A DNA stretch of 64,000 nucleotides from Tetraselmis striata (taxonomy: Eukaryota; Chlorophyta; Chlorodendrophyceae; Chlorodendrales; Chlorodendraceae). Below, piece after piece: positions 1 through 64,000 of the stretch. The notes under the pieces are model-generated. The model saw only the letters and a list, made by a program, of their open reading frames with translations, had not been told where the DNA came from and did not search any database. Position numbers and translations under genes: made by a program. The DNA is taken from positions 26,150-90,149 of the forward strand of contig VCJN01001108.1 of the NCBI GenBank assembly GCA_006384855.1, in the 5' to 3' direction. Position 1 is the first letter of the stretch. Each line of letters begins with the position of its first letter.

Positions 1-470
1 GACCCGCTTGCATGCCATCGTATTATATCTTGCACAATATCTGTTGCTGCACTCATATCTCACATCACTAGCTTAGCTATAGTGATCCCCCCCCCCCCCC
101 CCCCCCCGCACCGCGTACGCACAAGCCTGGGTATACGCATCAACTGCCCGCCGGGATGAGAAACTGGTATTGGTAGTGTGTCTGTGGGGTGGAGGGGGGG
201 CAAAAGAGCTGCCAATTGCTGCCAAGCTGGTGCGTTACATTGGGGCAGGCGCTGGGCAGACAATTGGGGCTCGCTTCAGAGCATTGTCTAGTGCCTATGC
301 GGCTGCGCCGCCTCCGCCGCATGCAGACTCTCCGGGCTCACCAGCACCGCCACCTCAGTCATGCGGCCCTGCATCCCGCAGCCCGCCACCGTCAGCCAGA
401 TCAGAGGTATCCAGAAGTCAGTGCTGGGGTTGTTGCGGCATGACCGCATAGTTTTCAGCGGCTGCCGTCC
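1..470. other. Left-edge spacer, no gene recognised
   Basis: Short frames only, none resembling a known protein. A pure C run lies at about 91-107. The sequence becomes GC-rich toward the satellite that begins at about 518. Confidence 0.5.
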
Positions 471-517
471 ACAGCTTGTAATGCATCCCTTTCCGCCGAT
501 TCCGCTGTATGCGCTGT

Positions 518-3500
518 CTTGGCGCCGCGCTGCCCCGGCCGCCGCGCCTTGGCGCCGCGCTGCCCCGGCCGCCGCGCCTTGGCGCCGCGCTGCCCCGGCC
601 GCCGCGCCTTGGCGCCGCGCTGCCCCGGCCGCCGCGCCTTGGCGCCGCGCTGCCCCGGCCGCCGCGCCTTGGCGCCGCGCTGCCCCGGCCGCCGCGCCTT
701 GGCGCCGCGCTGCCCCGGCCGCCGCGCCTTGGCGCCGCGCTGCCCCCGGCCGCCGCGCCTTGGCGCCGCGCTGCCCCGGCCGCCGCGCCTTGGCGCCGCG
801 CTGCCCCGGCCGCCGCGCCTTGGCGCCGCGCTGCCCCGGCCGCCGCGCCTTGGCGCCGCGCTGCCCCGGCCGCCGCGCCTTGGCGCCGCGCTGCCCCGGC
901 CGCCGCGCCTTGGCGCCCGCGCTGCCCCCGGCCGCCGCGCCTTGGCGCCGCGCTGCCCCGGCCGCCGCGCCTTGGCGCCGCGCTGCCCCGGCCGCCGCGC
1001 CTTGGCGCCGCGCTGCCCCGGCCGCCGCGCCTTGGCGCCGCGCTGCCCCGGCCGCCGCGCCTTGGCGCCGCGCTGCCCCGGCCGCCGCGCCTTGGCGCCG
1101 CGCTGCCCCGGCCGCCGCGCCTTGGCGCCCGCGCTGCCCGGCCGCCGCGCCTTGGCGCCGCGCTGCCCCGGCCGCCGCGCCTTGGCGCCGCGCTGCCCCG
1201 GCCGCCGCGCCTTGGCGCCGCGCTGCCCGCCGCCGCGCCTTGGCCCGCGCTGCCCGGCCGCCGCGCCTTGGCGCCGCGCTGCCCCGGCCGCCGCGCCTTG
1301 GCGCCGCGCTGCCCCGGCCGCCGCGCCTTGGCGCCGCGCTGCCCCGGCCGCCGCGCCTTGGCGCCGCGCTGCCCCCGGCCGCCGCGCCTTGGCGCCGCCT
1401 GCCCCGGCCGCCGCGCCTTGGCGCCGCGCTGCCCCGGCCGCCGCGCCTTGGCGCCGCGCTGCCCCGGCCGCCGCGCCTTGGCGCCGCGCTGCCCCGGCCG
1501 CCTGCGCCCTTGGCGCCGCGCTGCCCCCGGCCGCTCGCGCCTTGGCGCCGCGCTGCCCCGGCCGCGCGCGTTGGCGCCGCGCTGCCCCGGCCCGCCGCGC
1601 CTTGGCGCCGCGCTGCCCCGGCCGCCGCGCCTTGGCGCCGCGCTGCCCCGGCGCCGCGCCCTTGGCGGCCGCGCTGCCCCGGCCGCCGCGCCTTGGCGCC
1701 GCGCGCCCGGCCGCCGCGCCTTGGCGCCCGCGTGCCCCGGCCGCCGCGCCTTGGCGCGCGCTGCCCCGGCCGCCGCGCGTTGGCGCCGCGCTGCCCCGGC
1801 CGCCGCGCCTTGCGCCGCGCTGCCCCCGGCCGCCGCGCCTTGGCGCCGCGCTGCCCCGGCCGCCGGCGCCTTGGCGCCGCGCTGCCCCGGCCGCCGCGCC
1901 TTGGCGCCGCGCTGCCCCGGCCGCCGCGCCTTGGCGCCGCGCTGCCCCGGCCGCCGCGCCTTGGCGCCGCGCTGCCCCGGCCGCCGCGCCTTGGCGCCGC
2001 GCTGCCCCCGGCCGTTGCACGGCCCTTGGCGCCGCGCTGCCCGGCCGCCGCGCCTTGGCGCCGCGCTGCCCCGGCCGCCGCGCCTTGGCGCCGCGCTGCC
2101 CCGGCCGCCGCGCCTTGGCGCCGCGCTGCCCGGCCGCCGCGCCTTGGCCGCCGCGCTGCCCCGGCCGCCGCGCCTTGGCGCCCGCGCTGCCCCGGCCGCC
2201 GCGCCTTGGCGCCGCGCTGCCCCGGCCGCCGCGCCTTGGCGCCGCGCTGCCCCGGCCGCCGCGCCTTGGCGCCGCGCTGCCCCGGCCGCCGCGCCTTGGC
2301 GCCGCGCTGCCCCGGCCGCCGCGCCTTGGCGCCGCGCTGCCCCGGCCGCCGCGCCTTGGCGCCGCGCTGCCCCGGCCGCCGCGCCTTGGCGCCGCGCTGC
2401 CCCGGCCGCCGCGCCTTGGCGCCGCGCTGCCCCGGCCGCCGCGCCTTGGCGCCGCGCTGCCCCCGGCCGCCGCGCCTTGGCGCCGCGCTGCCCCGGCCGC
2501 CGCGCCTTGGCGCCGCGCTGCCCCCGGCCGCCGCGCCTTGGCGCCGCGCTGCCCCGGCCGCCGCGCCTTGGCGCCGCGCTGCCCCGGCCGCCGCGCCTTG
2601 GCGCCGCGCTGCCCCGGCCGCCGCGCCTTGGGCCCGCGCTGCCCCGGCCGCCGCGCCTTGGCGCCGCGCTGCCCCGGCCGCCGCGCCTTGGCGCCGCGCT
2701 GCCCGGCCGCCGCGCCTTGGCGCCGCGCTGCCCCCGGCGCCGCGCTTGGCGCCGCGTGCCCGCCGCCGCGCCTTGGCGCCGCGCTGCCCGGCCGCCGCGC
2801 CTTGGCGCCGCGCTGCCCCGGCCGCCGCGCCTTGGCGCCGCGCTGCCCCGGCCGCCGCGCCTTGGCGCCGCGCTGCCCCGGCCGCCGCGCCTTGGCGCCG
2901 CGCTGCCCCGGCCGCCGCGCCTTGGCGCCGCGCTGCCCCGGCCGCCGCGCCTTGGCGCCGCGCTGCCCCGGCCGCCGCGCCTTGGCGCCGCGCTGCCCCG
3001 GCCGCCGCGCCTTGGCGCCGCGCTGCCCCGGCCGCCGCGCCTTGGCGCCGCGCTGCCCCGGCCGCCGCGCCTTGGCGCCGCGCTGCCCCGGCCGCCGCGC
3101 CTTGGCGCCGCGCTGCCCCGGCCGCCGCGCCTTGGCGCCGCGCTGCCCCGGCCGCCGCGCCTTGGCGCCGCGCTGCCCCGGCCGCCGCGCCTTGGCGCCG
3201 CGCTGCCCCGGCCGCCGCGCCTTGGCGCCGCGCTGCCCCGGCCGCCGCGCCTTGGCGCCGCGCTGCCCCGGCCGCCGCGCCTTGGCGCCGCGCTGCCCCG
3301 GCCGCCGCGCCTTGGCGCCGCGCTGCCCCGGCCGCCGCGCCTTGGCGCCGCGCTGCCCCGGCCGCCGCGCCTTGGCGCCGCGCTGCCCCGGCCGCCGCGC
3401 CTTGGCGCCGCGCTGCCCCGGCCGCCGCGCCTTGGCGCCGCGCTGCCCCGGCCGCCGCGCCTTGGCGCCGCGCTGCCCGGCCGCCGCGCCTTGGCGCCGC

Positions 3501-5015
3501 GCTGCCCCGGCCGCCGCGCCTTGGGCGCCGCGCTGCCCCGGCCGCCGCGCCTTGGCGCCGCGCTGCCCCGGCCGCCGCGCCTTGGCGCCGCGCTGCCCGG
3601 CCGCCGCGCCTTGGCGCCGCGCTGCCCCGGCCGCCGCGCCTTGGCGCCGCGCTGCCCCGGCCGCCGCGCCTTGGCGCCGCGCTGCCCCGGCCGCCGCGCC
3701 TTGGCGCCGCGCTGCCCCGGCCGCCGCGCCTTGGCGCCGCGCTGCCCCGGCCGCCGCGCCTTGGCGCCGCGCTGCCCCGGCCGCCGCGCCTTGGCGCCGC
3801 GCTGCCCCGGCCGCCGCGCCTTGGCGCCGCGCTGCCCCGGCCGCCGCGCCTTGGCGCCGCGCTGCCCCGGCCGCCGCGCCTTGGCGCCGCGCTGCCCCGG
3901 CCGCCGCGCCTTGGCCCCGCCCGCCGCCGCCTTGCCCGCGCTGCCCCGGCCGCCGCCTTGGCGCCGCGCTGCCCCGGCCGCCGCGCCTTGGCGCCGCGCT
4001 GCCCCGGCCGCCGCGCCTTGGCCGCCGCGCTGCCCGGCCGCCGCGCCTTGGCGCCGCGCTGCCCCGGCCGCCGCGCCTTGGCGCCGCGCTGCCCCGGCCG
4101 CCGCGCCTTGGCGCCGCGCTGCCCCGGCCGCCGCGCCTTGGCGCCGCGCTGCCCCGGCCGCCGCGCCTTGGCGCCGCGCTGCCCCGGCCGCCGCGCCTTG
4201 GCCCGCGCTGCCCCGGCCGCCGCGCCTTTGGCGCCGCGCTGCCCCGGCCGCCGCGCCTTGGCGCCGCGCTGCCCCGGCCGCCGCGCCTTGGCGCCGCGCT
4301 GCCCCGGCCGCCGCGCCTTGGCGCCGCGCTTGCCCGGCCGCCGCGCTTGGCGCCGCGCTGCCCGGCCGCCGCGCCTTGGCGCCGCGCTGCCCCGGCCGCC
4401 GCGCCTTGGCGCCGCGCTGCCCCGGCCGCCGCGCCTTGGCGCCGCGCTGCCCCGGCCGCCGCGCCTTGGCGCCGCGCTGCCCCGGCCGCCGCGCCTTGGC
4501 GCCGCGCTGCCCCGGCCGCCGCGCCTTGGCGCCGCGCTGCCCCGGCCGCCGCGCCTTGGCGCCGCGCTGCCCCGGCCGCCGCGCCTTGGCCCCGCTGCCC
4601 CGGCCGCCGCGCCTTGGCGCCGCGCTGCCCCGGCCGCCGCGCCTTGGCGCCGCGCTGCCCCGGCCGCCGCGCCTTGGCGCCGCGCTGCCCCGGCCGCCGC
4701 GCCTTGGCGCCGCGCTGCCCCGGCCGCCGCGCCTTGGCGCCGCGCTGCCCCGGCCGCCGCGCCTTGGCGCCGCGCTGCCCCGGCCGCCGCGCCTTGGCGC
4801 CGCGCTGCCCCGGCCGCCGCGCCTTGGCGCCGCGCTGCCCCGGCCGCCGCGCCTTTGGCGCCGCGCTGCCCCGGCCGCCGCGCCTTGGCGCCGCGCTGCC
4901 CCGGCCGCCGCGCCTTGGCCCCGCGCTGCCCCGGCCGCCGCGCCTTGGCGCCGCGCTGCCCCGGCCGCCGCGCCTTGGCGCCGCGCTGCCCCGGGCCGCC
5001 GCGCCTTGGCGCCTC
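518..5015. repeat. 30-bp GC-rich satellite, about 150 units
   Basis: Head-to-tail units of 30 bp, each reading roughly TTGGCGCCGCGCTG followed by CCCCGGCCGCCGCGCC. The unit is about 90% GC and has no A on the plus strand. Because 30 is divisible by three and the unit lacks stops, several frames stay open for more than 1,500 codons; in one frame a unit reads as the decapeptide APWRRAAPAA. That is a property of the repeat and not evidence of a gene. About 22 consecutive units between roughly 2820 and 3470 are identical, while 1500-1900 and 3915-3960 are full of small indels. Each unit contains the palindromes GGCGCC and CGGCCG. The array abuts a mobile-element gene on its right. Confidence 0.95.
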
Positions 5016-5039
5016 GCTGGGTATCGAGTCCTCCCCTCC

Positions 5040-6489
5040 CTAGTGAGCGCGTCCACCTGCGCCTTGCGCTCGGGGCCGTCCTCCTCCGTCACCACATTCT
5101 GCAACCCCCACCGCGTGACGAACCACGCTGCTCCTTGCATGCGCTTGTACATGTGCTCAAGCACCGCCTGGGGACGCGAAGCTCCTTCTCGGTCATGATC
5201 GCCTTCACCCGGGCCTCCTCGAGCAGCGGACCGGCGTTAAGAATGGAAAACGTTTCCATGTGGTGCAAGCAGTCCTCCATGACCCAGCCGGACTGCACCG
5301 TCACCTTGCCTGACCCTGCAGTCATGGAGGGGAATGCCGTCACGCCCACGCCCACGCCCACGCCCACGCCCGGGGGGGGGGGGGTTACCTTTCGATTCTT
5401 GGACACTGCAAACGAAGGGCGCAACCCGCGTTCAAAGTTGCTGGGTATCGGGACTAAAGCCTGGCGCCGGTCTTCCTGCTTCATAGCTCGGAATCCAATG
5501 TGGCCCTGCACGGTGACAAATTTCCTCCAGAAGTCCCTTCCCAAGCCAAAAAAAAAACAGGTGGAACGGCGCGAGGGGGAAGAGGTTGATCATGCTGACA
5601 TAGCCCAGGACCACATGCACATGGCACACGCCATGGCAGCCAGTGTTCTGCTTGGCCTCCGCCAGCCGGGTTGTGTTGAACGCACGCCGGGCAAGGTGCG
5701 TGATTCACTGGACAAGTCATCGCCTTCATGGACGGTTACCAAGCGAGCCTCCCTGTCCGCATCCACAGGGGGGTGCTCCTGGGCAGCCGCCATAGCCTCC
5801 GCAACCTGCCACGCCGACCGGGCGGGTGCGTGTGATTCCATACAACCGCAGTTGAGTGGTGCCACCAGCACGCATGCCGGGCCCACTCACCTCTGAACGC
5901 AGAAGGCCCACAATGTCCCCGTCCTCGAAAACAGCGCGCCACTGGGTCGCCCCGCCGTAGTCCTCCAACACCCACTCGGTAACGAGGCCGGTTATCACGC
6001 CGTAGTGCCATACTCCCCGGAACTTCTTGGCGATGACCTTCATGTAGAAGTCGCCGGGATCGCCTTTCCATATCACGCCCTCATCGCGGGTTCGACGCCC
6101 GCCGGCGGCCACGCAGGCGCGTCGATGTCCATACCGTCTTCGCCAACGGGGTCCTCCCCCACGCCCATCACATCGTCCACCTTCGAGCCGCCGTCGTCCG
6201 AGACCGGCACCGGCGGGCCGTTTCCGACGGCTGCAGCGACTCCTGCTGCCGCGCTTGTTGCTGCTGTTGCTGCTGCTGCTGCTGCCGCCCCTGCTGCTGC
6301 TGCTTGTGATAAGGCGGCCTTGCGGCGCAACTTAGCCGCACGCTTCAACGAGTGGCTACAGTTCGGGAATTTTAGGAAGTGCCGCTCTCGCGCCGTCCTT
6401 TCACTACTGCCCGTCACGATGCCGTGGCAGTGCTTGCATGTGTACACGCCATCCTTCGACACACTCGCTATCCATCCCTTTGCCGGCAT
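5040..6489 (-). mobile_element. BED-finger/Tudor-like mobile-element gene, 3' end meets the satellite
   Basis: Minus-strand coding relic. From an ATG at 6489, residues read GWIASVSKDGVYTCKHCHG and then an H-x5-C pair (HFLKFPNC), which fits a BED zinc finger of the kind found in hAT transposases. An Ala/Gln-rich linker follows. In a second frame (about 6112-5890) there is a Tudor/SGF29-like segment (KKFRGVWHYGV, then RAVFEDGDIVGLLRSE) ending at a good donor, GAG|GTGAGT, near 5889. Further coding-looking pieces lie at about 5540-5400 and 5300-5050 before the satellite starts. No transposase catalytic core is visible, so the superfamily is a guess. The frame change near 6110 means the gene is either spliced there or damaged. 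Confidence 0.5.
5338..5383. repeat. CCCACG-type microsatellite joined to a G run
   Basis: About five copies of a CACGCC hexamer are followed directly by a run of about 13 G. It lies between coding-looking pieces of the minus-strand mobile element, probably in an intron. Confidence 0.8.
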
Positions 6490-6689
6490 GCCTGCTGCCG
6501 CGCGCGGGGGGCGGGGGGGGGGGGGGGGGGTTGAGAGTTGGGGTGGATGTAACCCACCACCGGCAGGCAACACAGATGCGAGTGCGCGGCTGTCCGCGCT
6601 TGGTTCAGCGGTGAGCGGCGGTGACCGTGAGGCGACCCCGTACTTCATGCGCGTGCTGGGGCGTTACACAATCATCAGCAGTTAGGGCG

Positions 6690-8247
6690 GCTGCATTAAA
6701 ACGCGCACCTACGAACACCACCTACCGCCTACCACCTACCGTACCACCTACATCCGCCCACACCTCCGCCCGTCGTGCCGCACATCGCGGCACACCGCGG
6801 GGTCAGCGGTCAGCGATGTGCGGTCAGCGATGTGCGGCGATGTGCAATGAGTGCGTACATCCGCCTGTACTTAGCCCGGGTGCTCCGCGTCGGCGGGCGA
6901 CACGCGAGCCCGCGTGCGCATATCAATTTGATGAAATTATGAAAACGAGAAATTCATATAGTACTTTACAGGTCGCGCGCGATAGTCGTCGCTACTGGGT
7001 ATGAAATCCACGTCCCTCGTCCGTCCCGTATCGTCCCCGTATGTCGTCGTTCGTCACCAGTAGGGCACATTTACGTCACATCTGAATCTCACAGTGCTTG
7101 GGGTGCGCTCTGGCGTCGGTCCTCCCAAGTGGCCGGTAGTCGCCTTCCGGCTCCCCCTTCGGGCCCGGTTCCCGGTCCCGGGTTTTTGACCGCCCCTCGT
7201 CCGCCCCTCAAGCCGGCCGGCGCCCTCCTGAGTCGTACCCCAATATCGAGGTCGGCAAACGGCACAACCCCTTCCCTTTGAAATGTAATTTACTACCAAT
7301 ATTTGGGGTTTCATTTCCGCATGGTGACCTATGCGCGCGCTCGCTTGCGTATACAGGTTATATATTTGGCACGCATTCAACGCACGCAGCTATACATCGT
7401 ATTAAAAATACGGTAGTACGAGTGTGCTTCAACACCCGAAATATGTCTGCTTGAGATAGAAACTGCTGTATGTACAAACGAGCACAACGGTCAACTCCAC
7501 ACTACGCTGTGAGTCGACCCCACTCGAGGTACAATTCTTATAAAAATAAGCGGGCTATCTGCTGTCCCCGTCTTCCATCGTCGCGCCCCGCCTACCATGT
7601 GGCGGGCCGCGTCCCTCCCTTACCTCGTGCTTTCTGTTCTTGCGGGCCGCCGACAGGCTACTGCCTTTGAAAACACTGTAACCTGAGCCTAAGCGTCTTT
7701 TTGGCAAACCACACAGCCCTCCCGTTGAAACTTGTACTCTGGCCGCTCTTTGACGACCCATATAGCGCTATGCAGTAATCCCTCGCCTGCTTGACCCTTT
7801 GTTTCGTCAGGCTGACGATATCTCTCTTTTGCTGGCAACCTTTCAAAAGTGCTATTCATTCTGCTTTTATTGCGTATATCTTAAAGAACTGATGCAGGGA
7901 AAAAAATTAATCCGTAGTCACTGGTCGGATATTTAGCAGCGCGAAAAATCCTTAGGCAGTTACGATTAAATGTCATGTTTTAGGTCCCCCTTTCCCCCTC
8001 AACTTTACCCCCCCCCCCCTTCAACTATCATTTATTAGGTATGACAGTACTTAGTAGAACATGACCTCAGCTCCCATAAAAACGCCCACTGGCATGACTT
8101 TTCTGAGCTTTGTCAATGCATGGCTGTGTGCGGAAGGGGGTTCCCTGCCATATGCACGCATACAACGGAGAGGGGGTGGGGCACTTTTTTGGAATATCAT
8201 CAGCAAATTACAGTCAGTGGCATCAAGGCAACCCAACCATATTATTA
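6690..8247. other. Spacer with repeat debris, no gene recognised
   Basis: No frame shows family resemblance. The stretch holds a duplicated motif around GATGTGCGG (about 6815-6845), AT-rich DNA near 7380-7560, a C run near 8013 and an inverted copy of the R1 core at 7821-7845. Confidence 0.4.
7821..7845 (-). repeat. Inverted 25-bp core of repeat R1
   Basis: The reverse complement carries the R1 core (GAAAGGTTGCCAGCAAAAGA) that is also found at 8298, 36858 and 42037 on the plus strand. Here the sequence diverges straight after the core. It faces away from the plus-strand copy about 450 bp to the right. Confidence 0.8.
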
Positions 8248-8388
8248 CATCAAGGCTTTCACAAATGCGCACTACAAACATAACTAACAACAACTATGAA
8301 AGGTTGCCAGCAAAAGAGAGACATAAACCTGAAAGCAAGGTCGAGCAGGAGGCCATGGAGCCAAGAACCAAGAAGGAGCCAAGGGAAC
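8248..8388 (+). repeat. Dispersed repeat R1, copy 1
   Basis: About 140 bp beginning CATCAAGGCTTTCACAAAT and ending near AGCCAAGGGAAC. Closely related copies lie at 36810-36950 and 41994-42120 in the same orientation. All can be read as MKGxQQKRDI followed by an Arg/Ser/Pro-rich tail. In this copy R1 runs directly into element E2. Confidence 0.85.
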
Positions 8389-8830
8389 AAATGTCGGAAA
8401 GGCCATGTGCCGCCGATTCGTGTGCGGCGTGATTGAAGTCGCCCCCAGAGCAACGTGCCACGTGATCAGCGTACGCGACCGCCCAAGTTTTAGGAGTTAA
8501 ATCCACGCCAGCATCCTCAAAACGGGCCAGCATACCTTGTACCGAGAAGGAGCAAAAAGCACAAGGGCATGGTTCGCCAAGGGAGAGGACAGGAGCCGCC
8601 GGAAGGCCAAATGAGCGGCAAGCGGCAACGCGGAACATGGAATCGTAGTACTCAGGGGAACGCTCACGGCCGTCACCAAGGCGACCCTCACTTGGAGGAT
8701 CAGTCACCAGGAACGCTGTCGCAGCGCGTACGAGGCGGCCTCGGAAGCGGTTGCTGTCAGGGCCGCTTGTAGGCATACGCGCAGCAAGCTTTGCGAAGCG
8801 GACAGTGTGAATGCGGTGGCTCAGGGTTTC
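8389..8830 (-). mobile_element. Element E2, internally deleted copy
   Basis: About 440 bp closely matching 39708-40844 but lacking that copy's middle ~690 bp. Read on the minus strand it gives one open frame (8776-8294) with a possible zinc-binding arrangement: CAFC, then YADHVARC about 30 residues later. I recognise no family. The join lacks GT-AG sequence at the matching positions of the longer copy, so a deletion is more likely than a spliced (processed) copy. Confidence 0.65.
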
Positions 8831-8832
8831 AT

Positions 8833-8907
8833 GTATCGTGTTGGGTTAAAAACAACCATGTTGTGGCCCTATCGTGTTGGGTTGATCCAACCATAAGGTG
8901 GCCCTAT
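8833..8907. repeat. Two-unit tandem repeat of about 37 bp
   Basis: The string TATCGTGTTGGGTT occurs twice 37 bp apart, each followed by a diverged arm ending in GTGGCCC. Each unit contains complementary TTGGGTT / AACCAA-like parts that could form a small hairpin. Confidence 0.7.
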
Positions 8908-9660
8908 CGACCCCTCCATGTAGTGCTATCCTGCCGCTGACCTGCTGTATGTCGCCGCTTTCTAGTACGGTATCGTTTGCCTGGATGATTTAGATACTGT
9001 TGCCAGGGCAGGCGGCGCGGCGGGGAGAGACCTAGCTCAGGCCACGAGGCCGCCCAACACTGCTTAAGTACTGAAATGAAAGTTTCGACCCCAAATTATA
9101 AAAAATCCCCCCCCCCCCCCCCCCCCCCGCCTCAGTTTCTCCGGAATCCGGTCCCAATACCTAGAACATAACATTCCATCGTAACTGCCTTATCTGCTAA
9201 GGATTGGTCGCTACTGTACGGTCGCTATACATCTTTCGACGCGATTCTTTCTGTATGTGACCCGGGGGGGGGGGGGGGGGAGGAGGGGGGAAGGCGGGGT
9301 CCCCGCCGTCCGCGGCGCGCCTGCGCGCCACTTCAGCAGCATCAATCTCACACACGAACCCGGCTGGCTGGTGCTGCGCCGTGCAACGGCCCTCGACGGC
9401 CGGCCGGCTGAGTAGCGATTACGATAGATTAGTGACTACTCTATCGTACCTTTCATCTGCCGATTACCCTTCCGGCTGCGCTTCGAACCAGTCCCGCGGT
9501 GCACAAGTTCCACGCGCACCCCTCTCCTCCTCCTTCACCCCGACCCTAGTCCAAATCTATCCAATTCCTGCTGCCAGGAAGCGCCGCCAACGCTACATAG
9601 AGGGTGAGCCGCCGGGCGCGGCCACGACGAGACAATTCGGTGCGGCGAGGCGGGGTGGCG
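8908..9660. other. Upstream region of the U-box/dynamin gene
   Basis: No coding exon recognised. Contains a long C run (about 9109-9128) and a G run (about 9265-9282). GC content rises toward the start codon at 9661. No clear TATA box was identified. Confidence 0.4.
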
Positions 9661-12600
9661 ATGGCAGCAAGCGAGGAGGTCGGAGGCGGGCGGGAGGCGG
9701 AGCCGCTGGACCGCGTGAACGCCAACGTGGCGCTGGCCCCCGCCGAGTTTTACTGTGCGCTGACGGGTGGCGTGCTGGCGGACCCCGTGCGCGCGGAGGA
9801 CGGCCGCCTGTACAGCCGCACGGCGTTGGAGGCGCGGCTGGCGGCCGACGCCGCGGCAGGCAGGCCCAGCACGTCGCCGCACAGCGGGGAGCCGATGGGG
9901 GCGGCGCTCAGCCCGCCGGGGCCGGAGGTGGAGGCCGCTCTGGCGGCGTTTCGCGCGGCTCATGGCGGCGATCGGGCTGGCAACGAGAAGGTGGACGACG
10001 GCGAGGGCGGTGACGGTGGCGGCGGCGGCATCCAGTCGCTGAAGGAGCTGGGCCTCGTCTTCAGCCGGCTGGACCGGCTGCGCGACATCCTGGCCACCAC
10101 TCTGGAGGGCTGGCAGCCGCCGCAGCTGGTACGACGCCATCTCTGTCACGCGGCGGATAGCGACCAGCCCTGCATCGGCCAGTCACGTCCCCGCCCCTCC
10201 AATCCCGACGATGGTGGCGTTCAATCCTCCGCCACTCGCGCTGTTCGCCCCTCACTGCCTGCCGCTCCCCCCTCAAGAAAGCCATTAATTTCGCGCGCGC
10301 GCGGGGGGGGGGGGGGGGGGGGTTCCCTTTGCCATCCCTCGCTACTCCGACATAAGCTATGTCATTTATAAGAAGAAATGGTAAGGAACGTTGATATATC
10401 ACTTCATTCTTGATAATAACTACTCTCCCCTCTCCCTCAAAGCCCCCAACTAGAAAGAAGGAAATACAGGACCTTACCGGAGTAGCCACCTCCCTGCTTT
10501 GGGATGACTATCCTCCGCCGCCCATATCAATCATGACGCGAACCAACTGCACCGCAGCGGAAGATGCGAGCCTGCCGAGGCGCTGACGCGGCGGCTGCCC
10601 CACCCCGGCGGCCGCGCAGGTGGTGGTGGGCAGCGAGAGCGCGGGCAAGAGCACCCTGCTGGGCCGCCTCACCATGATGCCCATCTTCCCGCAGCACGAC
10701 CAGCTCTGCACGCGGCTGCCCATCCACGTTCGGCTGCGCCGCTGCTCCGTCGCGCGGCCGCCGCGGCTGGAGGTGTACGATAGCGTGCGGGGCGCCACGG
10801 TGGAGGGGCCGTGGGAGATCCCGATGGTGAGCCTGCGGCCCGCCGTGATACGCCTCACCGGATGGATGGGTCCTGGGACGGGGACGCCTGTGGTGAGGCG
10901 CGCGGGGCCAACCTGTGGAATGCCCGCTCGCCTGGCAGGGCAGCGGCTGGCGCGACATCCTGGCCAAGATGGAGGAGCTGGTGTGGGGGGAGGAGAACCA
11001 GGGGCGCGGCGTGCACACGGGGCGGCTGCTCATCGTGCACGTGGACTCGCCCAGCGTGCCGTCGCTGGACCTGGTGGACCTGCCGGGGCTGGTGCAGTCG
11101 CCGCCCGACATGGCCGCCGCCACGGACGCGCTCGTGCGGCGCTACATGGGCGCGCACACTGTGCACTCCATCTTCCTGGCCGTCGTGCCCGCCACCTCCA
11201 AGCCCAACGACTCCCGGGCGCTCGCGCTGCTGCAGGAGCACGGCGTGGAGGGGCGCACCATCGGTGTGCTCACCATGTGCGACGAGCTGCCGGCGCGCAA
11301 GGTGGAGCGGCTGCGCGAGCGCATGGAGGAGCCGCCCGCGGGCGCGGCGGACGACTTCGAGGCCCTGGCCGCCTGGCTGGCCGCGCCGGTCATGGGCGAC
11401 ACGGTGCGCAAGCTCCCCCCCCCCCCCCCCCTCTCCTCCCCACTGCTGCTACCCCCTCAAGCAGGGGTACTCGTGCCTCCATGGGTCCAAGGTCAACGCT
11501 TTCTCTATTCCCAGCTTATCTCTCCCCGCTTTTTTTCTTCCCAGCTTCTCTCTCCATGTTTGCCATGTTTGAATCCTTGTCGGCAGTACTCCGCCGTCCC
11601 GCGGCAGAGGGCTTTCAGTTGTGTGCCGATGTGCCAGAATGCTCGGTCAGCCCAGTGAGGGGAATAGGGGGGTTGGGGGGGGGGGGGGGGGGGGCGAGGA
11701 ATCCTGCACTTTGTGGAGAGGTATCCGCGTGCTCCGCGACCACGGCAGTGCAGCCTTTGTGCCGATGGCTTGTTATGGGTGTTTAATAGTCAGCACTACC
11801 CAGCGCGTGTGCTCACACCCCGGGACGGCTTGACGCTCGCCATCCCCCCTCCCCCTTGGGGCACAGAGGGCCGGGTGGAGGGGAGATTGGGGGTTCTTAG
11901 GTGTGGCACTAGGTATAAACAAACCAGTCTACGAGTTAGGATGGACGTTGTCAATTTGAATAAAAACAGAAGCTGTGTTGACAGTTTAATTTTTTTTTAA
12001 GAGAACTGACAGATACATCTTGGTCTGATTGCGAATCGATATCGGATAGCACTAAGTACACTGTTTGAGTTTACATTGCCCCGTTGAGTATGGCGGACTT
12101 CGTTCACATTCATTATCTGCAATTTTCGGGCAGTCGACCAGGTGCGGAAATTTCCAAGTCCGGGTGGTACTGGTACCGGACTAATCCTTACCGGTACCGG
12201 TACGAGTAGCGTCAAGTAATTCTAAGTCATTCGGTATATCTAAGCGGAAATTAAAAAGTCCGGGTGGTACCGGACTAATCCTTACCAGTACCGGTACGAG
12301 TAGCGTCAAGTAAGTCTAAGTCATTCGGTATATCTAAGCGGAAATTAAAAAGTCCGGGTGGTACCGGACTAATCCTTACCAGTACCGGTACGAGTAGCGT
12401 CAAGAAATTCTAAGTCATTCGGTATATCTAAGCGGAAATTAAAAAGTCCGGGTGGTACCGGACTAATCCTTACCAGTACCGGTACGAGTAGGGTCATGTA
12501 ATTCTTAGTCATACGGTATATCGAAGCGTGTAAATACCGTATATATAAACGTGCATATATATAGCGCATAGATCTACTGGTGAGGATTACCTAGCGCGTT

Positions 12601-15123
12601 TGGCAAGGATGTTTGGCAGACATGAAGGATTACTCGTATTTCTTACTATCGCGTCCAAACAGAGTATGTTACGATGGAACATCAGCAGTGCTAGAAGGAG
12701 AAAAACGCTGCAAGGGTGGTAAAACACGGCCCGGCACCGCCGTTTAGAACTTTCTGACACCCACGCGCGCTGGTATCTACGAGGACCATTCCACTGGGTA
12801 GGTAGGTAGAGCGCAGACCGGCATGCAATACAAACCCCCATCGCTCCTGGCGCTCCGCAAGGGTCACTGGCGCTCACCCGGCTGCAGCGTTGCTTTGCCA
12901 AGCAGGTGCCAAAAGCATGCCTTGGCGCTCATGGGGTGCTGCTGCCTGTGCTGTTGAAGAGGGGGGCAGGGGGGGGGGGGGGGGGCTGACGGGTGCGCGC
13001 CGCCGCTGCGCAGGTGCGGCTGGCCAACGGCTACGTCGCGACGGCCAACGAGCCGCTGAGCGTGGGGGATCCGGCGCGGCACAGCGGCGGCGGCGCGCTG
13101 GACAGCGCGTACGCGGTGCTGCACGAGCAGGCGGCGGCGGAGGTGTCGTGGTTCGAGGGCGCCGGCATGGGCGACCTCGTGGCCGCGGGGCGCGCCACCT
13201 GCAACGGCCTCGTGGGCCGCGTGAACCGGCTGTTCCTGGACTACATCCGCTCCACCTGGGTGCCCGTCACGCTGTTCAAGCTGCAGCAGGAACGGCAGCA
13301 GCTGGCGTTTCTCAACGCGGCGCTCGGGCTGCCGGAGGCCGCGCGAGGGCGCGGGCGCCGCAGGACACCGACGCGGTGCGCGGCATGGCAGTGCGCGCGG
13401 CCGCAGACGCGGTGGGGCGCGCGCTGCCGGGCATGATGCAGGCGTACATGGCGCAGCTGCGCGCGCTGCGCGCCCGGCTGGCGGCGGCGGTGCCGGCGGA
13501 GGCGGTGCTGCTGCCGGAGGAGCTGGAGGCGCGCTGGTTTGGGCTGGCGGAGACGCTGCTCGAGGAGTGCGCCGCCTTCCTCAGCCAAACGGAGGCCTTT
13601 TGGGTGCAGCAGGTGCGGCAGCTCGGCCCCGCGTATCCGCCGCGTTGCCAGCAAGCACACGGATCCGCGTTGCGCCATGGAGTCGGAGCTCTGGTGGTAG
13701 TGGATGCTCTTATATCTCATATCGTATATATATTTTATATATGAATATAAATAAAAAGTATATATATGTACATATGTATATATATGTATGTGTGTATATA
13801 TCTATGTATATATAGATGGTATGAGGTCACATGGCGGGTGATAGTAGGATTTACCATCTCGACCGGCATGAGCATGGGCATGGCATGCTGCTACCTGCGC
13901 ATCCCAGCTAGGTGGTGCACCCGCGAAGAACAAGCAACAAAAGAGGGGAGGGAGTTGTTTTCGTGTGGAGAGAGGGGTGTGTTGGGGGGGGGGGGGGGGG
14001 AGGGGGGTGTGGGAGAGGGGGCTGCAATGCGCGGAAATGCGTGCGCTCTTGCTGGCTGGTAGAGCACGGACATTCAGCCCGATGAGATAGGGCGCGTACT
14101 CCGCAGACTCCTTCGGTTACGTAGATCATTCGGATTCCGCCAACAGAACTCAGCAAAAAGGAATATGTGTGATTGACGGCACGATGTCTCCGATTATTCT
14201 GGATGCATCATGGCGCCGCCCCCCCCCCCCCCCCCCCCCCCCCCAACCCCCCCTTCTGTTGCCGAACCCTGCATCGACTGAGGTTACGCCCCTACCCCTG
14301 CCCCTGCCCTGCTTGCCGCATTTTATCAGGTACGCGCGGTGCTGAGCCGGCGCATGCCGCAGCCGGAGTGGCCCTCGCCCGGCGCGGTGGCGCTCCTGTC
14401 GGGCGCAGCCCCCATGTTCCAGCTGTCGCGCTTCCCGCGCTTCATCGAGGCGGTGATGTCGCGCCTCGGCACCGTCCTGGCGGGCGAGCACCGCTCGAGC
14501 ACCGTCGCGTCCGTGGAGGCGTTCGTGGACCGCTTCTTCGACGAGCTGCAGCCCAACCCGCACGTGACCCTGGCGCCCGACTTTTTGGCGAGCCCCGCGA
14601 GCGTGCGGGTGCGCTGCGACACCGCCGCGCTGGTGGACACGCTGCTGCTCGTCTTCATGCGCCACGGCACGGCGCTCGTCCAGCGGTGGCTGCTGCCCGA
14701 GCTGGAGGACGCGGCGGCCGACCTGGACGCCTGGCACGAGGCGTGCGGCGCGGAGCGCGAGGCGCTGCGGGAGCGCGCCGCCGACGTGGAGAGCGCGCTG
14801 CGGCAGGTGCGGCAGCTGCTGCCGGCCGAGCCGCCGCGGGGCACAGGTGAGAGGCCCCACAGGGCGGCTGCGCGGGGGAAGGCCCGGGGGGGGGGGGGGG
14901 GGGGGGACCCTGTATTGTTGATGCGGACTGTCATAGTTTCTTATTTGGGATATGCTTACAATCAGTATTGTTTTAAGTTGTCGTGTTAGTTGCCGTCAAA
15001 CCGTAACAATTCAGAATATGTCGACGATAATTGCGAATGATGTTTTCCATCGTGTGGCAGATAATTATTGATGCCTTTGCAATTAACTGATCCGCAATTT
15101 ATATATATATATATATATATATA

Positions 15124-15185
<62 letters not shown>

Positions 15186-17142
15186 CAAGAATTTACCTTT
15201 GCAGTTGATACCCCTGCGATCCGTACCAGTAGCAATGTTCGCAGTATGAAGACAGTTACATGTGAAGAGATATAATCCTTACAATACGTAATAATGTGTA
15301 TCTTTTAACTATGTGACTGAGCGAAACGCAGGACTGTGAGCAGGCTGTGAGTCAACCATTAAATGTGGCCAATGCTCCTGTCGTGCGTATCGTTTTTTTC
15401 GTTGCATAAATATACTGGGCTGTAAGTATGCACCATTATACATGAGACTCATAGTCAGCAGCGCCTCTATTAGTATGCGAACCGCAGGATGTTCTCCACT
15501 CGAGCGTTCTCCGCGGTATTTTGTGATGATATCATACCTTTATCAACTGGCTATTTTGAAAGCAAATATCGATGTTAAGATGGAAAGCTTTTGCTCTTCT
15601 ATGGTAATCCCCTTGTGTAATTTACACGTCCTGAAATTCGCAATCTCTGACATCGATACTTGCCCCATTCTCCCGCCTGTCCCCGCTGGCCCGCTATCAG
15701 GAGCGTCATCAGGGGAGCAGCAGTCGCAGCTCCGCGGCGGCGGGGGCGACCTGCAGGCGGTGTCCATCGCGCACTGCAAGGTATCCGGCGAGTGCCTGCA
15801 GCGTGGCGTGCTGGTGGCTGGTCAGTCGGCCGAGCTGACGATCTGGGCGGGCGACTTCGAGGGCGCCCCCCTCACTGTCGGCGACATGCCCTTCGCCGTC
15901 TCGGTGTACAGCAGCCAGTCGTCGGAGTCAGCGGAGAGTGGCGCCAGCGACACGAAAGATCCAAGGCTGTCTGCGACAGACGACGAGGTGCCGCTGGTCA
16001 CCACCGCGGCGCAATGGGACTCGGACGCCGGGCTGTATCGGGCCCACCTGCTCATGCCGCCCGGCCCTGCAGCGACCGTCTCGAGCGTTGGCGTCACCGT
16101 TGAGCTGCACGGCACCGCGCTGGCGGGCAGTCCGTTCCAGCTGGTGCTCACGCGCGTCGCAGCGGAGGCCTGCAGCGCCTCGGGGTCGGGCCTGGAGTAT
16201 GCTGAGCCGGGACAGGCGGCCTCCGTATCGGTGCACTTCGCGGACGTGTGCGGCTCGTCGGTGCCAGGGTCGGGTGCCTCGCTGGAGGCCGCTCTAGTCG
16301 TCGCCCCGAGTGCTGGCCGCCCCGCGGAGATTGACACCAAAACCTTCGAGCACGACGCGGTCGACGCCGCTCCGGCGACTATGCGGTCGGTGTCCGGCCG
16401 GGCGTGGGTGGAGGAGATGAACGGCGGCGCCGGTGACGCGGTTGTGCGATTCACGGTGGATGAGGCCGAGCGGCTGTCGGAGGTGGGGCTGGCCGTGCGG
16501 CTGTACGGGCGTCACATCGCCGGCAGCCCCTTCCGCGTGCCCGTCAAGCTCGCGCCGTTGGGCCTGGCGCCCGGCGTGCTCCGCCGCTTGCCGCTGTCGG
16601 CGCTCGGCGACGAGTGGGCGCTCGCGTACGACGCGCCGTACAGCCACGCAACCATGGTTGGCGACTTTCCGGCCTGCGGCGAGTGGCTGTTCGTGTGCGC
16701 GGTGCTCGAGGGCGAGAGCACCGCCGCGCTCGGCGCTTTCGGGCGGCGCGACGAGGTGGCGAGGGACCACACCGGCAGCGACAGCGTCGCGGCGCCGCAC
16801 CATGGCGCGTTCTGGTACTGGCGCCCCGGCCGCGCGGTCGGCTTTGCGCCCAACGGCCGCATCGCGCTCAACCACGCCGACACCTGCGACGAGGGCGCCG
16901 AGGAGCGCCTCAGCTGGCACTTTCACCAGAGCGGCAACGGCGGCTGGCGCGTCGGCGGCGTGAAGGGCCTCGAGAAGGACCCCCTCAAGTGGCGCAAGCG
17001 CGTGTACGTGTGGCCTGCCGCGGCCTTCGCTGGGCCCCCCGCCCCGGCTCCCGCCGCCTTGCCCGCCGCCTCACCCATGCGCAAGGACGCCGCCGCAGCG
17101 AGGGCAGATAGCGCCGGCGATCTGCTGGATGATGGCCAGTAG
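9661..17142 (+). CDS. U-box / dynamin-type GTPase / filamin-repeat fusion protein
   Basis: Predicted protein of about 1,230 residues. Six exons: 9661-10128, 10620-10826, 10939-11403, 13014-13612, 14330-14846, 15701-17142. All junctions are GT-AG; the first four are phase 0 and the last phase 1, matching on both sides. Residues ~27-101 resemble a U-box (FYCALTGGVLADPVRAEDG), the E2-binding fold of ubiquitin ligases. A dynamin-like GTPase follows: G1 GSESAGKST (160-168), G2 Thr in LCTRLP, G3 DLPG (272-275), G4 TMCD (337-340) instead of the usual TKxD. Exons 4-5 are helical, like a dynamin stalk. Exon 6 has two filamin-type Ig repeats (LAGSPFQLVL and IAGSPFRVPV) and an unidentified C-terminal domain rich in Trp and Gly (GGWRVGGVKGL). 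Exon 4 is 599 nt between two phase-0 junctions, and its frame shifts near 13340-13370, so an indel or sequence error is present. ATG 9661 lies in GCGATGG. Inference: a membrane-remodelling GTPase with a ubiquitin role. I know no named family with this domain order. Confidence 0.8.
12130..12535. repeat. Four-unit tandem repeat of 94-100 bp in intron 3
   Basis: AAGTCCGGGTGGTAC recurs at 12156, 12256, 12350 and 12444. Each unit also holds ACTAATCCTTACC, palindromic CCGGTACCGG-like sequence and CATTCGGTATATC. It sits wholly inside the 1.6-kb third intron of the U-box/dynamin gene. Confidence 0.9.
13690..13830. repeat. AT-rich low-complexity tract in intron 4
   Basis: Dense TATATA/TATGTA sequence inside intron 4 of the U-box/dynamin gene, in sharp contrast to the GC-rich exons. 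G runs (near 13985) and C runs (14219-14244) lie further along the same intron. Confidence 0.8.
15097..15182. repeat. (AT)n microsatellite in intron 5
   Basis: About 85 bp of almost pure AT dinucleotide repeat with a single interruption near 15125, in the last intron of the U-box/dynamin gene. Confidence 0.95.
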
Positions 17143-19000
17143 TCGCTAGCGGGTGCGCCGTATCAGCAGGCGGCATCGCCAGCACCACTAAAAATAGGTG
17201 GCATGAGCCCACACTGCGCTGTGACTATTGATGTCAAATTTTAATCATCCTTATTGCATGTCGCCCTCCCCAAAATTTGCAGCTGTGTTATTTCTCGGAG
17301 TGGCATTTATAACAATCAGCGCTTGTATGTCTCAGTAAATTCAGCGCAGACGCGGATGTTACCGCGCGCAAAATGGTGCGTTGTAGTCATCTTGATTCAG
17401 CGTATTTGCAGCTATCCAATGGCGAATTGACAAGACCACGAGGGCCCGCTTGTCAATCCCCGGCGCAGTTGTTATTTTGTCAGGCGAGGACGTCGCGGTG
17501 GAGCCTGCAGCCCGCGGCCCGCACCTACCAAGGGGCCCGCAACTTCGGGGTTGTTGATGGTCCCGCGCATCAGCAACCCCGACCACCTGGCGGACGCCCA
17601 AGAAGGGGAAATCGAGAGTGAGTCCCAGCGCCGCCCAAGCAGCCATCCTGCTCCCCACGACCATGCTACCCCCCCCCCCCACCTCCGCCCAAAAAACGCT
17701 GCATATGTTGGCGTCTTCGCACCGGCCCATCGATGTGCCCTGTGCGCGGAGACGCCAACAGCCGAGCGCCATAATGGGTACTTCCATGGTTTCATCACGC
17801 TCGCGCCGCCGACTGCCACTCATGTGCCCTCTGCGGACTGGCAGTTGACACCGCTTCACAAGATATATATATATATATATATATATAATTATGTACATAC
17901 ACACACACATATACATACATATATAATATCGTCAATCCGGAGCTAGCGCCGGCTTCAAGATGTGTCCAGGCAGTACCCACACGACCTCGGACCGCAGACC
18001 ACGTTCGATGACCCCATCAAGGTAGACATCGACGCAGCAGTGAAGAGTCAGCATGCCCGCGAAGTCGGGCGCGTACAGCAAGCGTAAAAACCCGGGTCGG
18101 GGTGACCCCCCCTCCAACCCTCCTCCCGAATCTGCTAACTGCCAACCTTCGCATGGCTTCGGATGTAAAGGACTCTTTTAAAGAAGCAACTCCCCGTGGT
18201 TTATTGCGTTGCAGGCGGGGGGCAATGGGGCATACTGCACGCCCCCTATCCCGCCTGTCTCACCTGGGGGATGCCGGGCGTTTGGCACGCTGGCCACATC
18301 ACTCGCGCTCACGGTCGATACGTTGTCATGCGTCCTCAAACCATGCCACCAGCAGACCCGGGTCACTAGGGCCCATCATGGCCTGTGTGATGAGGGCAGG
18401 GGCTTTCATGCCATGATAATGCAGACATGAGGCCTCAACATTTCGGAAAAGCTGCCCACTCACCGGCGTCGGCGTCTCCTGGAGCCGAACGCTCTCAGTC
18501 ACACCCGCTAGGGTCTGCCCCAGCTGTCACATTAAGCTGACTCGCCAGTCACATCGGGAAAGTAGAAAAAAATACATCTTCGTCGTGTTGCGGATCGATT
18601 TTCGGATGGCACTATTGGCATCTTCTTATTGCGTACTGCCCATACATTATGACAAAATACACGCACGTTTCTCCAAATTAATAGATAAGGGTAAAGGAAT
18701 GCCTACCGATGCACAGCGATATAATTGCGATTACTATCATCAGGCATTCGATGACATAAGGATTATCAACGACGATTATCCTATAGGTCGACCATGAGCT
18801 GTGCTCGCACTGCAGAAAAACTACAGCCCATTGTTTTCATAATTCGACCTTTCGGGGGCGGTACAGTATTATTCGAATAATGCGGTTATGTCTATGTCGA
18901 GCGCCCTGATGTATCTACTCTCACCCGGCGGGACATCTGCCCCTGCACCTCCGCCGGCTGCGACAACAGCTGGGCCATGAGATGCGCTCCCCGTGAGTCG
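17143..19000. other. Spacer after the U-box/dynamin gene, no gene recognised
   Basis: Holds the 3' flank of the gene (AT-rich from 17220), a C run near 17672 and a short AT/CA microsatellite at 17862-17920. Short open frames on both strands show no family resemblance. Confidence 0.4.
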
Positions 19001-19017
19001 TCGCCCTGCCAGTCGTC

Positions 19018-19145
19018 GGGCTGGCCGCTCGCGTCCTGCGAGCCGGTCCGGGCGTCCTTGGACATCGTAGCTAAGCCAGTCATGGATCGGTATGTGATAG
19101 TGGTGAGTACCACTCGTCGCGACAGTTCCTACGGCGGATTGAGAA
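19018..19145. repeat. Repeat segment S, copy 1
   Basis: Matches 19970-20092: both contain CGCGTCCTGCGAGCCGGTC, a TGGATCGGT-like junction and CAGTTCCTACGGCGG. The copies are in the same orientation about 950 bp apart. Confidence 0.8.
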
Positions 19146-19712
19146 AACGCTGACAGGACGTCTCAAGTGGATATGTGGTGATGACTCGAGTGGTCGAGTC
19201 GGGGTGGGAGTGTGGGTCTCACGGCGAATTAGTCGCCGCAAAGCCGAGTGGTTCGTCGAGCCGCGTTCGACAGCGACCTCGCTACGCGCAGACAAGACTT
19301 TTCAGCAGCAGGTCCTACGTGATCCAGGACTGCCTCACCCTCACTGTGACGTGAGGGCTACCATAACCTGTAGAGCGCGGAAGTTGACATCGGCTCGCGT
19401 GTGTGTGCGTGAGTGCAGCGGCGGAGGGTGTGAGGCGATGAGTTGCTGGAAAGAAATAAGAAGCAATTACAAGCGCTCGGGCTCTCCGCGACAAGCGTGC
19501 CCCGAGCTCCCAGCTCCGAGCGCAGGCGCGCTAATGAGGCACATGTGCACATATATCAATGTATACGTGATCCAATCAGTGGTAATACTAAAGCCGTATC
19601 GCCAACCTACCACCATCAACACTCCCCCCCAATATTCCTATTGGGGGCCCAATTATAATATTCTCGTACATGCATAAACATTATGTATACAATATGCATA
19701 CGAGTACCATTG

Positions 19713-19760
<48 letters not shown>
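19713..19760. repeat. (AC)n microsatellite
   Basis: Roughly 24 AC dinucleotides, directly left of the repeat segment beginning at 19791. Confidence 0.95.
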
Positions 19761-19765
<5 letters not shown>

Positions 19766-19790
19766 TACAGACACACGCCCATCGCAAATC

Positions 19791-20594
19791 CAGGGCTTGG
19801 TTCCAGGCTACCTCAACTGAAAGACCGAGTCCCAGCTGCCTATCACTGGGGGATGCGGTATCACCATCCAGGCTGCAATCAGCTCCCTTGTTTAGGGTGT
19901 GCTTAGGTGTAAACCCTACGCTGAACGAGGGACTCGCCCGTCCGGCCGCCCCTGTCAGAAACACACCCACTGAGCTGGCCGTTCGCGTCCTGCGAGCCGG
20001 TCTGGTCGTCCTTGGGCTAAGCCAGTGGTGGATCGGTGTGGGATAGTGGTGGGTACCACTCGTCATGACAGTTCCTACGGCGGGCTGAGAAAGGTTGGGG
20101 CCGCGAGACCCACCGCCTCCCGGCCCGAAGCCGAACTACGAGATGGCCCTGACCTCGCCCCTCTCCGAGTCCCCCACCCAGGTGTGGGGCCGGCACTGCC
20201 GGGACACCAAGGCTGTCCCAGCTGTCCCATAAAGTATCCGGCTGACGTGCACGTATGCGATGCACCGCTGAGGCTCGCGACGCCCGGGCGCATGTGTCGT
20301 GCCACGCTCCCGGCGCTCCGTGACGCTCCGGTGCCTGTGTGCTGCTGACACGTGCTGCTGGCCCACGATGAAAACGCGAACCCAGGGCTTGGTTCCGGTC
20401 TACCTCAACTGAAAGACCGAGTCCCACCTGCCTATCACTGGGGGATGCGGTATCACCCAGCGCTGCGTGTGCAGCCCAGCAGCCCACCATCCAGGCTGCA
20501 ACCAGCTCCCTTGTTTCGGGTGTACTTAGGTGTAAACCCTACGCTGAACGAGGGACTCGCCCGTCCCTGTCAGAAACACACCCACTGAGCTGGC
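19791..20594. repeat. Direct duplication (19791-19980 and 20393-20594)
   Basis: Two same-strand copies of about 190-200 bp share CAGGGCTTGGTTCC, CTCAACTGAAAGACCGAGTC, TATCACTGGGGGATGCGGTA and AAACCCTACGCTGAACGAGG. The second copy has about 22 extra bases after the GGGATGCGGTATCACC block. The DNA between them includes copy 2 of segment S (19970-20092) and GC-rich unique sequence. No coding function was recognised. Confidence 0.85.
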
Positions 20595-20699
20595 GGACTG
20601 CCACCGCTGCTGCCCAGGTGTCTGCCAGCGACCGCCCTGCGAAAGGATGCTCATCGCGGCCCGGCTTGTCCCAGCTGCCCCTCGCCGTGAGAGGAGCCG

Positions 20700-20700
<1 letters not shown>

Positions 20701-20730
<30 letters not shown>
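20701..20730. repeat. 30-base G run beside NDUFA6
   Basis: One of the longest pure G runs in the window, about 80 bases beyond the stop codon of the minus-strand NDUFA6 gene. Confidence 0.95.
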
Positions 20731-20809
20731 CGGTCGAAGGCATAAAGAGGAGAGTGGACCGGTTATGATTAACGAGGGCGGAGGGGCGGGGCGGGGCGGG
20801 GCAGGCGGC

Positions 20810-21217
20810 CTAGTTGGCCTGGTAGAAGGCGGCGAGGAAGGGGGAGATTTTGCGCTTGGAGGCGGCGTTGGCGGCGGCGGCGGCCTCCTGCGGCTGGTGG
20901 ATGTACTTGGTGATGAGGTGGTGGCGCTGCTTGTGCATGCGCTGGATGAGGTCCAGCTCCTCGCGGCCGCGGAACACGAGCAGGTTGATGGAGCGCGGGT
21001 CGGTGGTGCCTGCGTTGGCGCGGAACATGTCGCCCACGTACTGGTTGAGCTGCCTTGCGGTGACGAGCTCCTCCAGGCGGTAGCGTCGGATGAGCTCCGG
21101 CACGTAGCGCGCAATCTCGCGGAAAAACGACACCGGCGGCTGGTTCACCGACAGCCCCACCGCCGCGCCCGGTGGCAGCTGCGCCGCCAGTCCGCATACG
21201 GCCTTGCGGGCCGCCAT
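20810..21217 (-). CDS. NDUFA6: NADH dehydrogenase 1 alpha subcomplex subunit 6 (B14, LYR family)
   Basis: A 135-residue single-exon protein, close to the usual 125-135. It is an accessory subunit of the matrix arm of mitochondrial complex I; in other organisms this family binds the mitochondrial acyl carrier protein. Visible family features are FFREIARYVPELIRRYRLEE near residues 31-50, then VGDMFRANAGTTDPRSINLL, and KQRHHLITKYI, which matches the plant form (KQRHHIIGQYV). The C-terminus KISPFLAAFYQ matches the family tail. As in plants, an FFR triplet stands where animals have LYR. ATG 21217 has a favourable GCGATGGCG context. The short N-terminal extension before the fold may be a mitochondrial targeting sequence. 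Confidence 0.9.
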   Translation of the reverse strand: MAARKAVCGLAAQLPPGAAVGLSVNQPPVSFFREIARYVPELIRRYRLEELVTARQLNQYVGDMFRANAGTTDPRSINLLVFRGREELDLIQRMHKQRHHLITKYIHQPQEAAAAANAASKRKISPFLAAFYQAN

Positions 21218-23573
21218 CGCGCCTATCCGCCTGCCTGCCTTCTTGTCCAGACCTGACCGGGGGCAAGGAAGCGCTGCTGCCTGCGAGTGGCAGCGGGGTG
21301 GGAAGAGTAGGCCGGCAGCGTGCGACGGGTGCGAGGTCAGCTCCCCGCAATACAGTATCCCACGAACGCCGGATGAATGTCGTGCGGTAACCAGCAGGTG
21401 GGAGAGCTAGGGTATCAGAAGCCCTAAAACTTGCCAGACGCCCCTCGCCACCGCCCCGGCTGAGTCTGGCCTACACGCCGACCGGCCCACACCCAGATAA
21501 GCCCAAAGCATCAGACCCGAAGGTGGAGGTCGCTGTCCGGGCGGTGGGCTGGATGGGGGCAAATGGGCGGCGCATTGCGGGGGCGAGGACGAACAGCGAG
21601 ATTAGGGTTTCGGCACAGCGCTATCGATCGACGGGTGAGGCAGAGCCCGGGTGAGGCAGAGCCCAGCGGGATGACAGACTTGCTGTGAAGGCTGAAATCA
21701 TGTGCATGCTACAGCAAGGGCAGCTGGCAGAGGCTTCTGAGCTTGCAAGGGGGAGGAGGGGGGGGCAGGGGGGGTGGCAGCGGTACAGCAAGCACACCCG
21801 TAGGAGGGCGGTGGAGTTGCCCGCGGCTTGCCCTAGTTGAGCAAGGCAGCGGGGGGGGGGGCAAGTGACGCATACCGCCGGGATTACACAGGGGATGCGG
21901 GGCAAACCTGTCGTCCGTGAGAAGACAGGCGGCCAAGGCAGGTATGCAGGATAGCAAGTAGCGGGGTGCCCAGCGCATACAGTGCTTGTTTCTGGAGGGG
22001 GCGGGGTGGAGGGGGCGATTGCAGAGGGCCGGATGATGTCCTGAACTGATGAGCTGCTGCTGCTCGCGCGCGCGCGCGCTGCTGGCGTACGCGTCATCGT
22101 ATAAGTACGAGTACGAGGAAAACGCATCAGACTACTGTATGGATACATGCATACTGTATATCTTACCTTACATCTATTTGTATCTACTGTATTTTTTAAA
22201 ATTCTATATGTACCTTATTATTGCATCAATTTGTATTTATTACTGCTCATAGCCACCAGCATCACTGCCATATCTATATATACACACGATGACGGCGCAA
22301 CTGGCATACAGCAGTAGCACTAGTCCGACGATGCTGATGCTGATGACAATTAATAACTAGCACATGCATTATTATATACATATGTACATCCTATCTGGAA
22401 TGAACAGATTACTCGTATTACGTATATGAGCAGGGATGCAGCAGTACCGGTAGAAGTACGATTACGGGTATTTAAATAACAACAATAAGTAAAATAACAT
22501 AAATAAACTAAGACCGCTGCTGCGCTGCCGCGGTCGATAGCGGGATGACAGGCGGACAGGCTGACTACGGAGATGCTGAGAAAGGAGACTGTGATACTGA
22601 GACAGGATTGACAGCAGCATCTCCGCCGGTGGCGATAGTATAATAATAATTGAGCTACATGAATGCTTAAATGAAAACTTGCATTATGCTTCCAGACGGT
22701 GCAATCCATGCAGGACCGCCTGCTCCATCCCGGCGGCTCAAAGCAGGATCAAGGTAAGTCTATTTTCTGTACCACCTGAATTGTCTGGAGGTAGCAGTTA
22801 AGTTGTAAATGTATGTCTTAATCATGGGCCCTCGAGCGACTTCCGACTGCTTCACATCAGGTTGCTCTCCCTAGTCACTACTGGAGAGTTTCCCGGTAAC
22901 GTAGTGCAGCATTGCGGATGCGTGAACTTAGATGTGTACTTGGCGCAAATGGAGGAGTGCATACATCCAGGACACGTCTGTACGTGTAATCCTGTGATGC
23001 GGTATTGCTGCTCCACGGCTGGGGCAACGCTGTGATGAGATGGATGGCCGCAGCCGCTGTGTTATTCGCAGGCGCCTGGCGCCATCATCCCGCACTTTTC
23101 AGAGACTGGCGGCGCTGGGTGCCCCTGGCAGGGAGGGGGAGGCTATTGATAATCCTTCCGCTTGCGGTACGGGCAGTGTGAACAGGGCAATGGCTTGTTG
23201 GGGAACGGCGCTGCGGTACATCTCTGGAGACGTTTCTACGTTGGTTGCACGCAGCTTTTGAGCACTGCCATCCTTTCGAATGCCCCTTCTCACTCGCAGC
23301 CGCAACAGTCGTGGGCTAGTGCACGCCGCCTCGCGGTGACGCTCACACCAGCTGTTGCAACCAGCGCAAGTCAATGTACCTGCATGTGCCGTACACCTCC
23401 GCTGCTATATCCGCCCCACGAAAAGAGCGTCGCTAGAGCCCGGCACGCATCCTGCCTGCTGGGGTGTCGCCGAGCGGGGGCCTTCAACTCCGCAACCAGC
23501 CCCTGCCTGCCCTGCCCTGGTGTCTCTCCCGCCCTGCTGCGATGCGCCGCTCGCTCGCCCAGTGTCTAGGTCA
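21218..23573. other. Spacer between NDUFA6 and LCYE
   Basis: GC-rich near both genes, AT-rich at 22080-22500. It contains a duplicated GGGTGAGGCAGAGCCC (about 21633 and 21649), G runs near 21850, and one exon-like stretch listed separately. No complete gene recognised. Confidence 0.4.
22695..22752 (+). other. Isolated exon-like segment
   Basis: A stop-free segment (readable as TVQSMQDRLLHPGGSKQDQ) lies between an acceptor-like TGCTTCCAG and a textbook donor CAAG|GTAAGTC. I could not find partner exons in either direction, so it may be a piece of an unrecognised plus-strand gene or a chance match. Confidence 0.25.
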
Positions 23574-26500
23574 TCACAGCAGCGGCTGCTGGGCCTGCAG
23601 CAGCTGCCCGCTGACCGCCAGCAGTACCACCGCCGCCAGCATGCCGTCTCCGCCGCTGCCGCTGGCCTGCAGCGCGTTGCGCAGGCCCTTGGTGTACTTG
23701 TCCAGCATGTAGAGCGCGGCGGGGCTGGTGGTGAGGTGCCGCATGAGGCGCAGCCGGATGTCGTTGGACGCCTTGACAAAGAAGAGCCCCGCAAACAGCA
23801 GCACCTCCATCGAGTTGAGCGAGGAGCCTGCGCGGGGGGATGCCGCGGGGGGAAGCTTAGACGTACGACCACTACAGCCCTCCCTGCCCGTACAGCAGCG
23901 GTGCTAGTTGCAGGGCTAGGCAGCTTGTCCGGGCTAATGGCAGACCAAAGCAGCAACACTCAACTTAATGTTTGTACAGCTGGGAAGCCACTCTCATGCT
24001 CGTATTACCAACTGCCACATGTAGAGCAAGGACCCGGGGGTAGGGGGGGGGGGGGGGAGGGGAGGGGGGTGTCCACCGAGGAAGCCCTGCCAAAAGTAGG
24101 GCGGCAGGCTGAAGAAGGAGATGAAGAACTCGTTCATCGCCTTGGGGGGTAGCACCGCCAGGAGCTCCATGCCAAACACGTGGAACGCCGCCTGGGAGCG
24201 AGCCCGGGGGGGGGGGGGGGGGGGGGGGGCAGCCAGTCCACATATTTAGCCGCTACACTGCGTTCACATGCGATGGCCTCTTGTGCAGTCCAACAAGCCC
24301 AGGCCCTGGCTCCGGGCCCGGCAGGGCATTGCGCGGCGCACCTGGCGCTGCCTCTCCAGGGGCCACAGGACGTCCCAGATCTGCTCGCTCAGTTCGCCCA
24401 CGGTGGCCGTGTCGTTGGCCAGCGCGGCCAACATGCCCTCCGCGAGAACAGGCGCCTGTAGGTGAGCAGCAAGGGTGATTCGAGAGGGCGGCATCTCTCA
24501 GCGAGGGCGCTTCCAATGCAGGCAGCCAGGAGCACGACTCCCCATGGAAGCTGAGTTTCTGCATGTCTGCGTGTGCATAGGTGTACGGATGGCGGTAGAA
24601 GCTCTACTGGAAGTCAGGTATAGTTTCCTGGAGCTATATAGAAAGTACTTGAGAATTTGTTTTCCTCAAAAGGCGATTCGAATGTCACAACACCACCGGT
24701 CCGTTGTGGTGCAATGCTCCCTGGCGGCAGGGTGGGGGTCACACACCTCGCGCATGGACCGCGCAATAGAGTAGCCGGTGGCGGGGTGGATCATGTTGGC
24801 GGCGGCACCAAAGGCGGTAACGCCTTGATCCCGCAGCGGCAGCGGCCCGCCCACGGGGATGTAGCTCCACTCCTCGTCCGCCACCTCCTCCACCTTGATG
24901 CCAAGCGCCCTGCACCGCCCGTCCACTGTCAGCCCGCCCGCCCCGTCCAAGCAATGGAAGCGCCCAAAGGGGGAGGGGGCAGGGGCGTACTGCAGGCGGC
25001 GCTCCAGGCGGCGCTTGAGCACAGGGAAGGGCACGCCCGGCTTGGCCACCAGCGCTGTCTCCTCCAGAAAGATGCGCCCGTTGCTCAGCGGCATCGCGTA
25101 CAGGAAGGACGGCACCTCACTGGCCGTGCCCCTGCAGGTGACAGAGTCAAGGGAGGTTGGTAGGGCGGCGGGGTGGGAGGGGGCTTGAGGGGCGGCATGG
25201 GACGATACCGAGCAGCTGGGCGAGGCATAGGCTTGCTTGGGGCAGGGGAGGAGAGGGGGGCAAGGTGGGCACCAGTAGCCATCGTTTCCGTTGGGGTGTG
25301 TCTTGGGCTGCGTCTCTAGCGCCATGCCCTCGTAGATGCCGCAGTGGTGGCGCCGGTAGTCCATAAACAGCATCTTGCTCAGGTCGTACACGTCCTCATA
25401 GCCAGACACCGTCGCCTGCCACAAGGGTAAATGATTGGTGCTTTGGGGTGGGGGGGGGGGGGCGCAGGGGAGGTGGCTTGCTGCACGGCAGGGCAACGGG
25501 GCCGCAGACTGGAATGGATGGGGCGCCCGTACCTCAATGCCGTACGCCGTCTGGGCAGCCACGGAGGAGCAGTGCTCCTCAAACTTCAGAAACTTGCCAG
25601 CGATGGCGCCGCTGGCAAGCGTAACGACGCGGCTGTGCAGCACGGGGCCGCTCTCGAGCGTCACGCTGCCTGTGGTCGCGCCCCTCTCTGCAACAACCTC
25701 CACCACCTTGCCTTCCAGGAACTCTACGCCAGCGTCGCGGCATTTCTGCACAGGATGTGGCGGTTTCCGAAACAAAGGGGGGGGGGGGGGGGGTGGAGGA
25801 CGGGGGGCATGAGCGACCAACAGTCACAGTGGTGGCGCAGAGCGCGGCCAAAAAGGACAGGCGGTGGATGATAGGGCGGTAAAGGCACTCAGGCCGGCAG
25901 AGTGCCGCACCTCCAGCAGCGTCGTCCTCAGAGCAGTGCGGTTGACTCGCCCGTACCCGCGCCCCAGCTGGAACTTGTCCTGCACAGAACCCCCGGGCCA
26001 TGAGAGGCAGAAGTGGGCAAAGCCCAGGCGCAAGGCTTCCGCATGCGCGCAAGGGGCTCACTTTCTCCTCAAGCCCAAAGTGGCAGACGGCGTCCTCCCA
26101 CACGTTGTCCAAGGTGTGCTCCAGACCGATTTTCTGAGGGAGGCGGGGCAAGGCGAGTAGCGGCTCAGCACCACCGCCTGCATGGTGTCGCTAACCGCAA
26201 GGTGCTTGCGGGCATCGCGAGCCCCACCTTGAACTCGTCCACCCAGACGCCGTAGTTGTTGGTGAACTTGCTGTCCAGCCCGACAAGGACCACCCGCACA
26301 CCACGCAACGCCAGCTCTGCCGCCAGCGCGAGCCCCGCCGGGCCGCAACCCACGACAGCGACGTCTACGACCTCCGTCGTCACGTCACCCGCATAGGCGC
26401 GGAGCACGCTGGAGATGGTGCCCTGCTCTGCCTCTGGCTTGGCCGCCTGCCGCAGAAAACATACGGCATTTGAGCGCTGGTTTAGGCAGGTATTGAATTA

Positions 26501-26918
26501 TTGATGGAATTGTTCATCGTGAGTAGACTTCGTTACACCATCCTATTTGGTCGCTACGGGATACAATTGCGCCCAGTGCCATCTGTTTCAACGAATACCA
26601 GTACAGGTAGTGCTGCTCGTATGGAGGCGGTCTCACCTGCCGACGCAGGTACCTGGCTTCCGCGCCGCCCTCACGGGCCCACTGGTCTGCCTTTCCCCGC
26701 GTCATCGATTCATCTGGCGAGATGGCTGGCCGAGACGGGGAGTCGGCCTGCACAGCGCGCGGCGTCCGCGCGGCCGCGCGGCCAGGCTCGGTGCCTGTAG
26801 CGGGGCGGGTCGGTCGAGGCAGAGCGCCGCAACGGCCGGCCAGCCGTGCCGATTGTGGCCTATGTACTCGAATAGCCGGGGCGACGCCCACAAGCTGCTG
26901 GATGGCGCTGGATACCAT
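23574..26918 (-). CDS. LCYE: Lycopene epsilon-cyclase, chloroplast
   Basis: FAD-dependent enzyme that closes an epsilon ring on lycopene, the step toward alpha-carotene and lutein, in plastids. Eleven exons, about 594 residues: 26637-26918, 26228-26446, 26062-26133, 25911-25979, 25533-25745, 25273-25415, 24991-25131, 24747-24909, 24342-24455, 24077-24191, 23574-23827. All junctions are GT-AG with matching phase; introns are 81-291 nt. Exon 1 (94 residues, Arg/Ala/Ser-rich) looks like a transit peptide. Exon 2 has the FAD site VVGCGPAGLALAAE and NNYGVWVDEFK. Later come GYGRVNR, VASGAIAGK-like TLASGAIAGKF, FMDYRRHH, SFLYAMPL, EEWSYIPVGG and AANMIHPATGYS. The C-terminal FWQGFLG, then KASNDIRLRLMRHL, matches epsilon- rather than beta-cyclases. 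The start is ATG 26918 (ACCATGG). A double TGA ends the frame. No beta-cyclase is fused to it. Confidence 0.93.
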
Positions 26919-27690
26919 GGTGCGCACGGTTGCCTGTGTGAAGTGGTATGCCCGAGGGACAGCGGCCCGAACCGGAACCGTGTCACGCTGCCGGGGCTGA
27001 CGAGGGCTGGTTGTCGACAAGGTGCTCGGCACGTGTGACGGTCGGCCTCAGGGCTGATCCCGCCGCCCGTCGTGGTGCTGCTGCGTTCGGCACCGTACGA
27101 AGTAGTCGCTAATCCTTACCGCCGCAATTCTGGTAGCAGCAGGTACCGGTACGGGTAGGCGCCGCGCCAGCGTCATGTGCCAGCCTGGCGCGGTGATCGA
27201 CCTATTTACTAGTATCGCGCTGTATAAAAGCTATGTGACACAAAGGCGCTACCTCAAACAGCGCAGTAGTGCTGTACTGTCGTAAAATATTTCTATTCTT
27301 CTTTATTAATATTTAAAAAAACCGCTACATAGAGAACCCACAGGCAGCGACTCGTCATGAGGTGCAGATAGGATATATGGAAACTCAGGGGATGTAGCGA
27401 CTAGCCGCTCGCCAGTTTTTAAATCACGCATGTAGCGACCATATCGCGATTCCGTATCTCCATACGGAGATACCGTCCTCCTATATCTCGATTCGAACAG
27501 CGAATAGTACTTTGGACCAGTACAACGATTGCCGACGCGAGTAGTGAAGAAGTTTCTAGTTGACACCGGTAGTTATAAATAAAAGGTCGCGCAGGCTGTC
27601 TTACACGGACAAGAGCCGAAATTGGCGCAGAGATTCAGTGAAAGCGTAAAGGGGCAAAGAAATAAGGGGGGGGGGGGGGGGGGGGGGCGG
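26919..27690. other. Upstream region of LCYE, no gene recognised
   Basis: GC-rich to about 27100, then mixed. It includes a TATAAAAG string on the plus strand at about 27221 (wrong strand for LCYE) and AT-rich DNA near 27285-27325. A G run lies at 27667-27687. Confidence 0.35.
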
Positions 27691-27699
27691 AGGGCACTT

Positions 27700-28750
27700 A
27701 GTGGCGAAGGAGCGCGATGCTTGTGGCCCAAAAAGTACCGCACACCAGGTGAAGGCAGGACGTTGAGGTCGATGTAGTCAATCCAAGGAGTTGCGCGCCC
27801 ACCCGCCTTGGTGCTAGATGTGGGACATCGGGACACCGATAGCATTCGTGGCAGAAGCCGCACCCTTGCGAAGGCTGTGCGAGCTTCATGAGGTGCCGGC
27901 AGGGGCAGCTTCACCGTGCAGGCGAACAGCCGTAGAAATCCACTCCGACATGGTAGCGGCAGTCCACGACTTGGAGTACTACATACTTGGCGGGAGTGAC
28001 AGCATGGAAGTTAGTCTCGGCTGCCCAAGGAAATGCCCGAAGGGACGGACTGGACGGTGTCGATCAAGTACCCGAGTAGATGGGCGACGCGGGGGTGCTC
28101 GTCCCCAGGGAGATGCAGTAAGCGCATGTCATATCGGGGCCAACCCTCGCCTGTTGGCGCAACGCTTCTCGCGGTACACATGTAAGATAATGTTGTATGT
28201 GCGAATCAACGTGTGCGTCCCGCCGCAGTCGATAGGACACGAATGTAAGTCCCCGGGCGAAAACCGCGGTTGATGACCGCGGCCATGCGGGCCCGGAAGC
28301 CATACCGGTAGTCGGAGGGAGGAGCAGAAACATCAATGAGCTCGGATGTTAAACCGGCATTGCTCGGCATGCAGCGACGAGACACGCAAGGTCACGGCCT
28401 CTAGGCGGCGCTGCCTGAGCATCATGCCACGACGCGCCGCGGTGAGGTGCATGCAGTCCTTGGAGATGGGATCGATGTGTGCAGGTCGAAGAACATGTTG
28501 ATTACTCGCACGTAGGGATGTAGCGACTCAACACTGGTGTGACCCCGCTCACTGATCGAGGCGACGTACCGAACAACAATAGCAGTAATCGCATCCAAGG
28601 CGCGGGGTTAACGTTCTCCGAGTAGTGGCAAAACTCGCGAACTGAGCAGTAGGCTTTCTGAAGTAGCTCCACAGAGTCTAGGCGATGAGCTAAAGATGCC
28701 GAGGTCGAGGGCCCGTTGCTCCAGCTCGTCTGGGCCGAACGCCTCAAGTA
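27700..28750 (-). mobile_element. Tyrosine-recombinase element fossil (Crypton- or DIRS-like)
   Basis: The minus strand carries the C-terminal hallmarks of a tyrosine recombinase: HSLRKG (about 27862-27879), a GGWA motif about 25 residues later, and the Tyr-bearing DYIDLNVLPSPG near 27740-27775. Such enzymes move Cryptons and DIRS-type elements, both common in algae. Recognisable pieces upstream extend to about 28750. The copy is clearly broken, with a few interruptions, and no matching termini were found. The Crypton/DIRS choice cannot be made from this fragment. Confidence 0.6.
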
Positions 28751-28775
28751 GACGGGTCCGCAGCGAAGCCGCCCT

Positions 28776-29000
28776 GTTGGAATCTGCCCGATACCCTAGC
28801 ACCGGCCGATACCCTAGCACCGGCCGGGCACATGTCCCGCGCGCCTTTGCGCGCGCGTGCCTGTCTCCCGGCCCGCCGGGCTCTCTGCTTTCACTCTCTT
28901 CCTGTCCGCAGTCCCCGCAGCTCGAGCCCGGCTCGCTGCTCCCACAGTAAGATGCTCCAAGCACTTCCACTCACTATCACCTCCGCGGTTGAGCCGTTTA
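28776..29000. repeat. Direct repeat D, left copy
   Basis: Highly similar to 30623-30848, same orientation. Begins TGTTGGAATCTGCCCGATA and contains an 18-bp tandem ATACCCTAGCACCGGCCG. The spacing (1.85 kb) would suit terminal repeats of a small element, but the copies end in TTTA instead of the usual CA, so this is not established. Confidence 0.8.
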
Positions 29001-29185
29001 GGTTATGGGCCCTCACACGTCACGTGGGCTCGAGCGGGGTACATGGAGAAGTCCGTGCGTTCGGCGCACGTCCGGAGTCGTTCGAAAAACGGCTGAGGCG
29101 GCCGCCACAAGGGCGCCGAAAACTAGCCCACAACGGGCGAGGGATGCATGCTGAGCCTCCGGGGCCAGTGCACAACCCTCCCGAC

Positions 29186-29306
29186 ACCGTATCGGGGTTC
29201 CGCCTACCGGCCCGAGAGAGCCAGCCTCCGGGGGCTGCGCTCAACATACCGTATCGGGGTTCCGCCTACCGGCCCGAGAGAGCCAGCCTCCGGGGCTGCG
29301 CTCAAC
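29186..29306. repeat. Two-unit 61-bp tandem repeat
   Basis: ACCGTATCGGGGTTCCGCC starts at 29186 and again at 29247, each followed by ACCGGCCCGAGAGAGCC and a CTGCGCTCAACA end. It lies between the two copies of direct repeat D. Confidence 0.9.
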
Positions 29307-30622
29307 AGACGAATCCCCGGGATTTTGTCGAACCACAGTTGTACTTAGCTATAATTAGGTTCAAACCTTAGATAGTAGATTCGAACACACACACCCACAC
29401 ACCCACACACCTCGCGTCGACCCAGGCCGTCGCATGTCGTGGTTTCACGAGCAGTATCAACAAAGGCAGACTGTGAAACGACCGGCGAGCCCGCTGGTGG
29501 CTTTTGTTCAGTGGAAGGACCGCCGAGCGACCGTCGCGAAGCTGCTGTGAGCTGCTAGAGCGTTTCAGCGCGCCGGAGCGCGTCATTCAGAAGCCGTCCA
29601 AGATCGTCGCGGCGAGAACAACACGCAAACCGCCCAGGCGCCTACCTACCCAGCCAGGTCCCGCCTATCACATCCCACTTACAGGAATCAACAACGTAGT
29701 GCTCTTGCCGCCGACGATGGACCGCGTAGCGAACATCCTTTTCGTCGTGCAATACTTTCTATTTCGTGCAGTGCTTCGTGCTTCATACAGCGGCAACATA
29801 TCGCCACAGAGCCTTCTCCGCGGCAGAACGCGCATCTACGGCACCATGCTCGTGGACCCTATGGGCGGCCGCTGCGACGACCCTTGCGCCTACTGCGCAG
29901 AGCTTCATGGCGGCCAGCCCGATGCACCGACAGCGATGGCGAGAAGGGCAGCCAATGCAGCGGCCGGGCGTACGAGACCACCAACTTCCGCGCCGCGCCC
30001 GACGGATGCTACTGCCGCTGCATCATCGGCGAGCGCAGCGGCGACCGCGAGGAGGGCGAGTGCATCATCCGGATCAGCAGCATGCTTACGGGCAGCCCAG
30101 CTACGAGCAGCATGAGTATGAGCAGCCTGGGCTTCCCCTGACTGCGTTGGCTATCTGCCCTTTATTTGGCATGGAGTCGTGCGCGCGCGATGGGGCTAGC
30201 GTCGACGAGGCAGCGCTACTACTGGGCGCCGGCAGCTCAGCTACGAGCAGCCCGCCATGTGCTCCCCCGCATGCGTTGGCTGCCAGTAGCTCGTGCTTAG
30301 CAGCCCCGCCGCTCGCGGAGAGGCTGCCAGAAGCAGCTTGCGCAGCGCACTGCCCGGCATCCGCCAGGGCACGAGGATGACGCCCTAGCGGCCTCATCAC
30401 CAGCCAGCTCCGGCTCAACAGATCTACAGCGGGGCGACAGTACAGCATGGAGTGCAGTGCATGCGGAAGCGCGTCGCCCGGAAGCTATCAAGAATGTATA
30501 GAGTAGTCGCTGTATAGAGTTATTGCTGCTATTCAGTACTGTATTAGTGCCAGATTCCGACATTGTTCCAATTGCACACAACGGTCAAACGGAGACGACG
30601 CCCGTGTACAATTGAGGGGGGC
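29307..30622. other. DNA between direct repeats D, no known gene
   Basis: Open frames run at about 29504-30380 (+), including a Cys-bearing stretch DPMGGRCDDPCAYCAELHGG near 29856-29915. I see no family match. The GCAGCCC-type sequences near 30090 and 30230 (each with CAGCTACGAGCAGC) suggest local duplication. Confidence 0.3.
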
Positions 30623-30848
30623 TGTTGGAATCTGCCCGATACCCTAGCACCGGCCGATACCCTAGCACCGGCCGGGCAAATGTCCCGCGCGCCTTTGTGC
30701 GCGCGTGCCTGTCTCCCGGCCCGCCGGACGCTATGCTTTCACTCTCTTCATGTCCACAGTCCCTGCAGCTTGAGCCCGGCTCGCTGCTCCCACAGTAAGA
30801 TGCTCCGAGCACTTCCACTCGCCATCACCTCCGCGGTTAAGCCGTTTA
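30623..30848. repeat. Direct repeat D, right copy
   Basis: Partner of 28776-29000 with few differences, including the doubled ATACCCTAGCACCGGCCG. Similarity stops at GCCGTTTA in both copies. Confidence 0.8.
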
Positions 30849-32950
30849 CGCCCAGCTGCAGGGGGCGAGAGCTTCGGGCTCGCCAATTGCGTAAGTTCGT
30901 GCGACGCTTGACAGAAGGGGTAACATGCGGCCGGATCAGCTGGAAAAAATCAGCAGCGGCCGTTATAAGTCGCCGGTAGTGGCACTGTAATTGCTGGACG
31001 GGTTAGACACGGTACGGGTTTGCGGGGCAAGTTTCAAGTAGGAGGGCCGCCCCACGCGCCCGTCGCGCTCGTAGCGCGCGTCCAGGCGTAAAGAAGGTCG
31101 TTGCGAAGAACCGGTTGTCAGTTGTAAAGTAGTCACCGAGGGACGCAGTGAAGATACCGTATCGGGGACAAATTGTTGATCCGTCATGTGCAGGTGTGCG
31201 GGTGGTTGAGCTACACTCGGTTGTTGCATGGAGCGCCGCACCGAGGAATGTGTACTAAATGAAGTTGGTAGGGTATATAGATCCGGTCCGGACGCGGGGC
31301 GCCCGTCCCGTCGTTGAGTTGCAAGGGTACGACCGTTGAACGGCGGCCACCGAAAGGTGGCCTCGCAAACCACTGGCAGCTCCGACGATAGGCGCCCCAT
31401 TCCATCACTCGCGCTCACCTTCGCGTCCATGGTCACGACCGACATCGCGCCCACGCCCGTGTCCACGCCCGAGTCCCGAGAGCGTCGCATGCGCGCGAGC
31501 GGTGGTTGTGGCCTTGGCATTTTTGGCCACCGTCGCCTCGAACACGCGGCGGTGCTTGTAGTCGCGCACCAGGTCCCCGAATACCGCCGCTACCCTAGGT
31601 GCTCCGATATGATGGGCTGGAAACGCTGAGCCCGCAACACGCCCAACGCCCGCCGCCCGCACGCCGCCCGCCCTAGTCAACGTGTACATACACGCTTGAT
31701 CTCGTTCAGCCTACGGAGGAAGACCGTACGAAAGCCGCGAAGTAAGGAACGAAGTCATGAACGGAACGTAGAGAAGCAGCTCGTCGAGAGCCACGAAAAG
31801 AGCATTGGTGTGCGCCCCAAGGCACGTCATCCAAATGTACTCCTCCTTGGCCGGCAGTCGCCGGTGGTCTTGCTTAAGATAGTCATTCGTCAGGCCGGTA
31901 CGCAATAGCCTCCCGGACTGTCTCGTAATTATACTGGAATGGCATGTAATCGCGATTTTCCCACGGAATGGGCGTGTAATCGCCGCATCTACCGTGTAAT
32001 CGCAACTTAATTGTTTGGCTCCATAGTCGCAATGACGCGCCCGGCTCGCCCGCGTTCCAGTAGCATGTTGTGCCATTCCCATAGTACATTGGACCCACAT
32101 CGCGCCTCGCGCGGCTACCCGTAATCGTTGGGACGTTTGCTACACTGCACTTTAACGCATCATAAGCCCCGTGGCGACGCAACGGTAAAGTAGGTCTCAG
32201 CCGGCTATGTAGTCGTGCAACAGTGGCGCGGATGACACTACCATGCGCATCATCAGCGTGAGTACCATTGACTAGCCCCTACCAATAACACCCGCCGCTG
32301 CGAGCAGCCGGCGCCGAGTAGTGGTGTGCCATGGGGAGTCGCAGCTCCAAGCGCCGTACTCATGAGGGCAAGGAGGACCGCTGCCGAGGGGAGTTGGGAA
32401 CCGGTGACCACGAGAATGCGCCGATACGCGTGTGGTGCCTACTTCACGAAGCCTATGTTCTACGACAAGCACAGATGGGCGTGCACCGAGCCGCCTCCGT
32501 CCATCGCCGCGCCTGTCGCAGCCGGTGGTAGCTGCTGCACCGTCTGGCTCGCTGTCACCCCTCATCTCCGTCCGGACCCGGTCAGACCAAAACGTTGGGC
32601 GAGCCGCCGGGTGCATCGATGATACCGCCGCCGCCGCCATCGCCCCCGCCGTATTCTCCGCCGCTCTCGTCACGTCCCTGAAACGGATCAGCGAGCCCCG
32701 CACCCAGCGGCGGGGAGGGCGCTCGGTGTCGTCCGATGATGGTCTGGCACCAAGCATGGCAGCGCAGCAGGAGATGAATGCCGAACTTGACGTGGGTGCG
32801 GTCATATACCCAAGACGTTTGGGACGCGGGGGAGCTTTCTCCGCAAGGTAGCTCCCACCCCGCCCCCCCGGCCGTTGCCCTCCATGACGTCCCGTACCAC
32901 CTGCCATAGGCCCACCGCCGCCCTATGATAGCCACCCGTGTGTATCATCC
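30849..32950. other. Accessory spacer, no gene recognised
   Basis: Mixed-composition DNA with short open frames on both strands and no recognisable family. CACGCCCGTGTCC-type short repeats occur near 31455. Confidence 0.35.
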
Positions 32951-32959
32951 AACATCCAG

Positions 32960-33133
32960 GTCGTCAGTTGGAGATGGGATAACGAGGACGCAAACCCGGC
33001 TGATAGGGAGCCGGTGATGAAGGTGATTTACGACGACGGTGACTCCGAAGAGCTAACTAAGTCGGAGATACAACCGCTATACCTGACGCCAGCTGAGCGA
33101 TTTCACTTGCAGGTTGCCTCAAGGCGCCATTAA
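32960..33133 (+). pseudogene. Tudor/chromo-like tail fragment of a mobile-element gene
   Basis: A 57-codon stop-terminated frame preceded by an acceptor-like ATCCAG. It reads SWRWDNEDANPADREPVMKV, then IYDDGDSEELTKSEIQPLYL, and ends VASRRH. The YDDGDSEEL block resembles the FEDGDIVGL block in the element at 5.9 kb, a signature of Tudor/SGF29-like segments often attached to algal transposon proteins. No upstream exon was found, so it is probably a remnant. Confidence 0.4.
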
Positions 33134-33145
33134 CGCCCTACCGGA

Positions 33146-33164
33146 GGTGCGCCCCTTGCGCACC
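33146..33164. other. Perfect 7-bp stem-loop after the Tudor-like fragment
   Basis: GGTGCGC and GCGCACC are separated by a 5-nt loop, 12 bases beyond the TAA at 33131. It would lie in the 3' untranslated region of that fragment. A T run follows 27 bases further on. The role is unknown. Confidence 0.5.
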
Positions 33165-34050
33165 CACCAACGGTGCTTTCGGGGGTTTTTGTTGACACCG
33201 GTGTTGCTGTCACTGATGTACACCAGACAATGAAGCTAGGGTATGCGTATTAGTACTTTAGCTACACATCTGAGTGGTACGAGCACCGCGCTACGCACGC
33301 GCCGCGGGCACCGCATCACGCCAGCCATATAGGCGTTCGGCGCTCCGGGCATGCTCACTTCTCTGTAACTAGACACTCTCCCGGCTATGGGCTTCCGCCT
33401 CCCAACCCCGGCGTGCGACATGGACCAGCACGTCGGTTGCGGGGAGGTTGCGCATGACAGGTTTGCATAGTTATCGGCGTAGGGGAGAGAGTCTCGCACT
33501 AGCAACGTGTAAACGATGATTTGCTGTTGTGCTTCATCCTTACTCCACGCGCATTCATTTAGAGGCTAGCGCGCATATATGCACATGGCAAGAGCTACGC
33601 AAACTTCTCGACGCCGACAGCGACGCCGAAGGCATGTATTGTCGCGGGGTTGTGGAAAGTAACCCCTCTGGCGACAACCGCAGCGACAGCGACGGCAACG
33701 ATGAAGGAGACGTTGTGGCGAGGTATGACCTCAGTACGGGGAGTCCGGGACCTCAGCCGCCGTGCAGCAGGGCGCCTTAGCCGCCCCCGACAACTGGGCG
33801 GCCTGCGCAGAGACGCCGGATATGTATTGTCAAGGAACCGGCACACTTGAGCCTAACCCAGCATGGAAGCGCGCCAAAATGGGATGACTCGACCCCATAA
33901 CATCAAGTGACCCACCCGGCTCCATGCCCTTCCCTCTAACCCCCATTTAATCCGATCTTAACGCAGGTCATAGGTCAGAATCGCAACGCAACATGTTCCG
34001 GGTATATACGCAATTTTCCACTACCATGTGAACCGCCTACTGCGTACCTT
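33165..34050. other. Spacer, no gene recognised
   Basis: One plus-strand frame (33529-33780) contains an acidic Ser/Asp/Gly stretch (NRSDSDGNDEGD) but no recognisable domain. Nothing else is supported. Confidence 0.3.
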
Positions 34051-34155
34051 GCTGCGCGTTGGCGCCCCACTGCCTCGCCCGCGGCGCGTTGGCGCCCCGC
34101 TGCCCCGCCGGCCGCGGCGCGTTGGGGCGTTGACGCCCCGCTGCCCCGGCCGCGC
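34051..34155. repeat. Three diverged units related to the left satellite
   Basis: CGCGTTGGCGCCCC(A/G)CTGCC-type units recur three times at a spacing of about 33 bp, the last interrupted by a GGGGCGTTGAC variant. The sequence shares TTGGCGCC, GCTGCCCCG and GGCCGCG with the 518-5015 array but the unit is longer and the copies disagree, as expected for an old satellite seed. Confidence 0.75.
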
Positions 34156-34463
34156 TAACAAAAGAAATGCGGTTTGTGAAATCGACGGACTGGAGTCGAT
34201 TTAACTCTTGTCTGCGGTCGAGAATGATTCGTTATGATCGTTGATTGTGATTAATGAGGTTGTTGGTTGCACTACCCCACAGATACAACATGTATCACCA
34301 GTTCAAGATAGGATAGGGGACATCATTCATGGCTGCCTCTGTATCGTACACCATGACACAAGGACGGAAGCGCAACTTATGGATGAAACGCACCCCCCGC
34401 CCCCACCCACCCACGCCTGACTCCAAATAACTGCCTACATAGTGTTGCAATGCTGTTGAGTTC

Positions 34464-34954
34464 TTGTATACACTCATGCATGTTGTGCGTAAGAATCCGG
34501 AGACAGTCATGTTGTGTTCAAGCACAATACACGTAACGAGCAGTGGGTACCAACTTATGAATACGGCAAAGCATGCCGTACTGCAATATAGGCGTGCCAA
34601 TAAGGTGGAGCAGTATGACAACCACATGTATGTTGGGGAAGTGCAGTACTTCCTGGAGTTGACCCACACCAGCCCTTCGGTGCCGGACCTAGCCCTCGTT
34701 GTGTGCCGAATGCACGCAGCTGAGCGCATGGCAATAGCCCCCCCCCCCCCCCCCCCACTCCCCGCTCGGCACTGGTGTGTGGCTGAGCAAGGCGCCCCTT
34801 CGGCAAAACATACATTCGCAGGGGGCATCACGCTTTCCCTGTCGTGCTAAAGCACATCGGGCAGAAACTGTGCTGCTTCAATGTTGATTCGGACATAGTG
34901 ACAGACCAGCAGCTATCCCGATTTTGCATGTCCTTACTAGATGTGGGGCGCTAA
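34464..34954 (+). pseudogene. Putative mobile-element protein, C-terminal part
   Basis: Frame 34464-34735 reads VLQYRRANKVEQYDNHMYVG, then EVQYFLELTH, followed by a C run (34739-34757) that looks intronic. After an acceptor-like CATTCGCAG near 34818, a second stretch reads VVLKHIGQKLCCFNVDSD and stops at TAA 34952-34954. The layout (YGxVxYF-like block, later a short tail) recalls proteins of large DNA transposons, but that is a weak resemblance and I do not assign a family. Confidence 0.3.
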
Positions 34955-35490
34955 GTGTGATGCACATATAACACAATGACCCTGCACTACTAGCTGAATT
35001 TCAGTATAGCTGGTAAATGTAATCGATCAAAGTTATGCTGCCCATCAATTCCGCCCAGCCAGCGCCCCGGCCGCGGCTGCCCCACGCACCCAGCGCCCAC
35101 CGCCCCAAACTTAGCCCCCTTATTGCGGCTTTATCAGCACCGGCTGTGAGGTCTTCACCATCTGAATCGACAACAGTTTTAAACAGCCTTGCTGGAAATT
35201 TGTTGGGTGCGTGGGACAGCCAGGGGAGGTGACACAGTTGGGACAGTCATATGGGTAAGACTTGTCAGATTGTTACACCATGCTAAAACTATAGCACTGC
35301 TGCGTGTTGCTACTCGCTACTTTACTGGCTATGGGGAAATATGCCTCATTTGTACCTTTAAGCACAACTTTGGCTGGTGCTGGCCCAACTAAGCCTCATC
35401 TGTCCGCAGTCTACTCTCCCAAGGGGGGTGGAGCATCTCCTCATCTGGTCTCAATGCAAAATTTCGTGACTCGACAAGTATAGAACAAGA
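34955..35490. other. Spacer, no gene recognised
   Basis: Mixed composition with short frames only. No motif or repeat was noticed. Confidence 0.35.
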
Positions 35491-36115
35491 TCATGACTGC
35501 CGGTATCTATCTGCCCATTGCATGATGGGAGTCGGTCGGGGGCCGCTGGGCCGTTGGCCTTGTCCACGCCTCATGGCATGTCGGGGTACGGCAGGCTGCC
35601 CCGAGTGTTGCTGCTGCATTTGCTGGGTGCGCGGGTAATCGGGGACGATGCCACCCGCCACGTCGGCTTCCCAATTCTTGGCAGTCTCTCTCGGTTTGCG
35701 CACATTGGTCGCCGACGGTGTGTCATGGGGATGGTTCATGTACAAGTAGCGGGAAAGCACGGCCGTGGCCGCGAGCGCCGTTGCCGTGAACAACTTTAAC
35801 TGGTCGACGAAGGCTTCCCGCAACTTTGCTTTCCCTAGTGGGTCCTTCTCGATGCACACTTCCGGGGCGCGGTACAGCTGATCCCGCACCGCAGCGAGCC
35901 ATGTCCCGTTGACTTCGCTATTTAACATGTCTCCATCAGGAATCCCGGTATGGTCCGGCGTGTCTAAGATGGAGAGCTTCAAGCCCCGGAGAGCCTCTGC
36001 CCCAACGGTGTGGATGCCCGGCCATGCTATATATGTTCCTTGACTGTCGAGAGAGGTATACTTGTCGGTGTCGCTCCTGCGGGTTGCAACCCACCCCGGC
36101 TCGAGATGGATGCGC
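35491..36115 (-). CDS. Open frame of unknown function with a hydrophobic segment
   Basis: A stop-free minus-strand frame of about 200 codons that reads like real protein: GGRIHLEPGWVATRRSDTDK, LKLSILDTPDHTGIPDGDML, then a hydrophobic stretch TATALAATAVLSRYLYM and a Gln-rich C-terminus ending at 35491. No ATG is found near its beginning, so it is an internal or 3' exon, or a fragment. I recognise no family. A neighbouring frame just upstream (to about 36283) also looks coding. Confidence 0.35.
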
Positions 36116-36809
36116 CCCCCTAACTACCAATTGCCGGTCGAGGTAACAGCTAAACTTCCTAGGGACGCTGTCGTACGATGCGGGCAACCAGTTGGCCATA
36201 CTAGACGAGGCGAGGAATCGTGGATGGTAGGTAACGCTGGGTAGTGCCAGCGGCGGGTGGGTCATGGTTGAGTACACGGACATGGGTTCGGTAGCCGGGA
36301 GAAGCGAACAATTGTGATGTATCGTGTGTCAACCGGCCTCTTGCGGCGCAACAAGCCGGTTGGCAGCCCCGACGTAGTCAGTCGCATGTCTCACTACTGT
36401 TTGGGCTTGTGCAAACGCGTCCCGTCGAATTACAAGCTCATTACGGGACCTTTGCCCGTTAAAGGGTAGTTACGGGCGAAGTACGACCCAAGAGCACGTA
36501 TGTCTCAAATGATGAGGACACATGTGTCTTCATTTACACGCTAAATATGGTCGACATACGGGATATGGCTCAGGGCTAAACACATTTACGCGGTTATTTG
36601 TTACGCTACGGATACGCATCGAGCCGGGTACTCGCACTACTAAAATGCTACGCGCTAATTATATACATTTAAAAAAAAATGTTGTGTATATACATATCAA
36701 TATATGTAATTATACGATTGATATATTATATAATAATATTTATTATAATGTCGTAGTGTAGTCGAAGAAAAAGGAAAAAGTGGGGATGCTGCCATAAACA
36801 CTTTTTGTG
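36116..36809. other. Spacer, AT-rich toward its right end
   Basis: Coding-looking composition to about 36283, then no recognisable frame. 36650-36760 is strongly AT-rich. Confidence 0.35.
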
Positions 36810-36950
36810 CATCAGGGCTTTAACAAATGCGCACTACAAACAGAACTAACAGCAACTATGAAAGGTCGCCAGCAAAAGAGAGACATAGGCCTGAAACCAA
36901 GGTCGAGCAGGAGGCCAGGGAGCCAAGAACCAAGAAGGAGCCAAGGGAAC
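36810..36950 (+). repeat. Dispersed repeat R1, copy 2
   Basis: Matches 8248-8388 and 41994-42120. Starts CATCAGGGCTTTAACAAATG and ends AGCCAAGGGAAC. Its plus-strand reading begins MKGRQQKRDIGLKPRSSRRP. The three full copies have unrelated 3' neighbours. Confidence 0.85.
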
Positions 36951-36997
36951 CCCGAAGTAGCCATGAACCAAAGGGACCACCGCCCCGGGGTAGGCTA

Positions 36998-37604
36998 TCA
37001 GCCGCGGCGAGGACGCTTGCAGCCAATGACCCGGGTGATAGCAACACATGCCGACGAGCGACGCGACGCAGGCGCATGAGCACCATCACGTGCCGCGCGC
37101 GCGGCCGCGACCCCGCCAAGAACGTTGTTTTCCATGTGCCCTGTTGATGAGCAAGGAGAAACGGCGTCGCCACGCAGACAAGAGCTGGCCGATTTTTTGG
37201 CCATTGTGTGTGTGTGGCTAGCTTTTGCGAGCTCCATCAAGAAGGCCTCAGCGTGCGGGGCCGGCGAGCCAAACTCGGAAAACGGCGAAAGGAACAAAGC
37301 GAAGCTTGCCGGCCGCGTTTCGGACACCCTCGTCATACTTCTGGATTTTGTGGCGCTCTGCAGCCCGCAAAGCAGTCGTTGGATCCGAGCTTGACACGCC
37401 GAGGATAGGGGCAATGGTCGTGGCATCGACAACAACCGTGTTCCCGCGGATACCACCATACCCAAAAAGCCCAACATCGGCCGGCCGGCCGTCGCTGCCC
37501 TTCGGAAGAGAAACAAGCACCGACGGGTCCGTGAGGATCTGGACACCCAAATTGAAATTGAAATTGAAATTTCTTACAACGTCTAGTCTGATGCATCCAC
37601 TCAC
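36998..37604 (-). pseudogene. Retroelement restriction-like endonuclease fragment (LINE-type)
   Basis: Minus-strand reading begins near 37604 and contains DGRPADVGLFGYGG, NTVVVDATTIAP and LRAAERHKIQKY. The spacing of RPADV, an internal VDxT and a KY follows the PD-(D/E)xK-type nuclease segment that ends many algal reverse-transcriptase proteins. The first frame stops near 37248 and coding-looking sequence continues in another frame to about 36998, so the copy has at least one frameshift. No reverse transcriptase lies beside it. Confidence 0.5.
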
Positions 37605-37636
37605 TCAGACTGAGTGAGTGGATGCATCAGACTAGA
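37582..37636. repeat. Perfect 27-bp-arm palindrome with a third partial copy
   Basis: Arms 37582-37608 and 37610-37636 are exact reverse complements around a single A. Each arm contains CTGATGCATCCACTCACTCA or its complement. A further partial copy in the right-arm orientation lies at 37648-37681. The structure could extrude as a cruciform and may be the end of a small inverted-repeat element. Confidence 0.95.
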
Positions 37637-37681
37637 TGATGACTAGCGTCTAGTCTGAGTGAGTGGATGCATTAGACTGAG

Positions 37682-37986
37682 TTGCTCTTAGGGTCTGCTA
37701 TAACCACAGTGGGGAACACAAAGTGTTATCACAGCTCAAGCTACCGGCCATCCTACAATGTTTCCTAGCCCCTCCTCCTTCCAGTGGGCTATAGCTAAGA
37801 CAGCAGCGCCCCCCCGATGTCCCTACCTAAGTCAGACCCATCCCATCCAGAGCTCAGCAGGCACGCTAAGGCAGCCAGAGGCGTCCCGCCTGCTGCTACT
37901 GAGGTGTGATGGGGGAGGGGAGCCAACCGGAATAGTTATATGGTGCTCAGTATTTATGTACCGCTGAGCCGGCTAGCTTGGGGGGT

Positions 37987-38019
<33 letters not shown>

Positions 38020-38230
38020 CTACAATGCCCTCCATTTCTCAAATATATATAATTTTCTTTTTGGCACAGTATACTGCGTTTAATGGCATGATTACTACTT
38101 CGTCTCGTGCCTGTACCAATACCAAGCCCGCGGGTCGGGCGATACACTGTTTGTAATACTTGCGGGGAATAGTAGTGCGGTAAATTCGAAAAATGCATTC
38201 CGGGCATACCGGCTAGAAACGTCCGTAGTG
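37682..38230. other. Spacer with the longest G run
   Basis: No gene recognised. 37981-38018 is almost pure G with a single T near its left end. AT-rich sequence follows. Confidence 0.5.
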
Positions 38231-38928
38231 TTTGGGTGGCGGCGCTGATAGTCTCAGGGCGTGCTTCCAGCTTGGGTTTGGGTGCCTTGCCTGCGGAGCA
38301 TCCGCATACGATCCACCTGCGGCTGCAAGGGGGCCGTCCGGCGCGGGGGGCGGCGGGGGCGATGAGCCTCTGCTGCGAGCTGGGCCAGGCGGGACGCCTG
38401 GGCTGGTGTGCTGGATGTGGGGGTATGCTCGAGGGGTTGGTGACCACCGAGTCCTATCTTATCACGGTGGGGGCTTGGCTGCGGCCGGTGGAGCCGGCTC
38501 GCTCGGGGTGCGGGGCTGGATCGACGCTTGTCGCCGGCTGCTCGACTGCCGGTGGCGAGTCGCTCGTCGCTGTTCATCTCCGTGGCTTGAGGGGCTGCCG
38601 CGGCCGGGGCATGGGCCACTTGTAGCTGGGTAGTTGGTGGTGGCTGCTGGAGCTCTTGGGGGAGCTGGCCGTGGTGCATCGCCGACTGGTCGGCTGTAGG
38701 CGGCGCCGGGTGGTGATCAGTCGCGATCTTCTCCCGCCCATATAGGTGCGTGATACTGGCTGCGGCGAGTTTCGCGTCGGATCCTGTGTTAGTGGCGAGT
38801 CCGGCTCTGCTCACCCCTGCCAAAGCGGCGGCAGCCGGTATAGGGGCGCGTCGGGTCACCGCATGGACGTTGTGGGTTGATGTGTATACCCTGAGCTTGG
38901 GCCGAGGGCACGGATCGGGTTCCGGAAC

Positions 38929-39585
38929 TCACGGTTGCGGCGCATGTCGACCCCCTCGCACGGTTGCGGGTCGCCAGATTGCCGAATAGCATGGCGACTT
39001 GCGTGGCACAGTCGGTATCAAGGGGAAGATCGATTGGGGGCTGGCGCGGGAGTGGCCGCTCGAGACGCGGAGGCGGCGGCGGACAGCAGGTGGGAGGCGG
39101 GTGTATGTGATTTTTTTCGCGGCAATGGTTGATGGGGTCTTGGGGGGTTCGGCTCTGCCGCTGCGCGGCGCATCGATAGTGGCCCCGACCTCGGCCTCCT
39201 GGTGTTCCTCGGGTCTGTTGATGTTCATGTTGGCTGTTGTGGTAGTCTCTTGCGGAGCCTATTCTTCATGCCGCGGAGGGCGCTGGCCGTCAGTTAGCCT
39301 GGGGCGGGCAGCCGGTGGAAGTCGGGTGCCTGCGATTTGTTCCGCAGTGATGGCGGTTCGGATCTTGGGAAGTTGGGTCTTGCCGCCGCGCGGCGCATCG
39401 AGAGCGGCGCCGACCGCGGCCTTCTGTTGCTCCTCGGGTCTGTTGATCTCCATGGTGGCTGTAGTGATGATCTCATGTGGAGCTTGATCTTCACGCCTCA
39501 GTGGGCGCTGGCCGTCAGTTGGCCTGGTGGTGGGTCGTCCGGTCGTCGGGCGGTCCCCCGTTTCACAGGAGTACACTATCATCAC
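38929..39585 (-). CDS. Unknown Pro/Ala-rich protein with an internal duplication
   Basis: Two repeats of roughly 75-95 residues lie in the same minus-strand frame. Copy one reads EINRPEEQQKAAVGAALDAP and later IAGTRLPPAARPRL. Copy two reads NINRPEEHQEAEVGATIDAP and later ITYTRLPPAVRRRL. A TAG at about 39259 separates them in this frame (tail GQRPPRHEE, then stop), so the second copy is either separately translated or lost. The frame to the left (38254-38859) is also Pro/Ala/Gln-rich. No family recognised. Confidence 0.4.
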
Positions 39586-39707
39586 CAGTAGAGCCGCGCC
39601 GGCTCGCCCGGATTTAGTACATAAGCAGTACTTCGCCCGGTGTTAAGGGCGGCTCGAAAGTGAGAAGTTCTGGACACTCACGCCCAGCGCGGACTTCGCG
39701 TCGTGGC

Positions 39708-40844
39708 AAATGTCGGAAAGGCCATGTACCGCCCACTCGTGTGCGGCGTGATTGGAGTCCCCCCCTGGGCAACGTGCCACGTGATCAGCGTACGCGACCG
39801 CCCAAATTGAAGGAGTAAAATCCACGCCATCATCCTCAAAACGGGCCAGCATACCTTGTACCGAGAAGGAGCAAAAAGCACATTCAACCAGTTTGCGAAT
39901 AATGTCGCATTCAGCCCGCTGGCTGACCATAGACTCCAAACCATGCGCCGCGCGGCATTGCGTACGTGGCCAACACATGTATCTCGGCGACCATGGGTGA
40001 AAAACACACGGTTCTTTATGTCCAATTGTCGGCGTGCCGTGCGCTCAAACCGTTCACAGCCTGGCCGTGCAGCACTTGTTACAATGGTAGTGCCGCACAA
40101 CATACAGGCGCAGCGCGCCACGCACGCCGTCGCATTGGCCCTAGCACACCATGTACACGCTCTTTCATGATTTTTTTTCCTTTTCGCCCCCCATGACTGG
40201 CAACAGTGAAACTTTCATGGTTATCCTCGCATTGGTTGCAACGGCGTGGACTCTGCGCGGGTTTGCCGACTATACAAAGCGAACAAAAAACTTACAGAGA
40301 CTTTTCTAGGTTGTTGTAGTTGCAAGGATTAATAGCGCAACTAGCGACTAACTAGTTCGGAATTGCCGCCCCAGGCAGGTTTCCCGAGGCAAAAGGATCT
40401 AATCCTTAGTTAGACCACACTCGGCATAGATGTGTATACCCGCGACTACGATGAAGATACGGGACATGTAATCATGAAGATATGGGGCGGGGCTGCCTTG
40501 CCGCGCGGCGGGCGGATCGCACGAGCGACGAATATTCGGCAGCAAGATAAGATGCAAGCGCAGCGGCAGCAGCAGGGCATGGCTCGCCAAGGGAGAGGAC
40601 ATGAGCCGCCGGAAGGCCAAATGGGCGGCAAGCGGCAACGCGGAACATGCATGGAATCGTAGTACTCAGGGGAACGCTCACAGATTACACCAAGGCAACC
40701 CTCACTTGGAGGACCAGTCACTAGGAACGCTGTCGCAGCGCGTAAGAGGCAGCCTCGGATGCGGTTGCTGTCAGGGCCGCTTGTAGGCATACGAGCAGCA
40801 AGCTTTGCGTAGCGGACCGTGTGAATGCGGTGGCTCAGGGTTTC
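39708..40844 (-). mobile_element. Element E2, longer copy
   Basis: Both ends match the shorter copy at 8389-8830; 39882-40573 has no counterpart there. The minus strand reads, from the right, RIHTVRYAKLAARMPTSGPD and ERSPEYYDS, and near the left end ECAFCSFSVQGMLARFED followed by YADHVARC, a possible C2HC zinc site. The two coding-looking ends are in different frames with the extra segment between them. I recognise no family; the repeated copies and R1 association suggest a mobile element. Confidence 0.55.
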
Positions 40845-41993
40845 TTGGACTTTCCGCATGGAGTGCAAGGGGAAATCCGAGTAATGCGGGATGCTTAGCT
40901 TGGAGGTCGGTTGCCGAGCGCATCGCAGACGCCGGCTCAGCCCCAGCGGCCGAGCAGTCGGCACGGGCAACGTGGGAGCGCTTGGAGGTGATAAACATGG
41001 TTTTACTCAAAAGGCCGCCTCAGCTCGAGGCTGGGATGGTTGCCGAAAGTCTAGTCGTTATTTACCTAAGTCACTCATCAGTTTAATTTACCCAACGAAC
41101 CACGCCTTGTCTTTCTACTCATATAGGGTATTGCAGACTATATTTGGAAAAAAATAACGCTGGTAGGGTGGCAAAACACGGCACGCGCGGGGGCAGGCCC
41201 CGCCAATTCAAGTGTTTGCCACCTACGCGCTATTATGATATACAAGAAGTGAGAGCCGTAGTTGCATGAGTGTGGAATCCAGAGAACCGCGCAAGGACAA
41301 CCATCGTAGTAGTCGCTACATTTATGTATAGCCCCGCGTCCGCAAACCCGCTGACCCTGGGTCTGCGATCTGTCGACGGACGGGCGGCGAGACGCACGGG
41401 CGACGGTCGTCTGACGTCCGGCGACGGACGAACGACGGCGTCCGGCTTCCGGGTCCAGTCCTTCGCGCCATGCCCGCCCCGTAGACATGTCGAAGGGCGG
41501 CAACCGGCCCGACCGGCGCGGCGGCCGGGCGGGCCGCCGACTGGTACCCGTACCGGTACATGTACGGTACATGTAAGCGCGACGGTAGTTATTTTGACCT
41601 GCGCGGAATGATGACGGAATTTATAACGGATACATTTTCGATCTATCTAATGATATATGCGAAACCGTTCCGAAATCGGCGACAGACAGACTCACAGACT
41701 CACCTCGTAATTAATATGGTAGGATTATATAATATATATAGCTTATTATGTATTATACATATCATTATTTGCTGCTGGCACTTTTATTTTTATCTACAGC
41801 ATCCGCCTGTGTAGTTGTATGTATAGTCGCTATAGCGCATTACAGTTGGCCGGAGCGCACGGTGTGCGGCATTATGAGTAATGACGATGATGTTGTCTCG
41901 AGATGTAGTCGTCACACGCGGGCGGTAGTACCAGGGGTAACTATATTACTGTATAGATAAACAACGAATACCTTTCATGATCATTTTTTATTA
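40845..41993. other. Spacer, no gene recognised
   Basis: Short frames only. CCGGTACATGTACGG-like palindromic sequence occurs near 41550-41575, and the right part is AT-rich. Confidence 0.35.
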
Positions 41994-42120
41994 CATCAGG
42001 GCTTTCACAAATTCGCACTACAAACACAACTCAGCAACTATGAAAGGTTGCCAGCAAAAGAGAGACATAAGCCTGAAATCAAGGTCGAGCAGGAGGCCAG
42101 GGAGCCAAGAACCAAGGAGG
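41994..42120 (+). repeat. Dispersed repeat R1, copy 3
   Basis: Same family as 8248-8388 and 36810-36950, starting CATCAGGGCTTTCACAAATT. Reads MKGCQQKRDISLKSRSSRRP and then diverges. Confidence 0.85.
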
Positions 42121-43271
42121 AGCACGAAGTCGCCAAGCTGCCAAGAACCAAATATGAATATGAACATGGTTCAATAATTAGCGAGAATTTATAAATTCGT
42201 AATTACGACGACATCGTATCTATACAGGTGCCGCGTTTTGGGTCGTCAGTTTCATAAGGGATTCTATTGGCCACGGGTAATCCTAAGTAATGCGTACCTA
42301 CAGAGCTAATATAGCATGAAGCTATTTTGATATCGTGTCTTGATGAATGCATTTACCGATCAATTGCTGCCCCTAGTCAGCATGGAATGATAACTACACA
42401 TCTGTAGATAATGATATATTTTGGCTCATTGCCTGTACTACAGCATATCCGCCCTCAACTTATTTCCGGAGTATAACATATACTCTTGTCATCGCATATA
42501 TGCTCATATACAGTATAAATATTGTTAGCAACTCATACTACATATAAATGTACTTCTAATGTATATTTATAACTTTCGCGCTACCCGTATAGCTGATACA
42601 TACCAGTAATAGTACGTTGGATATATAGGGGATATCGCCTTCTGCTGCTAGCTCATGTAAGTGATATATAGGGGACGGGCCGATCTGAAACCAGTTCCAT
42701 CTCCGACTCCAGCATCCATTCCCCGACAAAATTGTAACCCAGTCGCTGAGGCTGTTTTATGTATGGAACCGGGGCAACACAAGCGACCTGCCTGCTGCCA
42801 CTTGTTAACTGCCTGCGCTCCTGACAGTGGCAGCTCCTAGGCGGCTACTGGCGGCTCCTAGGCTACTAGGTGCCATTTGTCGGACACATGATAGCTGTAC
42901 ATATCATATCGGTTGACACGAATATTATTGGTAGCGAAATAACACTCTGAAATCGTCGCGCTGTACCGCGCTCCTTAAGCCTTTGATGGCCATGATACAT
43001 ATTATTAGCCTCGGGCTACAAGAAGGGACACGGTCGAAGTCTTTGGCTATTGGCCGCCTGGTTGGGCGGCGGTTGCCCTGGAACTCCTACTCTTGAGTCG
43101 CGGTAGTTTATTGTTCCTCATCACCCTGCTGCCGAACGGAGCTTATTGTTCGCAGCAAGCTGACACCGCCTGCGGTGCATCTCCGATTGCCGTGTCGACA
43201 GGTAACAAGTATTATCGCCTTGTCAGGGCGGCTCGTGCGATACTGCTACGGCAGTATCTACCACCAAGACT
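42121..43271. other. AT-rich spacer upstream of the Gly-Tyr-Arg genes
   Basis: No gene recognised. A GATATATAGGGGA string occurs twice (about 42618 and 42662), and TGGCAGCTCCTAGGCGGCTA has a nearby near-copy (about 42828-42865). Confidence 0.35.
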
Positions 43272-44506
43272 ATGGCGAAGATCAATGCTGCTGCGGCGAC
43301 GTTTGCAGCACTATGCGCGCTGACAATAACGGCAGCGGAGGTACTCGCTGTCGAGACAGTTGGGCTCGAGCAGGAAGATCAAGCTGAGGGCCGTCATTCA
43401 AGCTGCCCGGTGACAATATCAACTATGCTGCCCTCCATGGCGGTATCGCTGACACTTTATCCAAGGTACATGCGTGACCATTATGCAGTATTCAGCCATG
43501 TATTATTTCCACACAATTTGCAAAAGTGAATGCTAAGCTACGTCATCATCGGAAGCCTATGATGAGCACCGATTCATGGCAGTCAGGTGCCATGATCTGC
43601 GAACTTAGGACTTCATCTCATCATCGGCTAGTTCTCGCAGGACTGCTACGGTCAGAATGCCACCGTTGCAGCTGCCAGTGTGGTCACGACAGCTGGAGAG
43701 CACCATCACGCTGATGACCGCAGTCGAAAGCTCTTGCTATATGGCGGCGGATACGGTGGATATGCGTATGGTGGGCGCTCTGACGACGATGACGACGATG
43801 ACGATGGCCACGGTTACCGTCGTCGTCGCTACTACGGCTATCGCCGCAGGTGCATATGCAGCTACCACACGGCAGCCCACAGCGAAGACGCCATGCTCTT
43901 CAGAGAGTTAAAAAAGCTAAGGACGAATCGTCCCAACATGTGGCTAGCTTTGTGTTGAATGTATGTTGTCTGGACACCAGCATTCAACTCTAATGGCATG
44001 CGTCAAAGTACGCCATTACCGTGGCATGAGATATCTACATGCATACGTAGACAGAAGGACATCCAGAGTGAGAGAGTCGAGAGAGAGCGAGAGCTAGGGA
44101 TCGAGAGCGGGACATCTTGAGCATTGAGAGATGGAGGGCTATTACACCGGGTTGTACATGGGATTATGCATGAGTTCCTGTGTGGTAGCAAGCACTTGCA
44201 TTGAATGCTGATTTCGAACATAAATCTCATCAAGACCCCCCAATCCTTCTTACATAATTGCAATAATGCGTCATGGTAATTACACTTGTTCAGTATCAAG
44301 CCATTGTTTCAGCAAATTCTGACTTGAGATTTCCTTAATCGTACTGACGCATGCCTGCTGTTTTTGTTCACCATGATGCCAGGTATGGTCGTGGAAGATA
44401 CGGCCGCCGTGGCTACTACGGGTACCGCCGTGGCTACTATGGATACCGCCGTGGCTACTACCGATACCCAAGAGGGGGCTACTACTATGGGCGTGGTTCC
44501 TACTGA
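43272..44506 (+). CDS. Secreted Gly-Tyr-Arg-rich protein, copy 1
   Basis: Three-exon gene, about 162 residues in the model 43272-43465, 43679-43849, 44383-44506. Donors CCAAG|GTACAT and CGCAG|GTGCAT; exon phases agree (2, 2). Exon 1 is a signal peptide (AALCALTITAAEVLAV). Exon 2 contains HHHADDRSRKLLLYGGGYGG, then eight Asp in a row and RRRRYYGYRR. Exon 3 is a run of RRGYYGYRRGYYGY repeats ending GYYRYPRGGYYYGRGSY. An alternative acceptor at 43641 is better matched to copy 2 but needs a frame change in exon 1. It has the same layout and C-terminus as the gene at 46121, 1.6 kb downstream. Composition resembles secreted Gly/Tyr-rich structural or antimicrobial peptides; function here is unknown. 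Confidence 0.65.
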
Positions 44507-46120
44507 GACTGAGCTGGAGGTATCCGCATGCAAGCACAACTCTTGCAGCCCTGTGAGGTTCAAACTGTCAGTTTAAATTCATGACTTGCTGCTCGTAATC
44601 AATAACGATGATAATGATAATAATTCCTCTGGGCGCCCAAAGTTTCAATCCACGACTACCTGTTCACATGTGCATTATCCGAGATGCTTCGCTCTGGTTT
44701 GACATTGCTTCACTCAAGCTATGCAAATTCTGCAGCTAGATATTTGCTCAGAACCATGTTATGCAAGTTCAAAGTAAGCGTAGGCTGAACTAACTATCGT
44801 CGTGCCTGCAATGTTGCATGGCAGAAATGTGACCGCCACCAGAAAATGTCCAGGCGGAAGAATGATCCAAGAACACGCCGCAGCATTCGACCCAATGCGC
44901 AAGGTGCTGGCATTGTGGCGTGTGCGGTCAGAATGCTACGCACAGCATCATGCCGGATCCCCCCCCCCCCCCCCCGTCTAGCCCAATGACATGCATCAAT
45001 GAATGATATGCAAAAGGGTTTGAGAATAGAAGCAGCCCTCGCTGCATCCTAGCACTGCGGTAGTTGCCAGTTTGACCTGTAATAATAGTAAGATCTATGA
45101 TCACAACAGTGAGTTGCAGCTTGCTAGAATGCACCACAAATTCACATTTGTAAATGACATTGTCATTGTGACATGTGTTTGTACTTTCGCAAGGCAGGGC
45201 ATTGATGGCATTTTTTACCCCCTTGCAATTTCATGTCCATTGCAATCATTCTGACATGTGTCCGAACGAGAGCGCATGATCCATGCTCTAAGCAGAAGCT
45301 CGGTCCAACAGTGCTTACATAATGTCCTACTGCAAACTAGGTGGTATGTCATTTTCAACTTTGTTGCAGTCTGACTTTACATAAATTCAGAAATTCAATT
45401 CAGAAATACTGATGCTTGAAACACTGCACCCGGTCAGCGCATTCAGTGATATACTGTTAGGATTGCTGAATTGTCTAAAAAGAAAAAAACAGTGCAGTAT
45501 AAATTCCTCCGAGGCACCCACGCACCGAGAGCAGGTGGCAGTAGTACGAGCAGTGTTCACGCGCGTATGATTTGAAAGAACTCTAAAAACAACTCCTATG
45601 TTATGTTAATTCTCGAATATGTCTACTCGCGCCACATTCTTGACGCATAATCTTTGGACAGTCCGAAAGGAGTACACAGTGACCTGGGCTGTTGGCGCGC
45701 GGCGGCCGTCGCCTGCTGCCACTTGTCAGATGCACGACGACGAGGCACGGCTGGTTCTGTGCGTCCGTACAGCAGGAGTAACACTACTGTTTTCTTCGAG
45801 CCTCGCTGCAAGCGTCGTCGCCAGCGACACGGCAAGGGGAGCGCAATCGCGTCGCAACGTGTGGCAAGCTATTATGGTCTGCTACTTTGCAACAAGTTAT
45901 TTATAATGTAGTAATCGGTCGTGTTGGTCGCCCACAGAAACGGTCTGCTGCCCCGTCTTGTATCTGCCCCAGCAGCTGCCTCGGTCCCGTTGTCTTCCTA
46001 TACATCGTCGTGACGCGGGCAGCAAAGCTGCTTTGGAAAGCCTACACTGTCACAGCGATAAAAATCCCTGCTTGGCTAGAATCGCAGCGACGTGGGCCAC
46101 ATCCGCTGCCGCCGGTCAAG
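44507..46120. other. Spacer between the two Gly-Tyr-Arg genes
   Basis: No further copy recognised. A C run lies near 44960. A TATAAATT string at 45498-45505, about 620 bases before the ATG of copy 2, could be a promoter element only if an upstream leader exon exists. Confidence 0.35.
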
Positions 46121-47802
46121 ATGATGGCTCTCAAGACTATGGCACTGTTCGCTGCAGTCAGCGCCTTGACAGCGCTTACGATGGAGGTCCTGTCCGTTGA
46201 GTCGGCTGGTGTCGGAATGAGCGGCAAGTCGGCGGCTGGATTTGGCAATTCTCTATATGTCGGCGATACCCAACTTTTCAAGGTGTGCAGCATGACACTT
46301 TTTAAGATACCGAAATCGCTCCCGAGGAATCATGACCTACACTATGCTTTTGGTCTGCGGATTAAGCCTTCATGCCGCCAGGGCTGAGATTCGAAGTCTT
46401 CAATGCATAAGCGCATGAAACTAACATGCCTGCGATAATGCTGTTTGCTAGACGACCGATCGAGGTTGCGCTTTCCTTGTGAACGGACGATGGGGTTGCG
46501 TGCGAAAGGTCGTACGACCATGTCGTGCTGGATTGAAATCCTGAAAATTCTTCATATTCAAAATACTATGTAGTAATAGGAATATCGTTTCATCGATCAG
46601 TTGCATATCTCCATTCCAGCCAACTGCAAGCAGCTGCCACATCATTATTATTGGGGCGCTATGCCTGGCAAATGTCGTGTCGCCGTGGTACCCGATCTCG
46701 CTATATATAGGGCCGCTGGAGTCTACAATAATAAACCCTGTGCTTATCAGCGCGAGCAAGCAGCAGTAGCGCCCCCGGGTACCTATGTGGGTAACGTTAA
46801 CGTCGAAACACAATGTTTAAAATGCCACTTTCAAATTCCGTCATTTTTGTTCATGGTACACGTATGTACATTTGCAATCCGCTGCGTCGCAGTTCTTGGT
46901 AAAGAGTTGATCAGCGATACCGATTGTTTGCGCTGCGTTCATCTTTAGTGCGTCTCTGTCGTCGATACACGGCTATGGGGTCAACGTAGATTGGGTTGAA
47001 ACGGCGGCCATTCGACATCTTACGGGATCAGCAAGCGACGATAGGCGGGATATACCTCATTTGACTTTCAACACAAAATTAATGCTTTTGGGCTCGCCGC
47101 GCAGGTCGGCGATCTTGTCGGAGAAGCAAGCGACTTCGACGGGCTTCGCAAGCTTCTCTTGTACAGTCGCAGCTATGGCGGCGGCTACGGACGCAGCAGC
47201 AGTTATGGCCGTGGCTATGGCCGTGGCTACAGTGGCTATGGCCGTGGCTACAGTGGCTATGGCCGTGGCTATGGATACGGTCGCAGGTAACTCGTGACAC
47301 GGCATATACTTATAAATGTTTAAAATGTTCAACTAAACCGATATTCTGTGAATTCAATGATTAAGGGAGCACATTGCTTGCTATTTGGTTTCTTTGGAAT
47401 TCTCAAAGTGAAAAGCATAACATACATAACATACCTACCAGCATAGTACTGAGAGTGGAGATTGAAATTGGGCACATTTCTGCCCAGCATGGTGATTCAT
47501 GCATACTTTAAATATCAGTGCCTGGCGCTGGCCGTAACAAGCACGACAAGGCATTCTAAGGAATAGTGCTTGGCCTGATTGATAGGTGGCAAATCCTGGC
47601 ATGCACGTACATGCCGACCTGGTGCACAGCAGACCTTGATCATTGCAAATAATCCTGACTTGCTAATGCCACCACTGCTTATCCTGTCAGGTATGGGCGT
47701 GGATACTACGGCAGGCGCTATGGCCGAAGCTACAGGGGATACACTCGCCGTGGCTACTATCGCTACCCAAGCGGCAGCTACTACTATGGACGTAGCTACT
47801 GA
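46121..47802 (+). CDS. Secreted Gly-Tyr-Arg-rich protein, copy 2
   Basis: Three exons give a clean 151-residue protein: 46121-46282, 47105-47286, 47691-47802, with GT-AG junctions in phases 0 and 2. Exon 1 is a signal peptide (LFAAVSALTALTMEVLSV) plus a short spacer. Exon 2 begins VGDLVGEASDFDGLRKLLLY, sharing RKLLLY with copy 1, then turns into GRGYSGYGRGYSGYGRGYG repeats. Exon 3 ends GYYRYPSGSYYYGRSY, nearly the same as copy 1. Two ATGs (46121, 46124) start in frame. Same strand, exon order and splice phase at the second intron show a tandem duplication. Likely exported, perhaps into the wall or matrix; this is inferred from composition only. Confidence 0.75.
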
Positions 47803-47909
47803 GAGTTGGTAAATGCTGTTGCACCCTCCTTGCCGGCCACTGGGGTTTTATTGGGCCTGCAATGGCGCACATCCTCCCTCGACACAACAGACTGCTGCAA
47901 GAAATGCTG

Positions 47910-47915
47910 AATAAA
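47910..47915 (+). promoter_or_regulatory. AATAAA polyadenylation-like signal
   Basis: The hexamer lies 108 bases after the TGA of the second Gly-Tyr-Arg gene, a plausible place for 3' end formation. A single hexamer is weak evidence by itself. Confidence 0.4.
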
Positions 47916-50035
47916 TGTTGTCGCTGCCGCCTGATGCGCATTCGCCATCGTGGACTGTCGCCTGACAGCTTCACACGATATTAACAGTCTGACCCAGCAC
48001 TGCCTCTGACGCGCCTGCTCCCTCATCCCTTACAGAATGGCCGCAGGACTTCAGGGACTGTTTCAATGCCAGGAATCGACACTTACTTCTTTCTGAAACC
48101 AATATTGCAAGATGTGCACGCTGCGGACTGGTCATGCGGACAAGGAAGCATGGCGCAGGTGTGGTGTCTATGCATCAGGGACGGCCTGAAGACTCAAACT
48201 TTCCAGCTGATCGGGCAGCCCTCTTGACGCCGGGCGCACACTGTCGCCGGCAGTGTCAGTGGCAGTGTCTACTCAGTCACGGGTCAATGTGACATTGTAC
48301 AGGCTGCCGGAGCTAGTAGTAGCCAAGTGAATATGTAGTCGTAATAGAGAGCCGAGTAACGACAGGCAAGGAGTTGCAATGGTAGTGTAGAGTTGTCTCA
48401 CGCAAATTCATGGTGTCAGCATGTACAGATTGTCAGCGTTGATCTTTTCTGACACTCAAAAACTAGCTATCATCCAGATCGTTTGGAGAACATGCTGCAT
48501 GGGCGGTGTGGTGTGCTCTCCCACAGACCGAGTGTCTGCTGCTGTAAATATCTAGGTTCCTGACCAGACGACACATGTCATGCGTCATGTATATACTTGG
48601 TAGAGCACGCTAACTAGAAGCCATGACGCATCAGGGGTGGTTCAGTGCCATGTCATGATGGTCCATATTGGATTGCTTGGATTTGCAATCACATGACAAA
48701 CCGGCGCACCCCCGCATTGCTTCGCATACCTTACGACATGCAAGAGTCCTTGGGCAGTTCATGCACTAAATATAGTTTCGGGCCATTTTCACCCGCTTTC
48801 AACCCCAGAACCCAGACCGAAAGCAGCGTCGGAGCTTCACTTTCTGGTCTAAAATCTCACACCGTTGGGCGTCACTTTTGGCGTGCGCCGTCGCATTGGA
48901 ATGACAGGCACACCATACGCGCGCTGCGAGGCTTCAGCAAAGACAGCAACTAGCAGCAGCAAACCGATAAATACGAATCATAACAATGCCAAGGAGCGCT
49001 CGAACAATAATGCAAGATGCCATTGCAAAGGTCGCCCGTGGTCTCACTGTCCTAATATATAAAGTTTTATATATGTATGTATCGCAATGATTCTAGTAGT
49101 AGTATACTCCGGGCGGCGCAATATAGTCACCACCGTTTCCAACGACATCGCTCCAGCTTGCTCGGGGGCTCCAACACCACAGTGCAGTTGGAGTCATTCT
49201 CGCAAGTGGCCAGCAGCTCGCTCGCTATGCTGCTGCTGCTACAGCTACTCGTGCGACTCGGCGCGCGCGTATTCCCCGCGTACCGGTACCTGCTCCCACG
49301 CGCGCGCGGCCTACTGGAACCTTTTCCTCCGCCGAAGAACGGCGTACTGCTAGTACCTGGATTCATAGCTGCGTATTATCCGCGTGCGACGCGGATGTAC
49401 ATATACCCTGTATTGTCCGCGTGGGGATGTACATCTAATACTGTGTCGCCATCGCCGCCTGCGCGCTGCTGCTGAGCTGCGACGACGCGCGCGGCAAACG
49501 ATCTCGCCGCTGCTCATGTGCATGTCGCGGCGTGATCCTCCGGGATACTACGGGCGCCCATGCTCATCCAGACGCGCGCGCAAGCAGACGCTCGACCGCA
49601 CTCACCACTTCCCACAGCCTGCTCTCACCCTGCAGCCCACGCGCTTGCTTTCCCAGCGACATCATCCCTGAGGCGCGACCATCTTCTCACCCCTGCACAT
49701 ATCTAAGCTCCACAGTTCCGCCAGCAACGCGAGCGCCCCCCCCCCCCCCCCCCCCCCCCCCGGCCGCCCGAGCACCGCACCGCTTCGCCAGCGCAGCGCG
49801 GGAGCCGAGCTAGACGCAGCAGGTGAGCCGGGCCGTGACAGGGAAGCAGGCAGGCGGGCCTGTGCGACCACTCGCACTCGCTGATGCTGGCCACGGTACC
49901 CGGCTGGCGAGCGGAAGCGCTGCCCATTTGGCCGGGCGGCCCCCCTCCCCCCCCCCCGCCCCCCCCCTCCCCCGGGCGCGCGCCCGTTCCTTCCCGAGCC
50001 TATCGCTACATCAGTCTGCGTGAGCTCAGCAGGAG
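47916..50035. other. Spacer upstream of Elongin C, no gene recognised
   Basis: Coding-like composition appears near 49100-49500 on both strands without a recognisable family. A C run of about 23 lies at 49738-49760, and C-rich sequence at 49940-49975 precedes the Elongin C start. Confidence 0.35.
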
Positions 50036-50371
50036 ATGCCTTTGCCCGCCGGCCGCTGCCTAGGCACGATGCCCAAGGAGACGGTGAAGCTGATCAGCGC
50101 GGAGGGGTTCGAGTTCATCGTGGACTACGAGGCGGCGTGCGTGAGCAACACCATCAAGAACATGCTGAGCAGCCAGGGCAGCTTCACGGAGACGGAGCTG
50201 GGGGAGGTGCGCTTCCCGGAGATCACGACGCCCATCCTGGAGAAGGTGTGCCAGTACTTTTACTACAAGCTGCAGCACCAGAACTCCACCAGCGCCAGCA
50301 TCCCCGAGTTCAAGGTGGCGCCCGAGATTGCGCTGCAGCTGCTCATGGCCTCCAACTACCTCGACTGCTGA
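50036..50371 (+). CDS. ELOC: Elongin C
   Basis: Intronless frame of 111 residues, equal to the 112 typical of the family. Elongin C has the Skp1/POZ fold; with Elongin B it links BC-box proteins to Cullin ubiquitin ligases and it also occurs in the Elongin transcription elongation factor. Conserved blocks visible: [45 protein letters not shown] and the C-terminus [17 protein letters not shown], the BC-box-binding helix and near-invariant LDC end. ATG 50036 gives the full length; an in-frame ATG at 50069 would give 100 residues and keep the fold. CAGCAG just before the first ATG could be an acceptor for a leader intron. Confidence 0.95.
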
Positions 50372-52600
50372 GGCCCGCCAGCGGGGCCTGCCGCCATCCT
50401 GCCGGCCTGGCTCCAGCTCGCAGTGTGTTCTTTTCGGACCGGGGCCCAAGGAATCCGCCGGCCAGCCCTAGCCCAGCCTAGCCTAGCTTAGCCCTGAGTG
50501 AGGAAGTGGGGCGGGGGGGGGGGGGGGGGGGTAGGGCTTGAGGAACCCACTGCATGTCCCCAAAGGCCCCTCCACCATCGCCCCACCCATCGCTCCACCC
50601 GGTCCGGTGTACACGGAGATGTCGCCCCGGTCCGTGCCACATGCCCGCCAGCCAGGGACCCCTCCGGGCCGGCACGCACCCCGAGTCAGCTGCCACCGAG
50701 GCGTCAGGCAGTGTAACGATACCGCACGCGCCAGCTGCCGGCAGCGCGAGCCAAGGCCACCACCAGGGTGTGGTCGCCCTCGAACGCCCCACGGCCCTCC
50801 CCCGGAGGCCGCTGCCATCGCTACGTGGGCACCTGGCGGACATCGCGACCCGCCCGCGCCCGTCCAGCATGCACGCCTCCGCACACACGGCTCCGGGCGC
50901 TGCGTCGCGGCCGGGACGGGCCGGGCTGGGCAGGACACCGGCCGCAGGCTCCGAGCATGCGCGGTCGGTCGAGGTGCGCCCCTCCCATGTAGCGAGCGGG
51001 GAGCTGCGGCCATGACGCCCATGGATGCCGGCCGGTCTCTGAAGCGCATCCGCCCAGCCAGCCAGCCAGCACAATACAGCCCCATCGCCCCCGGGAGCTT
51101 GACCCCCCCCCCCCCCCCCCTCCCTCCCCAAATCACACACACCCCGACCGCGGACCGCCATCGCCATCGCCATCGCCGTCGCCATGAGCATGACTTCACG
51201 CCATGTGCGCATGCTCTCGTACTGTCCTGCGGACCTTCCCCCTCATCTGCTAGGTGCACTGCCATGCCGTCACCCAGGGCGGCTAGACGGCGCAGTGCCG
51301 GACACGCACAGGGCGTCTAAGGATGGATGGCGGCGTGGAAGCCCCCACCGCACGCGGCGAGGGACAACCTGTTGAAACGGAGGGATGGTTCAGAATGTAC
51401 CGCGAATACGGAACGAAATTCCGGTGCAAAGGTGCAAACCAGGTCGATATTGCGCCCCGCGGACTGTATCCAATTGTAGGGTAAGGGCAGGGCTTGGTCG
51501 GGGGGGTTCCAGCACATTGAAAAAGAAAATATGGGTGCTACGCCCCGTAGAATACCAGGGCCTTCAGCGGTCCGCGGGCTACTGCGCGCCTATTTCTGTC
51601 TAATACCTAGCTATAGCTGTTTAATTAGGGGACCCTACCTGGTATATGCGGGTTCTTTAGTCAGCCGGGCCGTATAAGGCAGCTAGCCTGTTGGTTTGCC
51701 CAGGAACAAATTTGGAAAAAAATGTCGAATTTCACCGCACGTTAGTTCCTCACGGACGGCTGTTGCTGGCCGATTTTTTTTCCGCCCCCGGGTCTTCTCT
51801 TTGCTGGCTGATACACAGGAACCCCTCTGTGGTGGCGGCATATCATCGTTCTTGAAGTCCCCCCCCCCCCCCCCCCCCTTCCCGGCCAAGAGATGAACAC
51901 TATTTTGAGATACATAAGAATACAGCACATGTACCACACGGATATTCCGACTCACTACTGCAAAACAGTCCATTGTCTTTGAGACCCGCAAACCCAATTA
52001 AATGGTACTGTGTATAAAAGGATGTACCCCATCTTCATCAATGTTTATTGATATGACTTTGGCTGCCTGCGTCCACGGGCAGGCAACTGGTATATATATG
52101 CATGCTTAGCTCGTGAAATGGGTGCTTGATTATATACCCTATGCCGCTCCGACCAGGTGTTCCTTGTGCTTAGTATTTGCAAGCCGCATACCAACCCGGC
52201 CAGTCTACCTCCCCCCTATCAGCAGCTGCCGCCCGTAAGTCAAGCATGCCGGCCGAAACTAATATGAAGCTGCCGGCCGGCGTGACATCGACGTTCACAC
52301 TTTCACCAAAGGCTGCGAATGCCACCGTGCAACGGAAAACTGCCTCCCCCCTCCCCTTCCCACAGCACGCGGAAGCCATGTCAGCCGCCAGCCTCACCAT
52401 CGGGCCGCCGAGTGTCCTCCTATCCGCGTCTTGGTGGCGCGCCCGCGTGAGAGTGTCTCCCTATCCTCCACGGCCGCGCCTCACCGCTCTGGCCGCAGGA
52501 GCCCCCGTCCGCCTGCGCCCGGGGGCTCACTTCGGATCGGCTATACCCGCCGCAGCAACCTCCGTACTGGTGTGAATTACAAAAAGGGCAGTTCCCCATA
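50372..52600. other. Spacer after Elongin C
   Basis: The first ~340 bases are probably 3' untranslated sequence. A TGTAA, the usual green-algal poly(A) signal, occurs near 50711. G/C runs lie at 50511-50531, 51104-51120 and 51859-51877. No further gene recognised. Confidence 0.35.
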
Positions 52601-52609
52601 ATTAGAAAA

Positions 52610-54566
52610 TCAACACAGCAAGCCGCCTAAAAGCGGCCCGCATCCCGCATAAGGCGGGATGGATGAGTGATGCGCACCTACACGGTTCAGAGTCCGGGCC
52701 ACGCGTGCACGTGTGTGTGTGGGTGATCCCCGGACGTGCTGTGCAGCTTCAGCAACGGGATGGCAGACGAATCCGCGCCGTCTGATGAGGCAGCGAGCGC
52801 GCTCTCGAGCGGCCACCAAGCTCAGGACCCCGAGGAAATCTCTTGCGAGCAAGGCCTCCTGGTGAGTCCGGGTGGTGCACCGAGTGCCCCGCGATGAGAG
52901 GGCACCCCGATCCGCAGCCAAGCATGCGATACCACGCACTGTGCAGCGCACCCCCTTGCTCACCTCACCCACTGTGCCGAAGACCATGCCCGTGTACTCC
53001 GACATGTCCGACATGATGTCGAGGACCCTTCTGTCCGGGCTCCGTGTTGTGCCACGCCGCATCCCGCGCAGCCAACCCCCGTTGTATGTCGCCCAACAGG
53101 GAGCGCTCAAACCGATCCACAGCCGTGGCCCGGGGCACTGCAGTGTACTTGACCCCGTACCGCATAGTCTTGAACTCCAGCTGCGTGGACTTCAAGCTCC
53201 GGGGATCATAGCTCCCGGTCACGACGTTGAACGCCGGAAGGGAGAGCTCTGCGTCCGGCACTAGGTCCTTGAGTTCATCCATGGGTACGGTGTTGCCGAG
53301 AGGCACTGCCTGCTGAAACAAGTCATCCACCTCCCGCCGTACCTTGATACCTAGGTCGTGAACACAGTGATCGCGGAAGGCATCTGCGATAGCGTCGTGC
53401 TGTACACGCCAGTGAGCGTCTCCAGGCGCCGGGAGGTTCATGAGCGCGTCGCCGTATAGGTCAACAGTGACGGGGTTGTGCTCCGTCGAGGGCAGAATGA
53501 TCTAGCTCCCAACCACCGGGGCCAAGCACGGGCTAGGCAGAAGGAAGTACCCGGCAGCGACCTCCCGCAGCTCATGCGGAGTCATGGCTGTCCGCGCGGT
53601 GGGGATGGCCACTGTCCACATGCCTGACGCCGCGTCGAGCTGGTTGAACAAGATCCGTTCCCTACATGTGGCAGGGAGAGCACACACCTCATTTCGAAGC
53701 CGAGAATTGTTGGCGTGGTCTAGAAATGCGGTCGGTTCCTTTTGCGAGCCCGACTCAGCCTCCACCTCCCGCTCTATCTGGCGCGCATCTGCGTCGCTGA
53801 GATGGCCTGCAGTACCTGCTTGGAGGTGGTCCCACGCCTCGCGCATCTCCGCGGCGTAGCTGTCCGACCGATGAGCATCGTTGAGGAAGTGGTCATACTG
53901 GCGGGCGGAAGAAGTTGCGTTGAAGCTGCCTCGGCCAAGTACGGACCCAAGCTGTGGGTCGAAGAAACCAGGGGTGGGGGTGTTGGTGCCGGAGTTCCTA
54001 GTCAGGCACCTTGGGAGGATGGCATTCATGCAGCCGGTGAAAGCGGCATCACGAACGGTAGCCATGCGGCGGATGCCAGATCCCTTCAACCGAGTGGGGA
54101 GGTGAAGCCTGCTGCGCGCCCTGGCCACTGCATCCTCGCTCAAGGTAGCCGCCTCCGCTGCCATGGGGTCGGAGTCGTGCAAAAGCTCCGCCAAGAAGTC
54201 GGTGACCACCGGATTGGAGTCGGTGCCGTACGTGGAGGGATCAAAAGAGACCCGTTCGACCGCCGCGAGGATGGTGGCATCCACCGCCTCCGCAAAGGCC
54301 TCCACCTCCGTATTGGTACCGCCATGGCCACTCCGCTGATGGAGTACTCGCCGGGTGCGACAAGCTCTTGTATACGAGTATCGTGTACGAGGTACTTGGA
54401 AACTCCGGCCGGCCGCACTGCGCGGACCACGGTTCTGACGACTATACTTCCGCAGTGAACTATGGAGGGGTGGGTCATCCACTCGCACAGAGAGGGGTTC
54501 TCCCGCTGCTCGTCCAAGCTTCAAAAGCGTCCGGTCGGGCACTGGCGCTGCAGGACTGCACGGCAT
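52610..54566 (-). mobile_element. LINE-like relic: reverse-transcriptase C-terminus plus nuclease-like domain
   Basis: Minus-strand protein-like sequence from 54566 reads ERILFNQLDAASGMWTVAIP followed by FLLPSPCLAPVV, matching the region after the reverse-transcriptase domain in many algal retroelement proteins. In the same frame, after one TAG at about 53502, it continues with LYGDALMNLPAPGDAHWRVQ and HDAIADAF, where related proteins have a GDH motif and an HD. Further on come LVPDAELSLPAF and LEFKTMRYG, an arrangement like PD-(D/E)xK nucleases. A second frame carries the usual tail (TGMVFGTVGEVS, about 53000-52960). The reverse-transcriptase core is absent. Family assignment rests on pattern recall, so treat as probable. 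Confidence 0.55.
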
Positions 54567-54599
54567 GGCTCCCTCCCCTCCATATTTGCAGTTTCGAGG

Positions 54600-55215
54600 C
54601 TTTCCGAGTGGCTTGACTGGGCAGCCTGAACTTGGCTTTGAGATGACAAAAGGTTGATGAATTGTATTATATAGCTGTGTGTATGAGTAGAGCAGCAGAC
54701 ATAGTCAAAAAAATCAGGAAAAGTAAAATCGAAAGGAAAAGGGAAGTCAAAACGAGGTTGAGCACCCGGATGCTTCGGTGCCCAGAGGTTCCGCACTTTT
54801 GCGGCCCGAGTCAGGCGTCGTTTGATCAGGCGTAAAATCTTGATAGGACATGCGCAACACCAACTGACTGCCTGTACAAGAGCGATAAAATGTTACAATG
54901 GCATCGACATGTGAAGTCGCGGTATGATATCGACGACCGCCCCACGGTGTTCACCACATCCGGCGCCAAGCGGATGGCATTTGCTGCTCGGTGCCGCGGT
55001 GCTCCCGCGGCTGTCCGATGACATTATCAGTGTGAGCGCCGGGCGCCCATCCTTCTCCGCCACTTTCCGACGGTTCCTCGGCCGCTTGCCGCACCGCAAA
55101 CTGGCCGCCGTGGGGCTGAGCATCGGTGAAGGGGTGACACGATGGTGTGGTTGACGGTGCTGCCCCGATGGGCCCGCTTCCCCTGCCTGAGGATCGACCC
55201 CCAGCTTGGCGGGCG
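54600..55215. other. Spacer between the LINE-like relic and the MCTP gene
   Basis: Short frames on both strands. 55020-55215 is the 3' flank of the MCTP gene. No separate gene recognised. Confidence 0.35.
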
Positions 55216-58200
55216 CTACGCGGCGGCGGGCTGCACGTCGGCGGCGGCCAGCGAGTGGCCCACCGTGGGCAGGTGCGAGAAGAACACCACCGGCGGCGGC
55301 GTGCGCGGGTCGCGCAAGCGTGGCGGGCGCAGCTGCCACGCGAGGCCGAAGAGCGCCACGACGCGCAGGCCGAGGAGGCACAGCAGCGGGGCCGCGGCGA
55401 AGAGGAGGGTGCAGACCAGAAGCGTGGAGGTGGGATCGTGCCAGTTGGTCAGAGACTGCGAGGGGGGGGGGGGGGGGGGGGGGGGTCGCGTCAGATGGCG
55501 GCAGCTGAGCGGGGCATCATGAACGGATCGTGAATTCAGTACAGACGTAAATTCACCATGGCCTGAATTTAATTGTGAATTCAGGCCATTGTGGATTCAT
55601 GCGAGCCGTAAATTCACATTCGATTCACATGCTGTCAAACGCCGAGCCGCAGGGAGCCGATGCACATTGCTCAGCTGGCCGACATCCAGGGAGGTCTGCT
55701 AATGGGACACCCGCGGTGACCGCTAGCTGATACCGCCCAAGATACCACCAAATAGGCCATAGATACGAACGCCACTGTGCCCAGCGACAAATCACTCGTT
55801 CGCGGCAGTTGCGGCTATTGATTCCAGGCGAGGTCTGATTGCGGATGGTTCAAATGCTGCATGCAGGAACGGCGCCGTGTATGCCCAATTCGTCCCCGTA
55901 TCTACTGACGCATCGCAGTGCCACGCAACAAGAAGTGCCCCTGAATGGCGCTTCTTTGGCGATAGTCGGCGCGCAACGCGCAACATGGACACATACGTGT
56001 ACATCAGCCCGGGACTCGGCCCGCGGCACCCGCTGCCGGAGTATGCGGGAGCGCACCTGCAGCCGCTCCGCGCCGCACGCGATGTCGTCCATGATGTTCT
56101 GCACCATCAGCGCGTTCTCGATCTGCGCCCGGCCATCATCACACCGCAGCCACCTCAGCGGCCGAGCCGGGACACGCTGCGGCCAGGGGAGGCCTCAGTG
56201 GCATTCTTGGCCATAAACTGATGCGAGAAGTATTATCGCAACCTAAATCATTCCAAGTTGATTCCAAGGCATCTTTTCAAGAGAAAAATAATGGCACAGC
56301 TGCTACGTTTAGATGTTGACCATTGTAATAGAAATGTTTATGTTTATCAAATAGATATCTCAAAAGTGGAAGGCTATGCTATGAAGTGGAACGTTAGACG
56401 GATGCAAAGACGCATGGTATAAAAAAAGCCGAGCAGAGCAGATCGTCAACTGGAGCATAGCCTGGGATGCCTGCCGCATGAGACATCGAGGCCGCCGTAC
56501 GGACCGCAGCTTGGGCGGCCAGCTCCAACCCGCCACCCATATTTCAACAGACGCATGTGCGCATCGGATACACAGGGGTGATGACATACCCCGTGCTTCA
56601 CGCACATGATCACCACCCGTACGCAGCGGCCGCAGCAGAGGCAATCCGGCGATGCCTCCGCCGACGCAAATGACCCATCAACACACCGAGATTGCTGTCA
56701 TTTGAATGCATCACATTCGGTGTCATTAAAACGAGTACAGGTGCCGACCCGGCTAAAAGAATCTAAAAAAATAAGAGCGCGCTATGTCCTTATTTCACAC
56801 CAACACATCACGAATTCATTGCGAGAACTAAAAACATTCGCTAGCGCCCCATTTCTGAGAGAAGAAAATGGGTTCTTATGGCCGGGTCGGCACCTGTATG
56901 TGGCATCGCAAAGGCTGACGTGAAGGTAAGACGGGTGCCGAGGCGGTGTAAAGGACACTACATAGAGCGGAACAATATTTCCGCTTATCAACTGTAGAAT
57001 CGAAACTATAATATAGCGATTATTCTTCTAGGTGGGATGCGAGCCCGATATAACGCTTCAAATGAGGGTTCTTTTGGTGCGCTGGCACCTGTATTATAGG
57101 AACGCCCGTCGATACTATAGCAAATGCGACAATGGAGACGCAAAGCGCCGGTGCCTTCGAGGCAACCGGCAGCAGCAGCATGGCGCGATCCGTCAGTCCG
57201 CCCCCCCCCCCCCCCCCCTCAGCGGCGCCGCACCAGCCGGTTGTACTTCTCGCGGATGGAGGGCGGGCTGTCGTCCTCCTTGTCGGCCGCGCGGGCGGCC
57301 GCCTCGCCCGCCTCCCTCTCCCCCGCCTCGCCCGCCTCGCCGCCCGCGCGCGCGGCGTTGGCGTCCGCCCGGCTTTGGCTCATGCTGCGGGGCATCGGCA
57401 GCCGCCGAGTCAGGTCACTCGGCTGGGGGAAGCGGGGGGGAGAGGGGGGCGGGGCGGGGGGGGGGGGGGGGGGGGGGTAAGGGCGAGAGGAGCGCTTGCC
57501 CGCCGCGGGATTCAAAGTGGCGACTACTGTAAGAGTTTTATGTCGTGGTATTTTTAGGGTTTTGGCTTTCCCTTGCAAGACCTAGTACCGAAAAGCCAGT
57601 CGCCGCAAGGTGGAACATCTTGAGAGAGAAAGCAGGAGCCGGGGCTGTGCGGCGGCGCTGAAGCTCCCGGCATACGCAGATACAGGGGCGAGATGGATCG
57701 GGCGGCTCGTGGTGTGGAGGATTCCCGCTCGAGACTGGCGGGGCTGTTGCGCCTGGTCGTCTAGAGTGTCACCGAGTAAGCAAGGGGGTCGGGATGGAGA
57801 GAATGCATCCATGCAAGAGAGCATGGATGGAGAGGCTTGGGGCAGGGGGGGGTGGGGGGGGTGCAACAGGCTGGCGCCCACCTGGTGACGCCGATGCCCA
57901 GGCAGACGCCAGCGACCACGAGCGCGGGGTAAAACACAAACAGCACGACGCCAATGAGCGCGAGCGCGCTGTGCAGCTGGTTCTCCCAGCGCTGCAGGCG
58001 CCCCCATGCCGCCGCGATCGCCTGGGGAAGGAGGGGCGCGGCATGCCGCCCGCGAGCCGCGTCAATGCTGCCCGTTACGGAGGGTACCGGCGGCGGAGAC
58101 GTCTGAAGACTAGCCGCACTTGACAGGAGGCCGGGGACATGCTCCAGCGCGCACCGGACGGCCGAATTAATGATAAACATATGTATCAGTTGTATATATG

Positions 58201-61200
58201 CTTATATTTATACTTATACTTATATCGATATCTTATGTATCTTATCTATATGAATAAAGAGATATAATACATACATATCTATATATCTCTTTATTCATAT
58301 CTATATATAGATATATATCTTTATTCTATATATATATATCTATGTATGTCTTTATTCATATCTATATATATCTTATCTACATATCTATTTATCTATTTAT
58401 TCAACTTCTATTTATACCTACAGGTGCCGACACGGCAATACAAACACTCTGAATATGCACCTGCCCTGCCTGGTAGAGGTTGAGTTTCTAAAGACGAAAC
58501 TATAGCGAATGTTCTTCTAGGCGGCATCCAAGACGAAGGTGGGCTCATCCTATGGGTTCTCATTGGTGCGTCACCCGTATATGTATTGGAATACAGAGAG
58601 GGGGGTCCTTGAATGTGTACTGCTGGCATGGCTTTGAAGGGACCCTGCCAAACACGCAATAACGCATTGGCTCGGTCCTGGTGTTGACTAGGTAGGGCAT
58701 TTTGGCATGGTTGCCCGTGGATGGCGGAGAACAAGGGCACGCCACATATTGTAACACACGCGTACACACGAACACATGCATAATATACATGGCGTGATGT
58801 CAGGGAGGGGACCTTGATGTTGCCGATGATGTGCATGATGCGCCGCACGTTGGCCTGCGCCGTCTTCAGCTCGAAGTTGTCGCGCGAGGTGGCCAGGGCT
58901 TTGCTCGTCACCTGTCGGCCAGGGCAGCCGCGCAGAGGGCGGGAGGGGCAGGGGCGTCATGTCACCCCCAGAGGTCAGCGCCCCTCCGGCGCGGGGTGTG
59001 TGCCTCTTCTTTCATCAGCGAAATCCAGCCGTGAGCGCATGGATACGCTCAGTATACTTGCGCCCACAACGGGCTCCCGCAGTCCCGCATTGGGCTGGTA
59101 TTTACCACTCTCATCCGCGGAGCTTAATAGAGATGTACAACCAGTGGCGACGCATGCCAGGCATCGACGCTGCCGTGTGCGCAGACGGCCGTAAGTCCAT
59201 CCTGAGCCGCTGCTCATGGACGAGTGCCGAGTCGGAAATAGGAACAGTGCAAATACGAATCTCCCCCATTATCCAGCAAAGCGTCGATTTTTCGGCGGTG
59301 AGCTTTATTGTCGTACAGGTACCCGTATAGTGCAGCGGATCGGGCCAATAGGTGCATGACTAAAGTGCTTATCTACTGAAATGTCCAACTAAGTACTATA
59401 ATCCACCCACCCGCCCATCCACCCGCCCACCCGCCCGCCCACGGTCCTTAATCACACAGCCGTCCGATTACGATCTCACAGTTGGGAGGCTATGAGTACT
59501 GGTACTCGCTACTCGCTGATGGTAATGGAAAAAAAAACTCTGGTATTTCAAAGCGCTGGCAATGCAAACGCTCGCTGCTGGTACTAGTTCAAAGCGCTGG
59601 CAATACAATTCATGGAACTGTAGGCCAGTGATATAGAACCCGTTCCTTTAAAATTTTCTGAAAAATCGACGCATCGCTGATTCAACTGTCAAGTTACTTC
59701 ATACAGAATAATAAGGCAAGATCGTATCAGGGAGAGGTCAAATCTAGACGAACACATAGCGGGCCTATTAGATCACAGCGAGTGTTCTTATAGGTCAAAT
59801 GCAAGGCCGATCCGAGGATGATACTATAATTTAGGGGGTTCTTATAGGCGATTCGGCACCGGTAAACTTGCTTATGCGGCAAAGGCGCAGTGCGCAGCCA
59901 GGGGGCGACCGGCACGCGCCAGAGCTACTGGCGGGGCAAGGGCGGGGTCTTGAGGCGGCGGCGGCCTCACCGCGAGCGGGATGGGCGGGTGCGCGCACGA
60001 GTCGAGCCACTCGATGCTGATCTGGTTGACCTCCTTCTCCATGTCCTTGACCATTGCGGGGATACCCAGCTCGAACATGGGGTCCGGGTGCGTCGGCTTG
60101 AAGTAGCTCTGCAGCACGGAGGAGATGCTGGTGTACGTCCACTGCGAAAATGAGGGGGGGGGGGGGGGGGGGACAGAGACGCTGTCTCTCAGCGCCAGAG
60201 ATTGCGGGGACAGAGGCGCACTTTGGGGAGCAAGGCATCAGGCGCCAAGTAGCTTGAACCCAGGCAGCGCGGCATAGCCGGACGGAGGCATGCGCACCTC
60301 CACAGACATGACGGCAAAGCCGGGCTTGCCTCCAACATCACTGGAGAGCGGAAACCTGCCATGCATCAGCTGCACAGGGTGGGACAGGGGGAAGCAAGCA
60401 TGCGCGTCAGGGCGCAGAGAGAATGGGTGGGGGGATGGGGGGAGGGGGTGTTGCGGGCTCCACCTGCTGCCCTGCCCTCAAGCTGGAGATGCGGAACCGC
60501 AGCTTCCCGATCATGTTGACGGTGGAGCGCAGGCCGCCAGAGGTGGAGAACGCCGCCAGCACAATCTGCGTCAGCGCCTCCCACCGTCAGCAACAGGGCA
60601 TTCCGGCGCATGAGCAGCAACAACACCTGTTCCCCTGGTGGGCGGAAGCGTGCCGTCCGTGCTCCCCGACCAAATCACATTCCAACGCATCATAGACGCA
60701 GACGTAGACACAATGTGGAAAAGCTCCATATGACACCACACCGCACCACAGCACACCACGCCGCATCGTAATGTTGCACCGCATGATCGCAGGAGCAAAA
60801 CGCGACATGGTATGGCCAGAATGACATGGCCAGAACAGCATGTCATGACATGACATGACATGACATGACATGACATGACATCATGACATGACATGACATG
60901 ACATGACATGACATGACATGACATGACATGACATGACATGACATGACACAACACGAAGCATGGCATGACGTGATATGGCATGACGTGATATGTCGTGACA
61001 CAACACGACACGGCACGGCATGGCATGGCGGGTCACGACTGCATGTTTTATGCCGTGGTCCGGCATGGGTGACAGGGAGCATGGCACGGCGGCAGGACCA
61101 AGCAGAGAGACGACTGCATCCCGAAGATGACCGAAAGCAGGCGTCTTGCTTGGCGGTAAGAGAGCTGGCTTAAGGCTTCGGCGCGGCGGGTGCGCCCTTC

Positions 61201-63678
61201 CGGGATGGGCACGGGCGGTGCAGCATCGCGGGAGGGCAAGCCCGGGGTGATGCGGGGGGCGCACATGCTCTGACGGCCGCCACAGCGGCAGCACCACCAC
61301 CACGTCCCGCCAGCTGGAGCCGCCCTCGCGCGTGCGCGCCGGGCTGGTGCGCACCCAGTAGTTGGAGCAGCGCAGGATGCAGATGTGCTCCTGCGGGACG
61401 GCGAGCCGCAGGCCGTGCAGCACAATCTGGCGGAACGGGGGGGGGGACGGGCCACGTCAGCGTGCGCCGGTCTGTAGTTGGGCGCCGCCGTAGGAGCATG
61501 GCGGCGGGCCGGCCATCCCACCTTGCAGTATCCCAGCGGGCCGCGCTCCTCGCCCTCCTTGGGCACCTCCTGGCTGGCCGCCACCGCCTCCGGCAGCCCA
61601 AACGGCAACGGGCCGCCCAGCATGGACCCAAAGGCCGTGGACATCCGGTTGTTGGCCGTCACGGCAAAGCTGCGCGACAGCCGGTGCGCGCGCGACTGAA
61701 TGGAGGACAGTCGGCTGGGTGGCATGCTGCCGCGGCCGCGCGGCACGCTGTTCAGCTTGTGTAGGGCGCGGCCACTGCCGTCGGGGGCAGGGGCGGGCGT
61801 GGTGTCCGTGCTCGCGATGCCGCCGCGGTGGTCGCAGTTGCTGACGCCATAGTTGAGCAGAACCTCGCCTGAGGCTACGGCAGCACAGGAGTACACGTTA
61901 GGGGGGTCGAGCCGGATTGTGGCAGACATGGTTCCGGAGCATCAAAATTTCAAGATCACTGCGTTGCCTCTCTGCCCCCACTGTGTGTCAGAAACAAAGA
62001 TTGCAAGCCACGGGTGCCAGCCAGAAAACACAGGTCGTCCGGCGCTTTGCTTGTGGTTGCGGCAAAGGGTGTAGGAGGACAAGCGCGAAAGGCCGGAGAT
62101 GAGTCAGTCTGTTGGTCGTCCCAGAAACGGATAGTTATGCCAGAGGGCCACGTATGATGGTTACGGAGCATTATAAAAAGTATGTTGTCAATTGCAATAA
62201 TTGGGTATGCAAGTAACAGCGCGGTCACGATAGGAAAGGAGGGGGTGTCAGAGCCAAATTGTTGCAGACATGGTTTCGGAGCATCAGCCTGTCAGGATTG
62301 TTGCTTTGCCTCACTGCCTCCTTAGTGTACCGGATACGAAGGTTTTAAGGCTACAGGCGCCAGCAGGAAAATATACAGGTCCTCCGGCGCGTTGGTGCAG
62401 GTTACGGCGAATAGGAATGACTCGGTTTGTTGGTCGTGAGGAAACTGATAGTTATACCAGAGGGGCGCACAAAATGGTTTCGGAGCATAATGAAAAGTAT
62501 GTCATCGATTGCAATAATTGGGTGCGCAAATAATGGCGCGGTCACGATCACAGCCAACCCTCGTACAGGAAAATGTAAGCGGGAATGCGATTCAATAATT
62601 AGTTCACGCGAGTGCCGCGACTACCGAAGTAGCTCTTATAACTAATGGGCCGCTGCCAATAGTGCTCCCGGTGCCGCCCAATTAGGGATTGTTACTGGGT
62701 ACCCGTAATACGACGGGTACCATATCCTACGGCGGGCCGCGGGCACGTCGTCGCGTCGCCAGGCACTAGCCCTTACATACTTACTGCCAGATATGTGACA
62801 GCCACGCTGTACAAAATGACGTGCAAGGGGATGCGAGGGGGGGGAGGGGGGGGGGGTCGACGGGGGCGGACGGCGCCTCGCGCGGGCTGATGGTGAGCTG
62901 CGCCGAGCGCTGATCCGCAGCTGCAGGATGCCCGCCGCGGGGCGAGGAGGGGCTGTAACAGCAAGGTTATTGTGACGCCCCTGACCGGCGTGACGCCCCG
63001 CTTGTTGTTAGCTGTTGCCCAAGGCACGGCCAAACCTCGTGCGCGCCGAGCAGGCGCGCGACTGTTCGCTGATCGCAGGCCGGTCAAACATCGTACGCAT
63101 GTGCAGCGCGGAAGCGCCAGGCTGGCGATGACCAGCTGACCGGCCGGCTCATGCGTGCAGCGCGCGCTGATGGAGGACGAGTATAAAGTACTGAAATCAT
63201 CCGAGTTTTTCCTACAGGGCAGTCGTAGTGGTGCTCATATCATCGTGATTTAGGCATACTAGCGCGTTGTGTTGAAGTACTGCGCCGCGCCGCGGAGCAT
63301 AGCGCGATAAATACGAGGGTCGGCTGTGATAGGAAAGGAGGAAGGGGGGGGGGGGGGGGGGGGGGGGTGTTGAGCGGGCTAGCATCCGATGCGCCGCACA
63401 GATTTTACTTTATGACTTGAGGTTTTAAACCTAACTAAAACACTAAACCTTAAACCGGTGCTCCGTGCACAGGGCCACTTGCAGGCGGCCTTGCAGACAT
63501 GAGAGGCGGCAGCAGAATCGTTGAGGGGGCGCGTCGCCCACCTGAGCCGCTGCCCGGCCACTTGCCGTCCAGGTTCCACCAGATCTCGTCCTCCTTCTGG
63601 TTGCCCAGGCGCGCGCAGCTGGACACGATGGCCTGCACCGTAATGGAGGTCTCCACCACCAGGCGGCGCCCACGCTTT
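55216..63678 (-). CDS. MCTP-type C2-domain and transmembrane protein (5' end off window)
   Basis: Eleven exons recovered, about 560 residues: ~63678-63542, 61868-61522, 61426-61265, 60565-60464, 60369-60298, 60141-59971, 58911-58813, 58021-57882, 57384-57234, 56122-56057, 55455-55216. Every junction is GT-AG and phase-consistent; only the first acceptor is uncertain. Order: the end of one C2 domain (IWWNLDGKWPG then GEVLLNYG), a Ser/Pro/Arg linker, a second C2 (IVLHGLRLAV, SNYWVRTSP, MIGKLRFRISSL), then the plant MCTP C-terminal module with helices (ANVRRIMHIIGNIK; SIREKYNRL; MVQNIMDDIACGAERLQ) and two hydrophobic hairpins (ALALIGVVLFVFYPALVV; LLVCTLLFAAAPLLCLLG). Plant MCTPs sit in the ER and tether it to the plasma membrane. 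The C2 domains upstream of this lie past 64000. Between KYNRL and IENAL about six residues of the family are missing. Confidence 0.85.
55540..55620. repeat. Inverted repeat in the last MCTP intron
   Basis: ATGGCCTGAATT and AATTCAGGCCAT face each other across 8 bases, with GTAAATTCAC-type strings repeated on both sides. It may be a small foldback element. Confidence 0.75.
58185..58415. repeat. AT-rich low-complexity tract in an MCTP intron
   Basis: Dense TATATCT/TTATTCATAT repeats inside intron 58022-58812. Partly self-complementary (AATAAAGAGATATA against TATATCTCTTTATT near 58254-58295). Confidence 0.85.
59399..59446. repeat. CCCACCCG-type microsatellite
   Basis: Imperfect CCACCCGCC units inside MCTP intron 58912-59970. 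Confidence 0.8.
60838..60955. repeat. (TGACA)n pentanucleotide repeat
   Basis: About 22 copies of TGACA in intron 60566-61264 of the MCTP gene, with one 3-base interruption near 60881 and diverged units to about 61030. Confidence 0.95.
61925..62560. repeat. Two-unit tandem duplication of about 310-340 bp in an MCTP intron
   Basis: 61930-62236 and 62268-62556 share, in order, GGTT(C/T)CGGAGCATCA, a CAGAAACA/CGGATACGAA-like block, GTTGGTCGT, CAATTGCAATAATTGGGT-like sequence and GCGCGGTCACGAT. The copies have diverged, so the duplication is not recent. It enlarges intron 61869-63541, the longest of the gene. Confidence 0.85.
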
Positions 63679-64000
63679 CTACGCGCACCACCGCACATGG
63701 ACACCGGGCCTCATCAGCGCAGACATCCCACACCCCATGCTGCAGACAGTGGCTGACGTGTGCAGCAATTATATGAGTTCGACATACTACGGGTTAGTAC
63801 AAGTACAATGTGTACCTCAGACCATGATGAGTATATGCGCGATATAATGCTGCCATGTGGTAAGCGTGGCGATAACCTTGTATCAATTTTGATATTCTTA
63901 AAGCACTAAAGATTGCTGTCTTTTGCACCACCAATCCATACGACCTTGGTGTCTCCAAGATGGAGACTGTCGCCCGCTAACCAAGTAAGGAGGCCAGCAC
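63679..64000. other. Right-edge sequence, no exon recognised
   Basis: AT-rich, probably intronic to the MCTP gene, whose upstream exons should lie beyond the window. Confidence 0.4.

Follow-up and report, generated by a model that had tools for sequence, protein, structure and literature searches.

A gene on the forward strand of the green alga Tetraselmis striata (positions 9661-17142 of the window, by which we mean the whole 64,000-nucleotide stretch of DNA that was analysed) is predicted to encode a protein of ~1230 amino acids from six exons, in which a U-box is followed by a dynamin G domain, a divergent stalk, a pair of filamin repeats and, at the C-terminus, a domain outside all Pfam families. 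At the sequence level, the order of U-box, dynamin GTPase and filamin repeats within one gene is well supported, and the six exons would be transcribed as one unit. We see about an even chance that a single nuclear gene here encodes a multidomain E3 ubiquitin ligase with a dynamin-superfamily GTPase in its middle, which would be switched by GTP and self-assembling while its filamin/C-terminal half holds the target. The features of the gene are listed in Table 1.

The initial annotation had proposed six exons joined by phase-consistent GT-AG junctions. All five introns do have GT-AG ends with agreeing phases, but exon 4 departs from this picture, as the assembled window copy is in one frame at the start of the exon and in another at its end. 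The exon boundaries are not unique: exon 2 donors at 10785 and 10800 and an exon 3 end at 11388 (15 bases earlier) are likewise in phase. The exon 2 donor at 10826 was picked by eye for its GTGAGC and the exon 3 end at 11403 by eye for similarity to dynamins, and some of the splice and frame checks were computed with exon 3 ending at 11388. An Rfam search of the window gave no match. Among the 60 of 105 matches listed for a light-harvesting protein of the genome are chlorophyll a-b proteins, which makes a green-lineage host likely. A sister copy of the gene is present on contig C548, where all ten splice dinucleotides are kept; the two copies diverge by 1.6-7.1% in introns and by 0.5-1.7% in exons. 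Their coding differences include six silent and two amino-acid-changing ones in exon 1, one silent and four amino-acid-changing ones in exon 5, and six silent and seven amino-acid-changing ones in exon 6, whose protein is 99% identical in C548. The sister copy has an open frame across exon 4 and itself differs by a single base in exon 5, and assembly noise is the likely source of both this difference and the frame change in exon 4.

Table 1. Features of the predicted gene (positions are those of the window).
Feature	Positions	Strand	Remarks
Exon 1	9661-10128	+	156 codons with ATG, U-box and pre-P-loop segment; open frame; donor GT at 10129 kept in C548
U-box, degenerate	9736-9963	+	residues 26-101; Pfam 17.9 bits (cut-off 21.4)
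Counterpart of the dynamin N-terminal helix (first helix of the bundle signalling element)	10036-10128	+	dynamin A alignment starts inside, at ~10069; putative helix
Exon 2	10620-10826	+	P-loop GSESAGKS and first part of G domain; Dynamin_N match from residue 156; splice sites kept in C548
Exon 3	10939-11403	+	DLPG and second part of G domain; in phase; donor at 11404 kept in C548
Exon 4	13014-13612	+	G domain ends and divergent stalk begins; frame switches inside the exon as assembled
Exon 5	14330-14846	+	stalk or GED-like segment ("GED-like" by eye); no Pfam match above cut-off
Exon 6	15701-17142	+	both filamin repeats, the C-terminal domain, a tail and the stop codon
Filamin repeat 1 (first AGSPF)	15763-16155	+	profile matches 15763-15960 and gives this repeat 24.1 bits by itself (cut-off 26.9); extended by eye to AGSPF
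Filamin repeat 2 (second AGSPF)	16159-16536	+	best stretch of the 42.7-bit match
C-terminal domain, unnamed	16588-17019	+	48.6 bits against the C341 domain

The U-box claimed in the initial annotation misses the Pfam cut-off (21.4 bits) in three scans, with 17.9 bits for exon 1, 15.4 bits for a 488-residue spliced piece and 13.8 bits for the whole translation, and it was not among the matches of a six-frame genome search at E<=0.001. However, exon 1 reaches 36.9 bits against a profile of 17 other U-boxes from the same genome, compared with a best score of 9.4 bits among 20,000 shuffles of residues 21-105 (13,535 reported), which argues for a degenerate but real domain. The U-box consensus used for comparison includes CP-I/L-T and a Trp in the helix. 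When aligned to the U-boxes of its own genome, the domain has Ala for Pro after the first Cys (CALT) and misses the helix Trp, and it keeps both cores, DPV and DG-x-x-Y-x-R, as well as a Pro in the second loop and a Leu where Ile or Leu is usual.

Downstream of the U-box, the Dynamin_N profile (cut-off 27) scores 61.8 bits on the 488-residue piece, 59.3 bits on the whole translation and 28.5 bits on the exon 3 frame alone, and the P-loop (GxxxxGKS/T) and DLPG motifs pointed out earlier are both intact. The fourth nucleotide-binding motif (G4), which is usually T/N-K-x-D, reads TMCD. All 43 solved sequences matched at E<=0.01 belong to the dynamin superfamily, with classical dynamins and Mx among the best and the myosin-2/dynamin-A fusion chain 1jwy_A at the top (E 6.8e-12). 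Aligned by phmmer, the dynamin A chain matches from exon 1 into exon 2, across junction 1; both the U-box and the first dynamin-alignable segment lie in exon 1. Paralogues align over the first part of exon 4. In a profile search of the whole translation at E<=1, which reported six families, Dynamin_M, GED, PH and other membrane-binding families were absent; in L001, another dynamin of this genome, that library does detect Dynamin_M and GED. When an alignment of the window gene with its relatives on C453, C232 and C139 was compared with L001 by hhalign, only the G domain was covered and no stalk homology appeared; hhalign likewise gave no stalk homology beyond the G domain to a second U-box dynamin, on contig C190. 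It is possible that the stalk has diverged instead of being absent.

Both of the AGSPF filamin signatures noted before lie in exon 6, where the Filamin profile (cut-off 26.9) gives 42.7 bits in two stretches (39.0 bits in the whole translation); these repeats were not among the matches of the six-frame genome search at E<=0.001. Among solved sequences, exon 6 matches the filamin chain of TRIM3 (7o0b) and no other; the match lies over repeat 2 and is weak, its E of 0.011 being that of the whole sequence, with no single stretch significant by itself. The C-terminus, previously described as unknown, indeed has no Pfam family but can be delimited as a domain with one further occurrence found: apart from the C548 copy, the sole match in this genome at E<=0.001 was C341, a gene for a BTB-BACK protein, and the best of 5000 shuffles (4556 reported) scored 11.9 bits. 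A TLDc identity for this domain was rejected, as a Pfam search that allowed E up to 10, with its filters applied, returned nothing. NCBIfam gave no match, and PHROGs one match only (E 0.24). Scans of viral contigs with exon 3, the C190 stalk/U-box piece and the alignment of the C-terminal domain, and of prokaryote contigs with that alignment, detected no relatives; built on a handful of short peptide patterns, they mostly pick up close relatives, and distant ones could escape. BTB itself has at least eight six-frame matches in the genome. Since the C-terminal domain is common to a BTB-BACK protein, it points to substrate recognition and is a candidate substrate-recognition module of two different kinds of ligase.

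The C190 gene (L018) presents the opposite order on one strand, a dynamin G domain being followed by stalk-like sequence and a strong U-box (57.5 bits) that shares one open frame with the stalk-like sequence. There is one frame change in the last part of this gene, whose parts are neighbours on one strand and appear to make up a single protein. No filamin match was obtained on its contig. A tree of eight G-domain fragments (141 columns), which held no known Mx or DRP4 sequence, places the window gene in a group with C139 and C453 (support 93) that leaves out C872, for which "Mx-like" is our own label. The C190 G domain falls in a different group from that of the window gene. Because this small tree does not pair them, U-box and dynamin have probably met twice. 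The C139 gene (L062) has a related G domain (33% identity to that of the window gene) but carries WD40 repeats ahead of it, and no U-box was matched on its contig at E<=0.001. By eye, C2743 looks like a decayed copy of the C453 type, and C2280, which appeared in the Dynamin_N list, was set aside as MnmE-like and no dynamin.

Several other readings of the gene have to be weighed. Two adjacent genes (exons 1-5 and exon 6, or a pair split at exon 1) might have been merged into one model, and intron 5 offers some grounds for this, being AT-rich with a (TA)n array and containing two words of TGTAA, a poly(A) signal in green algae, of which the 3' flank to 17700 has none. In the window copy, the exon 6 frame is open for 120 codons upstream and has several Mets there; for this reason a separate exon 6 gene is excluded only via C548, where the in-frame stretch directly upstream of exon 6 has a stop and no Met after it. 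Inside exon 6 of the window copy, the first Met is residue 63, within filamin repeat 1, which favours a single gene. The phases fit and the splice sites are kept in C548, third-position GC is 44% in the upstream frame versus 88% in exon 6, and the dynamin homology spans junction 1, all of which speaks against two genes, and we regard such an artefact as quite improbable. An additional 5' exon may lie within intron 5.

If the gene is one unit, its degenerate U-box might still be a dimerising or docking element without ligase activity, the protein being a GTPase scaffold. The low Pfam scores, the CALT motif, the absent helix Trp and a Thr-Pro change inside the U-box, which is one of the two exon 1 amino-acid differences between the copies, are consistent with this, whereas the excess of silent differences in exon 1 and the conserved positions listed above speak against it; we find an inactive U-box unlikely. 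Somewhat less unlikely, though still doubtful, is a membrane-remodelling dynamin whose own U-box controls its turnover or site and whose filamin and C-terminal domains dock the protein. The membrane-remodelling role assigned in the initial annotation would suit the intact P-loop and DLPG motifs and the uniformly dynamin-like solved matches, with classical dynamins and Mx among the best, but is left unsupported by the profile search, even if the stalk may be very diverged. We prefer a GTP-switched ligase, given that the search detected neither a stalk or GED family nor a membrane-binding one, and the domain common to the BTB-BACK protein, together (weakly) with the TRIM3 filamin match, makes a ligase with a GTPase switch the more likely choice.

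In such a GTP-switched ligase, GTP binding would let the G domains pair and the stalks oligomerise, so that the N-terminal U-boxes become clustered; the U-box would recruit an E2 charged with ubiquitin, and the target would be held by the filamin repeats together with the C-terminal domain. GTP hydrolysis would move the three-helix bundle beside the G domain. According to PMC3747075, the N-terminal helix of dynamins belongs to the bundle signalling element, to which both ends of the protein contribute helices. Because the bundle draws on both ends, a U-box at the N-terminus, as here, or at the C-terminus after the stalk, as in C190, would be placed at the same bundle. From sequence we infer that the protein would act as a ligase, be controlled by GTP, oligomerise and bind substrates through its C-terminal half; oligomerisation is an assumption because stalk and GED homology was not detected. 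Points against this reading are the sub-threshold U-box and its departures from the consensus, the altered G4, the frame change in exon 4, the weak TRIM3 match, and the numbers of amino-acid-changing relative to silent differences in exons 5 and 6.

Parts of this architecture resemble known systems. TRIM2, TRIM3, TRIM45 and TRIM71 are RING ligases with a filamin repeat, and the predicted protein likewise has a putative N-terminal E3 module and filamin sequence in its putative target-binding half. Where the TRIMs have a RING, it has a U-box, and a dynamin GTPase replaces their B-box and coiled coil; its filamin repeats number two, and its C-terminal domain is unrelated. The six families reported for the whole translation at E<=1 included no RING or B-box zinc finger. 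With dynamin A, Mx and dynamin-1-like it shares a G domain with P-loop and DLPG, and it differs from them in having a U-box ahead, filamin repeats and a C-terminal domain behind, a divergent stalk and an altered G4. The C190 gene is similar in combining a dynamin G domain, stalk-like sequence and a U-box, and differs in the position of the U-box, the lack of a filamin match and the tree group of its G domain. As a rule, a dynamin and a ubiquitin ligase are distinct proteins, each regulating the other. As in plant U-box ligases (PUBs), the U-box is joined to other modules in one protein, and the PUB partner modules in PMC8049495 include Arm and MCAfunc. In the literature searched, we found neither a dynamin partner of PUB U-boxes nor a named family with U-box, dynamin and filamin in this order.

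As a decidedly speculative extension, the protein could unite an Mx-type assembling GTPase and a TRIM-type tagging ligase, and would then assemble on multivalent targets, for example viral particles or damaged organelles, and ubiquitinate them on the spot. Along with the WD40 dynamin and the U-box dynamin of reverse order, it could make up a modular surveillance repertoire of a green alga that is centred on dynamins. The covalent pairing of U-box and dynamin, which seems to have arisen twice in opposite orders, suggests that a nucleotide-driven assembly switch linked to a ligase is useful. The gene offers a compact system for asking whether GTP hydrolysis can gate ubiquitin transfer, and the two genes together raise the prospect of a novel type of machine that tags proteins under GTP control.

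Of the structural claims made in the initial annotation, the six exons with GT-AG junctions in agreeing phase were borne out. A second copy of the whole gene, found on the opposite strand of another contig (C548), keeps all ten splice dinucleotides of the copy in the window (G000:C879:26150-90149; assembly of 224 Mb, 2903 contigs). A light-harvesting protein encoded in this genome resembles chlorophyll a-b binding proteins among the 60 of 105 matches listed, which probably places the host in the green lineage. The exon frames have a third-codon GC content of 88-99%, compared with 44% in the frame preceding exon 6, a value expected of intron sequence. The 3′ end of exon 2 is not unique, because additional in-phase donors are present, and an end 15 bases earlier is possible for exon 3. 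Long poly-G or poly-C runs were noted by eye in four of the five introns (1, 3, 4 and 5; window 10300-15180); intron 3 also contains a 94-bp unit in 3.8 copies with 96% matches (12171-12528), and a (TA)n array lies in intron 5.

Exons and C-terminal domain of the U-box/dynamin/filamin gene (window positions)
Feature	Position	Strand	Remark
Exon 1	9661-10128	+	GT-AG introns, agreeing phases
Exon 2	10620-10826	+	GT-AG introns, agreeing phases
Exon 3	10939-11403	+	GT-AG introns, agreeing phases
Exon 4	13014-13612	+	GT-AG introns, agreeing phases
Exon 5	14330-14846	+	GT-AG introns, agreeing phases
Exon 6	15701-17142	+	GT-AG introns, agreeing phases
C-terminal domain	16588-17019	+	Resembles domain of C341 protein

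Broad collinearity between the two copies spans roughly 7.1-28.9 kb of the window, up to the end of C548, with divergence of 0.5-1.7% in exons, 1.6-7.1% in introns and 5-6% in flanks; the C548 copy may be an allele or a duplicate. Their exons differ by 19 silent and 16 amino-acid-changing substitutions (6/2, 3/0, 1/2, 2/1, 1/4 and 6/7 in exons 1 to 6), small numbers that give no clear sign of constraint in exons 3, 5 and 6; one exon 1 difference, Thr to Pro, falls within the U-box. The exons of the copies also differ by three single-base indels, of which exon 4 has two and exon 5 the third. Exon 4 as assembled in the window starts in one frame and finishes in another but is open in C548, whereas exon 5 is open in the window and not in C548. 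Assembly noise is the simplest reading of these broken frames, true inactivation of both copies being a possible alternative.

Whether the modules belong to one gene was considered at both outer junctions. Exon 1 carries the U-box together with the segment preceding the P-loop, and a phmmer alignment to a dynamin A chain begins in that segment and runs across junction 1. Upstream of exon 6, the window frame has 120 open codons with several Mets; in C548 a stop precedes the exon with no Met between them, and the first Met within window exon 6 is residue 63, inside filamin repeat 1, so the two copies do not share a start codon immediately upstream that would make exon 6 an independent gene. Exon 6 may possibly belong to a separate gene with an additional 5′ exon inside intron 5.

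The dynamin-type GTPase domain was confirmed: against a Dynamin_N cut-off of 27, the whole translation scores 59.3 bits and a spliced piece of 488 residues 61.8. Neither Dynamin_M nor GED was reported for the whole translation, and the same type of search detects both in another dynamin of this genome (L001). The fourth G motif, TMCD, departs from the usual form. The filamin repeats hold as a pair (42.7 bits over two stretches; 39.0 in the whole translation), but repeat 1 by itself, at 24.1 bits, lies under the cut-off of 26.9. The proposed U-box stays below its Pfam cut-off of 21.4 (17.9, 15.4 and 13.8 bits as the piece lengthens), yet exon 1 reaches 36.9 bits against a profile of 17 other U-boxes of the same genome, all drawn from 58 six-frame matches (41 unused), the best of the 13,535 results reported for 20,000 shuffled versions of residues 21-105 having 9.4 bits. 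Weighing the other way, neither the window U-box nor its filamin repeats were listed in the six-frame genome searches at E<=0.001. Eight U-box matches, each with one TAG inside, lie on one strand of G000:C2725:82120-151422, at spacings of 10-11 kb in most cases and about 5.5 kb in one.

The C-terminus, described initially as unknown, indeed fits no family in Pfam, NCBIfam or PHROGs, but it recurs: apart from the C548 copy, one gene in the genome, on C341, matches at 32-34% identity (48.6 bits; best shuffle 11.9 among 4556 reported of 5000). No relatives were found in viral or prokaryote contigs, in scans suited chiefly to close relatives. The C341 protein begins with BTB (62.3 bits) and then BACK (69.9 bits); BTB has at least eight six-frame matches in the genome. 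As BTB-BACK proteins are commonly CUL3 adaptors, the C-terminal domain apparently sits behind two ubiquitin-ligase heads that are unrelated to each other.

Apart from the two copies themselves, a genome search with exons 1-5 recovered dynamin-like genes on C139, C232 and C453 (29-35%; two sites on C453) and on C872 (31%). It also picked up a short stretch of C190 covering the P-loop (40%) that scores level with C453 (36.3 and 36.4 bits). In C139, a single open frame encodes both a P-loop and WD40 repeats (144.6 bits); used as query, C139 found the window gene at 50.3 and 43.0 bits and C190 at 31.0 bits. The C453 and C232 proteins (L060, L061, L063) end in Cys-x-Cys and, judged from this motif, are perhaps prenylated. 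C190 is the one contig common to the 23 Dynamin_N and 58 U-box genome matches. Two open frames there encode a G domain (47.7 and 43.8 bits); downstream, in the same orientation, lies another open frame that combines stalk-like sequence with a U-box (57.5 bits), and the reading frame shifts once early in the last part. Their shared strand, their order and the appearance of the sequence lead us to treat these frames as one putative gene. A small tree was built from 8 G-domain fragments over 141 columns (those of C532 and C632 being partial), with the remaining Dynamin_N matches not included. In it the window gene clusters with C139 and C453, and C190 falls among the others (ultrafast bootstrap 93), so the two U-box/dynamin fusions look independent.

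Elsewhere in the window, a 30-bp GC-rich unit forms a tandem array of about 150 copies (518-5019) within frames of 1556-1804 open codons, three per strand on both strands, and a Lycopene cyclase match (147 bits, three stretches) lies at 24669-25823 on the minus strand. The minus-strand open frame at 53502-54704, which has no Pfam match, resembles by eye the open frame at L060 7109-8404 adjoining a C453 dynamin-like gene; both are probably a mobile element. One long open frame on C2280 (L048) appears by eye to encode an MnmE-like tRNA-modification GTPase, which may come from bacterial contamination or be a gene of organelle type.

No account of such a fusion came up in searches of open-licence papers, PMC11915834, PMC11326297, PMC4327156 and PMC8049495 among them, which is weak evidence of absence. 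Chlorophytes are described as having DRP4/Mx-like dynamins (PMC11326297), and giant-virus dynamins and U-box proteins are treated as separate families (PMC11915834). In dynamins, the three-helix bundle adjoining the G domain is built from helices of both protein ends (PMC3747075). A U-box fused to one end or the other would be positioned at this bundle. GTP-driven pairing of G domains might then cluster the U-boxes, and the filamin repeats and C-terminal domain may serve to hold the target.
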